Source: an uncultured bacterium
GTDB taxonomy: Bacteria; Cyanobacteriota; Vampirovibrionia; Gastranaerophilales; Gastranaerophilaceae
Assembly: GCA_949296355.1 (NCBI GenBank)
Contig: CASFPS010000001.1
Coordinates: 62,001 to 126,000, forward strand
Direction: 5' to 3'
DNA: 64,000 bases
Below, one piece after another: positions 1 to 64,000 of this stretch. The first letter of the stretch is position 1, and every line of letters starts with the position of its first letter. Position numbers and translations under genes: made by a program. The notes under the pieces were generated by a model. That model did no database searches, was not told the DNA's origin, and saw nothing but the letters and a program-made list of their open reading frames with translations.

Positions 1-2
1 AA

Positions 3-167
3 AAAGGCGACCGTGTCCTTGTTAATTCCGGCACAATAACATCAAGTTTTGATTACAAGAAAATGCAAAAAGCAAGAGAATTTAAAGACAATATTTTAAA
101 TAATCTTATTGCAAATCAAAAAGCCGAAGAAGGCTGCTTGAACAGAGGTTTTTCTGTCATAGCATAA
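3..167 (+). CDS. C-terminal fragment of an unidentified protein
   Basis: An open frame enters from the left edge and ends at a TAA after 54 visible codons. The visible tail is hydrophilic and probably helical, with the sequence KAREFKDNILNN followed by a cysteine near the end. I do not recognise a family. It is followed by a strong hairpin terminator, which supports this being the true 3' end of a plus-strand gene. The start and most of the protein lie outside the window, so no function can be assigned. Confidence 0.6.
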   Translation, partial: KGDRVLVNSGTITSSFDYKKMQKAREFKDNILNNLIANQKAEEGCLNRGFSVIA

Positions 168-184
168 AAATTCTGTATAAAAAC

Positions 185-217
185 AAAAAGCTCCGGATTA
201 TCCGGAGCTTTTTGTTT
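185..217. terminator. Bidirectional rho-independent terminator
   Basis: A 13-bp perfect stem with AAAAAGCTCCGGA as its left arm and a 3-nt loop is followed by TTTTTGTTTTTT on plus and preceded by an A-tract that serves as the U-tract on minus. It sits between the convergent end of the partial plus gene and the end of the AAA+ ATPase gene, so it can stop both transcripts. Confidence 0.9.
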
Positions 218-218
218 T

Positions 219-1397
219 TTAATTCTGTTTTGAAAGAGATTCTTCAAGTTCTTTGATAATGCTTTCTTTTCTCTTCTGCTCCATACCTTGTTTTTTTACC
301 GCATCGTAGCCGATTTTTTCATCTTCTCTTAGTACTTTTATTAAATTTTTTTTGGAATTGTAACTGCCATTTTTACAAAATTCGACAGCATCTTCTATAT
401 TCATTTTGTTAGAAATATTTTTTACATCCCTGTAAGACATTCCTAACTCATAGAATTTTTGTGCAATAATTTCGTTTTGTTTTTCTGTAAATTTTTCTTT
501 ACCGCTTTGAGTTTGAACAAGTTTACTCCAGGATTCTTTTATGAACCTAGGTTGTGGAAGAGCGAGCTCAAACTGATAATTAAACCTGCTTAAAATTGCT
601 GTATTTAATCTAACGGCAGTATTATCACTTTTTATGCCATTAGGGTCTTTGTTAGTTGCTCCGATAAAAATTATATTATCGCATTTTTCTTGTAAATCTG
701 TAATAGATTTTTTTAAAACATTGGTTAAATCTTCTGAATGTCTTAAATTGTTTCCTTTATCTATAGACATTGTGCCGTCTATTTCATCCATAAAAACAAC
801 TATTTTCTTTTCCGGATGTTTTTGAGCATGTTGTTCAATCTGATTTATCAAACCAGAAAAATGTCTGGGACCTTCTGAGACATATTCAGAATCAAAAAGT
901 TCCTTATTTAACGGTATAAAATCTGCATCAAGTTTTTTGGCAATACCCATGGCAGCAGAAGTTTTTCCTGTTCCTGGAAGTCCCCATAGTAATATTGAGG
1001 TAAATGATTCTATATTATGTTCTTTCATAGCCTGATTATTATCTAATAATGTTTTATACTTATTGATAAAAGCTTTTAATTCCTCTAAGCCGGCTAATTC
1101 ATCAATAGATTTAATTGCATCATTATCCTTAAACGATTTTATTTCTAAACTATTCTTTTGGGGAATAGTTTGTTTAAGATTTTTTGTTTGCGTTTCTGTT
1201 TCCTTTACAAAAAATTTTTGCAAGCGTGTTTTTGATGTTCTATCAAATAATATAAGACTCATTATACCGGTAAAACCGGCAAGAGAGTACAATAATATTT
1301 TATCACTCTTGGTTTCTTGGTTTTGTTGTTTTTGTTTTCCGAAAGTGATATTCAATTGATTATTTTTTTTGAGTTGTAAAACTGGTGATATTAGCAT
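219..1397 (-). CDS. Membrane-anchored AAA+ ATPase
   Basis: This 392-residue AAA+ ATPase of unknown specific role has one predicted transmembrane helix at about residues 34-50. The ATPase core follows, with Walker A GLPGTGKT (139-146), Walker B VVFMDEID (200-207), sensor-1 GATN (246-249) and an LSRF segment with a possible arginine finger near 269-272. The core looks like the FtsH/proteasomal branch, but no protease domain follows it. An ATP-driven remodelling role at the membrane is therefore inferred. Its ATG lies 3 nt past the stop of the upstream gene and has no good ribosome binding site, which suggests translational coupling. The N-terminus contains NITFG, a weak resemblance to the NFKG motif of its partner. 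Confidence 0.85.
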   Translation of the reverse strand: MLISPVLQLKKNNQLNITFGKQKQQNQETKSDKILLYSLAGFTGIMSLILFDRTSKTRLQKFFVKETETQTKNLKQTIPQKNSLEIKSFKDNDAIKSIDELAGLEELKAFINKYKTLLDNNQAMKEHNIESFTSILLWGLPGTGKTSAAMGIAKKLDADFIPLNKELFDSEYVSEGPRHFSGLINQIEQHAQKHPEKKIVVFMDEIDGTMSIDKGNNLRHSEDLTNVLKKSITDLQEKCDNIIFIGATNKDPNGIKSDNTAVRLNTAILSRFNYQFELALPQPRFIKESWSKLVQTQSGKEKFTEKQNEIIAQKFYELGMSYRDVKNISNKMNIEDAVEFCKNGSYNSKKNLIKVLREDEKIGYDAVKKQGMEQKRKESIIKELEESLSKQN

Positions 1398-1400
1398 ATT

Positions 1401-1823
1401 TTATTTATCTTTATTTTTGTTCTTTGATTTTTCTTTTTGTAAATCAATCATACAATCTTCTATATGTTCTATTTTTTTGTCAATTTGTTTATTTTCTTGT
1501 CTAGTTTCTGCTATATTTAATAACCCGTAACCGACCTCTGTTACTCCTAAAGAAAAAATCCCCATCAGAACTCTTGTTGTTTTTGGAGCTTCAGTGTCTA
1601 ATGTTTCATGCCAATTAGATATAGCTTCTGACACTGTTTGTTTTTGTTTTAAAAATTCATTTCTCCATTTAGGATTATCTAATGCTTCTTTTGCTTCTTT
1701 TATGATCCAATCTTCATATTCTTTTCCATTTACTTTGCCTTTGAAATTTAAGGACATGTTATTTGTCGTTATATTTTTTTGTTGTGTTATATTGTTTACT
1801 ATAGATATTTTTTGTACTCTCAT
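1401..1823 (-). CDS. Small FKG-tagged protein coupled to the AAA+ ATPase
   Basis: This 140-residue hypothetical protein begins after a good AAGGAGAT ribosome binding site. The first 25 residues are rich in Asn, Thr and Gln and lead into NFKGK (26-30). The body is charged and helical, with one moderately hydrophobic glycine-containing segment around residues 86-103 and a very Lys-rich, probably coiled C-terminus. No enzyme motif is visible. It is the first gene of a two-gene unit with the AAA+ ATPase, so it may be an adaptor or substrate of that ATPase. This is inferred from position only. Confidence 0.7.
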   Translation of the reverse strand: MRVQKISIVNNITQQKNITTNNMSLNFKGKVNGKEYEDWIIKEAKEALDNPKWRNEFLKQKQTVSEAISNWHETLDTEAPKTTRVLMGIFSLGVTEVGYGLLNIAETRQENKQIDKKIEHIEDCMIDLQKEKSKNKNKDK

Positions 1824-1907
1824 TTTTATCTCCTTGTTTTTATTTATTTTAAAACGAATAAAAAGTTTTCTTGCTATAAGTATATAATAAATTTTACAAA
1901 TCTAAAC

Positions 1908-1937
1908 AAAGAGACGGATTTTTAAATCCGTCTCTTT
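1908..1937 (-). terminator. Rho-independent terminator after the GGGtGRT gene
   Basis: A 14-bp perfect inverted repeat (AAAGAGACGGATTT and its complement, 2-nt loop) lies 28 nt past the stop of the GGGtGRT gene. It is followed on the minus strand by a T-rich tail. Confidence 0.8.
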
Positions 1938-1965
1938 AGCAATAGATAATTGTATAATTATTACA

Positions 1966-2970
1966 TTAGCCTTTCATAGCGTTTTCAACAGCTACAGCAA
2001 CTGCAACGGTTGCGCCGACCATCGGGTTGTTGCCCATACCGATAACGCCCATCATTTCTACGTGAGCAGGAACTGAAGAAGAACCTGCAAATTGAGCGTC
2101 ACCGTGCATTCTGCCCATAGTATCAGTCATACCGTAAGATGCCGGACCTGCTGCAACGTTATCAGGGTGAAGTGTACGACCTGTACCGCCTCCGGATGCT
2201 ACTGAGAAGTATTTTCTTCCGTTTTCCCAGCACCATTTCTTGTAAGTACCGGCTACAGGGTGTTGGAATCTTGTCGGGTTAGTTGAGTTACCGGTAATTG
2301 ATACGTCAACACCTTCTTTAATCATAATTGCAACACCTTCGTTAACGTCATCAGCGCCGTAGCATTTAACTTTTGCTCTTTCGCCTTCTGAGAACGGAGT
2401 TTCTTTAACAACTTTTAATTCGCCCGTCTTGTAGTTGTATTCTGTTTCTACGTGAGTAAAGCCGTTGATTCTTGCAATAAGGTAAGCAGCGTCTTTACCT
2501 AAACCGTTTAAGATAACTCTCAAAGGTGATTTTCTGACTTTGTTAGCGTTTCTTGCAATACCGATTGCACCTTCAGCAGCGGCAAAAGATTCGTGACCTG
2601 CTAAGAAACAGAAGCAGTCAGTTTCTTCTCTAAGAAGCATTGCTGCTAAGTTTCCGTGACCCAAGCCTACTTTTCTTGTATCACCAACTGAGCCCGGTAC
2701 TGCAAAAGCCTGTAAACCGATACCGATAGCTTCAGCAGCTTCGGCAGCAGTTTTGATACCTTTTTTAATAGCAATAGCGCAGCCTAAAGTGTAAGCCCAG
2801 GAAGCGTTGTCGAACGCAATCGGCTGGATACCTTTAACAATAGCATCTACGTCGATGCCTTTTGATAAGCATAATTCGCGAGCATCTTCAAGAGAGTTGA
2901 ATCCGTATTCCGGTAAAACTTTCTTAAGAGTAGCTTCGCGCCTGTCTTGTCCTTCAAATTTTACTGTCAT
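1966..2970 (-). CDS. GGGtGRT family protein
   Basis: This 334-residue protein carries the motif that names the GGGtGRT family, here at residues 260-266 (SGGGTGRTLHPDN context). The family is widespread in anaerobes and, to my knowledge, has no established biochemical activity. The sequence is rich in short glycine turns such as GLGHGNLAAM and AGHESFAAAEGA, consistent with a nucleotide- or metal-binding fold. It has no signal peptide, so it should be cytosolic. It lies downstream of a NifU-like scaffold gene on the same strand, the usual family neighbourhood, which suggests a link to iron-sulfur chemistry. Start follows AGAGGA. Confidence 0.92.
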   Translation of the reverse strand: MTVKFEGQDRREATLKKVLPEYGFNSLEDARELCLSKGIDVDAIVKGIQPIAFDNASWAYTLGCAIAIKKGIKTAAEAAEAIGIGLQAFAVPGSVGDTRKVGLGHGNLAAMLLREETDCFCFLAGHESFAAAEGAIGIARNANKVRKSPLRVILNGLGKDAAYLIARINGFTHVETEYNYKTGELKVVKETPFSEGERAKVKCYGADDVNEGVAIMIKEGVDVSITGNSTNPTRFQHPVAGTYKKWCWENGRKYFSVASGGGTGRTLHPDNVAAGPASYGMTDTMGRMHGDAQFAGSSSVPAHVEMMGVIGMGNNPMVGATVAVAVAVENAMKG

Positions 2971-3011
2971 ATATAATTTCCTCTTTTCTTTTTATTGTTG
3001 TATTTTTTGTG

Positions 3012-3124
3012 ATTAGTGAATAGTGAGTAGTGAATAGACTAAATTTCTACTATGTTCAATAATCATACTTTCTGACTAATAAAAAGCTCTTAGCAAAATT
3101 CTATTCACTAATCACTATTCACCA
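3012..3124. repeat. Heptad tandem repeat forming an inverted pair
   Basis: Degenerate repeats of AGTGAAT/AGTGAGT run at about 3012-3043. Their complement (CTATTCAC TAATCAC CTATTCAC type) runs at about 3094-3124. The two blocks could pair as a long imperfect hairpin in the 166-nt gap between the NifU-like and GGGtGRT genes. Similar heptads recur near 7040, 22960 and 24116. They resemble the short tandemly repeated sequences known from cyanobacteria. Confidence 0.75.
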
Positions 3125-3136
3125 GTCACTTTTTTA

Positions 3137-3838
3137 TTATTCTTTTCTCGGATCGATAGTCTTAACAGCATCAGCAAATCTGCCGTAAGTTCCGATGTTC
3201 TTTTCGTAAGCTTCTTTAGGGTCAACGCCTGATTTAATTGCGTCCATAACTTTTCCGAGGTTAACGAACTTGTATCCGATAACTTCATCATTTTTATCAA
3301 GACCCAATTCAAGAATATAACCTTCAGCAAGTTCAAGATATCTTACGCCTTTTTGCTTAGTGGAGTGGATTGTACCAACCTGTGAGCGTAAACCTTTACC
3401 TAAATCTTCAAGTCCTGCGCCTACCGGAAGTCCGTTTTCAGAGAAAGCTGTCTGGGTTCTTCCGTAAACGATTTGGAGGAACAATTCTCTCATTGCAACG
3501 TTAATAGCGTCACAAACAAGGTCAGTGTTTAAAGCTTCAAGAATAGTTTTGCCCGGAAGAATTTCACCTGCCATAGCTGCAGAGTGAGTCATGCCTGAGC
3601 AGCCTAATGTTTCAACTAAAGCTTCCTGAATAATACCGTTTTTAACATTCAAAGTCAGCTTGCAAGTACCCTGTTGAGGAGCGCAGCAGCCGCATCCGTG
3701 TGTTAAACCTGAAATATCGGTAATTTCTTTACATTTTGTCCATTCACCTTCTTGCGGAATCGGGGCAGGAATACCCTTTACACCGCGGTGTACGCAGCAT
3801 TTTTCTTCGATTTCATGCGTAATTTCAATTTTGCCCAT
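3137..3838 (-). CDS. NifU/IscU-like iron-sulfur scaffold protein
   Basis: This 233-residue protein has an IscU/NifU N-terminal-type segment (TLGCSGMTHSAAMAGEI, 77-93). Additional cysteines lie at 14, 15, 36, 49, 51, 52 and 59, including a GCGCC cluster. Scaffold proteins of this fold assemble Fe-S clusters before handing them to apo-proteins. It is longer than IscU, with an N-terminal Cys-rich extension and a C-terminal helical part. A perfect AAGGAGG ribosome binding site sets the start. It is followed on the same strand by the GGGtGRT gene, the recurrent partner of this scaffold type. Which protein receives the cluster is not visible here. Confidence 0.88.
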   Translation of the reverse strand: MGKIEITHEIEEKCCVHRGVKGIPAPIPQEGEWTKCKEITDISGLTHGCGCCAPQQGTCKLTLNVKNGIIQEALVETLGCSGMTHSAAMAGEILPGKTILEALNTDLVCDAINVAMRELFLQIVYGRTQTAFSENGLPVGAGLEDLGKGLRSQVGTIHSTKQKGVRYLELAEGYILELGLDKNDEVIGYKFVNLGKVMDAIKSGVDPKEAYEKNIGTYGRFADAVKTIDPRKE

Positions 3839-3912
3839 TTGACCTCCTTATTAATCAAAAATAAAGCTATTTAAATTCCAATAACTTTATTATATAACAA
3901 ACAAGGATAATA

Positions 3913-6042
3913 TTATAAATACTTTGAAATTTCTGCAATTGTTTCAGGAAAATCTTCCATAAATTTAACGGTTCTTTCTGCTAAATACCTGTCACTATTA
4001 GGATATTTAAGCTGTGCATTGACATCTGAAATTGCTTCTTCAAGTGCTCCAAGGCTGTCATTGTATCTATTTAGATAATGTTCCGTATTATCAACTAAAT
4101 AATCCATTGAACCGATAGAATATCCGCACATTTTGGCTTTGTATAATTTAACTTCTCTTGTGTAAACTTTTCTGATGTTATCCAGTGCCGCCGAATCTAA
4201 TATATCGCATTTTAAGTGTCCCAGTTCATGCAGATATATAAACATTTTATCCGCATCTTCATTAGAAATTTCGATATGTTCAAAATTATCTAAAGCCGAA
4301 TGAATACATTGGGAATCTTCTTTTGAAAGTGAAAATTTAGGATTTTTAATATTTTTAAAATTTAATAATTCGTCCGGCGGCATCCGCTTAAGTGTTTCTA
4401 AAATTTTTTCGTTATTTTCTCCTTCAAAAATATACTTGTTTAAATCTATAATGCTTAATTCACCATTTTGTTCAGTAATTTTAATTGTATTGTTTTCTAT
4501 TAAAACATCATATTTTTTACCATTTATTGTATGTACAAAATGATTATCACCAAACGTTTCGACGCGTCTTTGACTACGCATTAATACTTTCCCGGTTTTA
4601 TCTTTAATAACATAATTTAGTTCATAACTGCCGTCTTTTTTACTTAAATAGCGGTAATTTGTCTTTATTCCTGACCTGGAAGTAAAATGGTGTTTTATAA
4701 CAGTTTCACCGGTTATAGGATCTCTGAAACCTCTGGAGAGAACTTCCGGTTTTCCGTCTTTTATTCTGAATACATCTGCCTGACCCGGCACGCTTGCTTC
4801 CGTATAAAATATTTCTTCATCAGGTAATATATTTCTTTCATATTTTAATTGCGGACAGGTGTTTTCTCTCCAGCGGTATTCCTGTATTTGCCATCCTTTA
4901 TTTACAAGAGATTGTACTCTTTGCGAAAATCCGGTATTTGTCCGTTCTTTTTTTGCTGCCGAGATTATCTCCTGCGTATTCTTGTCTAATAAAATATTTA
5001 TTCCGGCTCTGTCATTGTGAAGAGTTAATGAACACTTGTTTTTATCAAAGGGGCTGATTCCGGCTGAAAAATGCGTGTACTGATTATCAGGCTGTGCTGC
5101 AATGATTCTTTTTATTTGAGAATCTTTATCAGAAATTAAAATATTTAATGTATCAGCATCTTTTACTTCAATTATTTTAATTCCCTTTTCATGTAACGGC
5201 TTTAGTGAATTAATAACCTCACCGGTATGTTTGTCAAAATATTTACAAATTTGGAAGTTCGGAATTAAGCCAGAGTCTATAAATTGGCAGACTTTATCCC
5301 ACTTCAATTCTGATAAAGCGCTGGCATTATCTATGTTTTCAGTATAAATAAGGTGTTTATACATGCTCTCTAAGTTACTAAATTTGCGTTGAATATCTTG
5401 TTTATTTAAGTCTGATGTAATGTATTTTTTTATTATTAGAGCCATTGTTTCGCCGCTGTCATATCCTGTAATCAACACTTCCGGAACACTGTGGAAAAAT
5501 TTAAGGATTTCTTTTCTTGTTTCCAAATTGTAATTTTCAGGAAACCTGTTAAAGAAATAAAAGAAACCGTCAAGATTGTCATAAGCTTTAGTCTTTTTAA
5601 TAAAAGAAATTAGTGATTGTTTCATTTCTTTATCAATTCTGCCGTTATTTAACAAGAATTCAGTCATATCAGCAGCAAAATCTATCCTTTTTTCATCTTT
5701 GAAGCCGATTTTTTTTATATCAAATAAGCAATCTAAAATTTCCTTGTCATAACTTCCGTCTGCTCTTTGTGCGATTTGGATGACCTTATCTTTTTCAAAT
5801 GGAAAAATACGCAAATCATCCTCCGTTGTTTTTAAATAATCCCTTTTAAATTCTTCCGGTGTGATAGTTTTTGATTTAGCTTGTCTTGAAATTTTGATAA
5901 TGTCCATTCCTGTATCGTCAGTAAGTTTAACTGTATTATGTTCAAACGATTTTGATACAGCTTTTATTCCCTTTCCGGTCATTTTACCTGTATAATCAAT
6001 AGCAGAATCTATTATTGATAATCCCAGCTTAATGCGGTTCAT
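3913..6042 (-). CDS. Large orphan protein with C-terminal HELGH zincin domain
   Basis: This 709-residue protein starts at an ATG behind GGGAG; the longer TTG-started version is less likely. The C-terminus carries YLHELGHLKCD with HELGH at 605-609. A downstream EEAISD (668-673) could supply the third zinc ligand, as in gluzincin-type metallopeptidases. The first 550 residues match no family I recognise. They contain a helical N-terminal half and a beta-rich central part (about 400-530) resembling repeated tyrosine- and glycine-containing strands. There is no signal peptide or membrane helix. A protease acting on host or bacterial protein is inferred from the motif alone. A secreted effector or toxin is possible but unsupported. 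It stands alone with no operon partner. Confidence 0.7.
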   Translation of the reverse strand: MNRIKLGLSIIDSAIDYTGKMTGKGIKAVSKSFEHNTVKLTDDTGMDIIKISRQAKSKTITPEEFKRDYLKTTEDDLRIFPFEKDKVIQIAQRADGSYDKEILDCLFDIKKIGFKDEKRIDFAADMTEFLLNNGRIDKEMKQSLISFIKKTKAYDNLDGFFYFFNRFPENYNLETRKEILKFFHSVPEVLITGYDSGETMALIIKKYITSDLNKQDIQRKFSNLESMYKHLIYTENIDNASALSELKWDKVCQFIDSGLIPNFQICKYFDKHTGEVINSLKPLHEKGIKIIEVKDADTLNILISDKDSQIKRIIAAQPDNQYTHFSAGISPFDKNKCSLTLHNDRAGINILLDKNTQEIISAAKKERTNTGFSQRVQSLVNKGWQIQEYRWRENTCPQLKYERNILPDEEIFYTEASVPGQADVFRIKDGKPEVLSRGFRDPITGETVIKHHFTSRSGIKTNYRYLSKKDGSYELNYVIKDKTGKVLMRSQRRVETFGDNHFVHTINGKKYDVLIENNTIKITEQNGELSIIDLNKYIFEGENNEKILETLKRMPPDELLNFKNIKNPKFSLSKEDSQCIHSALDNFEHIEISNEDADKMFIYLHELGHLKCDILDSAALDNIRKVYTREVKLYKAKMCGYSIGSMDYLVDNTEHYLNRYNDSLGALEEAISDVNAQLKYPNSDRYLAERTVKFMEDFPETIAEISKYL

Positions 6043-6054
6043 AAAATCTCCCAA

Positions 6055-6476
6055 TAATTCCCTTAATTAAATAAAGTAATTTTATGAACAAAAATTGCCT
6101 GTTCTGTAAAAAATAATTAATTTATTCTCCTGAATATCAGCAGCAAATAAAAGTTTAGGTTGGTAAGTGTGCATACAAGTTTGATGTTTGGGGAAAATGT
6201 ATTTTGGGGGTGACTGAGTGATTAAGTGACTAAGTGACTGAGAATATTAAAATGTAGGTTGGGTGAAACCCAACAAAAACAAATTAATTCAATAGTCGAA
6301 TATGTTTAAGATTGCTTCGGGCTAAATGGTTGTTCCCTCGCAATGACAGTCCTTTGGGAAGTCTTAGAGAAGGATACATTTACTCCTCGCAATGACTCTA
6401 ATAGGTCTGGCTTTAGCCCGACAAAAACTTTTGTGGAGCAAGCTCCATACTACTATTAGAAACTTATGCGTAAGTT
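6055..6476. repeat. Intergenic stretch with several dispersed repeats
   Basis: No gene is seen here. The stretch contains a GTGACTAAGTGACTGAG-type tandem (about 6210-6240) and the module GTAGGTTGGGTGAAACCCAAC (about 6254-6275). It also holds GATTGCTTCGGGC paired with TTCCCTCGCAATGAC (about 6311-6346), GGCTTTAGCCCGACAA (about 6410-6426) and GTGGAGCAAGCTCCA (about 6433-6447). Each module recurs elsewhere in the window and most are palindromic. Confidence 0.8.
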
Positions 6477-6989
6477 TTAAACAACCCTCTTGATATCATC
6501 TACAAATTCTGTAAGATCGGTCACAACGCTTTTTGAATACTTGTTATAAAAATCTGCTGCCTGTCTTTTGGCAAAATCAAATAATTCAGAGCGGGCGTTT
6601 TGTCCTTCAGTACCGTTCTCCAGAAGCGATGAGAAAAATGTTACGACTTCCGAGGTTGTAACATCTCCGTTTTTGTCCATATCAAACGGGTTGGCTGCAT
6701 TATCTGTTTCTGTTGTATTAATTTTTTCTCCGACGGCTTCCGCCTGATCCTGTGCAGTGTTTGAAAATTCAGTCCCGTCAATGTTTTCTATCTGAATTCC
6801 CGGAGGCATTCCAAGACCGTCGATAATATTATCGGTTTGAGTTTGATTATTTATATTATTACTTAATTGTTTTTCCAGTAGCTCGGCAAAAGTAGTGTCG
6901 TTCAAATCAAATTGGGAGGTAACGCCCTTATTTCCGTTTACCTCCGGATTAAACCCTATTCCGCCTATGAAATTAGATACTAAACTCAT
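6477..6989 (-). CDS. EF-hand-containing hypothetical protein
   Basis: This 170-residue protein has one canonical 12-residue EF-hand loop, DMDKNGDVTTSE (103-114), with Asp, Asn and Glu at the calcium-ligand positions. The first 100 residues are acidic, Asn/Thr-rich and low in structure. The C-terminus is helical. There is no signal peptide. Calcium binding is inferred from the loop; the role is unknown. No clear Shine-Dalgarno precedes the ATG, and a TATTATAT tract lies close upstream, so the transcript may be leaderless or the start slightly different. It shares the single EF-hand style with the 860-residue protein at 30.5 kb. Confidence 0.7.
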   Translation of the reverse strand: MSLVSNFIGGIGFNPEVNGNKGVTSQFDLNDTTFAELLEKQLSNNINNQTQTDNIIDGLGMPPGIQIENIDGTEFSNTAQDQAEAVGEKINTTETDNAANPFDMDKNGDVTTSEVVTFFSSLLENGTEGQNARSELFDFAKRQAADFYNKYSKSVVTDLTEFVDDIKRVV

Positions 6990-7297
6990 AGCTATATAAT
7001 ATATTATTTGAAACTCTTTCTCATCCTGTAAAAAATGTATTTAGTGAATAGTGAATAGTTAGTAGTTAACAGGAATGAGAGGTGTTTTTTATGAAGGGTG
7101 AAGAGGAGTTTAAAACTGTTTGGGGACGCCCCTTCCCTATATGAGGGAAGGTTGGGATGGGTGATAATTTCTAAATACAAGCAGAAGAAACGTCTATGCA
7201 CGAAGGGTAAATAGTTAATAAAGTTATTACAAACTCAATTTCATTGCGGGGAGAGCGTTAGCTTGATGCAGCAATCTTGTTATTAATATCAATTTTC
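6990..7297. repeat. Intergenic repeats upstream of the secreted-protein gene
   Basis: No gene is credible in this stretch. It holds TAGTGAATAGTGAATAG heptads (about 7041-7058) and a palindromic module near 7130-7162. That module, CCCCTTCCCTATATGAGGGAAGG followed by GTTGGGATGGG, is the same one found inside the flavoprotein gene at 9.4 kb. Confidence 0.7.
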
Positions 7298-7326
7298 TTG
7301 CAGTAACTTGCCTGTTCGGATATAAT
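7298..7326 (+). promoter_or_regulatory. Sigma70-type promoter for the secreted-protein gene
   Basis: TTGCAG is followed by a 17-nt spacer and a perfect TATAAT, 21 nt before the start codon at 7348. Confidence 0.7.
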
Positions 7327-7347
7327 AATTTATCAGGAGAGTTATAT

Positions 7348-7995
7348 ATGAAAAAGATTTTTTTGAGTTTATTAGTTTTATGCGGTTTGACGCTTGTAGC
7401 GCAGGCTGCTGATTTAGCGAATATAAAATATAAGAATATTAAAGCAGAAGATAAGTTAAAAATAGTGAATGACGTTTGGACAGACAAGGTTAAAAGAAGC
7501 GACAGCGATTATTTTATAAAGTTTGTATCTGACGGAAGCGGAAGTTACTCCGAGTTTTACAATTCTGACGGAAGTTTTGCTTTTAATACCGGATGCCAGT
7601 ATGAATTTATAAAAAACGGGGATTTAATCGGGTATTCAAATCAGGATTTAAAGTTTTATGATTTTACTTACTCAAACGGAGAATTAAGCCGCAGGGAGCT
7701 AACGGAAGAAGAGATTCAAGCGTTGTTTCCGGACTATGAGATAATTAAGATTTCAGAATTTGCAGAAACAACAAATTCTTTCAAGGTAAAAAAAGATAAA
7801 CTTAATTTTAAAATAATTTTGTTAAATGATACTGACAGAAACTTTTATCATTACGGATTTTCAACGGGAAATTCCAGGATAGAAAAGTACCCGCTTTCAG
7901 GATTTTTAAATATCAAAAAACGCGGCATGATTCAATTTTCGCACTTCGGTGATAATACAAAAGACAATCCGTGGTTTGTATTGTTAGTGAGATAA
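7348..7995 (+). CDS. Secreted protein of unknown function
   Basis: This 215-residue protein opens with a classic signal peptide: MKK, a hydrophobic core LSLLVLCGLTLV, and a likely signal peptidase I site after AQA (about residue 20). The mature part is Tyr-, Asp- and Lys-rich with no recognised motif. It probably resides in the periplasm or outside the cell. A good GGAGAG ribosome binding site and the promoter just upstream support the start. I do not recognise a family. Confidence 0.75.
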   Translation: MKKIFLSLLVLCGLTLVAQAADLANIKYKNIKAEDKLKIVNDVWTDKVKRSDSDYFIKFVSDGSGSYSEFYNSDGSFAFNTGCQYEFIKNGDLIGYSNQDLKFYDFTYSNGELSRRELTEEEIQALFPDYEIIKISEFAETTNSFKVKKDKLNFKIILLNDTDRNFYHYGFSTGNSRIEKYPLSGFLNIKKRGMIQFSHFGDNTKDNPWFVLLVR

Positions 7996-8078
7996 ATGTA
8001 AAATTTTTGTTACAAAGAGGCAAATTTTTACTTGTTTATTTGTTTATAAAATATAAGTGTAGAAATTTTGAGGTATGT

Positions 8079-8525
8079 ATGTCAACAATAAATCCGGTAA
8101 TTACAAATCAAACTGTTCAGAATACGAATTTTAAGGGAGAAAGAAAAACAAGATTAGTTTCAGTTTCACAAGGTGACGGTTATGAAGCCAGGGTTTATGA
8201 AACAGATGCCTCTACCGGTAAAAAATGGGGGGTTGGTATTGCATCATATTTTCTTCCCGGGTTAGGTCAGGCAATTAATGGTCAATGGGGCAAGGCTGCA
8301 GGATTTTTCGGCGGATATCTTTTTTCCGGAATATTAACAAGTATAAGTTTGTCAAAAATGACATTTAACCCCTCAAAAAGCGGTGCTTTGACGGCGCTAA
8401 TAGGTGGTTTGGGAGCTATTGGAACATGCATTTGGAGTATTGTCGATGCAGTTAAAAATGCTAAATCAGAGACTACGCAGATAATTCCGAAAAATAATAC
8501 CCAGAATCTAAATAAGGTTGCATAA
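8079..8525 (+). CDS. FKG-tagged small TM2-like membrane protein
   Basis: This 148-residue protein starts at the ATG behind TTTTGAGG rather than at the longer upstream in-frame start. The N-terminus is Asn/Thr-rich and leads into NFKG (17-20), the same tag as in the 140-residue protein at 1.4 kb. After a polar segment, two hydrophobic stretches contain FLPGLGQAINGQWGKA. This is the PGLGQ..NGQ..K signature of TM2/DUF5683-like small membrane proteins. Two to three helices are likely. The function of such proteins is unknown. It follows the secreted-protein gene by 83 nt and may be co-transcribed. Confidence 0.7.
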   Translation: MSTINPVITNQTVQNTNFKGERKTRLVSVSQGDGYEARVYETDASTGKKWGVGIASYFLPGLGQAINGQWGKAAGFFGGYLFSGILTSISLSKMTFNPSKSGALTALIGGLGAIGTCIWSIVDAVKNAKSETTQIIPKNNTQNLNKVA

Positions 8526-8750
8526 AATTTTCAAATGGCAAGAGAAAAGCTCGGCGGTCATCTGCCCCCCTTGCGGGGGAAGTACCCGAAAGGGGAAGGG
8601 GGGTGAAAAAATAAAAAATAAAAATTCATCCTCACCCGAATTTCTAAGCTTCGCTCCGAAAGTGAGGTTTGTGAGCGTGGAGCAAATCCAAGACAATGTC
8701 ACGGAGTGACAAAGGGGGGGGGAACTCTTAACGAAGGTATATTAACTCAC
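8526..8750. repeat. Dispersed palindromic repeats between convergent genes
   Basis: GCCCCCCTTGCGGGGGAAGT followed by ACCCGAAAGGGGAAGGGGGG (about 8563-8602) forms nested hairpins. It is followed by CTCACCCGAATTTCTAAGCTTCGCTCCG (split across about 8632-8660) and a G-run at about 8714-8722. The same modules recur at 29.99-30.05 kb. No gene is supported here; short frames through this stretch are translations of the repeat. Confidence 0.75.
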
Positions 8751-8755
8751 GGGCT

Positions 8756-9979
8756 TCAATTAATAATTCCTTCTGCCGCAACAAAAGCCGTTGACCAGGC
8801 GTTCTGGAGATTGAATCCGCCGCAGAAGCCGTCGATATTCAGGACTTCACCTATAAAATAAAGGTTTGGATAATTTTTTGCCTCCATTGTTTTTGGATTA
8901 ATTTCATCTAAATCGACTCCGCCGGCAGTTACAGTTTCTTCGCCTTTGTTTGTACCGGTTATTGTAACTTCAAAGTTATGGATTTTGTTCAGTATATAAT
9001 CTCTTGTTTTACCGTCAATTTTACACGCTTTTATATCAGCAAGCTCCCCGAGAAAACTTTTTGCAAAATTTGCCGGAAAGATTTCCGCTAATATATTTTT
9101 TAAATCTTTGCGGGGATAGGTATTTAAAAGTTCCTGCAGGTTAAATTCTTGAGGATAAAGGTCAAAGCTTAGTTTATAAGGGAATTTTTCTCCGGCTTTT
9201 ATCGAAGAAATTGTATAAGCCAATGGTCCGGAGATTCCGAAATGCGTAAAAAGCAAGTCGTCTTTGATATTCATATCTCCGGATAAAACATTTTTAAGGA
9301 CAATACCGGAAGGTATTTTTATATCGCAATTAAGCCCGACAAGCGAAGGCTTTGGCTCAATTATATTAATATTTAAATTTTTGAGAATATTAAAAGATGA
9401 TTTTCCGCCAATAGAGACAACTACTTGGGGAAACCACCATCGGCTGCACTCCTTCCCCTTATGGGGAAGGTTGGGATGGGGTACAGAATTTACGGTTACG
9501 GATGCGGGTGAGGGGTTCTCGGTTGTAATTCTATATCCGCCCTCAATAACCTCAATTCCGGTAACTTTTTCTTTAACAAATTCCGCTTTTTTAATTTTCT
9601 CCAGAATCTTTTCTCTAACCTTTTTTGCACTGTTAGATTCAGGGAAAATCCTTCCGTTTTTCTGTATGTATGTGGGAATATCTAATTCCTCAAACAGGGA
9701 AATTGTATCACAGGTGGAAAATTTTGAAAAAACAGAGTACAAAAACTTTTCACCTCTCGGGTAATTTTTTGCAAGTTCTTTAAAATCATATTCAGCATGC
9801 GCAAGATTGCATCTCCCGCCGCCAGTCGGCAAAAGTGTCCTTAAAGGGGCTGAAAAATCAAACAGAGTTACCTCAAGACCGGCTTTTAATAAAAAATACG
9901 CACATATGCACCCCGAAGCACCGGAGCCTATTATTGCAATTCTGCGTGATTTATTTGAGAATACATCAGTCCCAGACAT
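8756..9979 (-). CDS. BaiN/HI0933-type FAD-dependent oxidoreductase with an in-frame repeat insert
   Basis: This 407-residue flavoprotein has the dinucleotide-binding motif IGSGASG (17-23), GGGRCNL (53-59) and a C-terminal FAD segment (LYFIGEVLNIDGFCGGFNLQ, with GGFN near 390). This places it in the HI0933 / BaiN / YhiN family of NAD(P)/FAD-dependent oxidoreductases, whose physiological reaction is mostly unknown. Residues 155-184 (PSPASVTVNSVPHPNLPHKG...) do not fit the family. They are the translation of a dispersed intergenic repeat sitting in frame just before the conserved VVVSIGGKSS strand. Its start overlaps the folK stop by 14 nt, so the two form one transcription unit. Confidence 0.88.
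   Translation of the reverse strand: MSGTDVFSNKSRRIAIIGSGASGCICAYFLLKAGLEVTLFDFSAPLRTLLPTGGGRCNLAHAEYDFKELAKNYPRGEKFLYSVFSKFSTCDTISLFEELDIPTYIQKNGRIFPESNSAKKVREKILEKIKKAEFVKEKVTGIEVIEGGYRITTENPSPASVTVNSVPHPNLPHKGKECSRWWFPQVVVSIGGKSSFNILKNLNINIIEPKPSLVGLNCDIKIPSGIVLKNVLSGDMNIKDDLLFTHFGISGPLAYTISSIKAGEKFPYKLSFDLYPQEFNLQELLNTYPRKDLKNILAEIFPANFAKSFLGELADIKACKIDGKTRDYILNKIHNFEVTITGTNKGEETVTAGGVDLDEINPKTMEAKNYPNLYFIGEVLNIDGFCGGFNLQNAWSTAFVAAEGIIN
9428..9517. repeat. Dispersed repeat inserted in frame within the flavoprotein gene
   Basis: The stretch contains CTTCCCCTTATGGGGAAGG followed by TTGGGATGGGGT, then ACGGATGCGGGTGAGGGG. These are the same modules as in the gaps at about 7130, 13880, 29920, 33340 and 35340. 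It adds about 30 codons without breaking the frame. Confidence 0.85.
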
Positions 9980-10496
9980 TTACCCCTCTTGTACCGTATA
10001 GTACAACCATTTCAGGGTTTTCAAGCTCATCATAAAGTTCTGTAACTGTTTTTTTGAAGAGCGGATGAATAAAGTCCTGCGCAATTTCAAGCATCGGTAC
10101 CATAAGAAATGCTCTCTTGTGGAAAAATTTGTGCGGAATTGTTAAATCCGGCGTGTTAATAATTTTGTCATCATAAAACAAAATATCAATATCAATGGTT
10201 CTGTCTTTATAAATCTTTTTTCCGTCCGGAGAAACTGCTCTTTCACCTCTTCCCAATTGCGTCTCAATTCTTTTGCACTCTCTGAGAAGTTCCTCCGGAG
10301 AAAGTGTTGTAGAAATCTGTACAACAGCGTTAACAAACCAGTTTTCGGAATTCATCTGCCACGGTTCGGATTCGTAAAAAGATGAAGTGGCAACAATTTT
10401 TATTTCCGGAACAGCGCTTAAAAGGCTGGTTGCCTGCTGGAGATAACCAACTCTGTCGCCTAAATTTGAGCCTAATGATAAATAAACTATTGCCAT
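9966..10496 (-). CDS. folK: 2-amino-4-hydroxy-6-hydroxymethyldihydropteridine pyrophosphokinase
   Basis: HPPK transfers pyrophosphate from ATP to 6-hydroxymethyl-7,8-dihydropterin in folate synthesis, in the cytosol. The 176-residue protein shows the family start YLSLGSNLGDR (5-15), the FYESEPW segment (40-46), the RGERAVSPDGKKIYKDRTIDIDIL region with the metal-binding D-x-D pair, and IPHKFFHKRAFLMVPMLEI. Length is normal. No other folate genes are adjacent; instead it leads into the flavoprotein gene with overlapping ends. Confidence 0.95.
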   Translation of the reverse strand: MAIVYLSLGSNLGDRVGYLQQATSLLSAVPEIKIVATSSFYESEPWQMNSENWFVNAVVQISTTLSPEELLRECKRIETQLGRGERAVSPDGKKIYKDRTIDIDILFYDDKIINTPDLTIPHKFFHKRAFLMVPMLEIAQDFIHPLFKKTVTELYDELENPEMVVLYGTRGVNVWD

Positions 10497-10531
10497 AACT
10501 CAATTGTACCTTTATTTAACGCAAAATGTCA

Positions 10532-10564
10532 ATAAAAAAGACCCACTTTTGCGGGTCTTTTTTA
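10532..10564 (-). terminator. Rho-independent terminator after rpmE
   Basis: AAAAGACCCGCAAAAGTGGGTCTTTTTT, read on minus, forms a GC-rich stem with flanking A and T tracts, 22 nt past the rpmE stop. It separates rpmE from folK. Confidence 0.88.
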
Positions 10565-10585
10565 CGTAAAATCTTAACAAAACTA

Positions 10586-10786
10586 TTACTTGTTGCCGTA
10601 ACGTTTTTTGAATCTTTCAACACGTCCTTCAGAGTCAAGAATTTTTTGCTGACCTGTATAGAACGGGTGGCAGTTTGAACAAATTTCAACTGTAAGATTG
10701 TCTACAACAGAACCTGTTTCGATTTCGTTACCGCAAACACATTTGATAACAGTTTTTTTATAATCTGGATGGATACCATCTTTCAT
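10586..10786 (-). CDS. rpmE: 50S ribosomal protein L31, zinc-binding type
   Basis: This 66-residue protein has the L31 pattern MKDGIHPDY and the [10 protein letters not shown] motif. Cysteines at 16, 18, 36 and 39 (CVC and CSNC) mark the zinc-binding form. L31 bridges the two ribosomal subunits. It is a single-gene unit on the strand opposite to the S10 cluster and has its own terminator. Confidence 0.95.
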
Positions 10787-11345
10787 AATAACCTACTTTC
10801 TGTTTTTCAAGATTCCAAACTTGATAAATAATATTCGACCAAGTAATATTCTAAGCTGCTAAAAAATAATTATCAAGTAGTTTATTGGTAAACATTTGTA
10901 AATTTTAGGTTTTTTGCTTAAACAAGCAAAGAAGTTCAGTTGTACAGTAGTGCGGCGTTTGCTCCACAAAATTTAAACAAAAAGGGTTAAGATTTACACA
11001 ATGCTTGTGGAGCAAGCTCCACACTACTAAGCTACTAAGCTAAGCTCGGAAATATAGATCGGGCTTTAGCCCGACAATAATTAAATGGATTGCCGCAAAA
11101 ATCAAAGATGTTTTTGCAATGACGCCAAACTAGTAAGTTTAACCGACAAGTCTAAATATTTACCCCCCCCCCCCCGCAATGACGCCAAACTGGTAAGTTC
11201 AGCCTATTATTTTGAAATAAAGACAGACATTCATGTGTAGGGTGGGAAAAGCGTCAGCGTTCCCACCGGAATAAAAAATATTGCGCTTTAGCCCGACAAT
11301 AATTCTGCCGGTCGAATATTAATCCGAGAAATGTAAATTTTTGTA
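10787..11345. repeat. Repeat-rich spacer upstream of the S10 cluster, with a C-tract
   Basis: No gene is seen. The spacer contains GTGGAGCAAGCTCCACACTA (about 11004-11023) and GGGCTTTAGCCCGACAAT (about 11062-11079, repeated near 11284-11301). Two CAATGACGCCAAACT direct repeats (about 11117 and 11177) flank AATATTTA plus a run of 13 C (11163-11175). These are modules of the same dispersed family found across the window. Confidence 0.75.
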
Positions 11346-11376
11346 AAACTTCAAAAAAGGAATCCATTATTCCCTG

Positions 11377-11405
11377 TTGACACTGAATTTTGTTTGAAAT
11401 AATAT
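11377..11405 (+). promoter_or_regulatory. Sigma70-type promoter of the S10 ribosomal cluster
   Basis: A perfect TTGACA, a 17-nt spacer and TAATAT lie about 105 nt before rpsJ. It is the best -35/-10 match I found in the window. A possible second -10 (TGCTATAGT) lies about 10 nt further on. Confidence 0.85.
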
Positions 11406-11510
11406 TGAAATGCTATAGTCGAATGTAATAGCCGGATTGCGGTAGAAAAAGGTTTTTACTACGTTAAGCAGTTCGAATTTGTTAATACATAAAACATAAA
11501 GGAATTAAAA

Positions 11511-11828
11511 ATGACAACAGCTAAAAGACAAAGAATTAGAGTTTGTTTGAGATCATACGAACACAAATTAGTTGATGTATCAGCTGAAAAAATCGTAGAA
11601 ACAGCAAAAAGAACAGACGCTAAAGTAGCAGGTCCTATTCCTTTACCTACAAAAAGACGTATCTATTGTGTATTGCGTTCACCGCACGTTGACAAAAAGT
11701 CAAGAGAACATTTTGAAATACGTACACATAAACGCATTATCGATATTTACGAACCTACTCAACAGACAACTGAAGAGTTGAGCAGGTTAGACTTACCGGC
11801 TGGTGTTGATATTGAAGTTAAGCTGTAA
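11511..11828 (+). CDS. rpsJ: 30S ribosomal protein S10
   Basis: This 105-residue S10 has the conserved [15 protein letters not shown] start, the [35 protein letters not shown] core and the IDIYEPT segment. S10 sits in the 30S head and also serves as the NusE antitermination factor. It is the first gene of the plus-strand cluster, behind a strong promoter, a leader of about 100 nt and an AAAGGAATT ribosome binding site. No tuf or fusA precedes it; L31 and repeats do. Confidence 0.97.
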
Positions 11829-12068
11829 GGCTTAGTTTGCCCTCGCTCCTTGCGGGAGAGGTGTAACACCACAAATTGAAAACTTAATAAGCATTATGCA
11901 TATAATGTGAACTACAGCGTCAGGTAAGGCGTGGGAGCGGATAAATAAAAATTTATCTGACAAAGCTCCAAAAGGTAAAGTAAAGGCAGTAGCGCTCGCA
12001 AGATGAAAGGCATAACAGTACAAACGGATTAGCTTCCGTGAGTATTTATGTCGGAAAGGAATAAACAC
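11829..12068. repeat. S10-L3 spacer with a dispersed repeat
   Basis: The 240-nt gap between two co-directional ribosomal genes begins with CCTCGCTCCTTGCGGGAGAGG, a member of the CTCGCCCC-TTGTGGGAG-AGGG palindromic family. The rest shows no coding frame I trust and no clear promoter. A gap this long between rpsJ and rplC is unusual. Confidence 0.6.
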
Positions 12069-12704
12069 ATGACATTAGGTGTAATAGGTAAAAAGTTAGG
12101 GATGACACAAATCTTTGATTCAGAAGGTTTGGCAGTTCCTGTTACAGTAATCAAGGTTGACTCAATAGTAGTTACTCAGGTAAAAACTGTTGAAACTGAT
12201 GGTTACAATGCTATACAGGTCGGTACAATTCCGGCTAAGGAAAAACATTTAACAAAAGCCGAATTAGGTCATTTCAAGAAAAACGGTTTAAACAACTACA
12301 GACACTTACAGGAATTCAGAGTTGAAAATCCTGCTGATTTCAAAGTAGGTCAGGAAATTGATTTATCAGTTTTGAACGATGTACAGAAAGTTGATGTAAC
12401 CGGAACTTCTATAGGTAAAGGTTTTCAGGGTACAGTAAAAAGATGGAACTTCGGCAGAGGACCTATGGCTCACGGTTCTAAGAACCACAGAGAACCTGGT
12501 TCAATCGGTGCAGGTACAACTCCTAGCCGTGTTATCAAAGGCAAAAGAATGGCAGGTAACATGGGTAACGAAAGAGTTACAATTACTAAGCTTAAATTAG
12601 TAAAAGTTGATTCAGAAAACGGCTTAGTATTAATCAAAGGTTCAGTTCCTGGCTGCGAAGGCAGATTGGTAACAATCGTTCCAAGCCGCACAAAATGGAA
12701 CTAA
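12069..12704 (+). CDS. rplC: 50S ribosomal protein L3
   Basis: This 211-residue L3 starts at MTLGVIGKKLGMTQIF, chosen over an upstream in-frame ATG because GGAAAGGAAT lies just ahead and the family begins this way. It has the GTSIGKGFQGTVKRW loop and the GSIGAGTTPSRVIKGKRMAGNMG signature that reaches towards the peptidyl transferase centre. L3 is an early 50S assembly protein. Length is normal. Confidence 0.97.
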   Translation: MTLGVIGKKLGMTQIFDSEGLAVPVTVIKVDSIVVTQVKTVETDGYNAIQVGTIPAKEKHLTKAELGHFKKNGLNNYRHLQEFRVENPADFKVGQEIDLSVLNDVQKVDVTGTSIGKGFQGTVKRWNFGRGPMAHGSKNHREPGSIGAGTTPSRVIKGKRMAGNMGNERVTITKLKLVKVDSENGLVLIKGSVPGCEGRLVTIVPSRTKWN

Positions 12705-12890
12705 CTTTAATGTTACCCTCGCCCCATGTGGGAGAGGGACGCATTTCAAGTTGAGCTGAGGCGAAACTTAGAAATTCGGGTGAGGGGTCAAATCCTTACA
12801 GCACGACAGAAAAGTCACAAAAATCCCGGCTTGCCATATAAAACGGGAAACCGAAAGGGGTAAGAGGAAGTCAGAAATTAAATAAGGAAA
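12705..12890. repeat. L3-L4 spacer with a dispersed palindromic repeat
   Basis: CCTCGCCCCATGTGGGAGAGGG (about 12717-12738) and GAAATTCGGGTGAGGGGT (about 12771-12788) are the two halves of the composite repeat also seen at 13.84, 23.05 and 35.29 kb. No gene is visible. Confidence 0.75.
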
Positions 12891-12897
12891 TAAAACA

Positions 12898-13524
12898 ATG
12901 TCAAAACAATTATTAAATACAAACGGTGAAAAATTAGGTGAAATCACATTAAACGAAGCTGTTTTCGGTGTAGAACCAAATTTACACGTTATGCATTTAG
13001 CATTAAGAAGACAGTTAAATAATGCAAGACAGGGTTCTGCTTGCGCTAAAACAAGAGCAGAAGTATCAGGCGGCGGTAAAAAGCCTTGGAAACAAAAAGG
13101 TACAGGTCGTGCAAGAGCAGGTTCTTTAAGATCACCTCTCTTTGCAGGCGGCGGTGTTATCTTTGGACCAAAACCCAGAAGTTATGAAATTAATATGCCG
13201 CAGAAAGCAAGAAAACTTGCTTTAAAATCAGCATTATCTGCAAGAGAAGAACAGTTGGTAGTTGTAAAAGACTTTTCAGCTATTACTGAACCTAAGACAA
13301 AATTAATGGCAGGTATTATCAAGTCATTAAATTTAACAGGTAAAATTCTTGTTATCGCTGATACAATGGCAGAAGAAAATAAATATTTAAGTTTGGCAGC
13401 AGGTAATATTCCTTCAGTAAAATTATTATTACCTTCAAACTTAAACGTAAAGGACTTACTTGAAGCTGATTTCGTTGTAATGACAGAAAAAGCTGTAAAT
13501 GATGTTACAGAAAGGTTGCAATAA
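12898..13524 (+). CDS. rplD: 50S ribosomal protein L4
   Basis: This 208-residue L4 has the RQGSACAKTRAEVSGGGKKPWKQKGTGRARAGSLRSPLFAGGG region, the extended loop that lines the exit tunnel. The GVIFGPKPR segment follows. In E. coli L4 also represses its own operon; whether that holds here is unknown. The stop overlaps the rplW start (TAATG), which couples the two genes. Confidence 0.97.
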   Translation: MSKQLLNTNGEKLGEITLNEAVFGVEPNLHVMHLALRRQLNNARQGSACAKTRAEVSGGGKKPWKQKGTGRARAGSLRSPLFAGGGVIFGPKPRSYEINMPQKARKLALKSALSAREEQLVVVKDFSAITEPKTKLMAGIIKSLNLTGKILVIADTMAEENKYLSLAAGNIPSVKLLLPSNLNVKDLLEADFVVMTEKAVNDVTERLQ

Positions 13525-13832
13525 TGAGTAAAGAAAGAAGAAATATCGAAAAGTTATACGATGTAATCAAGAAACCGATTATAACTGAAAAATCAATGAT
13601 GGCAACAGCTTTGGGTAAATATACTTTTGAAGTACAAAAAGATGCAACAAAAGTTGAAATTGCACAGGCTGTAGAGTTGGCTTTCCCTGGCAGAAAAGTT
13701 AAGAAAGTTCAGACAGTTTACATGCCGTCACACGAAAAAAGAATGGGTCTTAAATTTGGTAGAACAGATTCTTCTAAGAAGGCAATTGTTACAATAGAAG
13801 GCGATCCAATCGAAGAATTAACTGCAATATAG
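13524..13832 (+). CDS. rplW: 50S ribosomal protein L23
   Basis: This 102-residue L23 has the YDVIKKPIITEKSM start, the KYTFEVQKDATKVEIAQAVELAF core and the KKVQTVYMPS segment. L23 lies at the exit of the peptide tunnel and docks trigger factor and SRP. It is translationally coupled to rplD by a TAATG overlap. Confidence 0.97.
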   Translation: MSKERRNIEKLYDVIKKPIITEKSMMATALGKYTFEVQKDATKVEIAQAVELAFPGRKVKKVQTVYMPSHEKRMGLKFGRTDSSKKAIVTIEGDPIEELTAI

Positions 13833-13945
13833 CAGTTAATCACCTCGCCCCTTGCGGGAGAGGGCGCAGCCGTTCTTGAGCTTGGCGAAAGTTACGGATG
13901 CGGGTGAGGGGTTAAACTCTCAGAATATAAAAAAGATAATTATAG
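13833..13945. repeat. L23-L2 spacer with the composite palindromic repeat
   Basis: CCTCGCCCCTTGCGGGAGAGG (about 13842-13862) is followed by GTTACGGATGCGGGTGAGGGG (about 13891-13911). The same pair of modules occurs at 12.7, 23.05, 30.15 and 35.3 kb. Confidence 0.8.
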
Positions 13946-13958
13946 GAGAAAATATAAA

Positions 13959-14786
13959 ATGGCAATTCGTAAAATTAATCCGACATCTCCGGGACAAAGA
14001 GGTATGACAAAGAGTGATTATCAAGAAATCACTACATCAACTCCTGAAAAATCTTTATTGAAGAAATTAAACAAGACAGCCGGCAGAAACAATACCGGTA
14101 GAATAACTTGTCGTCACAAAGGCGGCGGCGTAAAGCAAGCTTATCGTATAATTGACTTCAAAAGAGAAAAATTCGGAATCCCTGCAACAGTTAAAACTAT
14201 TGAATACGATCCAAACAGAAACGTAAGAATTTCATTAGTTTTCTATGCAGACGGTGAAAAGAGATATATCTTAACTCCGGAAGGTTTGAACGTAGGCGAC
14301 GTAATCGTAAGCGGACCGGAAGCTGCAATTCAGACAGGTAATGCTTTACCGTTAGAATTAATTCCATTAGGTACAATTGTTCATAATATTGAACTTGAAC
14401 CCGGAAGAGGCGGTAAAATGGTTCGTTCAGCAGGCAACTTCGCTCAGGTTATGGCAAAAGAAGGAAACTATGTAACAATTAAACTTCCTTCAGGTGAAAT
14501 GAGAATGGTAAGAAAAGAATGCATGGCAACAGTTGGTACTTTAGGCAATGCTGAATTCAAAAACTTATCAATCGGTAAAGCCGGCAGAAAGAGATATATG
14601 GGCGTAAGACCAACAGTAAGAGGTGTTACAATGAACCCTTGCGATCACCCTCACGGTGGTGGTGAAGGTAAAACAGGTCCTGGCGGACATCCTAAGACAC
14701 CTTGGGGTAAACCTGCTCTTGGCTATAAGACAAGAAAACAAGGTAAAGCGTCTGACAAATTAATCGTAAGAAGACGTAAAAAGTAA
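13959..14786 (+). CDS. rplB: 50S ribosomal protein L2
   Basis: This 275-residue L2 has the [20 protein letters not shown] start and the [20 protein letters not shown] and HPHGGGEGK blocks, with the conserved histidine region next to the peptidyl transferase centre. Length matches the family. A GGAGAAAAT ribosome binding site precedes the ATG. Confidence 0.98.
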
Positions 14787-14894
14787 AATTATAAGCAAAA
14801 TTGGTTGGGGTAAATTAAACTCAAATATATTTACCCCCCCTAGCAAAAATAAAAATTTTCAAACATTAATACAAATATATAAAAGGAGAAATTA
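14787..14894. repeat. L2-S19 spacer with GGGGTAAAT / ATTTACCCC inverted pair
   Basis: TTGGGGTAAATTAAACTC and AATATATTTACCCCCC (about 14803-14839) can form a hairpin. ATTTACCCC is the edge module shared by many repeats in this window. Confidence 0.55.
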
Positions 14895-15176
14895 ATGGCA
14901 CGTTCATTAAAAAAGGGCCCATACGTAGAAGAAGCTCTTCAAAAGAAAATTAACAAAATGAATGAAAATTCAGAAAAGAAGGTTGTTAAGACTTGGTCAA
15001 GAGCATCCATGATTATTCCTGATATGTTGGGACATACAATTGCGGTACACAACGGCAAAACACATGTTCCTGTATACGTAACAGAACAAATGATTGGACA
15101 CAAGTTGGGTGAATTTGCGCCTACAAGAATGTACAGAGGGCACGCAGGTTCTGATAAGACAGCAAAAAGAAAATAG
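14895..15176 (+). CDS. rpsS: 30S ribosomal protein S19
   Basis: This 93-residue S19 has [58 protein letters not shown] and the basic tail. S19 contacts S13 and the A-site region of the 30S head. AAAAGGAG precedes the start. Confidence 0.97.
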
Positions 15177-15228
15177 TCTGTACGAATTTTTGATTAAGAA
15201 TTAATTAAAAAATATAAGGAAAATAAAA

Positions 15229-15567
15229 ATGGAAGCTAAAGCAAGACAAACAAACATAAAAATGACAGCAAGAAAACTTCGCAGAGTAATCAACGAAGTA
15301 AGAGGTAAGGCTGTTAATGACGCTCTTGATATGTTACGTTTTATGCCGTATTTTGCAGCCAGAGTTGTTGAAAAGAACTTGAAGGCAGCTGCTGCAAACG
15401 CTTTTGAAAAAGCCGGCGTAAAAGCTGACGCCCTCAAAGTTTCTGAAATCTTTGCGGATGAGAGCGTAACATACAAAAGAGGTAAACCAAGAGCACAAGG
15501 TCGTATATACAGAAGACTCAAACGTACATCTCACCTCACAATTAAAGTTAGTGACGCAGTAAAATAG
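15229..15567 (+). CDS. rplV: 50S ribosomal protein L22
   Basis: This 112-residue L22 has the [28 protein letters not shown] start and the [15 protein letters not shown]-like beta-hairpin (here [15 protein letters not shown]) that narrows the exit tunnel. It lies 52 nt after rpsS and 13 nt before rpsC. Confidence 0.97.
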
Positions 15568-15580
15568 AGGAAATAAGGAA

Positions 15581-16312
15581 ATGGGACAAAAAACACATCC
15601 AACCGGATTTAGAGTAGGTATAATCAGACCTTGGTCAAGTACTTGGTACGCTAAGATTAAAGATTATGCTGAATTTGTAGCAGAAGATGCTAAGATTAGA
15701 AAATTTATTAAGAAAAAACTATATGCAGCAGGTGTTGCAGATATTTTGATTGATAGAAAATCTCAGAGCACTACAATTACCGTTGTAACTGCAAAACCTG
15801 GTATTGTAGTAGGCAGAGGCGGTCAAGGTATTGAAGAATTAAAGAATGAAGTATCAAAATATTTGGGTAAACAGGTAATCATCAATGTGGTTGAAGTAGC
15901 CAGAATTGATGTCGATGCTTTATTGGTAGCAGAATCAGTAGCACAACAGCTTGAAAAACGTATTCCGTTCAGACGTGCAATGAAGCAGGCTATGCAGAGA
16001 ACAATGAGAGCCGGCGCTCAAGGTATCAAAATTATGGTATCCGGTCGTTTAGGCGGTGCTGAAATTGCAAGAAGCGAATGGGCAAAAGAAGGAAGAATTC
16101 CTCTTCAAACTCTCAGAGCTGATGTTGACTACGGTTTCACTGAAGCAGACACTATTATGGGTAAGATTGGTGTTAAGGTTTGGATTTTCAAAGGCAACTT
16201 GATGCCGGGTGAAAAAGCAGACATGAACATTAAATCAAAAAGCTCAAAAGATTCATCAGGCGAACGTTTTAGCGGCAGACGCGGTAAACGTAAACCTGTA
16301 GAAACAAAATAA
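15581..16312 (+). CDS. rpsC: 30S ribosomal protein S3
   Basis: This 243-residue S3 has the [18 protein letters not shown] start, the KH domain with [12 protein letters not shown] (GxxG loop about 86-89), and the C-terminal [13 protein letters not shown] and [12 protein letters not shown] blocks. S3 lines the mRNA entry site and contributes to helicase activity. The basic C-terminal tail is somewhat extended. Confidence 0.97.
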
Positions 16313-16335
16313 GAAAATAACAGGAGAAAATTATA

Positions 16336-16749
16336 ATGTTAATGCCAAAAAAGACAAAATACCGCAAGATGATGAAAGGTAGAATGAAAGGTACTGAAAC
16401 AAGAGGTACCGAGTTTGAATTTGGTCGTTACGCGCTTAAGGCACTTGAACCCGGCTGGATTACAAGCCGTCAGATAGAAGCTGCAAGACGTGCTATGACC
16501 CGTGAAATCAAACGTGGCGGTAACGTTTGGATTAAAATATTCCCGGATAAACCGATTACTGCAAAACCTGCTGAAACTCGTATGGGTTCAGGTAAAGGTA
16601 ACGTTGAATACTGGGTATCAGTTGTAAAACCAAATAGAATTTTATTTGAACTCGATTATTTTGACAGATCTGTTGCTATTAATGCTTTAGAATTAGCAGC
16701 ACAGAAACTTCCTATCAAGGTTAAAATAATTGAAAAAGAATCTGTATAA
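16336..16749 (+). CDS. rplP: 50S ribosomal protein L16
   Basis: This 137-residue L16 has [19 protein letters not shown], the [26 protein letters not shown] block and the RMGSGKG loop. L16 organises the A-site tRNA elbow and 50S maturation. Preceded by AGGAGAAA. Confidence 0.97.
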
Positions 16750-16774
16750 AATAATAAATTAAGGAAAAATAAAA

Positions 16775-16972
16775 ATGAAATTAAGTGAAATGCGTGAAAA
16801 GACAGTTGAAGAATTAAACCAATTTGTTGAAGATTCTAAAAAACAATTACTTAATTTTAGAATACAAAAATCTATGCATAAATTAGAAAATACTGCAGAG
16901 ATTTCTAAAACAAAACGTTTAATTGCTCAAGCAAAGACTGTAATAAAAGAAAAAGAGGTGGCAAATGCCTAA
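16775..16972 (+). CDS. rpmC: 50S ribosomal protein L29
   Basis: This 65-residue two-helix protein has MKLSEMREKTVEELNQFVEDSK and LLNFRIQKSMHKLENTAEI followed by a KRLIAQAKTVI helix, matching L29. It sits by the tunnel exit beside L23. Its end overlaps the rpsQ start by 8 nt. Confidence 0.96.
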   Translation: MKLSEMREKTVEELNQFVEDSKKQLLNFRIQKSMHKLENTAEISKTKRLIAQAKTVIKEKEVANA

Positions 16973-17210
16973 GAAAGAAAAACAAGGTGTAGTTATAAGT
17001 GACAAAATGGATAAGACTGTTGTCGTAAAAGTTGCGTCATATGATCCACACCCTAAATATAAGAAAATTATCGAATCAAACAAAAACTACAAAGCTCATG
17101 ATGAAAAGAATGAATGCGGAATTGGTGATATAGTCAGAATTATTGAATCAAAACCTATTTCAGGAAGCAAAAGATGGGTTGTAGAATCTATCGTTGAAAA
17201 AGCTAAGTAG
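16965..17210 (+). CDS. rpsQ: 30S ribosomal protein S17
   Basis: This 81-residue OB-fold protein has GVVISDKMDKTVVVKVASYDPHPKYKKI and KNYKAHDEKNECGIGDIVRIIESKPISGSKRW, which is S17. It is an early 30S assembly protein. The start overlaps rpmC and an AAAGAGGTGG ribosome binding site lies inside the rpmC end. Confidence 0.97.
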   Translation: MPKKEKQGVVISDKMDKTVVVKVASYDPHPKYKKIIESNKNYKAHDEKNECGIGDIVRIIESKPISGSKRWVVESIVEKAK

Positions 17211-17361
17211 TTTGGAAAGTGACGAAGTGATTAAGTGACCGAGGACAATTTGTTACTTACACAGAAATCACGCAGACATCATTATTTAATAAATAATGCG
17301 CTGTAAAAGAATGTAGGCTCAGGGTACAAGCCCGGGGCAATAAGATAAAAGGAAAAGAAAA
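17211..17361. repeat. S17-L14 spacer with an AGTGAC-type heptad tandem
   Basis: GAAAGTGACGAAGTGATTAAGTGACCG (17215-17241) resembles the tandem at about 6210-6240. The remainder shows no gene or promoter. Confidence 0.5.
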
Positions 17362-17730
17362 ATGATACAACAAGAAACAAGATTGGTAGTAGCAGATAAT
17401 ACAGGTGCTAAAGAATTATTAGTTATTCGTGTTATGGGAAGCTCCAATAAGAAATTTGCGGCTGTAGGTGATGTTGTTGTTGCAACTGTAAAGGATGCAA
17501 CTCCAAATATGACAGTCAAAAAATCTGAAGTTGTAAAAGCAGTTATCGTAAGAACAAAACACGATATCAAACGTGCTGACGGTTCTGTAATCAGATTTGA
17601 TGAAAATGCGGCTGTAATTATCAACAAAGACGGAAACCCTCGCGGTACCCGTGTATTTGGACCTGTAGCAAGAGAACTCAGAGACAAGAACTTTATGAAG
17701 ATTGTTTCTCTTGCACCTGAGGTTATATAA
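17362..17730 (+). CDS. rplN: 50S ribosomal protein L14
   Basis: This 122-residue L14 has [20 protein letters not shown], the [15 protein letters not shown] block, [16 protein letters not shown] and [13 protein letters not shown]. It forms an inter-subunit bridge and binds the silencing factor RsfS. Length is exactly the family's. Confidence 0.98.
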
Positions 17731-17762
17731 TTAATCCAAAATGTAAACGGAGAATAATAAAA

Positions 17763-18101
17763 ATGACAGATAGTAAGAAAAAAAGCTTGCATGTAAAAAC
17801 CGGTGACAGAGTTGTCATCACTGCAGGCAAGGATAAAGGAAAAATGGGTAATATTAAGAAATCAATTCCGGCTGAATCAAAGGTCGTTGTTGAAGGTATT
17901 AATATGATAACCAAGGCTACAAAAGCAAATCCTGCATACGGTATTCAGGGCGGATTAATCAAGAAGGAAGCTCCTGTTGATTCTTCTAACGTGATGATTG
18001 TATGTCCGAGCTGCGAAAAGCCTACCCGTATTAAGCATGCAGTAGTGGACGGTAAAAAAGTTCGTGTATGCAAAAAATGTGGCGAACAGTTAGACGTATA
18101 G
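17763..18101 (+). CDS. rplX: 50S ribosomal protein L24
   Basis: This 112-residue L24 has the KOW motif (HVKTGDRVVITAGKDKGKMG, about 10-29) and a C-terminal zinc-ribbon-like part, CPSCEKPTR...RVCKKCGEQ. L24 starts 50S assembly. The double CxxC is the zinc-retaining form seen in many bacteria. Confidence 0.96.
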   Translation: MTDSKKKSLHVKTGDRVVITAGKDKGKMGNIKKSIPAESKVVVEGINMITKATKANPAYGIQGGLIKKEAPVDSSNVMIVCPSCEKPTRIKHAVVDGKKVRVCKKCGEQLDV

Positions 18102-18179
18102 TAATAGCTTAGAATATACGCGGAGTAAGCAGCTTAAAAGTTGTGTTTCTCCTAACGTATGAAAAGAAGGAATAGAAAA

Positions 18180-18737
18180 ATGACTAGAACTAAAAGCTTA
18201 AGATTAAAATACAATGAAGAAGTTAAAGCAGCACTTAAGGAAAAATTCGGTTATAAAAATGACATGATGATTCCCAGACTTCATAAGATTGTTTTGAATA
18301 TGGGTGTTGGTGAAGCTTCTCACAACTCAAAAATTGCTGATGCCATTCAGGCTCAATTAACTAAGATTGCCGGGCAGCGTGCAGTTGTTACCAAAGCTAA
18401 AAAATCAATCGCTTCTTATAAATTAAGAGAAGGTATGCCGGTTGGTGCTATGGTTACTTTACGCGGTGAGAGAATGTATGATTTTCTTCAAAAGTTAATC
18501 TGCGTTGTACTTCCTCGTATTCGTGACTTTAGAGGTATTTCTGCTAAGAGTTTTGACGGCAGAGGCAACTATACCCTCGGCTTGAAGGAACAATCTCTTT
18601 TCCCTGAAATCACTTATGAAGAAGTTGATCTGGTAAAAGGTATGAACGTATCTGTTATCACAACTGCTCATACTGATGATGAGGCTAGAGAATTGTTGAG
18701 ATTGCTTGGTATGCCGTTCAAAGGTATGGCTAAGTAG
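18180..18737 (+). CDS. rplE: 50S ribosomal protein L5
   Basis: This 185-residue L5 has the [19 protein letters not shown] start, chosen over an in-frame ATG 21 nt upstream because AGAAGGAAT lies just ahead. [34 protein letters not shown] and [23 protein letters not shown] follow. L5 binds 5S rRNA and contacts the P-site tRNA. Confidence 0.97.
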
Positions 18738-18818
18738 TAATAAAAACACAGATGGATTTAATTATCCCGATTGTGTTAGGATGTAATTAGAATTAAATTT
18801 GTAATAAAGGAGAAAATC

Positions 18819-19025
18819 ATGGCTAAAAAAGCGATGATAAACAAAGAACTAAGACGTGAAGCATTAGCTGCAAAGGGCAAATACCCGTCAGTAAGATTAC
18901 ACAACAGATGCAGCATCTGCGGCAGACCTCACGGTTTCCACAGAGACTTCGGTCTTTGCAGAATTTGTTTAAGAAAAATGGCTCATCAGGGGCTCTTACC
19001 TGGTGTTACCAAAGCAAGCTGGTAG
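18819..19025 (+). CDS. rpsN: 30S ribosomal protein S14, zinc-binding type
   Basis: This 68-residue S14 has [39 protein letters not shown]. Cysteines at 31, 34, 47 and 50 mark the zinc-binding (Z-type) form. It is the last gene of the plus-strand cluster; S8, which normally follows, is instead 5.3 kb away on the opposite strand. The TAG stop is the first triplet of a structured repeat (TAGGTGTGCTACGCAC). Confidence 0.97.
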
Positions 19026-19262
19026 GTGTGCTACGCACATAGACCTTCGGTCGGAACACATTAGGTGAAACTAAGAGTTGAAATAAATGCTACAGAAGTT
19101 CCTCAAAGTAAGACGACTAGTCTAAGGTAAATAGTTGTAACTACAAGTTAGTTGCAGGATATTTACCCTCCCCGCACGTAGACCTTCGGTCGGAACACAT
19201 TAGGCGAAACTAAGAGTTGAAATAAATGCTACAGGTGTTCCTCAAAGTAAAACGATATTTAT
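19023..19262 (+). repeat. Structured repeat, two units, after rpsN
   Basis: Each unit has GCAC(A/G)TAGACC-TTCG-GGTC hairpins, then GGAACACATTAGG, about 36 nt, and (in the second unit) GGTGTTCC followed by TCAAAGTAA. The long stem GGAACAC (19192-19198) pairs with GTGTTCC (19235-19241). The first unit has a weaker partner, AAGTTCC. Units begin at about 19027 and 19173. Minus-sense copies of the same family lie after L6 and S8. Confidence 0.85.
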
Positions 19263-19398
19263 TAGAATATTGTGAGGGATACAGCTCCGGACACTTTCTG
19301 ATAAAGGGGTTAAAGGCTAAGCAAAAGTATTCCTATCAGTTTAATATATCTTTCAAGCGGGATGGGCTTGGGTATTGATTAATAAAACTTTAATAAAT

Positions 19399-19432
19399 AA
19401 AAAAAGAGAAACATTGGTTTCTCTTTTTTTAT
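19399..19432. terminator. Rho-independent terminator of the S10-S14 cluster
   Basis: AAAAAGAGAAAC, a 4-nt loop (ATTG), GTTTCTCTTTTTTT. It is the first strong terminator after rpsJ and also faces the HTH gene on the other strand. Confidence 0.85.
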
Positions 19433-19449
19433 GCAGGAATATTATATAT

Positions 19450-19626
19450 CTAGGTTTTATTTTTTTGCGAATTCTTATTCTTTTCGTCTAATTTTCTATA
19501 AATATTCGATACACAAGCCTCTGTTGCATTTCTCGAGATTCGAAGTTTCTTTGCTATTTCCTGATTATCATATCCGGATGTGACAAGATTCATAACTTCA
19601 ATTTCTCTCTCTGTAAGACGATTCAT
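19450..19626 (-). CDS. Short LuxR-type HTH protein
   Basis: This 58-residue protein is almost entirely a LuxR/GerE helix-turn-helix: LTEREIEVMNLVTSGYDNQEIAKKLRIS, then a recognition helix ending VSNIYRKL. I start it at the ATG behind GGAG; a longer form with 16 extra residues is possible. No receiver or ligand domain is present, so it resembles stand-alone GerE-like regulators. Its target is unknown. It sits inside the segment that interrupts the ribosomal cluster. Confidence 0.8.
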   Translation of the reverse strand: MNRLTEREIEVMNLVTSGYDNQEIAKKLRISRNATEACVSNIYRKLDEKNKNSQKNKT

Positions 19627-19729
19627 TTTAAAGCTCCATTCTTTTTTAGTAAATTGTTTTATTAGATGCATCAACTACACTATTTGTATAATATTTTTTG
19701 AGATGTGTCTATCCGACAACCAGCTAATA

Positions 19730-20146
19730 TTATTTCACATAAAAATCACAAAGAGCCAACGGATGTTGAAAATCGTCATGTGAAAATACCTGCATCACGT
19801 ATCTGCCTTTTTCATAAAGGGTAAAGTAGTTTGTGTGGTAATACCTCTCATCAAGCATGAGCCTGTAGTCTTTTGTTCTGACAACTTGATTATCTCCCCA
19901 GGGAGCATCTTCTGTCATTTTGAAAACCTGAACCCGGATAAATTCGTTGTCCATCTTTTCAGGCGCTATAAAAAGGTAATATACTCTCTGACCTTCTGCA
20001 AAAACTTTCTGGTTTTGAAGTGCATTTTCTCTTGTAATCGGCTCAATATTAAATAAAATTATTCCTCTTTTGTATGTGCAGGCAGATAGAAAAAATGCAA
20101 AACACAATAATAGAATCAGAAATTTGGTGATTTTAAAAAGTCTCAA
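19730..20146 (-). CDS. Putative lipoprotein of unknown function
   Basis: This 138-residue protein has a signal sequence ending in the lipobox LSAC with Cys23 as the lipidated residue, so it is likely anchored to a membrane in the periplasm. The mature part is beta-rich with aromatic residues and no recognised domain. It starts 12 nt after the stop of the TPR gene on the same strand and is probably co-transcribed with it. Confidence 0.78.
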   Translation of the reverse strand: MRLFKITKFLILLLCFAFFLSACTYKRGIILFNIEPITRENALQNQKVFAEGQRVYYLFIAPEKMDNEFIRVQVFKMTEDAPWGDNQVVRTKDYRLMLDERYYHTNYFTLYEKGRYVMQVFSHDDFQHPLALCDFYVK

Positions 20147-20158
20147 TAATTTTCTCTC

Positions 20159-22294
20159 CTATTGTTCAAGAGATTTGATTTTTTGATTAACTACATTGAG
20201 CATTTTCTCGTCTTTTTCAAGCCCGGCGTATAAATAGTAATATTCAAGAGCTTTTTGAGTATCATCTTTCTGTTCATAAGCCAATCCAAGCGAATAATAT
20301 GCGTAAGGATAGTCAGGAGAAAGTTCGATAACTTTTTCAAAGCATTTTACGCAATCGTCATAATTTTTCTGATTAGCGAGTACCAGACCCTTGTTAAAAT
20401 AGGCGTCTGTATTTTTAGGGTCGATTATCAGAAGCTTATCATAGAAGCTTATAGCTTTTGTGTTGTTGCCTAATAGCTTATAAGTATTAGCTATTTTTAG
20501 CATTGTAACTTTATCCTGCGGTTTAAAAACAACTGCTTTTGTATAATAATCTATTGCTTCGTTGTACTGTTGTTTTTTATAAGCTTCATCTCCAAGTGCT
20601 ATTAAACTGTCATAAGTGGCTGGCTGCTCATTAACCTGCGGCAGTTTTTCAACCGTGTCTTTCGCCGCTTCGGCAGCAGCTACTGCTCCGGAAGCCGGTG
20701 CTGCAGTCTCAGCTTTTGTAATAGGAGCTTCACCTGTTGTTTTAACTTCCGTGGCTTTTATTTCAACAGGTGTTGTTTGTACTGCAGATTCTTCTGCCGG
20801 TAGTGTTTCTGAAGCCAATTTATGATTGTTTTTGAAATCTTTTAATGCATTATTGTATTCTGTATTACCGGGTGCTAACGATACAGCTTTTTCATAGCTT
20901 GAAAGCGCGATATCAGTGCAGCCCATTTTGTTATTAGCTTCAGCAAATCCAAAATAAGCAGACGCTTCATTCGGGCTCAGCTCAATTGCGTCCTCAAAAT
21001 ACAAAATAGCCTGTCCGTAATCCTGTTTGTCCAACAAATCATAACCGTAAGCTATTGAAGCAGCGGAAAGATTTTGAATAAGTCTGTCATTAGACTGTTT
21101 TTCAAGAAGTGTTTTATAAATTTCTATTGCAGCTACATAATTATCCATTGCGTGAAGCGTAAGCGCCTTATTTGCCAGTAATTCATAATTATCAGGTTCT
21201 GATTTGAGGGCTAAATCATAATATTTAAGAGCGTTTGTGTAATCAAGTTTTTTATGATAACAAAGCGCCAGTTCTTTTTTTGTCTCTACATTAGAAGAAT
21301 CTTTAGAATAGGATTTTTCAAAGTTAAAAAGAGCTAAATCATTGTTATCCATTTTTTTGTAAACAAGTCCGAGATTTCTGTATGCGTCGGCGTCGTCCGG
21401 ATAAGCCGTCAAATACTCTTTGTACTGTTCAATAGCCTCTTCGTTTTTATCCATATTGCCCAAAAGGTTTGCATAGTCAAACTTCAAAGCAACGAGTTTC
21501 GGGTTCTTTTCAAAGAGTTTTTGGAATGCAGCCAGAGCCTTGTCGTTTTCTTCCATATTCTGGTAAGAAAGCGCTAATTTTGCAAGCAAGGCTTCATCAT
21601 CCGGTCTGTTTTCAAGAGCTTTTTCTAACATCTCTGAAGCTGCCTGAAATTGTTTTGTATCATACAGAGCCATTCCGTAGTTTGCATAATCTTTAAATGC
21701 TGTCGGATATTTTTTGTAAACATCCGCAAAAGTGTCGCAGGCTTTGTCCGGCTGATTGTTGGCATAATAAACGTTTGCAAGGTTTTCGCTTGCCTCCTGA
21801 TGGTCAGGATAAGCGCTCAAAAATGTGTTATAATACTCAATTGCGTTTTTGTAATTTTTCCTGAAATATTCAACATTCGCAAGATTCAGGTAATTGTATT
21901 TGTATTCCGGATAAATCTGCTGGGCTTGCATGTAAGAATTATATGCATTCTCATAATCACCCATTGTTTGGAGAATGTTTCCGATGCTTATGTAAATGAA
22001 TGCGTCATTAGGGCGGAGTTTGATAGCCTTTTTGTAAGCCCCGAGAGCATCTTGATATCGTCCTATATCAGAATAAAGCCCTGCAATTTTTGTATAAAGC
22101 ATGGCATCGTCGCCGTTTATAACAAGTGCTTTTTGGATAGTGCTTATTGCAGAATTGTAATCACTTCTGTATTCATAATTACAAGCCTGCTGGTAAAGTG
22201 CATGCGCTTCTTTAGTCATCTTAGCTTCAGCCTGAAGCATAGAAATTGCTGTAACTGCTGCAAAAATAGATATAAAAAATTTTTTATTATTCAT
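20159..22294 (-). CDS. Exported TPR-repeat protein
   Basis: This 711-residue protein starts at MNNKKFFISIFAAVTAISMLQAEA, a signal peptide, with a GAGGG ribosome binding site ahead. Two blocks of tetratricopeptide repeats follow (about 25-470 and 570-705), with repeated patterns such as YxNLANVEYFRKNYKNAIEYY. They are separated by a Thr/Ala/Glu-rich linker (about 485-560). TPR superhelices are protein-binding scaffolds. A periplasmic or envelope assembly role is inferred. The lipoprotein gene downstream is a likely partner. Confidence 0.88.
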   Translation of the reverse strand: MNNKKFFISIFAAVTAISMLQAEAKMTKEAHALYQQACNYEYRSDYNSAISTIQKALVINGDDAMLYTKIAGLYSDIGRYQDALGAYKKAIKLRPNDAFIYISIGNILQTMGDYENAYNSYMQAQQIYPEYKYNYLNLANVEYFRKNYKNAIEYYNTFLSAYPDHQEASENLANVYYANNQPDKACDTFADVYKKYPTAFKDYANYGMALYDTKQFQAASEMLEKALENRPDDEALLAKLALSYQNMEENDKALAAFQKLFEKNPKLVALKFDYANLLGNMDKNEEAIEQYKEYLTAYPDDADAYRNLGLVYKKMDNNDLALFNFEKSYSKDSSNVETKKELALCYHKKLDYTNALKYYDLALKSEPDNYELLANKALTLHAMDNYVAAIEIYKTLLEKQSNDRLIQNLSAASIAYGYDLLDKQDYGQAILYFEDAIELSPNEASAYFGFAEANNKMGCTDIALSSYEKAVSLAPGNTEYNNALKDFKNNHKLASETLPAEESAVQTTPVEIKATEVKTTGEAPITKAETAAPASGAVAAAEAAKDTVEKLPQVNEQPATYDSLIALGDEAYKKQQYNEAIDYYTKAVVFKPQDKVTMLKIANTYKLLGNNTKAISFYDKLLIIDPKNTDAYFNKGLVLANQKNYDDCVKCFEKVIELSPDYPYAYYSLGLAYEQKDDTQKALEYYYLYAGLEKDEKMLNVVNQKIKSLEQ

Positions 22295-22381
22295 AACATA
22301 AGCCCTCGATAAATATTTTAGCAAAAAAAGAGGGATTTTGTTAATTAGCTGGATAAATGTAAATAAATGTTAATTGTTTAT

Positions 22382-22421
22382 AAAAAACGGAAATGATTAT
22401 TTAAAACCATTTCCGTTTTTC
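22382..22421 (-). terminator. Rho-independent terminator after rplR
   Basis: AAAAACGGAAATG (minus sense), a loop of about 12 nt, CATTTCCGTTTTTT. It ends the S8-L6-L18 unit before the TPR gene. Confidence 0.8.
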
Positions 22422-22484
22422 TTTTATTTTACAGTTTTACGGATAATAATCCGGTGAGTTTCCTCTCTGAGAATTTACCCGTTT

Positions 22485-22853
22485 CTAGAACATCAAGCCT
22501 GCTTCTCTTGCAGCATCTGCCAAAGCAGCAACTCTGCCGTGGTAGAGGAAGCCGCCCCTGTCGAATACAACACATTCAATGCCTGCTTTTTTAGCTTTCT
22601 TAGCAATAGCTTCACCTACAACTTTTGCAGCTTCGATGTTACCGCCGTGAGCCAATTTTTCTTTAAGGTCTTTGTCAACTGATGAAGCTGAGCAAATTGT
22701 TACATGTTTTTCATCATCAATTAACTGAGCATAAATGTGCTTTGTGCTTCTGTAAACAGCTAGTCTAGGGAATTCAGAAGTTCCTGAAATTTTAACCCTG
22801 ATAGCCTGATGTCTTTTTTGTACTTTTGGTTTTCTAATTTCCTGTTTAATCAT
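22485..22853 (-). CDS. rplR: 50S ribosomal protein L18
   Basis: This 122-residue L18 has [34 protein letters not shown], the [41 protein letters not shown] block and the family C-terminus. It binds 5S rRNA. S5, L30, L15 and SecY, which normally come next, are absent; a terminator follows. Confidence 0.97.
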
Positions 22854-23187
22854 TTTTTTAACCTTTCTTTTATTTACCCGAATTCTCTTGATGGTTAATC
22901 ACGAATTCATCTGGGCTTTTGTTATTGTTGGGCAGGTATGCCCAACCTACATTGTTTTAGTGAATAGTGAGCAGTGAATAGAATATATTGCTGCGGCTAT
23001 TTACTTTTTGTCATTGTTGGGTTTACTAATCCGACAATAACTTTTGTTCACCTCGCCCCTTGTGGGAGAGGGAAGAATTTCTTAGTGAGCGAATAGCGAA
23101 CTTAGAAATTCTGGTGAGGGGTTGTCCCTTGTTATAGATTGCTTCGGGCTGTCTTGGCTGTTCCCTCGCAATGACGTTTTAAATAAG
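22854..23187. repeat. L6-L18 spacer, distal part, with mixed repeats
   Basis: From left to right: TTGTTGGGCAGGTATGCCCAACC (about 22934-22956), an AGTGAATAGTGAGCAGTGAATAG heptad block (about 22961-22983), and CCTCGCCCCTTGTGGGAGAGGG (about 23052-23073) with TTCTGGTGAGGGG (about 23109-23121). Then come GATTGCTTCGGGC and TTCCCTCGCAATGACG (about 23143-23176). No gene is seen. Confidence 0.8.
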
Positions 23188-23521
23188 GTCTACGTGCGGG
23201 GGTAAATACTTTACCCTTGTAGATTTACTTAGAGGAACACCTGTAGATTTATTTCCAACTTGTTATTCTGCTTATGTGTTCCGACCAATTATCTACGTGC
23301 GGGGGGTAAATACACCCACCGACTTGTAGTTTTACTTTGAGGTTGACCAGTAGTTCTAATACTAATTTGGCATATTTACCAATGTCAACCGACCAAAGGT
23401 CTACGTGCGGGGGTAAATACTTTACCCTTGTAGATTTACTTAGAGGAACACCTGTAGATTTTATTTTTAACTTGTTATTCTGCTTATGTGTTCCGACCAA
23501 AGGTCTACGTGCGTAGCACTA
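23188..23521 (-). repeat. Structured repeat, three tandem units, after rplF
   Basis: Read on minus, units of about 105-110 nt follow one another. Each runs GCACGTAGACC-TTTGGTC, a 7-bp stem enclosing 35-36 nt, then TC(T/A)AAGTAAA, CTACAAG and TTTACCCCC. The outer units have GGAACAC/GTGTTCC (arms 23488-23494 with 23445-23451, and 23276-23282 with 23234-23240). The middle unit has GGTTGAC/GTCAACC (23384-23390 with 23341-23347). The three central positions change on both arms together. The first unit starts at the rplF TAG. Confidence 0.9.
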
Positions 23522-24058
23522 CTTCTTGCCGGCTTTACCAGCTTTACGTCTGATGTGTTCGCCTTCATACTTAACGCCTTTTCCTTTGTAAACTTCAGGC
23601 GGACGTTTGCTTCTTATGAATGCAGCAACATCACCAACGGTTTGTTTGTTTGAACCTTTAACGCTGATTTTAGTGTTAGCTTCAACAGATAATGTAATAC
23701 CTGCAGGCGGTTCAATGATAACAGGGTGAGAGTAACCGAGTGCCATGTTAAGCTTAGTACCTTCCATGTTTGCACGATAACCTACACCAACGATTTCAAG
23801 TTTCTTTTCAAACCCTTCAGAAACACCGTGAACAGCGTTTGCAATCAGAGTTCTGAATAAACCGTGAAGAGCGTTTGTTTTTCTGTCATCTGAGTTTGGT
23901 TCTACAATAATATGATTGTCAGCAACAGAAACTTTAACTTCATCTCTGAAAGTTACTGATTCTGTACCTTTAGAACCTTTAACTGTAATAACGTTTCCTT
24001 CAATTTTAACTTCAACACCTGAAGGAATTTCGATTGGTTTTTTACCTATTCTTGACAT
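23519..24058 (-). CDS. rplF: 50S ribosomal protein L6
   Basis: This 179-residue L6 has MSRIGKKPIEIPSGVEVKI, the two L6 repeats, and the C-terminal signature GVxAFIRSKRPPEVYKGKGVKYEGE (here preceded by GD). L6 supports the GTPase-associated centre. Its stop codon TAG is fused to the first structured repeat unit (TAGTGCTACGCAC). Confidence 0.97.
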   Translation of the reverse strand: MSRIGKKPIEIPSGVEVKIEGNVITVKGSKGTESVTFRDEVKVSVADNHIIVEPNSDDRKTNALHGLFRTLIANAVHGVSEGFEKKLEIVGVGYRANMEGTKLNMALGYSHPVIIEPPAGITLSVEANTKISVKGSNKQTVGDVAAFIRSKRPPEVYKGKGVKYEGEHIRRKAGKAGKK

Positions 24059-24115
24059 ATTAATTTCTCCTTTTTTTGTTTGCGGGCTTTTCTGTCAATT
24101 GAACCCGCTTTGTTC

Positions 24116-24309
24116 TAGTGAATAGTGAAAAGTGAATCGTGAATAGACTACTTTTACTATTTTTTTATTTGTTCCGACCAAATGTCTACGTGCGGGGGTA
24201 AATCTCACCTTACGACTTGTAGTTTTGCTTTGAGGTTGACCGGTAGTTTCAAGACCTGCTTGTTATATTTACCTCTGTCAACCGACCAAATTCTACGTGC
24301 GTAGCACTA
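24116..24309 (-). repeat. Structured repeat after rpsH, plus heptads
   Basis: One full unit, read on minus, starts at the rpsH stop (TAGTGCTACGCAC). It has the GGTTGAC/GTCAACC form of the stem (24277-24283 with 24234-24240) and ends in TTTACCCCC. A second unit begins (GCACGTAGACATTTGGTC, then GGAACA) and breaks off. AGTGAATAGTGAAAAGTGAAT heptads lie at 24116-24136. Confidence 0.85.
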
Positions 24310-24702
24310 CCAGACGTAGCAGAGGATTTCACCGCCGAGGTTTTCTTTTCTTGCCTTACGGTCAGTCAATAAACCTTTGCTGGTAGAAACGATTGCAATA
24401 CCCATACCGCCGAGTACCTGCGGTAAGTTTTTAGCTTTGCAATAGCTTCTCAAACCGGGTTTTGAAACTCTTTTTAAGTTTGTAATAACCGGTTTATTTG
24501 CTTCGTCATACTTCAATTCGATTGTTAAGTATTTGAAGTGTCCTTCTGCTCTTTCAGAATAGCCGTTGATAAACCCTTCTGATTTTAAAAGCTTAGCTAA
24601 AGCTACTTTTAATTTTGAAGAAGGCATTTCAACTGACGGATGAGAAACGACGTTAGCGTTTCTGATTCTTGTTAGCATATCTGCTATAGGATCTGTGTTC
24701 AT
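24307..24702 (-). CDS. rpsH: 30S ribosomal protein S8
   Basis: This 131-residue S8 has [17 protein letters not shown], chosen over a longer start because AAGGA lies 6-10 nt ahead. [19 protein letters not shown], the [26 protein letters not shown]-terminus and the conserved Thr-Ser-Lys-Gly loop follow. S8 organises the central 30S domain and in E. coli represses the spc operon. Here it is the first gene of a separate minus-strand unit with its own promoter. Confidence 0.97.
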
Positions 24703-25100
24703 CTTTTTTCCTTTTCTCTTGCGGACTCCCACGGTTTTGGATTTAAGTTCGCGCGCTGCGTATCTTTTTTATACAGCTATGCTTCACTATTTTAACGCTG
24801 CCGTACTTTATCCTTTTCCGCACGGGATCCATTCTGCTCGTCGCTTGCTAAATTAATTCTTGCTCATAAAAAGCGTCTTTTAGCAGTCCGACAAGTTAAT
24901 CGTAGCACGGGCATGCTTTATTTGCAACAGTTTTGCTTAACATTCCTTAACCCTGGCATGATTAAGTGTACTTTTTACAAAAAATATTCCCCACCTTGCT
25001 GATAGTTTTTTTATAGAAAAACTGATTTAATATAATTATTAAATCTTTTTCATACTTCCAGCTATTCTTAATTCCAAGAGCCACAAAACGGCTCTTTTTT
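24703..25100. other. Leader of the S8-L6-L18 unit and flank
   Basis: This stretch has no gene. On minus it contains the promoter at 24899-24927 and then a leader of nearly 200 nt up to rpsH. The leader could hold a ribosomal-protein autoregulatory fold, but I cannot define one by eye. Beyond the promoter, 24961-25100 shows nothing I can name. Confidence 0.5.
24899..24927 (-). promoter_or_regulatory. Promoter of the inverted S8-L6-L18 unit
   Basis: On minus: TTGCAA, a 17-nt spacer, TACGAT. It supports independent transcription of the three displaced ribosomal genes. Confidence 0.7.
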
Positions 25101-25250
25101 TTGGTGCTACGCACGTAAACCTTTGGTCGTAACACATTTACCCCCCCCCTGAGCGTCAGGAAAACGTCATTGCGAGGGAACAATTAAGACAGCCCGAAGC
25201 AATCTAAAAAGTTATTGTTGGGTTAGTAAACCCAACCTACATTGTTCAAA
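25100..25250. repeat. Truncated structured repeat, C-tract and palindromic modules
   Basis: GGTGCTACGCACGTAAACC and TTTGGTCGTAACACATTTA (about 25104-25140) are the 5' part of the structured repeat on plus. A run of 9 C follows, then ATTGCGAGGGAACAATT...CCCGAAGCAATC (about 25171-25204) and GTTGGGTTAGTAAACCCAACC (about 25216-25236). No gene is seen. Confidence 0.75.
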
Positions 25251-25352
25251 TAGAGTTTGTAAATTTGATGATATTATAATAATTTTGTGCAAATCTCTAC
25301 AAGATGGCAATTCTATTTATTTTTCTTGAACATCTGATCACTTGATTACTGT

Positions 25353-26144
25353 CTACAATATTTTCCTCAAATTCTCAACCATTCTGTCTGCTGCAGGCAA
25401 ACGCTTTTCAATCTCTCCAACAGCAAGCGTTTTTACATCCTGTTCAAAATTCTCAGGCAAAATCTTGCAATTTTTGAGTGCAAAAGGTATAAGTTTCTTC
25501 TCTCCCGGATTCAGAATACGGTTTTTTGCAAAAATTGTATCAAAATAACTTGCAAGGAATGCTGCACATCTATGGTTTATGCTTACAAAATCAAGGCGCT
25601 CAACTGCTGATGCTATCTGGTCACGGTATGAAAACATTGCGTCTTTAAGGTACGCAAAATTCTTTTTGATAATGTTTTCTGCCAATTTTTCCGGATATGG
25701 AGTATTAACCCTTTCTTTCACACCTTTTAACCAGCCGTTTTTGTCATATAAAATTTCTGTTTTATTAATATTATCAATAAAGCAGGTTGTGTACCCTAAA
25801 GATGCGTTATGTCCTTCCCAAACCCATTTTATATTATTCTCTATAAAATCAGGGTGTCTGTACATAATATCAATTGGTTTTCCTGTCTCACGGAGTCTGA
25901 AAGTGTCTCCTGTTTCAAAATAATGGTTATCAATTTCCGGTTTGTCAGCAAATTTTTCTGCAATTTTGCGCCTTTCTTCAACCGGAGGTTCTGATTTTCC
26001 GTAAATATAAATGTCATAATCGGATTTATTGTCTGCAGTCTGCGCGGTTGAGGAGCCGCCTAAGCCAATTGAGTCAACCTCTTTAAGCTTTTTATAATGT
26101 TCTATCATTTCTGTCAGGATTTCAGAATTTCTATTAACCTGCAT
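25353..26144 (-). CDS. Nucleotidyltransferase-domain protein
   Basis: This 263-residue protein has the polymerase-beta-type nucleotidyltransferase motif GLGGSSTAQTADNKSDYDIYIY (27-48). The GS pair and two aspartates (D43, D45) are in the expected metal positions, and a later IDIMYRH (about 90-96) may give the third carboxylate. This superfamily moves NMP to small molecules, RNA or proteins. The C-terminal half is helical, as in DUF4037-type or aminoglycoside-adenylyltransferase-like proteins. The substrate is unknown. It is divergent from polA with a short shared control region. Confidence 0.75.
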   Translation of the reverse strand: MQVNRNSEILTEMIEHYKKLKEVDSIGLGGSSTAQTADNKSDYDIYIYGKSEPPVEERRKIAEKFADKPEIDNHYFETGDTFRLRETGKPIDIMYRHPDFIENNIKWVWEGHNASLGYTTCFIDNINKTEILYDKNGWLKGVKERVNTPYPEKLAENIIKKNFAYLKDAMFSYRDQIASAVERLDFVSINHRCAAFLASYFDTIFAKNRILNPGEKKLIPFALKNCKILPENFEQDVKTLAVGEIEKRLPAADRMVENLRKIL

Positions 26145-26196
26145 ACAAACCGCCTTTCATTATGATATAATGATATTTAACAGATGGGAGTATTAT

Positions 26197-28872
26197 ATGT
26201 CAAAAACACTGATATTAATAGACGGTCACGCATTAGCTTACAGACAATTTTTTGCACTGGAAAGAACCGGCATGAAGAATTCCGAAAATCAGCCTACCTG
26301 GGCAGTTTATGGTTTTTTTAAAGCTGTATTTGATTTGCTTTCAAAAATTCATCCGGATTTTATTGCAGTTGCTTTTGATGTGGGAAGAAGAACCTTTAGA
26401 ACCGAAAAGTTTGAAGAATATAAAGCAAACAGGGAAGCTATGCCTGATACATTAAGAAGCCAGATTGGTGTAATTTGTGACGGGCTTAATGCTTTTGATA
26501 TTCCGATTATCACAAAAGAAGGTTTTGAAGCGGATGACATTATCGGAACAATTTCAAAACTTGCTTCCGAAAAAGGACATAATACTCTTATCCTGACCGG
26601 TGATCAGGACAGCTTCCAACTGATTGATACGGAAGGTACTGTAAAAGTATTGATTCCGTCTAAGGGTGAACTTGTTGAATATGACTGGAACAAAGTTTAT
26701 GAGAAATTAGGAGTTTATCCAAACCAGATTACTGATTATAAAGGCTTAAGAGGGGATACTTCCGATAATATTCCGGGAATTAAGGGTATAGGAGAAAAGA
26801 CAGCGCAGAAGCTTTTGAACAGATATCCGCATCTGGAGGAAGTTCTTGCAGATTGCGAAAATATTCCGGAAAGGGCTGTAAAACAAAAAATTTGCGACGG
26901 AAAAGAAATTGCTATTCTTTCAAAAGACCTTGCCACCATTATAAGGGATGTGGATATAGATTTTGATATTGATAAAGCTTCTGTTACGCTTCCTAAAATG
27001 GAGAATGTTTCAGCTTTTTTAAGAAAAATGCAGTTTTATACGTTTATTAAAAATATTGATAAAATTTTGTCCTCTTTTAATTCAGATACTCAGCCGGAAG
27101 CGGTTAATTTGAATTTGTTTGCGGCAGGTACAGGGGAAAATGTTCAGCAAAATTTATTCTCTCAGGCAATAAAAGAGACTGTTGAAGATAAAACTTTTGA
27201 GTACAAAACAGTAGATTCAAATAATGTTTCAAATATTATTGAAGATATAAAGAATTCTAAAAGAATTGCAATAAAATGGTATTCAAATAATGAAATTATA
27301 ACAGGCTGTTCTGTCTCAAACGGAAATAATTACTATTTTTCTCAGGAATTTATTCAGCAGTTAAGAGAAGTAGTTGAAAATCCTGAAATTAAAAAAGTGG
27401 GTTATGATGCAAAATCTGATTATCACCTGCTCTTGAATAACGGATTTTCTCCTGCCGGATTAGAGTATGATGTGCTTTTAGCAAGTTATGTAAAAGATCC
27501 AAACAGGAAACATATTCTGGAAGCTCAGGCGCTGGATTTTTTAAAACATATAATGGCGGATGAAGATGAAGGCGTAAAACGATATTGTGATGAAGCGTAT
27601 ACGATTTACAGATTATACGATTACTGGCAAAAGCATCTTGATGAAAAAGAACAGAAGCTTGTCAATGATATAGAAATCCCTTTGACAAAAGTTCTTGCAA
27701 AAATGGAACACACCGGGGTTGCAATTGATGTCGATTATTTAAAAGAACTTTCTTCCTATATGACGGAAAAGCTTGCTGAACTTGAAGATTTGATATACCA
27801 GCTTGCAGGCGGGGCATTTAATATAAATTCACCTAAGCAGGTTGCGGAAGTTCTTTTTGATAAACTGGGATTAAAAACAAAGAAGAAAAAATCCCGTTCA
27901 ACGAGTGCAGAAGTTCTTGAGGAGCTTGCGCAGGAATATGAGATTTGTGATTATATCCTGCAGCATAGAAAGTTTTCCAAACTAAAATCGACTTATACGG
28001 ATGTTTTGCCGACACTTATCAGCAAGCGCGACGGCAGAATACACACAACTTATAATCAGGCGCTAACGGTAACGGGTCGTTTATCTTCTTCTAATCCGAA
28101 TTTGCAGAATATTCCAATAAGAACGGAAGAAGGAAATAAAATCCGCTCTGCATTTTGTGCTATGGACAAAGAAAATTCACTGATTCTCTCTGCTGACTAT
28201 TCGCAAATCGAATTGAGGCTTCTGGCGCATGTTTCCGGCGACAAGCATTTAATACACGCCTTTACGTCGGGAGAAGATATTCATACAATGACAGCTTCAA
28301 AGGTTTTCGGAGTCGGCATTAGTGAAGTAACAAAAGAAATGCGCAGACGGGCAAAAGCTGTTAATTTTGGTATAGTTTACGGTCAGTCAAAGTACGGGCT
28401 TGCGAAAAACCTCGGCATAACACCTGCCGAGGCGCAGGAATTTATAGACAAGTATTTTGAAACGTATCCGGGCGTAAAAGATTATATGAATTATGAAGTT
28501 GATTTTGTAAACAAACACGGGTATGTTGAGACGATTTTCGGGCGTAAAAGATATCTCTCATCCGAACTTCAGAGTTCAAATTTCCAGATAAGAGAATTTG
28601 CGCAGAGAGCTGCTATAAACCAGCCGCTTCAAGGAACTGCGGCGGATTTGATAAAAATGGCAATGATTGATGTGGAGCGGGAACTTGAATCAAGGAATTT
28701 GAAAACCAGAATGATTATGCAGGTTCACGATGAACTTGTGTTTGAGGTTCCGAAAACAGAGCTTGAAGAAGTAAAAGAACTTGCGCTCAGATGTATGGAA
28801 CTTAACCAGCCGCTGCAGGTTCCGCTTGAAGTTGATATAAATTGCGGCTCAAGCTGGAAAGAGGGAGCGTAA
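26197..28872 (+). CDS. polA: DNA polymerase I
   Basis: This 891-residue polymerase starts at MSKTLILIDGHALAYRQFF behind GGGAG. The N-terminal 5'-3' nuclease (about 1-290) keeps its acidic residues (TGDQDSFQL, DYKGLRGDTSDNIPGIKGIGEKTA). The middle domain (about 330-480) lacks the proofreading residues: IAIKWY replaces the DTE motif and DAKSD the NxxxD motif. The polymerase domain has DYSQIELR (D667), RRRAKAVNFGIVYG and VHDE (D845). It should fill gaps and remove primers but probably not proofread. Confidence 0.97.
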   Translation: MSKTLILIDGHALAYRQFFALERTGMKNSENQPTWAVYGFFKAVFDLLSKIHPDFIAVAFDVGRRTFRTEKFEEYKANREAMPDTLRSQIGVICDGLNAFDIPIITKEGFEADDIIGTISKLASEKGHNTLILTGDQDSFQLIDTEGTVKVLIPSKGELVEYDWNKVYEKLGVYPNQITDYKGLRGDTSDNIPGIKGIGEKTAQKLLNRYPHLEEVLADCENIPERAVKQKICDGKEIAILSKDLATIIRDVDIDFDIDKASVTLPKMENVSAFLRKMQFYTFIKNIDKILSSFNSDTQPEAVNLNLFAAGTGENVQQNLFSQAIKETVEDKTFEYKTVDSNNVSNIIEDIKNSKRIAIKWYSNNEIITGCSVSNGNNYYFSQEFIQQLREVVENPEIKKVGYDAKSDYHLLLNNGFSPAGLEYDVLLASYVKDPNRKHILEAQALDFLKHIMADEDEGVKRYCDEAYTIYRLYDYWQKHLDEKEQKLVNDIEIPLTKVLAKMEHTGVAIDVDYLKELSSYMTEKLAELEDLIYQLAGGAFNINSPKQVAEVLFDKLGLKTKKKKSRSTSAEVLEELAQEYEICDYILQHRKFSKLKSTYTDVLPTLISKRDGRIHTTYNQALTVTGRLSSSNPNLQNIPIRTEEGNKIRSAFCAMDKENSLILSADYSQIELRLLAHVSGDKHLIHAFTSGEDIHTMTASKVFGVGISEVTKEMRRRAKAVNFGIVYGQSKYGLAKNLGITPAEAQEFIDKYFETYPGVKDYMNYEVDFVNKHGYVETIFGRKRYLSSELQSSNFQIREFAQRAAINQPLQGTAADLIKMAMIDVERELESRNLKTRMIMQVHDELVFEVPKTELEEVKELALRCMELNQPLQVPLEVDINCGSSWKEGA

Positions 28873-28881
28873 AATTTATTC

Positions 28882-29529
28882 TTACCCTTCTTCTTTCAAA
28901 AGTAAAATTGCCGTGGTAAGTTCTTCCGTCAGATATTCAAGCTGCTGCGCAATGTTTTCCGGATTGTAAATTGAGCCGGTTGTGGAGTATGCCAGATATC
29001 TTTGATAAGTAACCGCTTCGCGCCTCAGAGTTGAAATTGATTTTACATAGTTATTAACTTCCTGCAGTTTTCTAAAGGATTCATAATAACTTTCCGGCTT
29101 GCCTTTGTATTTTTCTGCAAGGTTATCAATGTTGAGTGTAAGCAGGTTTGCTTTTGTTATAAAAAGCTGTAAACTTTCATTATCTTCAATGCTGTCAACT
29201 AGTTTTTCCAGCATCGGAATAATTTCATTGGCATCTTCTGTAAAGTCAGAAGTTTTGTCTTTTTTCTGAATGATATTGATAAAAGCAGGATTGTCTTTAG
29301 GAACAGGTTTTAAATCCGCAGGGTCATTAAAATTTTCCTGAGATTCAAAAATCGGGGTTGTAACTTTTGTTTTGGATTTTTCTATTTTATCGCCTAAACT
29401 CGGAAGAGTACCGGCATAACCTTTGCCCTGCAATTCTTTTTCGAGTGCTTTGTCTTTTTTGAACCAGAGAAAAGCGTGTGAAGGCAAAGCGATGTTTAAT
29501 AAAATAAGACAGATTAAAAACTTTTTCAT
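28882..29529 (-). CDS. Secreted helical protein of unknown function
   Basis: This 215-residue protein has a signal peptide (MKKFLICLILLNIALPSHA, cleavage about residue 19), then a basic FLWFKKDK stretch and a Pro/Lys-rich linker. The C-terminal half (about 100-215) is mostly helical with EDNESLQLFITKANLL and an EEL-rich end. I see no family motif. It ends 9 nt from the polA stop on the opposite strand. Confidence 0.72.
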   Translation of the reverse strand: MKKFLICLILLNIALPSHAFLWFKKDKALEKELQGKGYAGTLPSLGDKIEKSKTKVTTPIFESQENFNDPADLKPVPKDNPAFINIIQKKDKTSDFTEDANEIIPMLEKLVDSIEDNESLQLFITKANLLTLNIDNLAEKYKGKPESYYESFRKLQEVNNYVKSISTLRREAVTYQRYLAYSTTGSIYNPENIAQQLEYLTEELTTAILLLKEEG

Positions 29530-29569
29530 AATAATATTATATTAATTTATTATTAAAAGGCAATCTTGC

Positions 29570-30470
29570 GAGAGTAAAATCGGTAAATTGAATGGGCTTT
29601 TAACCGATATGTAAGATTTACCAACCCTTATGAGGGAGGGTGCTAGCTTATTAAACTTGAATGCTGCACTTTGCCTCTCCGGTCAGGGAGGTCGCAGTTG
29701 TGTGAGCGTTAGCGAACTACAAATGCGGGTGGGGAATAATTTACTATCAGCCCCTCTCCGGGGTAAATGTATTAGTTTGATTTGTAATTCTACAAACCGG
29801 ATGTATTTCCAGGGCGGGGGGACACGCAAAGTCGCTCAATCCATGTTACGCCAAATGAGCGACAACGCGCCTCTCTCCCTAAAAGAGGGAGAGAAGGAGA
29901 GGGTGCCAGCTATCAATAAGCACCCATCCCAACCTTCCCTCAAAAGGGAAGGAGCGCGCAAAGTCGCTCAACCCATGTTACGCCAGATGAGCGCTGTAGC
30001 ATCTGCCCCCCTTGCGGGGGAAGTGACCGGAGGTCGAAGGGGGGTAAACCAAGACAAACCAGCTATCCGCGCTTATCTTTCCGGACGGAGAAGTCTCAGT
30101 AGTATGAGCGTTAGCAAGTAACAAATGAGGGCGGGAAACAAGCCAATATCAGCCCCTCACCCGCATCTGTAGCTTTCGCCTAACGGCTCAAGCACATCTG
30201 CTCCCTCTCCCCAAAGGGGCGAAGGAACGCACAAAGTCGCTCAATCCATGTTACGCCAAATGAGCGACAGCGCGCAAATCCCCTCGCCCCTTTGGGGAGA
30301 GGGTTAGGGAGAGGGGCTGATATTAATATGGATTGCCGCGTCGCTTCCGCTCCTCGCAATGACGGCACTCTTGGAAGTTTCACCTACCAGCCATATACAT
30401 TTACACCCGCCGATGCAACCAGAGAATTTCTCCTAAATGTAAATTTTTGTAACAATTTTCCCATAAACCC
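29570..30470. repeat. Repeat array upstream of the 860-residue EF-hand gene
   Basis: About 900 nt without a gene is built from modules. GTCGCTCAATCCATGTTACG followed by CCAAATGAGCGAC, which is an 8-bp stem, occurs at about 29832-29864, 29956-29986 (variant) and 30235-30267. CCCATCCCAACCTTCCCTC lies at about 29924-29942 and GCCCCCCTTGCGGGGGAAGT at about 30005-30024. CCCCTCGCCCCTTTGGGGAG continues into a G-rich palindrome at about 30281-30318, then GGATTGCCGCGTCGCTTCCG and CTCCTCGCAATGACGG at about 30330-30365. The 30229-30362 block recurs almost unchanged at 33371-33504. Confidence 0.85.
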
Positions 30471-30547
30471 TAAAGTTTTTTACAAAAATGCCGATAACTA
30501 TATTAAATAATGGAACTTTTCTTAGAAAGCGGAAAAAGGAGATTAAA

Positions 30548-33130
30548 ATGTCAAACGATTTATCAAAAGTTTACCAGTTCTTATCAAATCAGGGAGATTG
30601 GGTATCAAAAGCGGACACAAACAGTGACGGCGCTATTACAAAAACAGAGTTTAGAAACTTTTTTGAAGAAAATTTTGAATGGGACGGTGAGACAACTGAA
30701 GCCGGTAAAAACGACCTTATAAATTCTTTCTGGAAAACTATTGATACAAATATTAAAAGCGGATATATTGAGGGTACAGATCGTATCAAGAACAAGAACG
30801 CATTAGACGCGGATGAAATGGCAAAAATGCAAACGCGTATGGAGCTTTATGAAGTTTTGAATGATTTTGCTTCTGATATGGAATGTCCGTCCTTTATTTC
30901 CGGTGCCGCTGATTGGAAAAAAGATGTAAAAGAAGAACTGTCGCTTCTTATTGAAAATTATTTAAAGACCGGCGGAACGGTTGAGGATTTTTATACTTAT
31001 TTAGAAGAAAAATCTCCTGCCGTAATGAATAAATGTACTGCAGAATATTGCTCTGCAGAATATTTGGATTCTATGCAGGAAACCTTCAAACAGTACGATT
31101 ACAAATGTGCTGATGATAAAGATTTGAATAAATTGATTGAAAACTATTTAAAACAGTTGCCGGAAGATGCTGATGCGTATGAAATACAGGAGGCTATTAC
31201 GGGAATAATTGATGCATATCTTGCAACTGCCGGTCTAAAAGAGGCAAATGATGTTGATCTAGAGCAGTATGGTTATAATACAAGCGGCTTGGAGGATTTG
31301 AACGACATTCAGAAAGCAGTAGCAAGAAAAGCGCTGCAGAAAACTCTGGAGCCTTTGAAGAAAGATCCTGATTATGAAGCTTATGCAGAGCTTTATGACG
31401 CTGCAATTGAAAAATACATAGACAGAACACTATCAGAAACAAAAGTTTGTAATTTTGAAAATTTGTGTTCAACAAGTCTTACTGTTATTCAAACTTCGGA
31501 AGAATTTAGAGAAATTGAAAAAGAAATTACTGTAAGAAAAACTCTTGCATGTGATGAGGGTTCTCTGCTCTATAATGCAATCAAGGAAGAACTCGGCGAA
31601 ACAACTGCAGATCTTTTAACCGAGGGCGTTTATCTTGAAGCTTACAGAAATATTATAGATGAAGCTGTAGAAAAAGCACTTAACGGAGATTTTGATATGG
31701 AAGGCTCCGGTGTATTGGATACAAGCCTTCTGAGAGAATGGACGGTTGAGCAGATTAACGCAAATATTCAGGATATTCTTGGAGAAAGCGGGGCAGAGAG
31801 TGACCTAACGGTAGATGAATTGAATACAATATATGACAATTCAATTGAACATGCTGCAAGTCTTAAGAATACAGATCCGGAAGAATCACTTAAACTTTAT
31901 AAAGAAGCAGCAATTGCTTACTGTGATGCAATAGCCGGCAAAGGTGAAGAGCATAAGGCAGTAATTGCGGAAGTCTTTGGTGATTCTAACTACACATCAG
32001 TTATCAATTCTTTCAATATACCGTCTAAGATTACAGAATTGATTGATGAATTGAAATCCAAAGTTGTCGGAGTAATTGAAAAAGTCGATGTACACGATGA
32101 TTCAGAAGAACTTATTAAAGATATGAACGAAAATCTGAAATACAACGGCGTTGATGTTTCAACCGCACGTGCTAAATTCACTTATTATGTAAATAAAGAC
32201 GGTTCAATCAACTTTGTTAATTACAGTGAAGCTGCCGGCGCTTGGAATGATACAGCTAATACAGTTCTCAATGACCTTGTAAACAACAAGATGAGAGGAA
32301 AACTGGAAGATGCTTATGCAGAAGAAATCAACGGCTTGCAGTTGTCTCAGCTTGAAAAGGATAACCTCTTCAATACAGCATTATTCCAGACATTGTCTGA
32401 TCCTTCAGTTCTCAGAAGCCAGTATGATGAAGCCAATATTTCTATAGTAATGGAAAATCTTGTTAAGAATTATACTAAGATTCTTGAAAAGATTTCAGAT
32501 GATGATAATGCAAGAGCATTCCTTAAAGAATCAGCTTCTAAGAGTCTCTTGAACGGCAGAACAACATCTAACGGCAGCTCAGAACTTTCAAGATTGAACG
32601 GCGGCGGCGCAAGATTTACGACGATCTTTGGTAAAAAAGTACAAATTGGTGGTAGCGGCAACTCGAACTTCGTTGACTTCTCAAGATATTATACTAATGA
32701 TTCTACGAATGGCGGAGATGACTGGGTTAGAATTGACAGTAGAGGTGAGGAAGCATTCAGCTATAATGGTGCAAGCGGTACAATAATAGTATTAACATCC
32801 GATACAGCAGGCGACAACGACCCTGTAAATAAAGCAATGCGTAGTATATTGCAGGATTACATCGTCTCTTACCAGCAGTATATTGATCCTAATAGAATTA
32901 TAGAATTGTTCAAACAGGCTCAACAGACAGCATTTGCAAACCTTGACTCAGTAGTAGATCAAAGCAGTGCACAGGGTGCTCCGATATACGGATATGGTGA
33001 AACTAATGGTACAAGCGATAAAGATAACGCTGATACATACAGAAATGATGGTCTCTACGGTGTAGATTCTATCTTGATAAACGTAGTATACGAAATGGAA
33101 AAACTGATAAACAAAGAAATTCTCGGATAA
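30548..33130 (+). CDS. Large EF-hand protein of unknown function
   Basis: This 860-residue acidic protein starts at MSNDLSKVYQF behind AAAAAGGAGAT; an upstream in-frame start is less likely. Residues 23-34 form a canonical EF-hand loop (DTNSDGAITKTE), and a degenerate second one lies near 62-74. The rest is mostly alpha-helical with no recognised domain, and the last 200 residues become Ser/Gly/Asn-rich. There is no signal peptide. A calcium-responsive structural or secreted protein is possible but unproven. Near-identical direct repeats of about 135 bp flank the gene. Confidence 0.78.
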   Translation: MSNDLSKVYQFLSNQGDWVSKADTNSDGAITKTEFRNFFEENFEWDGETTEAGKNDLINSFWKTIDTNIKSGYIEGTDRIKNKNALDADEMAKMQTRMELYEVLNDFASDMECPSFISGAADWKKDVKEELSLLIENYLKTGGTVEDFYTYLEEKSPAVMNKCTAEYCSAEYLDSMQETFKQYDYKCADDKDLNKLIENYLKQLPEDADAYEIQEAITGIIDAYLATAGLKEANDVDLEQYGYNTSGLEDLNDIQKAVARKALQKTLEPLKKDPDYEAYAELYDAAIEKYIDRTLSETKVCNFENLCSTSLTVIQTSEEFREIEKEITVRKTLACDEGSLLYNAIKEELGETTADLLTEGVYLEAYRNIIDEAVEKALNGDFDMEGSGVLDTSLLREWTVEQINANIQDILGESGAESDLTVDELNTIYDNSIEHAASLKNTDPEESLKLYKEAAIAYCDAIAGKGEEHKAVIAEVFGDSNYTSVINSFNIPSKITELIDELKSKVVGVIEKVDVHDDSEELIKDMNENLKYNGVDVSTARAKFTYYVNKDGSINFVNYSEAAGAWNDTANTVLNDLVNNKMRGKLEDAYAEEINGLQLSQLEKDNLFNTALFQTLSDPSVLRSQYDEANISIVMENLVKNYTKILEKISDDDNARAFLKESASKSLLNGRTTSNGSSELSRLNGGGARFTTIFGKKVQIGGSGNSNFVDFSRYYTNDSTNGGDDWVRIDSRGEEAFSYNGASGTIIVLTSDTAGDNDPVNKAMRSILQDYIVSYQQYIDPNRIIELFKQAQQTAFANLDSVVDQSSAQGAPIYGYGETNGTSDKDNADTYRNDGLYGVDSILINVVYEMEKLINKEILG

Positions 33131-33145
33131 TGACAGAAGAATTAA

Positions 33146-33178
33146 GACACGGGGGCTTTTCAAGCCCCCGTGTCTTTT
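33146..33178 (+). terminator. Rho-independent terminator after the EF-hand gene
   Basis: GACACGGGGGCTT, a 3-nt loop, AAGCCCCCGTGTC and TTTTAT, 15 nt past the stop codon. Confidence 0.92.
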
Positions 33179-33235
33179 ATTGCCTTGTTGTAGAATTTAT
33201 TTTTTTTGAAGAAAGGGGTATTTTATATAATACGC

Positions 33236-33770
33236 TCGTTCGTAGGGCTAACGCCAAATGAGCGACAACGCGCTCTCCCTCCCTAAGAGAGGGAGGGCAG
33301 GGGAGGGTGATAGGCTATCGATACAACCAAATATCACCCATCCCAACCTTCCCTCGAAAGGGAAGGAACACGCAAAGTCGCTCAACTCATGTCACGCCAG
33401 ATGAACGACAGCGCGCAAATCCCCTCGCCCCTTTGGGGAGAGGGTTAGGGAGAGGGGCTGACATTAATATGGATTGCCGTGTCGCTTCCGCTCCTCGCAA
33501 TGACACCCAGCCGGTAAGCTCACTTACCAGCCCAAATATTTACCCCTCGCAATGACAGCACTCTTGAAGTTTCACCTACCGGTATGTCTACCTGACTTCA
33601 AAACTCTACGTCATTGCGGGGGTAAATGAATTAGGTTAGTAAGTGGGACTACAAGTCGGGAGTCATTGCGAGGGAACAGCCATTCAGACCGAAGCAATCC
33701 GGAACGAATTTTACAATTAAATAAAAAGTGGATTGCCGCGAAAATAAAAACAAAATACAAAAAACGGAGA
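33236..33770. repeat. Repeat array between the EF-hand gene and eno
   Basis: No gene is seen. The array holds CGCCAAATGAGCGACAACGCG (about 33250-33270), CCCATCCCAACCTTCCCTCG (about 33336-33355) and the 33371-33504 copy of the 30229-30362 block. ATTTACCCCTCGCAATGACA (about 33538-33557) and TCATTGCGAGGGAACAGCC with CCGAAGCAATCC (about 33662-33702) follow. Confidence 0.85.
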
Positions 33771-33780
33771 GGAGATTATC

Positions 33781-35094
33781 ATGTGTGAAATAGAAGATAT
33801 TAAAGCAAGACAAATTCTCGATTCAAGAGGAAATCCGACAGTTGAAGCCGATGTAAGACTTATTGACGGCTCGATAGGGCGCGCTTCAGTTCCGTCAGGC
33901 GCATCAACAGGAATTTACGAAGCAAAAGAACTAAGAGACAACAACCGTGCTGAATTTTTAGGCAAAGGTGTTTCTAAAGCAGTCGACAATATTAATTCCG
34001 TTATAACTCCTAATCTCCTCGGCGAAGAAGCTTTTAACCAGCAGCTTATTGACAGCTTAATGCTGGAGATGGACGGGAGTTTTAATAAATCAAATCTCGG
34101 AGCAAACGCCATTTTAGCGGTATCGCTTGCCTGCGCACGGGCAGCTGCCGAATCTCTGGAAATCCCTCTTTACCGTTATCTTGGCGGAATAAACGGCAGG
34201 ATTCTTCCGACTCCGATGATGAATATTTTAAACGGCGGGGCGCATGCTAACAACAACCTTGATTTTCAGGAATTTATGATATCACCGGTCGGAATGTCCT
34301 CTTTTGGTGAAGCTTTACAGGCAGGCTCAGAAATATTCAATACCCTAAAAATTATTCTTAATGAAAAAGGTCTGTCAACAACTGTAGGAGATGAAGGCGG
34401 ATTCGCTCCGAACCTTAATTCTACTCAGGATGCAATAGAGGTTATTATTTCCGCAATAGAAAAAGCCGGATACAATACAAATAATGTAAAAATCTGCCTT
34501 GATGCTGCAGCCTCCGAACTTTATGAAGAAGGCGAATGCTCAGGCGGGGTTTGCTCTTTGAGCCAATATATATTAAGAGGTGAGGGCAAGAAATTAACCT
34601 CCGAACAAATGATTGAATACTTAGAAGAACTGGTAAGAGACTATCCGATAATTTCTATAGAAGATGGGCTTGCTCAGGACGACTGGCTCGGCTGGCAAAA
34701 TTTAACAGAAGCGCTAGGGGGCAAATGCCAGCTTGTGGGTGATGATTTGTTTGTTACTAATACAAAACGTTTGAGAGAAGGTATTGATAAAAAAGTTGCC
34801 AATTCAATTCTTATAAAACCAAATCAAATCGGGACTTTAACCGAAACTATGGATGCAATTTTAATGGCGCAAAAGAATAATTACACTGCAGTTGTGTCTC
34901 ACCGCTCTGGCGAAACAGAGGACAGCTTTATTGCAGACCTTGCAGTTGCAGCGAATTGCGGCTTAATAAAAACTGGATCTCTATCAAGAACTGACCGTAT
35001 GGCAAAGTACAACCAGCTTTTGAGAATAGAAGAAGAACTCGGAGCCGGGGGTAAATACTTAGGCTTGCAGGCATATAATATAAATAATTTATAA
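33781..35094 (+). CDS. eno: Enolase
   Basis: Enolase interconverts 2-phosphoglycerate and phosphoenolpyruvate in glycolysis. The 437-residue protein has [12 protein letters not shown]-like start ([17 protein letters not shown]), the [10 protein letters not shown] loop, [19 protein letters not shown], the [11 protein letters not shown] strand with the catalytic Lys, and [18 protein letters not shown]. Length is typical. It follows a GGAGAGGAG ribosome binding site and stands alone between repeat arrays. Confidence 0.98.
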
Positions 35095-35099
35095 TTTAT

Positions 35100-35400
35100 C
35101 CTCTCCTTGAATTACGGCAGGGTGACAGTCAATCACAATAAATAATTGCACCAGCCTCCCAAGATGGGCAGGTTGCTGTTGTGCGAGCATCAGCGAACTG
35201 CAAATGCGTGTGGGATACAAGCCGAGGAAAATCTCCATCCTAACTTTCCCCAACCGGGGAAGGAATGCACAAGGTCGTTCAGTTACCGCAAATCCCCTCG
35301 CCCCTTGTGGGAGAGGGAGCAGATGTGCTTGAGCCGTCAGGCGAAAGCTACAGATGCGGGTGAGGGGTTAAATGTAGTAATGTGGAGCAAGCTACACGCT
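35100..35400. repeat. Repeats downstream of eno
   Basis: CTCCATCCTAACTTTCCCC and AACCGGGGAAGG (about 35231-35261), CCCTCGCCCCTTGTGGGAG followed by AGGG (about 35296-35318), CTACAGATGCGGGTGAGGGG (about 35349-35368) and GTGGAGCAAGCTACACGCT (about 35381-35399). No gene is supported. Confidence 0.78.
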
Positions 35401-35406
35401 GCTTAG

Positions 35407-35646
35407 CTATTTGCGGATAAAATATGCTCTTAAAAGATCTGCACTAGGAAAAGAATCTTTTTTCTCTGCCAATTTAGCAATTCCAAAGTAATAATCCCTT
35501 AAAGAATCTGCTTTACGGCAGATAGAATTGTTACCGTCTTTAAGAATATGACTCTTTAAAACTCCTTCCGTAGCTTTTGCAGGCGGATTCTTTGCAAAAG
35601 CATTCCCAACCGTTAATCTCACAACATTGTTTCCTAAATTTGGCAT
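35407..35646 (-). CDS. Small hypothetical protein
   Basis: This 79-residue basic protein sits behind a very good AAGGAG ribosome binding site. It begins MPNLGNNVVRLTVGNAF and ends with ADLLRAYFIRK; no motif, signal peptide or membrane helix is visible. I do not recognise it. It lies downstream of recR on the same strand, separated by a perfect inverted repeat. Confidence 0.6.
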   Translation of the reverse strand: MPNLGNNVVRLTVGNAFAKNPPAKATEGVLKSHILKDGNNSICRKADSLRDYYFGIAKLAEKKDSFPSADLLRAYFIRK

Positions 35647-35707
35647 AAAGCACTCCTTCCTTCACACTTCCATATATTATAAAAGTATAAATTAAATAGC
35701 AAATTGA

Positions 35708-35738
35708 TTACATTTTGTAATAATGTTACAAAATGTAA
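35708..35738. other. Perfect 13-bp inverted repeat after recR
   Basis: TTACATTTTGTAA, 5 nt, TTACAAAATGTAA. It begins 4 nt past the recR stop. No T-tract follows on minus, so it is an unusual terminator at best; an operator for the small gene downstream is the alternative. Confidence 0.75.
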
Positions 35739-35741
35739 TAA

Positions 35742-36338
35742 TTACAACTCTCTTCTGCCTTCTATAGCTCTTGCAAGTGTAACTTCGTCTGCGTATTCCA
35801 AATCCGCCCCTACAGGAAGCCCAAACGCTATTCTGGAAATTTTTATGCCGAAAGGTTTTATTAGCTTTGTCAGGTATAAACTCGTAGCTTCACCTTCAAC
35901 TGACGGGGATAATGCTAAAATAACCTCCTGAACCTCTTCATTTGTAAGTCTTGTAAGCAGCTCTTTTATTCTTATATCTTCTGCCCCGATTCCGTCCATC
36001 GGAGAAATCAGCCCCTGCAATACGTGATACAAACCTCTGTATTCGTTTGTTTTTTCAATTGCAATAAGATCTTTTGTTTCAGCTACAACGCAAATTACAG
36101 AACGGTTGCGGTTTGTGGATTCGCAAATCTCGCAAGGACTTTGTGTCGATATATTAAAACAAATCTCGCATGTCTTAGCGTTCTTTTTAGCCTCCAGAAC
36201 CGCATTCGCAAACTTTTCAACCTCGCTTAAAGGCATTTTAAGAATTTGAAAAGCCATCCGTTGTGCCGATTTCGGACCAACGGACGGAAATTTTTGAAAC
36301 TGTTCTATTAATGCTGCTATGCTTTTTGGATAAATCAT
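35742..36338 (-). CDS. recR: Recombination mediator RecR
   Basis: This 198-residue RecR has the helix-hairpin-helix [17 protein letters not shown] (17-33), the zinc finger [16 protein letters not shown], the Toprim domain start ([16 protein letters not shown]) and [13 protein letters not shown]-type end ([15 protein letters not shown]). With RecO and RecF it loads RecA at gaps. It is the third gene of a yebC-ybaB-recR unit; a 117-nt spacer with a repeat remnant precedes it. Confidence 0.97.
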
Positions 36339-36426
36339 TTATGCCGCCTGACTAATAGGAATATAAAGCTGCGTAAATTTGAGGGCAGTTGGAGCTATAA
36401 CACAAGCCTGATGTTTTGTAAAATAC

Positions 36427-36458
36427 CGCCCGAACAAAGGTCTATGTGCGCAGCACTA
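36427..36458 (-). repeat. Truncated structured repeat fused to the ybaB stop
   Basis: On minus: TAGTGCTGCGCACATAGACC and TTTGTTCGGGCGG. This is the 5' end of the same element found after S14, L6 and S8, again beginning at a TAG stop codon; the rest of the unit is absent. Confidence 0.75.
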
Positions 36459-36791
36459 GAATAATCCCGGAATAGAAATTCCGCCTGTTACGGCTTTCAT
36501 TTTTTCTTCCATAACTTTTATTGCTTTATCAGAAGTCTGGTGAATTGCAGCAGTGATAATATCTTCAAGCATTTCAATTGTATCTTCTGAAACTGATGAC
36601 GGATTATCAGGATTAATAGCTTCTGCTGAAAGCTTAATTGATTTAAACAAACCTTTACCGTCGCAGATAACTTTTACGGCGCCGTTTGCAGCTTCGCCTG
36701 TAATATCCATTTTATTAAGTTCTTCTTGTGTTTCTTTTAATTTTTTCTGAATATTTTGAGCCTGTTTCATCATATTCATCATGTTCATCAT
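36456..36791 (-). CDS. ybaB: YbaB/EbfC nucleoid-associated protein
   Basis: This 111-residue protein has the Met-rich start MMNMMNMMKQAQNIQKKLKETQEEL, the TGEAANGAVKVICDGKGLFKSIKLS beta-part and the C-terminal helix EKMKAVTGG. YbaB dimers bind DNA and often pair with recR. AGGAGG sets the start. It follows yebC by 31 nt. Confidence 0.94.
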   Translation of the reverse strand: MMNMMNMMKQAQNIQKKLKETQEELNKMDITGEAANGAVKVICDGKGLFKSIKLSAEAINPDNPSSVSEDTIEMLEDIITAAIHQTSDKAIKVMEEKMKAVTGGISIPGLF

Positions 36792-36822
36792 AATCCGGTT
36801 CCTCCTCTTTTAGAACAAAGTC

Positions 36823-37581
36823 TTATATCTGGTTTTCAATCTTTGACATCAAATCATCGTCAATATCAAAATTTGCATATACATTTTGAACATCGTCGTG
36901 TTCTTCAAGCCTGCCCAATAGTCTCATAATGTTAATTGCAGTTTTCTCGTCCGTAACTTCAATTGTGTTTTGCGGTATTCTTGTAAATTCTGCTGTCACT
37001 GACTTGAAGCCTTCTTTTTCCAAGCCTTCTGCCACCGGCTGTAAGTTTGGTACGGAAGTATAAACTTTATACTCATCATCTTCTTCTACAATATCATCAG
37101 CGTCCAGATTGATTGCGGCTTCAAACAACTGCTCATAATTTACGTCATCTTTATTGAATGTAATGCAGCCTTTTTTATCAAACATCCAGCCAACACAGCC
37201 GGTTTCGCCAAGGTTGCCGTTAAATTTTGAAAAATAACTTCTGATATCGCCTGCCGTACGGTTTTTATTATCTGTCATTGCTTCAATAACAACAGCAACA
37301 CCGCCTGCTGCATATCCTTCGTATGTCATTTCATCATAGTTTTCGCTGTTTCCAGAACCTGAACCTTTTTCGATGGCTCTTTTTATATTATCGTTCGGAA
37401 GCCCTGCCGCCTTCGCTTTCTCTATAGCAGTTCTCAGGCGGAAATTTCCGGCAGGATCTGGTCCGCCGAGTTTGGATGCTACAATAATTTCTCTTGAAAA
37501 TTTTTGAAATTCCGCAGCACGCAATGAATCCGTTTTTGCTTTTTTATGTTTAATGGTTGACCATTTTGAGTGTCCGCTCAT
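36823..37581 (-). CDS. yebC: YebC/TACO1-family protein
   Basis: This 252-residue protein has MSGHSKWSTIKHKKAKTDSLRA, FSREIIVASKLGGPDPAGNFRLRTAIEKAKAAGLPNDNIKRAIEKGSG and the YEGYAAGGVAVVIEAMTDNKNRTA block. The family regulates transcription in some bacteria and acts as a translation factor at polyproline-like stalls in others. It is the first gene of the yebC-ybaB-recR unit, behind AAAAGGGGA. Confidence 0.96.
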   Translation of the reverse strand: MSGHSKWSTIKHKKAKTDSLRAAEFQKFSREIIVASKLGGPDPAGNFRLRTAIEKAKAAGLPNDNIKRAIEKGSGSGNSENYDEMTYEGYAAGGVAVVIEAMTDNKNRTAGDIRSYFSKFNGNLGETGCVGWMFDKKGCITFNKDDVNYEQLFEAAINLDADDIVEEDDEYKVYTSVPNLQPVAEGLEKEGFKSVTAEFTRIPQNTIEVTDEKTAINIMRLLGRLEEHDDVQNVYANFDIDDDLMSKIENQI

Positions 37582-37739
37582 TTAGATATCCCCTTTTAAT
37601 TACCTTATTGTCTGTAACCATTATGATAATCGAAACCAACTTCTATATCAAGCATTTATTAGTCAAGAAGAAATTAACATAAATTTCTGCAAAGATTTTA
37701 CATTTTGATTTTTTCTGAAATTTATATTATGATAGAAAA

Positions 37740-39035
37740 ATGCTTATAGTGAATTTATTGATAATAGCTGCATTATTATTTTTTAACGGTTTTTTTGTTG
37801 CGGCTGAATTTGCCCTTGTGGGTGTGAGAAAAACCAGAATACAACAACTTGCGAACGAAGGAAGTTTTGACGCAAAGCTTGCTTTGGATGCGGTTAAGAA
37901 CATTGACAGATACATAGCTGCTGTCCAGCTCGGTATAACAATAGCAAGTTTAGGAATAGGCTGGGTCGGAGAATCCACCATTGCTGCAGTTATTCATCCG
38001 GTATTTTCATTTCTTCCTGGGAAATGGGATTCTGTTGCAACACATACGATATCAGTCTCTTTAGCGTTTGCGCTGATTACAGTTCTCCATGTTGTAATAG
38101 GAGAATTAATGCCAAAATCTATTGCACTTCAGTTTCCGGAAAAAACAACTCTATGGGTTGCAAAACCGATGTTTGTTGTAACAAAACTTTTTGCGCCGAT
38201 GATTTTTCTCCTGAACGGACTTGGAAATATTCTGCTTAAAATTTGCAGAATTGAACCTGCAAATGCTCATCACACCGTTCATACAACGGAAGAACTCAAT
38301 ATGCTTATTGATGCAAGCTGCAAGGGCGGAGTTTTGAATGAAAAAGAGGCTGAAATATTACAGAATGTATTTAAATTTTCGGATCTTACAGCTTCTCAGG
38401 TTATGATACCGAGAACAGATATGGTTTGTTTACCGCTTGAAATTTCACTTGAAGAGTTGAAAGAAATTATTATAGAAAACCAGTACACAAGATATCCGGT
38501 TTATGAAACCGATTTAGACCATATTGTAGGCTTTGTCCACATAAAGGATATTTATCCTCTTCTGGTTAAAAATGCGGATTTTAACCTTTCGGCGCTTTTA
38601 AGAAGCATTCCTTTTGTTCCGGAGACAATGCCTATAGACAAAGTTGCGCTTGAGTTTAAGAAACACAAATCCCAGATTGCAGTTGTAATTGATGAGTTTG
38701 GAGGAACAAGCGGACTTATTACACACGAAGATGTTATGGAAGAAATCTTAGGTGAAGTGCAGGACGAGTTTGACGATGAAGAAGAGGTTGATGTTAAAAA
38801 ACTGCCGGACGAAAGTTTTGAAGTCTGCGGAAAAATGAGAGTTGACGAGTTTTGCGACTTTTTTAACGTAGCAATAAGTGATGAAGATGTTACGACTATC
38901 GGCGGCTATTTTACCAAGAAACTGGGTAAAATAGCAGAAGAAAATGATGAGGTAAGCGATGAATATTTCACCTACTGCGTAACCGAAACAGACTCTACAA
39001 GAATAGTTAAATTAAGAATTAAAAGGTCTGATTAA
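37740..39035 (+). CDS. HlyC/CorC-family membrane protein with CBS domains
   Basis: This 431-residue protein has an N-terminal DUF21/CNNM domain (about 1-180, helices near 2-22, 62-85, 100-125 and 135-155, with NGFFVAAEFALVGVRKTRI). Two CBS domains follow (about 215-330, SQVMIPRTDMVCLPLE and VPETMPIDKVALEF...), then the C-terminal CorC_HlyC domain (GGYFTKKLGKIAEENDEV). The family is linked to Mg2+/Co2+ transport or resistance. No Shine-Dalgarno lies before the ATG and a TATGAT sits 6 nt upstream, so the mRNA may be leaderless. Confidence 0.9.
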   Translation: MLIVNLLIIAALLFFNGFFVAAEFALVGVRKTRIQQLANEGSFDAKLALDAVKNIDRYIAAVQLGITIASLGIGWVGESTIAAVIHPVFSFLPGKWDSVATHTISVSLAFALITVLHVVIGELMPKSIALQFPEKTTLWVAKPMFVVTKLFAPMIFLLNGLGNILLKICRIEPANAHHTVHTTEELNMLIDASCKGGVLNEKEAEILQNVFKFSDLTASQVMIPRTDMVCLPLEISLEELKEIIIENQYTRYPVYETDLDHIVGFVHIKDIYPLLVKNADFNLSALLRSIPFVPETMPIDKVALEFKKHKSQIAVVIDEFGGTSGLITHEDVMEEILGEVQDEFDDEEEVDVKKLPDESFEVCGKMRVDEFCDFFNVAISDEDVTTIGGYFTKKLGKIAEENDEVSDEYFTYCVTETDSTRIVKLRIKRSD

Positions 39036-40052
39036 GAATTTAATAGCGCTTCCTTCAATATGTCTCTGCATAGCGTATTCTACTTTATCAAGCGGAAGTT
39101 CTTCCGTTATTAATTTTTCGACTTCAATATCACCTGTTGAAATCAAATCAAGAGCCTGACGAAAATATTTAGGCGTATGGTGGAAAACGCTCATCAGTCT
39201 CATATCTCCGTAGTGCATTTTAGTTGTATCAAAACATACTTTTGAACCGGATTTGCAGCCGCCGAAGAAGTGAACAGTTCCCCCCGGACGTACTGTTGAG
39301 AACACAAGTTCCCAAATTTCCGGCATGCCGACACATTCTATTGCGACATCCAACCCTTTTTTCTCAGCGGAAAAGTCTTTGAAAATTCGCTCCGGAGTCG
39401 AATACTTTTTCAAATCCACAATTTCATCAGCGTGGGCAAACTCTTCTGCAAGCTTTAATTTAATAGGATTTCTCCCTGCAACAATAACTCTTGCTCCTTT
39501 TAACTTGCAAAGGCGGGCAAACATTAAGCCGATAGGTCCTATTCCTATTATTCCGACGCTGTCACCGGGATTAATTCCGGTTCTTTCAACCCCGTGAACC
39601 ACATTAGCAAGCGGCTCTGAAAAAGCGGCTTTTTCAAACGGAAGGCTCGGCGGAAGAATCAGAGTATTTTTTCTTACGATTCTTTCCGGAACAACAATAT
39701 ACTCTGCATAAGCGCCGTTAAGTAAATCCAGGTTTTCGCAAAGATTGTATTCACCTTTTCTGCAATAAAAGCATTCACCGCAAGGAGCGGAATTTGCGCA
39801 AACTACACGGTCTCCGACTTTTACGTTACGAACATCATCTGCAACTTTTTCGACAGTTCCCGCAAATTCATGTCCGAAACCTGACGGGATATTTTTGATT
39901 AAAACGGGATGACCGCGCCTGTAGGTTTTAACATCAGTTCCGCAAGTCAGTGCAGCCTGAATTTTAACCAGAATCTCTCCTTTAGCGAGAGGCTTAATTC
40001 TGGTCTCTTCATATCTTATATCCTGAGGTCCGTAAAATAATACTGCTTTCAT
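39012..40052 (-). CDS. Zinc-dependent alcohol dehydrogenase (MDR family)
   Basis: This 346-residue medium-chain dehydrogenase has catalytic zinc ligands C37 and H61-E62 (GHE). The structural-zinc cysteines are at 91, 94, 97 and 105, and the NAD(P)-binding motif is GIGPIGLMFA (about 169-178). It resembles sorbitol, threonine or L-iditol dehydrogenases, but the substrate cannot be told. Its 3' end overlaps the convergent CorC-type gene by 24 nt. It closes the TPR lipoprotein-lgt-Skp operon, 5 nt after the Skp-like stop. Confidence 0.9.
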   Translation of the reverse strand: MKAVLFYGPQDIRYEETRIKPLAKGEILVKIQAALTCGTDVKTYRRGHPVLIKNIPSGFGHEFAGTVEKVADDVRNVKVGDRVVCANSAPCGECFYCRKGEYNLCENLDLLNGAYAEYIVVPERIVRKNTLILPPSLPFEKAAFSEPLANVVHGVERTGINPGDSVGIIGIGPIGLMFARLCKLKGARVIVAGRNPIKLKLAEEFAHADEIVDLKKYSTPERIFKDFSAEKKGLDVAIECVGMPEIWELVFSTVRPGGTVHFFGGCKSGSKVCFDTTKMHYGDMRLMSVFHHTPKYFRQALDLISTGDIEVEKLITEELPLDKVEYAMQRHIEGSAIKFLIRPFNS

Positions 40053-40057
40053 TTTAA

Positions 40058-40519
40058 TTACTTAATAGATTTCAAAACCGTTGCTGTAATGTCTTCTCCG
40101 CCCCAGACAACTGCTGATTTAGGTAATACCATTGTATAACCGAGCTCTGTTGCCTTTGCGCCGATTTGTTTTGTTATATCAGCATCTGCAGCTTTTAACT
40201 TAGCGGTATAATCTTTGAGGTTAGCTTCTCTTTTTTGTTTAAGCTGCTTTTCGTAAGATTCGGCAAGTGATTGTTTTTTCTTGGCATCAGTTTGTTTGTT
40301 AACATCCTCCTGAGCCTTCTTTATAAAAGCTGCAATTTCTTTATTCTTTGCTTCCTGAGAAGATTTTAAAGCTTTTACCTGTGATGATGCTGCTACAACT
40401 TTTTGAATATCAACAACCGCAATTCTTTGCTGTTTAGGAGCTTGAGCTGTTTCCGCCGCAAAAGCCGCAGATGTCATCATTAATGCTGATAGTGCTAAAA
40501 CTGTTAAAACTTTTTTCAT
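40058..40519 (-). CDS. OmpH/Skp-like periplasmic chaperone
   Basis: This 153-residue protein has a signal peptide (MKKVLTVLALSALMMTSAAFA), the IAVVDIQKVVAASSQVKAL start of the OmpH fold and a long Lys/Gln-rich coiled coil (about 55-115). A short C-terminal part ends in ATVLKSIK. Skp trimers hold unfolded outer-membrane proteins in the periplasm. This one matches in length and layout, and it implies an outer membrane. It follows lgt with a 1-nt gap. Confidence 0.87.
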   Translation of the reverse strand: MKKVLTVLALSALMMTSAAFAAETAQAPKQQRIAVVDIQKVVAASSQVKALKSSQEAKNKEIAAFIKKAQEDVNKQTDAKKKQSLAESYEKQLKQKREANLKDYTAKLKAADADITKQIGAKATELGYTMVLPKSAVVWGGEDITATVLKSIK

Positions 40520-40520
40520 G

Positions 40521-41300
40521 CTAACCTCTCCTGTAATTTATAATTAAAAGTGCAACTGATATGATAATTATACCTATAGATACGAATATTGCAACCGGCA
40601 TACCAAAAATGTATTTTACGCTGTCAAGTCGGAACATTTCAACAATAATGCGTACAATCGAATATAAAATTAAATAAATTAAAGCCAGATTTCCGTCTTT
40701 TTTTAATTTGCCTGTTTTTACCAGTGCTAAAAGAATTATAAATATAACAACATCAAGAATACTTTCATACAAAAATGCCGGATGGAAGTATTGATATTCC
40801 TGATAAGGAATCGGTCTGTACTGAGGTGCAATGTAGAGTTTCCACGGAAGATTTGTAGGAGCTCCGAAGGCTTCCGAATTAAAGAAATTTCCCCATCTTC
40901 CTATTGCCTGAGCAAGTGAAAGCCCGATTGCGGAAACATCACAAAGTTTAATCGGATTGATTTTATGCCTTTTTGCAAAAATCCAGAGACCGATAAGCCC
41001 GCCTAAAATCGCTCCGTGGATAGAAATTCCGCCGTGTCTTATAGCTATTATTTCAGTAGGAAATCTCAGGTAAAAATCATAACTTAAAATGCAGTAATAT
41101 AACCTTGCGCCGATAATTCCGAAAATTATCAAATACGGAGCTAAATCAATAATAGTTTCCTTTTTTAGAGCGAAAAACTTTGTTCCTGCCCAATCAGAAA
41201 CAAGCACACCCACAGCAATGGCAAGCGCCATTATTACTCCGTAATAATATATGTTAAGCCCGAAAATCGTACATAAAATTTGTGAAGGTGATGTAAACAT
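40521..41300 (-). CDS. lgt: Prolipoprotein diacylglyceryl transferase
   Basis: Lgt moves a diacylglyceryl group from phosphatidylglycerol to the lipobox Cys of prolipoproteins. The 259-residue protein has about seven membrane helices, the GARLYYC segment, HGGISIHGAILGG with the essential His region, and the signature GRWGNFFNSEAFG. It sits directly after a TPR lipoprotein gene (stop and start abut). Confidence 0.95.
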   Translation of the reverse strand: MFTSPSQILCTIFGLNIYYYGVIMALAIAVGVLVSDWAGTKFFALKKETIIDLAPYLIIFGIIGARLYYCILSYDFYLRFPTEIIAIRHGGISIHGAILGGLIGLWIFAKRHKINPIKLCDVSAIGLSLAQAIGRWGNFFNSEAFGAPTNLPWKLYIAPQYRPIPYQEYQYFHPAFLYESILDVVIFIILLALVKTGKLKKDGNLALIYLILYSIVRIIVEMFRLDSVKYIFGMPVAIFVSIGIIIISVALLIINYRRG

Positions 41301-41912
41301 TTATTCCTTACTTTCAGCAGGTGCAGTTTCTTCGCTGTCACCGTTTATAAAAGAATTTGATTCGCTTATTAAAGCTTCAATTGTTTCCCGCTCAGCAGCG
41401 TCCGGTTTCATCTCTAGATATTTTTGAAGGTTTTCTACAGAAGCTTTTTTAAGTTCAGCAGCGTCGCTTCTGGCTTCGGAAGCTTCAACCCTCTTTTCTG
41501 CTTCCATTACAACATTTCTTTCGTTAACGTTTTCGGCAGTTGCAGCATCCTCATTCAGTTTCTGTTCAGCTTCATCCATTATCTGATTAGCTTTTTCCGA
41601 TTGCGCAAGTCCGAGTGAATAATAGAAGTCTGCAAAGTCCGGTTTAATCTTTATTCCGCCGTTTAAGGCTTCGATTGCTTTATCATATTTCTGTGCATTT
41701 ATTGCTGCAACACCCAGATTATAATAAGTTTCATACATTGTAGAATCCAGATCCAGACTTGCCTGCAATCTGTTCATTGCGGATTCGTAATCCCCTTTTT
41801 GCATAAATTCTGCTGCTTTATTGTTAAGCTCCTGTACTGCCATATTGTTTATACAAGCAGTGGAAATAACCGCCACAAGCAGTACGGATACAATCATTAA
41901 AGCTTTCTTCAT
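41301..41912 (-). CDS. TPR-containing lipoprotein
   Basis: This 203-residue protein has a signal sequence with lipobox STAC, Cys20 being lipidated. About two to three TPR units lie at 27-110 (GDYESAMNRLQASLDLD, QKYDKAIEALNGGIKIKP). An Ala/Glu-rich helical segment and a further TPR-like helix pair close it. It is the first gene of the operon with lgt, so a lipoprotein and the enzyme that lipidates it are made together. Confidence 0.88.
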   Translation of the reverse strand: MKKALMIVSVLLVAVISTACINNMAVQELNNKAAEFMQKGDYESAMNRLQASLDLDSTMYETYYNLGVAAINAQKYDKAIEALNGGIKIKPDFADFYYSLGLAQSEKANQIMDEAEQKLNEDAATAENVNERNVVMEAEKRVEASEARSDAAELKKASVENLQKYLEMKPDAAERETIEALISESNSFINGDSEETAPAESKE

Positions 41913-42028
41913 ATCAACTATGTCCTCTTAATTTATTTTAATAGGTATAATAATACACATATTTTAAATAATCAAGTTTACGGTTTTTTGTAATAAAACT
42001 TAATCATGCAGAGCCAAGTCTGTATATA

Positions 42029-42056
42029 TTTACAATATCCCTTTTTTTGTTATGCT
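42029..42056 (+). promoter_or_regulatory. Possible promoter of prfA
   Basis: TTTACA, a 16-nt spacer, TATGCT, 26 nt ahead of the prfA start with its AAAGGGGAA ribosome binding site. Confidence 0.5.
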
Positions 42057-42082
42057 AAAGTTAGACAAAGGGGAATTTAATA

Positions 42083-43168
42083 ATGAAAGATATGTTGGAT
42101 AAAATCGTTCAGATAGAGAAAAAGTATGTCGAGTTAGGCGAAACTCTCTCTGATCCGAATGTTATAGCCGATTATAATAAATTCAGAGACTTATCAAAGC
42201 AAAGAAAATCAATGGAAGAAACCGTTGAATTGTATTATGCGTGGAAAAAGGCTTCTGATGCTATAGAAGAGGCAAAACAGATGATTCACGAAGAAAAAGA
42301 CGAAGAAATGAGGCAGTTTTTAAAAAATGATATTGAAGAAAACGAAAAAAAGATTGCCGAGTATGAAGAACGTATGAAAATTCTTCTTCTTCCGAGAGAC
42401 CCGATGGACGATAAGGACATTATGCTTGAAATCAGAGGCGGCGCAGGCGGAGACGAAGCAAACATCTTTGCGGGTGATTTGATGAGAATGTATATGCGCT
42501 ATGCCGATAAAAAAGGCTGGCAGACGCAAATTTTGAGCAAAACCGATTGCGAAGCCGGCGGTGTAAGCGAAGTTATTATTTCAATGAAAGGCGACAGCAT
42601 TTATTCCCGTCTCAAATACGAATCCGGTGTTCACAGAGTTCAAAGAGTTCCAGCAACCGAATCCCAGGGAAGGGTTCATACTTCAACGGCAACGGTTGCT
42701 GTTATGCCTGAAGTTGATGATGTTGAAGTCGAACTCAATATGAATGATGTTGAAATTTCAACTGCACGTTCCGGAGGTGCAGGCGGACAAAACGTTAACA
42801 AAGTTGAAACTGCCGCAAGAGTTTTCCATAAACCTACAGGAATAATGATTTTCTGTACGGAAGAACGTTCACAGCTACAGAACAAAGAAAGAGCGCTTCA
42901 AATCTTGAAAGCAAAACTTTATGATATGGAAGTTCAGAAGCAAATGAAAGAAATTACCGACCTGAGACGTTCGCAAGTAGGTACCGGAGACAGAAGCGAA
43001 CGTATCAGAACGTATAACTTCCCGCAAGGAAGGCTTACCGACCATAGAATCGGTCAGAATCTTAACGTATGGACGGTTATTGACGGTGATTTAGATGAGC
43101 TTATCGACCTGCTCACTGAATATGACCAGAAACTGAAACTTGAAAAATTAGCAGAAGTGGATTCATAA
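42083..43168 (+). CDS. prfA: Peptide chain release factor 1
   Basis: RF1 reads UAA and UAG stops and triggers release. The 361-residue protein has the PAT tripeptide (190-192) that selects UAG/UAA and the catalytic GGQ (234-236) in [31 protein letters not shown] lies upstream. PAT rather than SPF separates it from RF2. It heads a prfA-ylxR-infB cluster. Confidence 0.97.
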
Positions 43169-43204
43169 CCTGAATCCGCTTTTTTTACAAAAGAAAGGCG
43201 GCAG

Positions 43205-43462
43205 ATGCTAAGAAAATGCGTCGGATGCGGAGAATTAATTCCGAGGGAAAATTTAATAAAGATTACTAAGAATTATAAAGACGGAAACGTAGTAATAAAC
43301 CCTGATTCCAAAACATTTGGCAGATCTGCATATCTTTGTTATAATCAAAGTTGTATTGATGCAGCATTAAAGAAATCAAAATTAAACAAGGTGTTGAAAA
43401 CAAATGCCTTTTTCGATAAATCGGAGTTCTGCAATATATTACAAAATCGTAGTAAAAATTAG
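43205..43462 (+). CDS. ylxR: YlxR/RnpM-family protein
   Basis: This 85-residue protein has RKCVGCGELIPRENLIKI and GRSAYLCYNQSCIDAALKKSKLNKVLK, the YlxR fold. The family was linked to RNase P modulation in Gram-positives. It usually lies between nusA and infB; here it lies between prfA and infB. AAAGGCGGC precedes the start. Confidence 0.93.
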   Translation: MLRKCVGCGELIPRENLIKITKNYKDGNVVINPDSKTFGRSAYLCYNQSCIDAALKKSKLNKVLKTNAFFDKSEFCNILQNRSKN

Positions 43463-43524
43463 ACGGCGGAACAAGGACAGGGATTTTACAAAAGATGCTG
43501 AAAAAGGTGAAAGGAATATATTAG

Positions 43525-46032
43525 ATGAACAGTTTAAGAGTCAGTGAATTAGCAAAAGAACTTGGTATGACCAGCAAAGAGGTTATAGAGAAGTTCGCGG
43601 AGATAGATATAATGGTAAAATCGCACTCTAATACCGTGACTCCTGTTCAGATTCGCAAACTTAAAGAGCATCTCGGAGTTGTTCCGCAAAAGACTGCTTC
43701 AAAACCTAAAGCGTTTGTTGTGAAAAAAGCAAAGGTTGCTCAGGTTGAAGAAAAACCTAAAGAAGAAGCCGCTCCAAAAGCTGCAGCCCCGAAGATTGAA
43801 AGAGTGCAAAGGGTTCAAAAAGCAGAGAAAATAGAACGCGTTGAAAAACCGGAAAAGAAGGCTGCAGTTGAAAAAGTTGAGCCTAAAAAAACTGAAAAAC
43901 CGGTAGTTCGCGTTGAACGTACAAAAGTTGAGTATCCTAAATCAAGAATTGAAATTGTAAGAAAAGCTCCTCAAAAACCTGCAGCCGCAGCTTCTGATGA
44001 CAAGGCTAAAAAGCCTGCTCATAAAGGCGGTCAGGAAAAGAAACTTGTTGAGAGAAGAATTATTCCTCAAGAAATTTATGAGGGCAAAGGCGGGGCTGCT
44101 TCTAAGAGAAAAGGCGACAACAAAAAGAAAGACAAGGATTTTAACTCCAAAAAAGAAGATCAGGAAATGATTTCTCTTGAAAAGGCTGCCGCTCAAAAAC
44201 ATAAAAAGAAAGTTCATAAAGAAGAAGCTGTTGAAGAGGTTAAGCAGATTGTTGTAAATTCTGCAATGACTATCAGCGAACTTGCGGATAAAATTCATAA
44301 AACACCGGCTGAAATTGTTAAATTCCTTATGTTTCAAGGAATTATGGCAACAGTAAACCAATTAATTGATGTTGATACAATTAAGAAGGTTTGTGCGGAA
44401 TATAATCTGGAAGTTCTTGAAGAAGACTTGGACGCTTATATTGAAGAAGAACTGGAAAAAGAAGAAAAGCAAAAAGCTTTGAGTGAAGTTGATAAGAAAC
44501 TGTTAAAGAAACGGGCTCCGGTTGTTAGTATTATGGGACACGTTGACCATGGTAAAACAACTCTTCTGGACAGCATAAGAGCTTCAAAACACAAAATCGT
44601 TGCAACGGAAGTCGGCGGAATTACCCAATCTATCGGTGCTTATACGGTTTATCTTGACAACAAACACGAAAAGAAAATCGTATTTGTAGATACTCCGGGG
44701 CACGAAGCATTTACGGAAATGCGTGCAAGAGGCGCAAAGGCTACGGATATTGCTATTCTTGTTGTTGCAGCGGATGACGGTATAATGCCTCAGACTATTG
44801 AAGCAATTAACCACGCAAAAGCTGCGGAAGTGCCGATTATTGTGGCGGTTAACAAAATCGATAAACCGGGCGCTGATCCGGATAGAATTTTGCAGCAATT
44901 AACTGAACACGGGCTTGTTCCGGAAGCTTGGGGCGGTGACACAATTACTGTAAATGTTTCAGCTCTTCAGGGTACAGGTATTGATGAATTGTTGGAATAT
45001 ATTCTCCTTGTTGCGGAAATACAGGATTTAAAAGCTAATCCTAAAGCAGAAGCAACAGGCGTTGTAATAGAAGCAAATCTTGATAAAGGAAAAGGACCTG
45101 TTGCAACGCTTCTGGTTCAAAACGGAACTTTAAGAACAGGAAACTGCATTGTTGTTGGAACTGCCTGCGGAAGAGTGAGAGCACTGCTTTCAGATTCAGG
45201 AGAAAGAATTACAAAAGCTGAACCTTCCACACCTGTTGAGGTTTTAGGTTTAACAGAAGTTCCTAATGCCGGAGATTTCTTTGAAGTTGTTAAAAACGAA
45301 AAAGAAATGAAATCTATTGTAGAAAAGCGTAAAGAAAAAGAACGCAGCAAGAGACTTGATGCAATGCTTCCGGCTCATATGAGAAGAGAAGCGGGTGATG
45401 CAGAGGGTGATATTCCTCAATTGAATTTGATTATCAAAGCAAACACCCATGGCGCTGCAGAGGCTGTATCTCAGGCTATTGCACAATTTGAATCAAAAGA
45501 AATTGTAACAAAAATTATCCACGTAGGTGTCGGTGATATTTCAGAAGCCGATGTAATGCTGGCTTCCGCTTCAAATGCATTAATTCTCGGATTTACAGTC
45601 AAAGAGGATGCAAATGCTCTGGCTGCTGCCGAACGTGAAGGCGTTACAATTAAGAAGTATGAAATTATTTATCAGATACTTGAAGATATTGAAAAGACAA
45701 TGATTTCTCTATTGTCACCTGAAGTTAAAGAAGTTGAAACCGGTAAAGTTGAGATTAGACAAATCTTTACAATAGGTAAGATTCAGAAGATTGCCGGCTG
45801 CTATGTAACGGAAGGTAAAATTAACAGAAACGATACTGCAGCTATTTACAGAAACGGAAAAGAAATCTTTAAAGGCGCAGTTGATCAGCTTAAACGTTTC
45901 AAAGATGATGTTAAAGAAGTTGCTCAAGGCTTTGAATGTGGTATTTCTTTTGTTAAGTTTAATGATATTGAAGTTGGTGATATTGTTAAATTTACAACCA
46001 AACAGGAAATTGAGCGTTCTGAATTAGAGTAA
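43525..46032 (+). CDS. infB: Translation initiation factor IF-2
   Basis: IF-2 places fMet-tRNA on the 30S and joins the subunits. The 835-residue protein has an N-terminal [20 protein letters not shown] helix pair, and a long Lys/Glu/Ala/Pro linker (about 55-240). A second small IF2_N-type domain (about 250-300), the G domain with GHVDHGKT (338-345), DTPGHEAF and NKID, and domains III and IV follow. Length is normal. Confidence 0.97.
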
Positions 46033-46038
46033 TTTTAA

Positions 46039-46061
46039 GGTCGGCTTTCATAAAGCCGACC
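46039..46061 (+). terminator. Hairpin after infB
   Basis: GGTCGGCTTT, CAT, AAAGCCGACC. The stem is strong, but the following GCAAATTCTT lacks a clean T-tract, so termination may be partial. Confidence 0.6.
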
Positions 46062-46106
46062 GCAAATTCTTCATTTTGTATATAAAAAGAAATAGGAGAG
46101 ACGCTT

Positions 46107-46934
46107 ATGTTTGAGACGTTTTATAATGATCCGATTTCGTATTCTGTTATTATGACGACTTTATCCGGTTTAGCATTATTGTTTTTTCTGCCGATTCTGT
46201 TTGGATGTATATTTTTTTACTGGAGAAAAAGCAAAGTTCTGCTAAGTGTGTTTACAGGTTTGTTTTTAATTCTGGCATTATTTATTGTCTTTGGTTCTGT
46301 TCCTTTTTATTATCAGGTAAAAGCAGGCACATCAGAGAATCACAAAGTCGCAATTGCAAATTATGATAAAGCAATGAAGTTCGCAATATTTCCTGAATAT
46401 AAAAGTCTTTTGTATATGGATAAGTTCAAAAGATATATGGCAATGGGGTGCGGAAAAGAAGCAATTGAAAACTATGAGAAGGCTCTTTCATATCACAAGA
46501 GTTATTCCGAGCCGCAAAAGGGGTATCATCTTTTCGCCGCAATGTTATATACAAGAGCAGAAGATTATGATAAAGCTATAGAAATTTATAAAAAATACAA
46601 TGACTATATTGCTCTGTCAGGTGTATATCGAATGATGGGAGATTATAAGACAGCATTGGAATACGCCACTCAGTCAGTAGTTATGCCGCGGGTTTCTTCC
46701 AATCCTCACAGACCTGCTGCTTCATATAAGTCTGAAGCTTATCACAATCGGGCTATAATATACAGGCATTTAGGACAGGATGATCCGGCTCAAAAAGATT
46801 TACAAATGGCTATAAAATTAAATCCGAGAAATAAAGATTTATATTTAGAGAAGTATGAGCAATATGAACTTTATGAAAAGCGTTATCTAGAACAACATAA
46901 GCTTGCAAGACGAAATTACCATTTTACTGATTAG
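46107..46934 (+). CDS. Membrane protein with TPR repeats
   Basis: This 275-residue protein has two membrane helices (about 19-40 and 46-66). A periplasmic or cytosolic TPR region (about 75-250) has units such as HKVAIANYDKAMKF, GKEAIENYEKALSY and EDYDKAIEIYKKY. The C-terminus is Tyr/Glu-rich. It follows infB by 74 nt with AGGAGAG ahead. The function is unknown; TPRs point to protein binding. It is the last host gene before the prophage. Confidence 0.82.
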   Translation: MFETFYNDPISYSVIMTTLSGLALLFFLPILFGCIFFYWRKSKVLLSVFTGLFLILALFIVFGSVPFYYQVKAGTSENHKVAIANYDKAMKFAIFPEYKSLLYMDKFKRYMAMGCGKEAIENYEKALSYHKSYSEPQKGYHLFAAMLYTRAEDYDKAIEIYKKYNDYIALSGVYRMMGDYKTALEYATQSVVMPRVSSNPHRPAASYKSEAYHNRAIIYRHLGQDDPAQKDLQMAIKLNPRNKDLYLEKYEQYELYEKRYLEQHKLARRNYHFTD

Positions 46935-47106
46935 TTGCAGGTTGGGTAACGAGTAAGCGAACACACCATGAAAACAGTTATTGTCGAGTAAACCCAACCT
47001 ACATTGAAAAAACAGAACTTGTAAGATTGTAGCTGGCAGGGTAGACTTTAGATAATAGGTCGGACTTTAGCCTGACAAAAACTCTGGTAAATAAAGAAAA
47101 AATAAA
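46935..47106. repeat. Host spacer with dispersed repeats, left of the att site
   Basis: GCAGGTTGGGTAACGAG and TCGAGTAAACCCAACCTACA (about 46938-47004) and AGGTCGGACTTTAGCCTGAC (about 47059-47078) are diverged copies of the palindromic modules. No gene is seen. Confidence 0.6.
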
Positions 47107-47147
47107 CGGCGGTAAGGGGAATTGAACCCCTGTTTGGAGAATGAGAA
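47107..47147 (-). other. tRNA-Glu(CUC) 3' half, prophage attachment site
   Basis: Read on minus, the 3' half of a tRNA is present: anticodon loop TTCTCAT, stem TCTCC, four-base variable region AAAC, T stem-loop AGGGG-TTCAATT-CCCCT, acceptor strand TACCGCC and discriminator G. The short variable region and G73 fit tRNA-Glu. The 5' half (which should begin GGCGGTA) is missing; unrelated DNA takes its place. This is the pattern of a displaced tRNA 3' end left at one edge of an integrated phage. Confidence 0.75.
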
Positions 47148-47305
47148 TCCTATATTTTAAATTTTATTCCCAGTAAAATCAACCATTTCAGCCCTATTGA
47201 ATTAAATCCTAATTATATGAATTAGCATATAAAGTGGACACAGAATGGACATGAAATTTTCATTTAAAAACCTCACTTCCGTGTATGTGGAAGAAGGAGG
47301 TAAAA
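47148..47305. other. Phage-host junction spacer
   Basis: This AT-rich stretch runs from the tRNA fragment to the first phage gene. It contains no coding frame I trust and no clear promoter. No integrase gene is found next to it. Confidence 0.4.
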
Positions 47306-47506
47306 ATGAAAAACCCTACCCCGGGTGAACCTATTATTAAAGATTACCCTACTATTAATGATTTATTAATAGAATGTTTAGAAAGAGATTTTCCTAATAA
47401 ATTACCGCCTAACTATGTGGATAGTTTTGAACTTGGTGTTTTATTAGGACAGCAAAAGGTAATAGATAAATTAAAAACTGAAAAATTATATCAAGAAAAT
47501 AAATAG
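47306..47506 (+). CDS. Small phage protein of unknown function
   Basis: This 66-residue acidic protein starts behind a perfect AAGGAGG; an in-frame ATG 21 nt earlier lacks one. It has TINDLLIECLERDFPNKLPP and a C-terminal Lys-rich helix. I do not recognise it. It is the first gene inside the att site and is followed by a terminator. Confidence 0.65.
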   Translation: MKNPTPGEPIIKDYPTINDLLIECLERDFPNKLPPNYVDSFELGVLLGQQKVIDKLKTEKLYQENK

Positions 47507-47508
47507 CA

Positions 47509-47571
47509 GCAGACAAGGCTAGATAGGTAGATTATACCTATACCCTCAAATTGTCTGCTCTTTTTGTTTTA
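47509..47571 (+). terminator. Rho-independent terminator
   Basis: GCAGACAA (47509-47516) pairs with TTGTCTGC (47551-47558), enclosing a smaller ATAGGTAGATTATACCTAT hairpin, followed by TCTTTTTGTTTT. It separates the first small gene from the structural module. Confidence 0.75.
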
Positions 47572-47584
47572 AGGAGAGTTTATT

Positions 47585-48019
47585 ATGTGTATTGTGACAG
47601 GACTGACTGTAGGACTGGGTATGGGGATTACCTCTGCTTTGGGTATGACTGCTGCAACCACTACTACAGCTATGGTTGCCGGTGCTATCGGTACTACTAT
47701 GATAGCTGGTGGTATTGCAGGGATAGGAGCTGCTGCTTACGGAGTTGCAAGTGGAATTAAATCCTCCAGAGCTTCTGCTAAAGCTATGCAGCAGCAGGCA
47801 GAACTATTAAATCAATCTAATGGACAGCTTGAGGTTAATAAGACTACAACCAATTTACAGGATAATGATAATATTTCCAGACCCCTCAGCTCTCTTAGGG
47901 TTCCCCTGGCTCCAAAACAGAATACAACTGATACTATAACAAAAAATGTATATGGTGTTGATTCTAACCAGTTAGTAAAATCAACACAAAATATGACAGG
48001 ATTAAATATTGCAGCATAG
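47585..48019 (+). CDS. T7 gp7.3-like virion/tail-assembly protein, copy 1
   Basis: This 144-residue protein starts MCIVTGLTVGLGMG, with a long Gly/Ala-rich hydrophobic region (to about 58). A polar Gln/Asn-rich middle follows, and then SSLRVPL (about 101-107). It ends TGLNIAA. A C-terminal SLR(V/I)PL...GLNI tail is typical of T7 gp7.3-type proteins in this phage group, which help tail assembly and adsorption. The hydrophobic start is unusual for gp7.3. AAGGAGAG precedes the ATG. Confidence 0.65.
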   Translation: MCIVTGLTVGLGMGITSALGMTAATTTTAMVAGAIGTTMIAGGIAGIGAAAYGVASGIKSSRASAKAMQQQAELLNQSNGQLEVNKTTTNLQDNDNISRPLSSLRVPLAPKQNTTDTITKNVYGVDSNQLVKSTQNMTGLNIAA

Positions 48020-48027
48020 GAGATTTT

Positions 48028-48258
48028 ATGTGTTTTAGTACACCTTCAATTCCGTCTACAACAACTTCTATAACCGAGCAGTTAAATAAAAATAATGCAA
48101 CATTATCAAATGAAAAAGTAGCCGGAACAACAACAGAAAAGAAAACTAATAAAAGAACTGTAAGTTCCTTAAGAGTGCCTCTTGATAAAACCACTAACAC
48201 TTCAAATGTCGGGGCTAATACAACTGGTACAGCAACAGGATTAAACATACCTGTTTAG
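48028..48258 (+). CDS. T7 gp7.3-like virion/tail-assembly protein, copy 2
   Basis: This 76-residue Thr/Ser/Asn-rich protein starts MCFSTPSIPS and carries VSSLRVPLDK and a TGLNIPV end, the same tail as the gene 9 nt upstream. It is much shorter and lacks the hydrophobic region. The position just ahead of the portal gene matches T7 gene 7.3. The function is inferred from that position and tail. Confidence 0.7.
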   Translation: MCFSTPSIPSTTTSITEQLNKNNATLSNEKVAGTTTEKKTNKRTVSSLRVPLDKTTNTSNVGANTTGTATGLNIPV

Positions 48259-48266
48259 AGGTAATA

Positions 48267-49901
48267 ATGAAAAAGAAAACAGAAGATAAAACGATAAAAA
48301 CACGGACTATTGCTTCTGAATATGAATCTATGAAACAAGACAGGCAGCCCTATTTAGATAAAGCTAAAGAAGCCTGTAAATATACAATCCCTTCCCTTAT
48401 TGCAGATAGAGAAACAAAGCGATTAGACGGTAAAAGTGTTAAATTTATTGAAACCCCGAATCAATCAGTAGGAGCTGATGGAGTTAATAATTTAGCAGCT
48501 AAGATAGCCGTGACCCTGCTCCCACCAAATCAAACATTCTTTAGATTTAATATGGACAGAAGCACTGTCAGGGAACAGGCTGCTATGGAGGCACAAGAGC
48601 CTACACAATTTGAAGAGAATGTTAATCGTGGTTTATCAATAATTGAAAGAGACTTACTTGCTTATCAAGAAGAACTTGCAGACAGAGTTTGTGTTGGTGA
48701 GGCTGTTATTCATCAGCTTGTGGCAGGTAATGTTTTTCTTGTACATGACCCCAAAAAAGGATTAAGATATTATCCTTTAGACCGGTATTGTGTAAAAAGG
48801 GATTATTGCGGGAATGTTATAAAAGCAATAACTGAAGAAACTGTCGGTTATTATGCTTTACCTGAAAAGATTCAAAAAGAAGTATTAGCAAAAGTTTTAG
48901 AAAAGAAAGCTATAAAAGATGATAGAGGTGATTTAAGGCTTGAAGAACTTGAACTCACTTTATATACAAAATTTAAACGAGATGGAAAATTCTGGCTAGT
49001 ATGTCAAGAGGTTGAAGGAATTATTTTACCGGATTCTCAAGGAAAGTATCCCATAGATATAGCTCCGTTTATTGCCTTAAGATACAGGCGTATTGACGGA
49101 GAAAGCTATGGCAGAGGCTTGGTAGAAGAATATATTGGTGATATTTCATATCTTGATACCATCTCACTTGCAATTAAACAGGCTGCTTTAGCAGGTTCTA
49201 AGCTTGTTATGCTTGTAAATCCTACTGGTACAACAAAGATTAAACACCTGGCAGAAGCCAAAAATGGTGGTTTTGCTCTTGGAAGGGTTGAAGATGTCCA
49301 GCCATTACAGGCTAATAAGTATTATGATATGCAGGTAGCACAAGCTGAAGCAGATAAGATTGAAAGAAGATTAAACAGAATATTTGTTATGAAAGCTGCT
49401 ATACAGAGAGATGCTGAAAGAGTAACAGCAGAAGAAATAAGGACAATGGCAGCAGATTTGGAAGAAGCTCTTGGAAACTACTATTCCATTATGTGTAAAG
49501 AGTTCCAGAAAGCTTATGTAAAAATAACTTTCTTTCACCTTAAAAAAGAAAGAGGCAAATATTTACCTGATTTAGTCAGGGATAAAAATGTTAAGTTAAC
49601 CGTAACCACAGGTATTGAAGCACTTGGTAGAACTTCAGACCTTAATAAGCTTGTTACATTCTGGGATGTTATGGGAAAAGTTGCCCCCGTTGCAGCGCAA
49701 TTAGGGGGTAAGGTTGAACCTATTGCAAAAACAATAGCAGCCTCTCTAAATATGGATATTGAAGGATTTTTCTATTCGGAAGAAGAAAGAGCTCAGCAGC
49801 AACAACAAGCCCAGCAGCAAGCATTACTGGAAAAAGCAGCACCAAACTTAGTCAATAAGTATGGAGATGCTGTTATGCAGCAGCAAGCACAAGAACAGTA
49901 G
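48267..49901 (+). CDS. Head-tail connector (portal), T7 gp8-like
   Basis: This 544-residue portal protein belongs to the T7 head-to-tail connector family. It has IASEYESMKQDRQPYLDKAKEACKYTIPSLI, GVNNLAAKIAVTLLPPNQTFFRF, GNVFLVHDPKKGLRYYPLDRYCVKRD and the C-terminal AERVTAEEIRTMAADLEEALG helix. It ends in a Gln-rich tail. Twelve copies form the ring through which DNA passes and on which the tail is built. Length is close to T7 gp8. Confidence 0.95.
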   Translation: MKKKTEDKTIKTRTIASEYESMKQDRQPYLDKAKEACKYTIPSLIADRETKRLDGKSVKFIETPNQSVGADGVNNLAAKIAVTLLPPNQTFFRFNMDRSTVREQAAMEAQEPTQFEENVNRGLSIIERDLLAYQEELADRVCVGEAVIHQLVAGNVFLVHDPKKGLRYYPLDRYCVKRDYCGNVIKAITEETVGYYALPEKIQKEVLAKVLEKKAIKDDRGDLRLEELELTLYTKFKRDGKFWLVCQEVEGIILPDSQGKYPIDIAPFIALRYRRIDGESYGRGLVEEYIGDISYLDTISLAIKQAALAGSKLVMLVNPTGTTKIKHLAEAKNGGFALGRVEDVQPLQANKYYDMQVAQAEADKIERRLNRIFVMKAAIQRDAERVTAEEIRTMAADLEEALGNYYSIMCKEFQKAYVKITFFHLKKERGKYLPDLVRDKNVKLTVTTGIEALGRTSDLNKLVTFWDVMGKVAPVAAQLGGKVEPIAKTIAASLNMDIEGFFYSEEERAQQQQQAQQQALLEKAAPNLVNKYGDAVMQQQAQEQ

Positions 49902-49917
49902 AGGAGATTTCACAAAG

Positions 49918-50079
49918 ATGGCAAAACAAAAAGAAAAACAAAATAAAGCTGTTGAAGAAAAGATTGACCCTAAAGTCTTAATGATTATGGGGATGATGGC
50001 AAAACAAAAAGCCCCTGAAAAAGGCAAACAAAAAGGTATTTATAATGCTATGCCTAAAATGGTGATTGACAGGAGATAG
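49918..50079 (+). CDS. Small basic phage protein
   Basis: This 53-residue protein starts MAKQKEKQNKAVEEKIDP behind GAGGAG, right after the portal stop; the longer frame that overlaps the portal gene is unlikely. It is Lys- and Met-rich (VLMIMGMMAKQK). The position between portal and scaffold suggests a minor head protein, but the function is unknown. Confidence 0.6.
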   Translation: MAKQKEKQNKAVEEKIDPKVLMIMGMMAKQKAPEKGKQKGIYNAMPKMVIDRR

Positions 50080-50081
50080 TT

Positions 50082-50783
50082 ATGGCTGAAGAAGAAAACA
50101 ATAGCATAATTATTGATAGTGAAGAAGGTAAAGATATAGTAGACCAGCCAACAGAAGAAAATACACAGCCTTCAGAACAAGAGGAAAAAACTAAAGAAGA
50201 AGCCCCAAAAGAAGATATAAAACCTGAAGATATAGACCAGGAAAATGTTGAAGAAGTATCTAAAGCCCTTCAAACAAAAGGCTTTGATTATGAAGCATTG
50301 ACTGAAGAGTATATGTCAACAGGTGCTCTGTCAGAAAAAACAATGGCAGATTTAAATAAGGTTGGTATAACAAAAGATATAGTTGATAACTATATTGCAG
50401 GCTGTAATGCCCGTATGGAAGCTGAAAGAAATGAGCTTGCAGAGGTTGTGGGAGGCAGAGAGCAGATGGATTCTATTATAGACTGGGCTGCTCATAATTT
50501 ACCTAAAGAAGAGATTATATCAATCAACGCAATCAGAGATAAATACCAGCTAAAAAATACATTAATTGGATTGAAAAACCGTATGGAAGAAAAAGAAGGC
50601 GTTATTCCTAAATATCAAGATGGGGATGGCGGTAAAGCAGGGATTGCAGGGTTCAGGTCTCAAGCTGAAATGTTTGAAGCAATCAAAGACCCAAAATATA
50701 GCAAAGACCCCGCATATAGACATGATGTACAAATGAAGGTTCAGGCTAGTAGGGAAGCCGGAATTGATTTAGGAATTTATTAA
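50082..50783 (+). CDS. Scaffolding (capsid assembly) protein, T7 gp9-like
   Basis: This 233-residue very acidic protein has a disordered Glu/Pro/Asp-rich first third and helices after residue 75 (ALTEEYMSTGALSEKTMADLNKVGI). A C-terminal segment contains GFRSQAEMFEAIKDPKYSKDPAYRHDVQMKV. That end matches the capsid-assembly family of T7-like phages, whose C-terminus binds the coat protein. It sits between portal and capsid as in T7. Confidence 0.92.
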   Translation: MAEEENNSIIIDSEEGKDIVDQPTEENTQPSEQEEKTKEEAPKEDIKPEDIDQENVEEVSKALQTKGFDYEALTEEYMSTGALSEKTMADLNKVGITKDIVDNYIAGCNARMEAERNELAEVVGGREQMDSIIDWAAHNLPKEEIISINAIRDKYQLKNTLIGLKNRMEEKEGVIPKYQDGDGGKAGIAGFRSQAEMFEAIKDPKYSKDPAYRHDVQMKVQASREAGIDLGIY

Positions 50784-50808
50784 TTTTTAAGGAGACATTT
50801 TTAGAAAA

Positions 50809-51783
50809 ATGGCAGATGAATTAACTTTTACCAGATTAGGTCAAGCTAATCTATCAGGTGATGTATTGGCTTTATTTAAAGACCAATTTATTCCTGAACT
50901 CTTAGCAGCTTTCGATGCTAAAAGAGTTGTAAAAAATTATGTAAGAACAAAAACAATTCAAAAAGGTAAATCAGCAACTTTCCCTGTATTAGGTACAACT
51001 GATGCTAAATACATTGGTGTAGGTGATTCTTTACTGGGTAATCAATCTATTGCTCACAATGAAATCACCATCAACCTAGACCCATTCTTAGTATCAGATA
51101 TCCTTATTCACGAATTAGATGTGAAAATGCAGGAATATGATGACAGAGCTGAAATTGTAAGAGAAATGTCCAGAGCCTTAGCTAATACAGAAGATAAACA
51201 GCTTTTACAAGTTGGTGTATTGGCAGCAAGAGCTAATGGTACTGTAAAAGACAGACCCGGCGGTACTGTTATTAAAGCAGGTGCTACTGCTAAAACTGAT
51301 GCAGCAGTCCTGGCAGCAGCTATCTATACTTCAGGTGTTGAACTTGATGAAAAGAATGTAGATGAAGCTGATAGATATTGTTTTGTGAGACCTCTTCAAT
51401 ATGCTATGTTAGCACAATATGAAGATATCAAAAACCACGATATTGGTACAGGTTCTTATTCTGATGGTACAACTGGTAAATTGAATGGTATCAAAATTAT
51501 CAAAACAAACCATTTGCCGCAGGAAAATATTACACAGACTTCTGATGCAACAAAACCAAATAATGTTTATTATGGTGATTTCTCTAAAACAGCAGCACTT
51601 GTAATGAACAGACAGGCTATCGGTACTGTATCAAGACAGGGATTGATTGTAGAGCCTAAGTGGATTCTTGAAAGATTATCTCACTTGCTTACTGCAAGAA
51701 TCTTACAAGGTCATGGTATTCTTAGACCGGAATGTGCGGTAGAAATCTCTGCTGAAGCTGCAACAACAGTAAGCGGAACTTAA
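50809..51783 (+). CDS. Major capsid protein, T7 gp10-like
   Basis: This 324-residue protein has the HK97-fold T7-type coat pattern. RTKTIQKGKSATFPVLGTTDAKYIGVG and ITINLDPFLVSDILIHELDVKMQEYD come early and YCFVRPLQYAMLAQYED in the middle. It ends with a region containing LSHLLTARILQGHGILRPECAVEI. A GGAGACAT site precedes it. It is followed by a terminator, as gene 10 in T7 is followed by T-phi. Confidence 0.95.
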   Translation: MADELTFTRLGQANLSGDVLALFKDQFIPELLAAFDAKRVVKNYVRTKTIQKGKSATFPVLGTTDAKYIGVGDSLLGNQSIAHNEITINLDPFLVSDILIHELDVKMQEYDDRAEIVREMSRALANTEDKQLLQVGVLAARANGTVKDRPGGTVIKAGATAKTDAAVLAAAIYTSGVELDEKNVDEADRYCFVRPLQYAMLAQYEDIKNHDIGTGSYSDGTTGKLNGIKIIKTNHLPQENITQTSDATKPNNVYYGDFSKTAALVMNRQAIGTVSRQGLIVEPKWILERLSHLLTARILQGHGILRPECAVEISAEAATTVSGT

Positions 51784-51801
51784 TAAATAATAACTAATAT
51801 T

Positions 51802-51832
51802 AAGGCAGGCAATTTAGTCTGCCTTATTTTTT
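51802..51832 (+). terminator. Terminator after the capsid gene
   Basis: AAGGCAG (51802-51808), 10 nt, CTGCCTT, ATTTTTTC. Its place directly behind the capsid gene is the same as that of T-phi in T7. Confidence 0.85.
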
Positions 51833-51845
51833 CGTTAGGAGTAAA

Positions 51846-52637
51846 ATGATACACATTGTTTTTAATGTTGATGAAAAATATAAAGAAGCCTTAAAAGTTA
51901 CGGCTAAATCAATTCTTTTACACACAAAAGAGCCTGTTATGTTTCATATTATCGGGATTGATTCTATTGATATGGATGGTAATTTTAAATTTTATCCTAA
52001 CCCTGATTTATCAATGTTCTTAGAAGAAAATAAGCAAAACTATAATTATTTTACGACTGCGGCATTATACCGGCTGTTAATCCCCTTACTTATAAAAGAA
52101 GATAAAGCAATTTATCTTGATTGTGATACTATTGCCTGTCAAGACATTAAGGAACTTTGGGATACTGATGTTGATTTCATAGGCGGCTGCAAAGACCCTC
52201 AATTTAATTTTAGAAAACAAAGAACTAAAATAAACGGTGTTTATATAAATTCCGGAGTTTTATTGTTTAATCTCAAAAATATAAGAGAATGTATGTCCGA
52301 TTATGTCGATAGAATTATAAAAATACAAAAAGAGCAAGAATTAGAGCTTATTGACCAGGATATCATAAATCATTTATTTGATAACAAAATAACTTATCTG
52401 GATTTAAAGTGGAATGTCTGTGCAAATCTTTGTGATGATAAAGACTATACAGAATCCGATTATACAGAAAGAGATAAATCCAGAGAAAATCCTGCAATTA
52501 TTCATTATATGGGCTCAAGAAAACCTGATAAATATGATGATATTCCTTTTGCAGAGGAATATGACAAAGTAATAGGAAGAAAGAGAAACTACCCCAAAAT
52601 AATTCCGCTAGGGAAGTTTACAATTATAAGGAGATAA
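51846..52637 (+). CDS. GT8-family glycosyltransferase inserted in the virion module
   Basis: This 263-residue glycosyltransferase belongs to family 8. IHIVFNVDEKYKEALKVTAKSIL starts the Rossmann-like fold, then FTTAALYRLLIP and the metal-binding DCD (92-94) in AIYLDCDTIACQDIKELW. YINSGVLLFNLKNIREC and a C-terminal HYMGSRKPDK with the His ligand follow. GT8 enzymes move sugars from UDP-donors with retention. It lies between capsid and tail-tube genes, where T7 has none. It may modify virion protein or host surface glycans; this is inference. Confidence 0.9.
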   Translation: MIHIVFNVDEKYKEALKVTAKSILLHTKEPVMFHIIGIDSIDMDGNFKFYPNPDLSMFLEENKQNYNYFTTAALYRLLIPLLIKEDKAIYLDCDTIACQDIKELWDTDVDFIGGCKDPQFNFRKQRTKINGVYINSGVLLFNLKNIRECMSDYVDRIIKIQKEQELELIDQDIINHLFDNKITYLDLKWNVCANLCDDKDYTESDYTERDKSRENPAIIHYMGSRKPDKYDDIPFAEEYDKVIGRKRNYPKIIPLGKFTIIRR

Positions 52638-52638
52638 A

Positions 52639-53202
52639 ATGACAACAAAATTAGAAGCAATTAATACAATGCTTTCTTGTATCGGTCAATCCCCCTTAAA
52701 TACTCTTGAAGGAACTAAAAGCTATTTTACAATATCAGCCGAAAAAATATTAGATGATGAAGTTAGAAAGATACAAATACAAGGCTGGGATTTTAATTCA
52801 GAAGATTTTTATGAACTTCATCCTGATGTAAACAAACATATCAATATACCTGACAATATGATTATGGTTAAATTCCCTACCATATACAAAAACAGATATG
52901 TTGTTAGGGAAGGCAAATTATACGATAAATTTAAACACTCTTATGAAATTGAAGAAACCCTAAAGTGTTCTGTAGTTTGGTCTTTCCCATTTAAAGACCT
53001 TCCGGAAGTGTTTAAAGAATATGCCACAATGTCTGCTGCGTATAAGTTTACTAAAAGAGAACTAGGCTCTGATAAAGTCAGCCAGTTTACCCAGGAGGAT
53101 TTAATGGAAGCAAGAATAGCATTATTACAGCACGAGCTGGAGATAGGAGAGTACACAATGATACCGGCTATGTATGATGGCAGAATAAAGGATTCAATAT
53201 GA
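52639..53202 (+). CDS. Tail tubular protein A, T7 gp11-like
   Basis: This 187-residue protein starts TTKLEAINTMLSCIGQSPLNTLEG and has EVRKIQIQGWDFNSED. These are conserved in the gatekeeper ring that joins portal and nozzle. Length matches gp11. The stop overlaps the next start by 4 nt (ATGA). Confidence 0.95.
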   Translation: MTTKLEAINTMLSCIGQSPLNTLEGTKSYFTISAEKILDDEVRKIQIQGWDFNSEDFYELHPDVNKHINIPDNMIMVKFPTIYKNRYVVREGKLYDKFKHSYEIEETLKCSVVWSFPFKDLPEVFKEYATMSAAYKFTKRELGSDKVSQFTQEDLMEARIALLQHELEIGEYTMIPAMYDGRIKDSI

Positions 53203-55568
53203 GTTTAGTAAGAGATACTGTTACAAACTTTATTGGCGGTGTTTCCCAGCAGCCGGATAAGCTGATGTATCCTAATCAATCAAAAGAGCTTATTAACTAT
53301 TTTCCTTCTCCTTCTATAGGACTAAAAGACAGACCTCCGACAGAACATATTGCAAGGTTAATGGATAGCCCCACAGTTCACCCCTTGTCTCAGACAGTAT
53401 TTAAAGAAGAAGAGGAATATGAGGTTATCTTAACAGGTTCGGGAGTTAAGGTTTTTGATTTAGAAGGCAATGAAAAAACTGTAACTATTGATGAGGGAAC
53501 TTCTGATTATATTCAAACTAATCAGCCGCTCAAAGATTTATATATGACTACCATAGGGGATTATACTTTTATTTTAAATAAAACTGTTGTAACAAAGCTG
53601 GAAAATGAAACATTTGCTAATCCTTATGGTAAAAGTGCTTTGATTTTTGTAAGACAGGGAAATTACACTACAGACCATATCATAAGGGTTAATAATTCAG
53701 AAGTTGCAAGTTACACCTCAACGGGGGATTTAGAGACAACTAAAACCAATAAAGTTGCACTTGAGTTATATAATGATTTAGTTTCAAATCTTGGTACAAC
53801 GGATTGGAATATCACAAGGCAGGGCTCTGTTATTTGTTTGCAGAATAAAGCCGGTGAAGATTTTACAATCCAATCAGAGGACAGCAATGCTGATAATGAT
53901 TTATATGCTTGGTATGAAAAAGCTGAATCTATTAATGTTTTACCTGTAGTTGCACCTAATGGTTTTATCCTTAAAGTGGTTGGTGAAGACGTTAATAAAG
54001 CTGATGATTATTATGTACAGTTTGAAACCTCTGACGGTTCAGATTTTGGCTCAGGTTCTTGGAAGGAATGTTCAGCTCCGGATATTCAATACAAAATAGA
54101 CCCTGCTACAATGCCTCATGCACTTATCAGGCAAAGCGACGGTACTTTCAAGTTCACTACAATTGATTGGACACCAAGAGGCGCCGGAGATGAAGAATCA
54201 GCTCCCACTCCATCTTTTATTGGAAATACGATACAAGATATTTTTACACACAAAGGCAGATTAGCTTTCTTATCAGTTGATAAATCCATTTATTCTGATA
54301 CACAGGATATATTCTCATTTTTTAAGAAAACAACACTGACAGAGCTGGATACTGACCCGATTGATGTCGGCTCTAATAGTGAGATGGTTTTATTAAGACA
54401 CAGCCTGCCTTTTAATGAGGAGCTTCTGTTATTCTCTGAATCATCAGCATTTTCAATCAAAGGTGGAGATATTTTTTCAAACTCTACAGCAGCTATTGAT
54501 TTAACAATGAAATATCCTTGCTCACGTTACTGTAAACCTGTTAATGCTGGTGGTACCGGGTTCTTTGTCTTTGAAAACGGTAACTATTCAAGGGTGATGG
54601 AGATTTATATAACATCCACCTATTCGATTGATGCAAGAGATGTAACAGAACAAGTTCCAAGTTATTTACCTAAAAACATATATAAAATTGCAAATTCAAC
54701 AGCAAATTCTCTGGCTTGTTTTCTGTCAAGTGAACAGTTAAATGATGTCTATGTTTATAATTACTATTATTCTTCAGACAAAAAAGCCCAGTCAGCCTGG
54801 AGCAAGTGGACTTTTGACGGTCAAGTGTTAAATATGGATTTTCACGATAACTGGCTTTATTTAACTATTAATAGGGTTGATGGTGTTTATCTGGAAAGAA
54901 TGAATTTTACACCTAAAAATAAAGAAGAAGGATTAGATTACTTATTCTATTTAGATAGGAAGGTAAAACTTACAGGCGGAAGTTATTCTGAAGGAAGGAA
55001 AGATACTGTCTTTTATCTTCCATATGTTTGTGCTGATAATGAAAATAATATTTTTGAAAACCTAAAAATACTTGATAGTAAAGGATTCCCTCTTACTATT
55101 ACTCAAGTTAGAAATATTGAAACAGCGATAACTAATATAAAAAGCACAAACATTTGGCTTGATGGCGATTTATCAAATGAAACCATCTATATAGGCTTTC
55201 CTTTTGAATCAAAATGGGTATTTCCAACAATATATTACAGACAGCAAAGCCAGAACGGAGTAAAGGTAGTTGAAGGCTTATTAATGCTTAGAGATATTAA
55301 TATAAGCTATACTGACACAGGCTATTTTAGGATTAAAGTTACTCCTAAATATACAACCAACATTACTTCAGAGTTTGTTTATACAGGTAAAAATATAGGT
55401 ACAACTTCAGCAACACTGGGTAAACTCGGAGTATCGGGAGGTACTTTTCTGCTTCCGGTTATTGCTAAGAATGAAGAAGTATCTATTGAAGTTATAAACG
55501 ACGGCTATATGCCAAGCTGTTTCTTATCACTGGAATGGCTTGGAGATTTAAATATCAGAGGACAATAG
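53199..55568 (+). CDS. Tail tubular protein B (nozzle), T7 gp12-like
   Basis: This 789-residue protein begins VRDTVTNFIGGVSQQPDKLMYPNQ, the gp12 hallmark. LKDRPPTEHIARL, the DIFTHKGRLAFLSVDKSIYSD propeller segment and beta-rich C-terminal parts follow. Six copies form the nozzle through which DNA leaves. Length is close to T7's. It overlaps its neighbours at both ends. Confidence 0.95.
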   Translation: MSLVRDTVTNFIGGVSQQPDKLMYPNQSKELINYFPSPSIGLKDRPPTEHIARLMDSPTVHPLSQTVFKEEEEYEVILTGSGVKVFDLEGNEKTVTIDEGTSDYIQTNQPLKDLYMTTIGDYTFILNKTVVTKLENETFANPYGKSALIFVRQGNYTTDHIIRVNNSEVASYTSTGDLETTKTNKVALELYNDLVSNLGTTDWNITRQGSVICLQNKAGEDFTIQSEDSNADNDLYAWYEKAESINVLPVVAPNGFILKVVGEDVNKADDYYVQFETSDGSDFGSGSWKECSAPDIQYKIDPATMPHALIRQSDGTFKFTTIDWTPRGAGDEESAPTPSFIGNTIQDIFTHKGRLAFLSVDKSIYSDTQDIFSFFKKTTLTELDTDPIDVGSNSEMVLLRHSLPFNEELLLFSESSAFSIKGGDIFSNSTAAIDLTMKYPCSRYCKPVNAGGTGFFVFENGNYSRVMEIYITSTYSIDARDVTEQVPSYLPKNIYKIANSTANSLACFLSSEQLNDVYVYNYYYSSDKKAQSAWSKWTFDGQVLNMDFHDNWLYLTINRVDGVYLERMNFTPKNKEEGLDYLFYLDRKVKLTGGSYSEGRKDTVFYLPYVCADNENNIFENLKILDSKGFPLTITQVRNIETAITNIKSTNIWLDGDLSNETIYIGFPFESKWVFPTIYYRQQSQNGVKVVEGLLMLRDINISYTDTGYFRIKVTPKYTTNITSEFVYTGKNIGTTSATLGKLGVSGGTFLLPVIAKNEEVSIEVINDGYMPSCFLSLEWLGDLNIRGQ

Positions 55569-56023
55569 TGAAAGATTTTATAATAGTTCCCTCACATGCG
55601 GAGGATGTCCTTGAGCTCAAGGATAATCTCCGTGATGAGGATGTTGCAGAATGTGAGGCAGGAGGATTAACCCCATTTAACGCTCTTTTAGATAGTTATG
55701 TATTTTCTGATGAGTGTTATTCCTGCAAGAAAGATAATAAAACCATAGCTATGTTTGGTGTTTCCTCCTGGAATCAGCCGGAAGGTGTAGGGGTTATTTG
55801 GTTTCTCGGCAGTGATGAGACAGAAAAACATCCAGTATCAATGGTTAGAGACAGCAGAGAGTTCCTTAATAATTGGTTCAATAAATATGAATTGCTATGG
55901 AATACTGTTGATGCCAGAAATACAAGACATATAGCTTGGTTAAAACATTTAGGTTTTACGTTTTTAGAACCAATAAAAATTAATAATTATGATTTTTTAC
56001 AGTTTTATAAAAGGAGACAGTAA
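55568..56023 (+). CDS. Internal virion protein A, T7 gp13-like, GNAT fold
   Basis: This 151-residue protein starts at a GTG that overlaps the gp12-like stop (TAGTG), behind AGAGGA; the longer ATG frame inside gp12 is unlikely. KDFIIVPSHAEDVLELKDNLRDEDVAEC and ARNTRHIAWLKHLGFTFLEPI are GNAT-like and match the T7 gp13/DUF2833 type. gp13 is a minor protein needed for infectious particles. Whether it still binds acetyl-CoA is unknown. Confidence 0.85.
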   Translation: MKDFIIVPSHAEDVLELKDNLRDEDVAECEAGGLTPFNALLDSYVFSDECYSCKKDNKTIAMFGVSSWNQPEGVGVIWFLGSDETEKHPVSMVRDSREFLNNWFNKYELLWNTVDARNTRHIAWLKHLGFTFLEPIKINNYDFLQFYKRRQ

Positions 56024-56592
56024 TGTGTAACTTGGCGGCAGCAGGGCTTATTGTTCAAGGTGTTGGTGTTGTAGCTAATACAATTGGAGCAAGCCAGCAG
56101 CAAAAAGCCTATGCAAATTATCAACAAGTACAATCAAAAGCTGCTTTAAATAACTATATTCAACAAACGAAACAATTAAATCTTAGGGACTCTCAAGAAC
56201 AAGAGGCAAATGCAGAAGAAAGACAGCAGATTCATATTGAAAATATGCAGGCTAAGGCTACAGCACAAGCTTCAGCAGCTTCAAGTGGTATTGAGGGGAT
56301 AACAATAGATAACCTTTTTGCTGGTTATGATAGGGCTTCTGCTGTTAGTGATTATACCCATGCCAGAAACTTAGAAATGCTTGGGCTTGAGTATAACAAT
56401 CAGCTTGATAGTTATAGAATTAATGCTCTTAGTTCTATTTATTCAATGCAGCCTTATACAGGAGTCAGCGCCGGTACAACACTGCTAAGCGGTATTGGCG
56501 GTATGATGTCAAGCTATGCACAAACAAAAGAAACCCACTCTAGGCTGGATTATTTTAATAGTCGAAGTGCTGGATATAGGAGAGGATTTTAA
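56023..56592 (+). CDS. Internal virion protein B, T7 gp14-like
   Basis: This 189-residue protein starts MCNLAAAGLIVQGVGVVAN and has a Gln/Ala-rich helical middle (QQKAYANYQQVQSKAAL). A Gly/Ser-rich hydrophobic segment lies near the end. This is the gp14-type layout, which forms the outer-membrane pore during DNA ejection. Its start overlaps the previous stop by 1 nt (TAATG). Confidence 0.88.
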   Translation: MCNLAAAGLIVQGVGVVANTIGASQQQKAYANYQQVQSKAALNNYIQQTKQLNLRDSQEQEANAEERQQIHIENMQAKATAQASAASSGIEGITIDNLFAGYDRASAVSDYTHARNLEMLGLEYNNQLDSYRINALSSIYSMQPYTGVSAGTTLLSGIGGMMSSYAQTKETHSRLDYFNSRSAGYRRGF

Positions 56593-56594
56593 TA

Positions 56595-58640
56595 ATGCCA
56601 TACCAGAATAATAATAGCAGGGCAGTTCCCAGAGCAATTGAGAATAGGAATCTAAGACCGGCAGCCACACCAACAGATAAGCTGCTAAGATATTCGCCTC
56701 AATATGGACAAACAGGAGGATATGTTAATACTGCAAAAGCTTTATCAGATATAGGCAGAGGTTTGATGGATGTTGATACTTTACTTAGAATCCAATCTCA
56801 AGATAATACCCTAAGGGCAGTTTGGGAAACAGAACAAGCCGGAGGAAACAAAAAAGAATGGAGAGACGTATCAAAGCAAATTAAAGGCTTTGCAAAATTT
56901 AATCCATATAATGATGACGCTTATAGAAAACTACAAAGTGAGGATATTTATAGAGCAGCTTATTTAGAGCTTATAACAACACCGGATTTAGATAAATTAA
57001 GTGAAGATAAATTCTATCAGCTTGTGGGAGATACAAGCAAGAAAATGATAGAAGGATTTAAAGAGACGGGCTTATCTCCACGTGATTATGGTAATACCTT
57101 GGTTCAATGGGATGAAAATATGAAAACTCTTGAACAGAATTGGATTATCAGGCATAAAGAACATACATATAAACAATTACAAACAAAGCAAGCCTCAGAC
57201 TTGAGCTTACGTGCTGGAGAGGCTTTATATACAAATACAGGCTTAGATAAAAGCCTTGCCTTACAAGATACCATAAATCTTAAATTACAAGAACTTTCAG
57301 ATTTAGGTATGGCGGAAGAGACACAATTAAATGTTGTCTTAGCCGGTATGCAGGGTTTTTTAGCTAAAAATGCTGATAGCATTACTGGGGCTGAATTTAA
57401 AGCTGCTGTTAAAAATATTATGATAGAAGGCAAAAGAGCTGATGAAATTATCCCTAATTTTGATGCTCAGGTAGATATGGCTTACAGAAATGCTGTAACT
57501 GCTATCTACGAGGATAAGAGACTAGCTTTCCAAGACCACAATCTTGATTTACAAATCTCAGCCCAGGAAGCTTCAAAAGAGCTTTATAATTGGGTACAAC
57601 AGAATCCTAATGCAAATAATGCACAAACACTCCAGCAAGTGCAAGAGCTAATTAATAAATATGATTTAGAAGAAAATGGCTTTGATTTTATAGGTCAGGT
57701 TGCGAAAGATAAAGCAACTTTAGAAGAGTTTCAAAATGTTCAATCAGATAGCTCCTTGCTGCAAGAGTTAGGTGCTAAAGCTGCTCTTGGAGAATTAACA
57801 GGAGAAGAGGTTTCAGCAGCTGTCAGAAATGGTCAATTAAATTGGAAAGATGCTTTAACTTTTACAGACAGAATCAATAGAGAAGCTAAAGCTGAAATGA
57901 CCGGAGCAAAACAAACATATAATGAGTTTCATTCAAAACTTGGTAAAACAGGTATTTATGGGCAGCAGCTCGGTGCTAATTCTGCCGATATTAAGAAGAT
58001 AAACGACCAAGCAAACCAATTAATTATAGATTTAAACAACGGAACAAAGACACCGGAAGAAGTAAGGCTTGGTTTGCAGCAATTAGAGAGAATTACTCAA
58101 GCTAAAGCAAGAATGAAACAAAATAAGGCTGTAAATGATTCTTTCTTGTTGAATGCTAATTATATACGAAGCCAGTCAGCACCTATGTATAAGGCAGATA
58201 CAGCTATAAATGCTTTTAAACGTTTAGGCTTAGAAAGAGGCAGGGTAGGACAAAAGATACAGCCTCAAATAACCTCTGCACCTAATGATAACAGAGTTGT
58301 TAGGGGTAAATCAGCACCACATAAAGGTTATGATTTAGCTGCAACAAATGATACAAGAGTTCACTCTGTTAATATGAAGGGAACTTGTATTTATGCCGGT
58401 TATGAGCCTAATGGCTTTGGAAACTATGTTGTTATTAAATATGACAACGGTACATATATGAGAGCAGGTCATTTCTCAACCAGTACAAAGCATTTACAAG
58501 GTAAGACAATACCTGCCGGCATGTATTTAGGTAATGCAGGCAGTACAGGTTTTTCTACAGGAACTCATCTACACGTTGATTTCTGGGATAGAAATAGACA
58601 ATTAATTGGCGTTGAAAGATTTCAAAGCTTAATGAGGTAA
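56595..58640 (+). CDS. Internal core protein, gp15-like, with C-terminal M23 peptidase
   Basis: This 681-residue protein has a long helical part (about 1-560) in the gp15 position. A C-terminal M23/LytM domain follows: HKGYD (H576, D580) supplies two zinc ligands, GHFS lies in between, and HLH (H658, H660) completes the site. M23 enzymes cut peptidoglycan cross-bridges. T7 keeps its wall-degrading activity in gp16 as a transglycosylase, so here the lytic activity has moved to a different core protein and a different enzyme class. Confidence 0.88.
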   Translation: MPYQNNNSRAVPRAIENRNLRPAATPTDKLLRYSPQYGQTGGYVNTAKALSDIGRGLMDVDTLLRIQSQDNTLRAVWETEQAGGNKKEWRDVSKQIKGFAKFNPYNDDAYRKLQSEDIYRAAYLELITTPDLDKLSEDKFYQLVGDTSKKMIEGFKETGLSPRDYGNTLVQWDENMKTLEQNWIIRHKEHTYKQLQTKQASDLSLRAGEALYTNTGLDKSLALQDTINLKLQELSDLGMAEETQLNVVLAGMQGFLAKNADSITGAEFKAAVKNIMIEGKRADEIIPNFDAQVDMAYRNAVTAIYEDKRLAFQDHNLDLQISAQEASKELYNWVQQNPNANNAQTLQQVQELINKYDLEENGFDFIGQVAKDKATLEEFQNVQSDSSLLQELGAKAALGELTGEEVSAAVRNGQLNWKDALTFTDRINREAKAEMTGAKQTYNEFHSKLGKTGIYGQQLGANSADIKKINDQANQLIIDLNNGTKTPEEVRLGLQQLERITQAKARMKQNKAVNDSFLLNANYIRSQSAPMYKADTAINAFKRLGLERGRVGQKIQPQITSAPNDNRVVRGKSAPHKGYDLAATNDTRVHSVNMKGTCIYAGYEPNGFGNYVVIKYDNGTYMRAGHFSTSTKHLQGKTIPAGMYLGNAGSTGFSTGTHLHVDFWDRNRQLIGVERFQSLMR

Positions 58641-58650
58641 TTAATAAATA

Positions 58651-61600
58651 ATGGAAGATATAAGAATTGATGGGCTTACTGCTGATGAGTGGGAGGAACT
58701 TGCAAATCCTCAAGCAGCCTCTAATGAACAATTAGAAGAGCTTGGAATAATGCAAGCCTCCCCACAGGCTCAGCAGACAGAAGAAACACCAAACAACGAA
58801 CAACCTTCAGCACCTTTGAATACAGAAAGAGAATATGAAGATTTAGATTATTGGCAGACTGTTGGTGATGAATGGTTAGCTATTGGAACTGAAGCTTCAA
58901 GATTTTTCTTACCGAAAAGCAAAGAACTAAATTATACTCCACGCACTAAAGCTGGGGAGTTTATGAAGAAAGGTACAAGAGTTGCTCTTGGTATAACAGG
59001 CTTGCTTTATGGCGGAGAAGTTGCAGGAGGTTTAAAACTACTTGCTCAAAGTAAAAACTTAACTTCAGCAGCAAAAGCAGCAGGTGGAGTAGAAAAAATC
59101 CTAAAAGGAAATAAGTTCTTTAAAACCTCTCAAGGAGGAGCTAAGGCTTTTGGTGTTAAAGCCCTTAATATAGGAACTCAAGGTGTTCTCCAAGGGGCAA
59201 TCCTTGACAGCTATATCCCTGAAGATTATGAAGGCAGATTAGCTGATATGCTTGGAGATACTAACAATAAGTTTATTGATTGGCTGCAAACTGATGAAAA
59301 TGATTCTGTAGCTGAAGATAAGCTAAAAAATATTGTTGAAGGTGCTGTTTTAAGTGTTGGTTTAAATGGGGCTTTTGAAGCAGCAGCACCAATTCTCGGA
59401 AGGGTATTTAAAAATGCCAAGAATTTAAGGAAACCGGATATTACTCCGGAAGAAACAGCTAATATTGTTGATGATATAACTCAAAACCAGGTGAAATTAC
59501 AAAAGATAGCAGATACTTCAGAGCTAGCAGATACTGTAAAAGCAATTAGAGAAGAAGCTTTGGAAGCTGGTGATGATGCTTCTCAAATGCTTGTGGATAG
59601 ATTAAACCCTCAAGATATAGAAAATGCCCAAAGAATGTTAAACATCATTGATGAAGGAGAAGATATCTTTATTCATTCTGATGGCACTTTTGATATTAAA
59701 GTTTCTAATTGGGAAGATGCTTATAAAGTTTCTAAAGATGAATATGGGAAACAACTCTCAGCTCAAGATATAGCAAATAATGCTGAATTTGCTGGAGATA
59801 CAGCAATTACTCAGCAGGATGATGCTATCAGAACAACTTGGACAAACAGAGGCTGGATTGGTGAGAATGAAGAACTCACACCTAAAATTTCAAATAAAAT
59901 AGCCAAAAATTATAAAGATAAATGGCAGATTGATAATAATATCAAAGTTGAGTTTGTTGATGGCTTAACCCTTAAAGGAGAGGCTGTTGAAGGCAATACT
60001 AACGCAACAACATTCTTAGGAAAGAAAAGTAAAAAAGGTACTTTACCCAATATTACAATTCAAATAGATAAGAATGCCAGAAACCCTTATGCTACATTAA
60101 GGGCAGAGCTTGAACACGCAAGAGATATTGCTAAAGGTGAAATTCCAGACCAGAATATACAGCATTTCTCAAGGTATTCAGGACTTAATGAGGGAGAAGC
60201 TGCTGTTGATTATACTTATAAGAAATCAGTAGGCAGGAGTAATATATTAAATCAACCTAAAAATACATTTGATAGTTGGTATGAAAACAAACAAGCTGAA
60301 TCAACGATTGGTGATTTAATCAATGACGAGGCTTTTAAAAGTGAAGGATTGCTTGATGATGTTGCTGATATAAAAGTTAAACATACAAATAGTGATAACC
60401 TTCCAATGGATACGCCACTTAACGATACTCATACTTTGGGCGGTTATGTAACTATTGAAAATGGTGAACCAGTAATTTATACTAATAGTAACCTATCTAA
60501 AGAACTGGTTGAAGAAAACCTATATCATGAGCTTCAACACGCCAGAGATATAAAAACCGCATATTTGAATCCTAATGCTTCATTAGAAGAAAGAATGACA
60601 GCCTATCAGGATATTCAGGAAGTTATGAATGCTGTTAGCAGTGGTGACGTGGAAGCTTATAAAAATAGCAAATATGAAGTAAAGGCAGATTTAAATAGGG
60701 ATTTTCTAAAAAACAAGAAAAAGGAGTATTATGACAGACAACAAACAACCACCCTCACTGGAGGAAGCCCTGATAACAATGAAGTTCGATTCTCACATGA
60801 AGGGAATGCGGAAGCACCTGATGGAAACAGAGGGCTTAGACAAGGAAGCAGCTCTCCAGAAGGCGTGGGAAACACTTCAACCGATATACAAGGAACAGTT
60901 GGACAAAGCCCGTACGCAGAACAACTCAAACTAGACTTTGATAATAAAATCAATTCAGCAGTTTCTATGGAATCATTGACTGATGGTTCTTTAGTTGTAA
61001 ATTCTGTTGAAGATATAGATAAAACAATCAACAAAACAATAGAGCTTTCACCTGAAATCTCAGGCACAACTTGGGAAGCTATCACAAAGGATAGTGAAGC
61101 CCAAGCAAACCTGATGATTCAGGCTGAAGAATTAGGATTAACTAATGATTTAGTTGAAGCTATTTCAATGAATGATGTAGCTAAAATGGATAGTATAACA
61201 AGAACTGTTCTTGCTGTTCAAAAATTAAGCTCACATCTTACGGATAAGCTTGATTCTTTAGGAGAAAATCCTCCTTTTGAACAAATGTCAGCTATTATTG
61301 ATTTAATAGACCAGATTGGAAGGTACACAAAAGAAACAGGTTCAGCCTCCGGCAGAAGCTTGCAGGCAAGAAAACTTATAAATAAAGGTGTTCAAACCTT
61401 TGGTTCTTTGAGATTGTCACAGCTTACTAAAGAAGGTATTGAATCTTTATCAGACATTCTTTCTGTTGATATTAAAAATATCTGTGATTTAAACTTTACA
61501 AGAGGCACAAAATTAACCCCGCAGCAAATGAAATCTGAACTAATGGGTAAATGGCTGCAAAATACTGATTCACCTTTTGTACAAATGCTAATCAACGATA

Positions 61601-63741
61601 CAGAAATAGCTGCCAAGTTTGATGATATCCTAACTAAAGCTATTAAAAATAACGGAAATATAAATTTAAATTCTGAACTTGTAAAAGCTGTTACGGAAGT
61701 CGATTATAAAAGGGTATATAATGCAACACAGCTAACTGATAATAAAGAAAATAAATTTAAGGTTTTAAAAAACTGGATAGACAGTCAAGGCGGATTAACT
61801 TCTTATTATGTCCATAACTTATTATCCGGTGTTGGTACTTTAGCCAAAAACTTAATTTCAGGAAGCCTTAATACCTTATATTTCCCCGCTAAAAAGATTG
61901 TAGCTGGTTATATGGGTGGTGGTGACAGTATGGTTAGAGAAGGTATTAATACCTATAAGCAGCTTACTGCTAATTGGGCTGAATCCTGGAATCTTTGTAA
62001 ACAAGCTTTCCTTAAGGGTGATGGTAAGCTTTCTGTAATGAGAGACACCATGAATATGTCTGAAGATGAAGTGCTGGAAGGTTTTAGGGAATGGAATTTT
62101 GATTTTGATACTCCTGAAGGAATATGGCACGCTATCCAAAACTTCCACTCTGTTATGACAAGAGCTATGGGGGCTTCAGATGAATTTATGTCTCAGCTCA
62201 ACTATAGAAGCATTAAAAGAGCAAGAGCTATAGAACAAGCTAACGAGCTGGCAAAACAATATGGAATAGAAGATGAAACTATTAAAGATGCTATTTCAGA
62301 CAGAATCTTTAGAGAAGCTTTTGATAGTGCCGGCAGACCTATGGATACAGAGGTCTTAGCTGAAGCTAAGGATATTCTATATCAATTACCCCTAAACGGT
62401 CAAATCTTTGATAGAGCTACAGGAGAAATGAAGCAGGTTAGACCCGAAACCTGGGCAACTAAAGCAGGGCAAGCAATAAATAATGCTGCAAATTCTAATT
62501 TCTTCTTAAAAATAATGTTCCCTTTTGTAAAAACCGGAATCAATATATTGCAGCAGAACTTAGAGCACAACGGTATTTATGGGCTACTTTCTAACTCACA
62601 GAGAAAACTGCTTTTATCTAACACAAGAGAAGGGGCTTTAGCACGCTCTCAAGCTGCTTTTGGAATGTTTTCATTTATGGGAGCAGCCTCTCTTGCTATG
62701 TCAGGTAGAATTACAGGCTCAGCTCCATCAGACCCTAATGAGAGAAAAGCCTTGTTTGCTACAGGCTGGAAACCTTATTCTATAAGGGTAGGTGGTAAAT
62801 TCTATTCATATCAAGGGTATGAACCAATACAAACAATCTTAGGTTTTGCTGCTGATAGTGTCAACATTTATGGAAATATTGTTAATTCTGAAGATGATGC
62901 TAAATGGCAGAAGTTTAGTCAGAGAATATTATCTACTGTTATGAACAACTTCTTAGATAAAGCTGCTTTTAGAACAGGGATAAAGCAATTAGCGTTTTTA
63001 ACAAGCCCTGATGAGAATTATGCTGATTTTGCGAAAGCAATGCAGCAGACAGCTCAAGGGTTCTTACCGGATGCTGCATTGATAAGAAACATTTCTTCCG
63101 TTGGAGAAAGAGCTGTAACTGTACCACAAGGTTATGAGAGAATTTTTAGTAATTATTTTAACCGTGGTTTAGGTGACTATAGACGAGATGTGTTTGGCAA
63201 CAGGCAGGATAATTATGGCTTGATAGTTACAAATGCTGGTAAAGATAATTCTGATTTACCTGAATATGCCGAGTTAGAATACTTAGCACAATATGGTTTT
63301 AATCCTTCAGAGATTACTCAAACAATAACCGGTACAACTTTAAAATATAGAGATTTTAAAAGTGTTGTTACAGGAAGAAGTATATATGACACTATGCAAG
63401 AAGAATTATCAATAATGACTATTGATGGTAAAACTCTTCAGGAAGCTGTTAGGGATTTAGTAACCAGTGAAGAATATCAAATGCTTCCTATTGGTGTAAA
63501 TCTTAATGGCTATAAGTTTTCTCGTTCAGAAGAAACAAGACTGAATGCCATCAGAGATATCTTTGTTGAATACAATAATGAAGCTCTTCAAAATGTAATC
63601 AGAGATTATGGTGATGAGTTTGTAGATAAGAAACACAGAACAATTAATGAAGCTGTAGAAGAGGTTAATTTAGAAAAGATAAACTCTTCTGTAAACCAAG
63701 GCTTAGACCACAATATAGCAAATCAATTAGCTAGTTTTTAA
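58651..63741 (+). CDS. Giant internal ejection protein, gp16-like, with zincin motifs
   Basis: This 1696-residue protein is in the gp16 position. An acidic start is followed by Gly-rich hydrophobic helices (about 108-195). Two related blocks come next: AELEHARD (485-492, first His lost) and YHELQHARD (625-633, intact HExxH). A low-complexity linker runs at about 692-770. The C-terminal half contains helices and IMFPFVKTGINILQQNLEHNG (split near 1288-1308), a pattern common in podoviral ejection and large polyvalent proteins. It should form the core and the inner-membrane channel; the zincin may process it or host proteins. Confidence 0.85.
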   Translation: MEDIRIDGLTADEWEELANPQAASNEQLEELGIMQASPQAQQTEETPNNEQPSAPLNTEREYEDLDYWQTVGDEWLAIGTEASRFFLPKSKELNYTPRTKAGEFMKKGTRVALGITGLLYGGEVAGGLKLLAQSKNLTSAAKAAGGVEKILKGNKFFKTSQGGAKAFGVKALNIGTQGVLQGAILDSYIPEDYEGRLADMLGDTNNKFIDWLQTDENDSVAEDKLKNIVEGAVLSVGLNGAFEAAAPILGRVFKNAKNLRKPDITPEETANIVDDITQNQVKLQKIADTSELADTVKAIREEALEAGDDASQMLVDRLNPQDIENAQRMLNIIDEGEDIFIHSDGTFDIKVSNWEDAYKVSKDEYGKQLSAQDIANNAEFAGDTAITQQDDAIRTTWTNRGWIGENEELTPKISNKIAKNYKDKWQIDNNIKVEFVDGLTLKGEAVEGNTNATTFLGKKSKKGTLPNITIQIDKNARNPYATLRAELEHARDIAKGEIPDQNIQHFSRYSGLNEGEAAVDYTYKKSVGRSNILNQPKNTFDSWYENKQAESTIGDLINDEAFKSEGLLDDVADIKVKHTNSDNLPMDTPLNDTHTLGGYVTIENGEPVIYTNSNLSKELVEENLYHELQHARDIKTAYLNPNASLEERMTAYQDIQEVMNAVSSGDVEAYKNSKYEVKADLNRDFLKNKKKEYYDRQQTTTLTGGSPDNNEVRFSHEGNAEAPDGNRGLRQGSSSPEGVGNTSTDIQGTVGQSPYAEQLKLDFDNKINSAVSMESLTDGSLVVNSVEDIDKTINKTIELSPEISGTTWEAITKDSEAQANLMIQAEELGLTNDLVEAISMNDVAKMDSITRTVLAVQKLSSHLTDKLDSLGENPPFEQMSAIIDLIDQIGRYTKETGSASGRSLQARKLINKGVQTFGSLRLSQLTKEGIESLSDILSVDIKNICDLNFTRGTKLTPQQMKSELMGKWLQNTDSPFVQMLINDTEIAAKFDDILTKAIKNNGNINLNSELVKAVTEVDYKRVYNATQLTDNKENKFKVLKNWIDSQGGLTSYYVHNLLSGVGTLAKNLISGSLNTLYFPAKKIVAGYMGGGDSMVREGINTYKQLTANWAESWNLCKQAFLKGDGKLSVMRDTMNMSEDEVLEGFREWNFDFDTPEGIWHAIQNFHSVMTRAMGASDEFMSQLNYRSIKRARAIEQANELAKQYGIEDETIKDAISDRIFREAFDSAGRPMDTEVLAEAKDILYQLPLNGQIFDRATGEMKQVRPETWATKAGQAINNAANSNFFLKIMFPFVKTGINILQQNLEHNGIYGLLSNSQRKLLLSNTREGALARSQAAFGMFSFMGAASLAMSGRITGSAPSDPNERKALFATGWKPYSIRVGGKFYSYQGYEPIQTILGFAADSVNIYGNIVNSEDDAKWQKFSQRILSTVMNNFLDKAAFRTGIKQLAFLTSPDENYADFAKAMQQTAQGFLPDAALIRNISSVGERAVTVPQGYERIFSNYFNRGLGDYRRDVFGNRQDNYGLIVTNAGKDNSDLPEYAELEYLAQYGFNPSEITQTITGTTLKYRDFKSVVTGRSIYDTMQEELSIMTIDGKTLQEAVRDLVTSEEYQMLPIGVNLNGYKFSRSEETRLNAIRDIFVEYNNEALQNVIRDYGDEFVDKKHRTINEAVEEVNLEKINSSVNQGLDHNIANQLASF
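60731..60934 (+). CDS. Candidate overprinted gene inside the gp16-like gene
   Basis: A 67-codon frame lies wholly inside the 1696-residue gene in its +1 frame. It has AAAGGAG and an ATG 4 nt later. The product (MTDNKQPPSLEEALITMKF, HMKGMRKHLMETEGLDKEAA, AWETLQPIYKEQLDKAR) looks like a compact helical protein. The host frame here is a linker rich in Gly, Ser, Asn and Thr. Codons in the nested frame favour CTG, GAG and AAG, unlike the neighbours. No family is recognised. It could be chance, but the ribosome binding site and composition argue for expression. Confidence 0.55.
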   Translation: MTDNKQPPSLEEALITMKFDSHMKGMRKHLMETEGLDKEAALQKAWETLQPIYKEQLDKARTQNNSN

Positions 63742-63760
63742 AGGAATAAAGGAAATATAA

Positions 63761-64000
63761 ATGACAGAATATTATGCACGTACAGATTATGTGTATAGTT
63801 CAGGGGATGCTGTTTTCAGTATCCCTTTTTCTTATATAGATACTAAACACATATCTGTGTATGTTAATGATGTTAAAACTTCAGGCGTTTTACTTTTGAA
63901 TGAAAGCCAAATAGAAATAACTTTTCCTGTTTTACAGGCTGGAGATGAAATATCAATCCGCAGAGAAACTCCAATTGATGAAAAGATGGTTGTTTTTACG
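63761..64000 (+). CDS. Tail fibre protein N-terminus, T7 gp17-like (partial)
   Basis: The first 80 codons run off the right edge. YARTDYVYSSGDAVFSIPFSYIDTKHISVYVN and QIEITFPVLQAGDEISIRRETP are the conserved T7-type fibre N-terminal domain, which attaches the fibre to the tail. The receptor-binding end is outside the window. GGAATAAAGGAAAT precedes the start. Confidence 0.93.
   Translation, partial: MTEYYARTDYVYSSGDAVFSIPFSYIDTKHISVYVNDVKTSGVLLLNESQIEITFPVLQAGDEISIRRETPIDEKMVVFT

Follow-up and report, generated by a model that had tools for sequence, protein, structure and literature searches.

The open reading frame (ORF) at positions 60731-60934, which lies inside the gene for a giant ejection protein of a T7-like prophage, is very probably a real small protein gene that shares its DNA with the longer gene and that arrived there together with an effector cassette. 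The cassette is an insertion in the ejection gene, and both reading frames of the shared DNA are under selection. The sections below give an assessment of the host gene and its cassette, the two overlapping frames, the recurrence of the arrangement in related and unrelated phages, and the role that the nested protein may play.

The ejection-protein gene and its cassette

The window, i.e. the whole stretch of 64,000 nucleotides that was analysed, is chromosome of a gut bacterium of the Candidatus Gastranaerophilales type up to about 47 kb, with genes for ribosomal proteins, DNA polymerase I, enolase and IF-2. After this chromosomal part come the late genes of a T7-like prophage, starting at a portal gene at 48267. 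Between the prophage major capsid and tail genes is a glycosyltransferase-like gene (51846-52637), and the gp15-like protein encoded upstream of the ejection gene (56595-58640) ends in an apparent M23 peptidase domain (..GTHLHVDFWD..). The main gene occupies 58651-63741 on the forward strand, its frame open throughout its 1696 codons, and the initial annotation was right to call it a giant ejection-protein gene. The 1696-aa product, a T7 gp16-like ejection (internal virion) protein of the polyvalent type, matches phrog_6651 (internal virion protein) with an E value of 7.7e-48, tblastn searches with it lead to internal virion protein D of Pelagibacter, Roseobacter and cyanophages, and the next gene encodes a tail fibre; both the family and the late-gene context are thus those of a T7 gp16-like internal virion protein. 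The window protein has the phrog_6651 match and the conserved C-terminal half in common with T7 gp16-type ejection proteins, but differs from them in its inserted peptidase-like domain and its nested gene.

The main protein can be aligned with those of two relatives (L044 and L045) to about residue 531 and again from about residue 756, with 67-68 % identity (for L044, residues 1-531 and 757-1696 of the window protein), and the DNA in between, at about 60244-60915, is therefore a variable cassette. Immediately upstream of this site is a conserved domain (60052-60243; ..LRAELEHARDIAKGEIPDQ..HFSRY..) that is 49-83 % identical among phage and MAG loci (alignments A1/A4). On the other side, the conserved main protein resumes at an EQLKLDF motif (60919-60939), which is found in L003, L042, L044, L045 and other loci and which contains the stop codon of the nested ORF. 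Five viral contigs or MAG loci (L003, L024, L045, L046 and L047) have a cassette-free ejection gene. One reading offered in the initial annotation was that a small gene had been inserted and the main frame had remained open across it, and this DNA is indeed an insertion relative to L003, L024 and L045.

The cassette has two parts: its main frame first encodes a peptidase-like domain with an HExxH motif, and the nested gene comes after this domain. The zincin-like metallopeptidase domain (60253-60720) has its HELQH motif at 60526-60540 and a third-ligand Glu at 60676-60678. The two His residues, the Glu between them and the later Glu are invariant in four homologues (the window, L020, L021 and L040), and the L021 homologue matches phrog_87, a metallo-protease family, with an E value of 1.6e-7. 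Based on the predicted structure of the domain (pLDDT 85.6), the best VIA Z scores are 5-6, mostly with zincins (including PprI, Wss1, ArdC and the N4 virion RNA polymerase), and Foldseek E values are above 0.5, the alignment of this model with zincins being suggestive only. At other loci, the place is filled in other ways: L025 and L041 have a different domain upstream of the nested ORF, and the nested ORF of L023, L039, L042 and L044 precedes a GNAT-like domain or occupies the corresponding position.

The nested frame and the selection on it

The nested ORF begins with an ATG at 60731, 4 nt behind a Shine-Dalgarno (SD) sequence, AAGGAG, at 60721-60726, and runs for 67 codons in the +1 frame of the main gene to a TAG at 60932-60934. 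It is therefore, as first described, a complete ORF with its own start and SD in another frame of a longer open gene, and it is the sole sense-strand nested ORF of at least 45 codons with an ATG start within 58651-63741. In the main frame, the same bases encode the Gly/Ser/Asn/Thr linker that the initial annotation had recognized (60730-60918), which is free of stops, and whose similarity among relatives is mostly accounted for by the nested frame. The reported rise in G and C was also found, G+C content being 48 % in the nested ORF against 36 % in the whole gene, a level reached by 0.1 % of 201-nt windows, and T at wobble positions drops from 40 % in the gene to 7 % in the nested frame. For the 23 nested codons that precede AA, AG or GA, a T ending would create a stop in the main frame; none of them ends in T, and 14 could. 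The change in composition, together with the shift towards CTG, GAG and AAG, thus arises because both frames are kept open.

The nested product had been described as helical and protein-like, and a single-sequence AlphaFold2 prediction agrees, giving a helical hairpin (residues 10-34 and 38-66) with a mean pLDDT of 90.6 and a pTM of 0.69. Foldseek searches of PDB and BFVD with this hairpin gave no match below E 0.5, and profile and structure searches gave no convincing fold or family. No close relative was found in IMG/VR, GTDB contigs or phage records, and IMG/VR likewise contained no match to profiles of family A, to which the window gene belongs, or of family B, a second kind of nested gene. 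Several candidate relationships were rejected. The match to the Pfam FRB domain (17.7 bits) is under the curated cut-off of 24.7, weak family A profile matches in long host ORFs were put down to chance, membership of the GNAT-associated family C was dismissed (HMM E 0.56), and profile comparison gave no support for linking family A directly with family C.

One alternative is that the nested frame is open by chance over a Gly/Ser/Asn/Thr-rich linker and is untranslated. When synonymous codons were randomised under a fixed main protein, an ATG frame of this length had a probability of about 0.01, and of 10-45 % for some relatives; openness alone is therefore weak evidence, and the case rests on conservation. 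The initial annotation had proposed comparing related phages, and when both main proteins were fixed and their codons randomised, none of 1000 randomisations reached the observed nested similarity in 14 of the 15 pairs of homologues (z 4.2 to 14.1), and 12 of 1000 did so in the fifteenth pair, these tests not being independent, as the sequences within each cluster are related. When the nested proteins were fixed instead, main-frame similarity was within the null for several diverged pairs (window-L020, z 1.6; window-L021, z 1.9) and above it in others. Within nested codons, conservation is generally strongest at position 2 and usually weakest at position 3, the latter coinciding with the first position of the main-frame codons. 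Given the nested proteins, the probability that the main frame would be open by chance across 13 intact nested genes is about 1e-17 with nested codon use and 1e-44 with the codon use of the window gene. Both frames are thus constrained, which upholds the suggestion of a dual-coding segment. The pattern that would have spoken against it, stops in the nested frame of relatives that keep the main frame, was not seen, since all nested homologues are stop-free. Conservation of nested residues far over the null, the codon-position pattern, the confidently predicted fold and the loss of synonymous change in other phages (see below) together make a chance frame the least probable of the readings considered, at a very small probability.

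The presence of an ORF with an SD was dropped as proof of a gene, since randomisation indicates that chance often yields SD-bearing +1 ORFs in giant genes that are rich in G+C. Across 32 non-redundant giant genes with a GNAT-like domain, 74 such ORFs were observed outside the GNAT site, with 61 expected, and 25 before the GNAT, with 10.6 expected.

Recurrence of nested genes

A search of 286 genomes of the Gastranaerophilales recovered family A homologues in three more genomes (E 1e-5 to 1e-4), family A comprising four known sequences. In G204 and G240, the homologue is again in the +1 frame of ejection-gene fragments, and in G077 an orphan copy is beside a short open stretch of the other frame. 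By locus, L020 and L021 have a nested homologue at the same site, in both cases without a clear SD, and L022 has the orphan homologue. Locus L021 (G240:C15, 6129-6653 and 9493-9753, minus strand) is a chromosomal stretch with ejection-gene fragments and three intact nested genes (A, B and B), which surround an apparent toxin-antitoxin pair; the retention of orphan nested genes by hosts at this locus would fit an immunity-like role. In L022 (G077:C6, 8193-8480), the family A gene occurs without an ejection gene and near a short repeated GGGQSASVPT-like sequence. Overall, the same site holds 14 nested ORFs of five kinds at 11 loci, all 14 being in the +1 frame, 10 with an SD-like motif and 13 with the main frame open across them. 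Each kind accompanies a particular kind of domain: C is before GNAT, A and B are after the peptidase, and D and E are after a NAT-like domain.

Beyond this order, several unrelated groups of freshwater phages encode a giant virion protein whose gene has a +1-nested small gene directly ahead of the part for a GNAT-like domain. Limnohabitans phage DC33 encodes a 3125-aa protein with a GNAT-like domain that shares 45 % identity with that of L042, and the gene for this protein has two different +1-nested ORFs, one on each side of the domain. The first of these is intact in IMG/VR relatives, and the second has a homologue nested in phage zth2-2. In Microbacterium phage Barnstormer, a +1 ORF precedes the GNAT of a MuF-GNAT fusion. 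Of 80 IMG/VR loci with a GNAT-like domain, 73 have a main frame that extends for 150 residues or more ahead of the domain, and among these an automatic rule detected a motif-bearing +1 ORF in 64, most of the other nine showing one by eye. The family C profile matched 100 ORFs, all of which are +1 nested and none of which is solo, at loci that were chosen around the GNAT-like domain. The family C HMM reaches L042 and L044, and its similarity to the DC33 nested family is weak (probability 23 %).

Main-frame synonymous change, the test suggested in the initial annotation, was measured in other phage groups with the same arrangement, the relatives of the window being too diverged (saturated), and the nested gene proved to be at or among the deepest dips in three unrelated phage groups. 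In DC33-like genes (n=21), the two nested ORFs contain the two deepest dips among 308 windows, with synonymous change at 0.26 and 0.31 of its expected level. The L114 group has a value of 0.28, the lowest of 166 windows, with a dip that is sharp at the ORF ends, and the L172 group has 0.18, among the lowest windows, while a third additional group, of three sequences, has a weaker dip (0.60). Further dips are present in the DC33 giant gene (L076) at codons about 1240-1270 and 1370-1400, without an obvious nested ORF. These profiles also bear on a programmed +1 frameshift, which would yield a truncated ejection protein with a helical tail and no separate start. Such an event would account for every nested frame being +1 and ending within the gene; however, most copies have an SD and start codon at the 5' end, and in the L114 group and in DC33 ORF 2 synonymous change drops from the start codon onwards, so that frameshifting is very improbable, only slightly less so than a chance frame.

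Another deep dip in the L172 group led to a second nested +1 ORF (codons 913-971, GTG start, TAGGAG), which occupies, away from the GNAT domain, another of the linkers in the giant protein, and which matches phrog_2423 with an E value of 1.2e-9. The members of phrog_2423, a known phage family, are otherwise ordinary phage proteins, and therefore at least one nested gene was captured ready-made. This membership weighs against de novo overprinting, in which the linker would have come first and the new protein would have emerged later in its +1 frame. Hydrophilic linkers are poor in +1 stops, so that such frames arise easily, but the linker DNA is wholly missing from empty-site relatives, and in diverged pairs the nested frame is the better conserved of the two. 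An origin by overprinting is thus unlikely, even if less remote than the frameshift.

Possible role and relation to known systems

In the most probable account, an accessory effector cassette entered the ejection-protein gene of a T7-like prophage between two conserved parts. In the main frame the cassette adds a peptidase-like domain, and behind it a flexible linker that is nothing but the other reading of the small gene. The nested protein is probably translated separately, from its own SD and ATG, at the late stage of infection and along with the ejection protein. More tentatively, the small helical protein would partner the neighbouring effector domain, keeping it inactive or folded in the producing cell until ejection into the next host.

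That the nested protein is a partner or inhibitor of the adjacent injected domain is a tentative proposal, suggested by association, because kinds of nested gene pair with kinds of domain and because two solo GNATs inspected in Pseudomonas phages have no similar small neighbour. Solo GNAT-like proteins related to the polyvalent domain are encoded in KX449362.1 (752-1231) and MH113815.1 (1484-1951), in the early region near the left end of T7-like Pseudomonas phages, which is a frequent place for anti-restriction genes. About equally likely is that the nested ORF is a real gene functionally unrelated to the neighbouring effector domain, i.e. a small late gene in a linker that tolerates such arrivals. 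The nested phrog_2423 member away from the GNAT domain in L172 and the presence of two different nested genes in DC33 favour this reading, whereas a partner role is favoured by family C, which in unrelated phages precedes the GNAT-like domain in almost every fusion, and by nested-gene kinds tracking domain kinds.

Nested or overprinted genes are exemplified by Rz1 within Rz and by the overlaps of phiX174. Such genes are well known in phages and viruses (review PMC8227390), and the window gene has in common with them a complete small protein in the other frame of a longer gene, both frames being kept. The present genes differ in that many kinds of them exist, that they occupy the linkers between domains of giant virion proteins, that their frame was +1 throughout the sets examined, and that they move together with effector-domain cassettes. 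Polyvalent proteins are multidomain, virion-packaged proteins that carry zincin MPTase, RimI-like GNAT and ART domains, the GNAT often beside the ART, and that are considered to enter the cell by injection along with the DNA (Iyer et al. 2017, PMC5512222). With its ejection module and HExxH domain, the window protein, as judged from sequence, shares with them the combination of several unrelated domains, including an MPTase. A term search of the text of Iyer et al. 2017 (PMC5512222) found no overlapping or frameshifted genes, and nested genes between the domains are what is new here, within the literature searched. No report of such nested genes in polyvalent or ejection proteins was found among open-access papers; nested genes and polyvalent proteins are each known, and their recurrent combination appears to be unreported. 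In toxin-immunity and GNAT toxin-antitoxin pairs, a small gene is beside that of the effector and the two are swapped together. The nested genes resemble these pairs in being next to an effector and exchanged jointly with it, but the small gene here is inside the effector's own gene, in another frame, and inhibition is putative; the nested protein matched none of the known antitoxin families.

A broader and somewhat more doubtful hypothesis is that cognate small-protein genes are common in virion-injected polyvalent proteins, where they would lie in the +1 frame of the linkers between domains and their products would restrain each effector domain in the producing cell. Effector and partner would then form interchangeable cassettes that share a single stretch of DNA and that escape gene callers. 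Fully nested ORFs are rarely reported by such programs, so that a class of conserved phage small proteins may have gone unnoticed, even where the phage has been sequenced, as with DC33 and Barnstormer. The nested genes supply candidate partner proteins for polyvalent proteins, and synonymous dips provide a simple test for finding more of them. The arrangement also shows how a longer frame can accommodate captured genes, with Gly/Ser/Asn-rich linkers as the trace that they leave in it.
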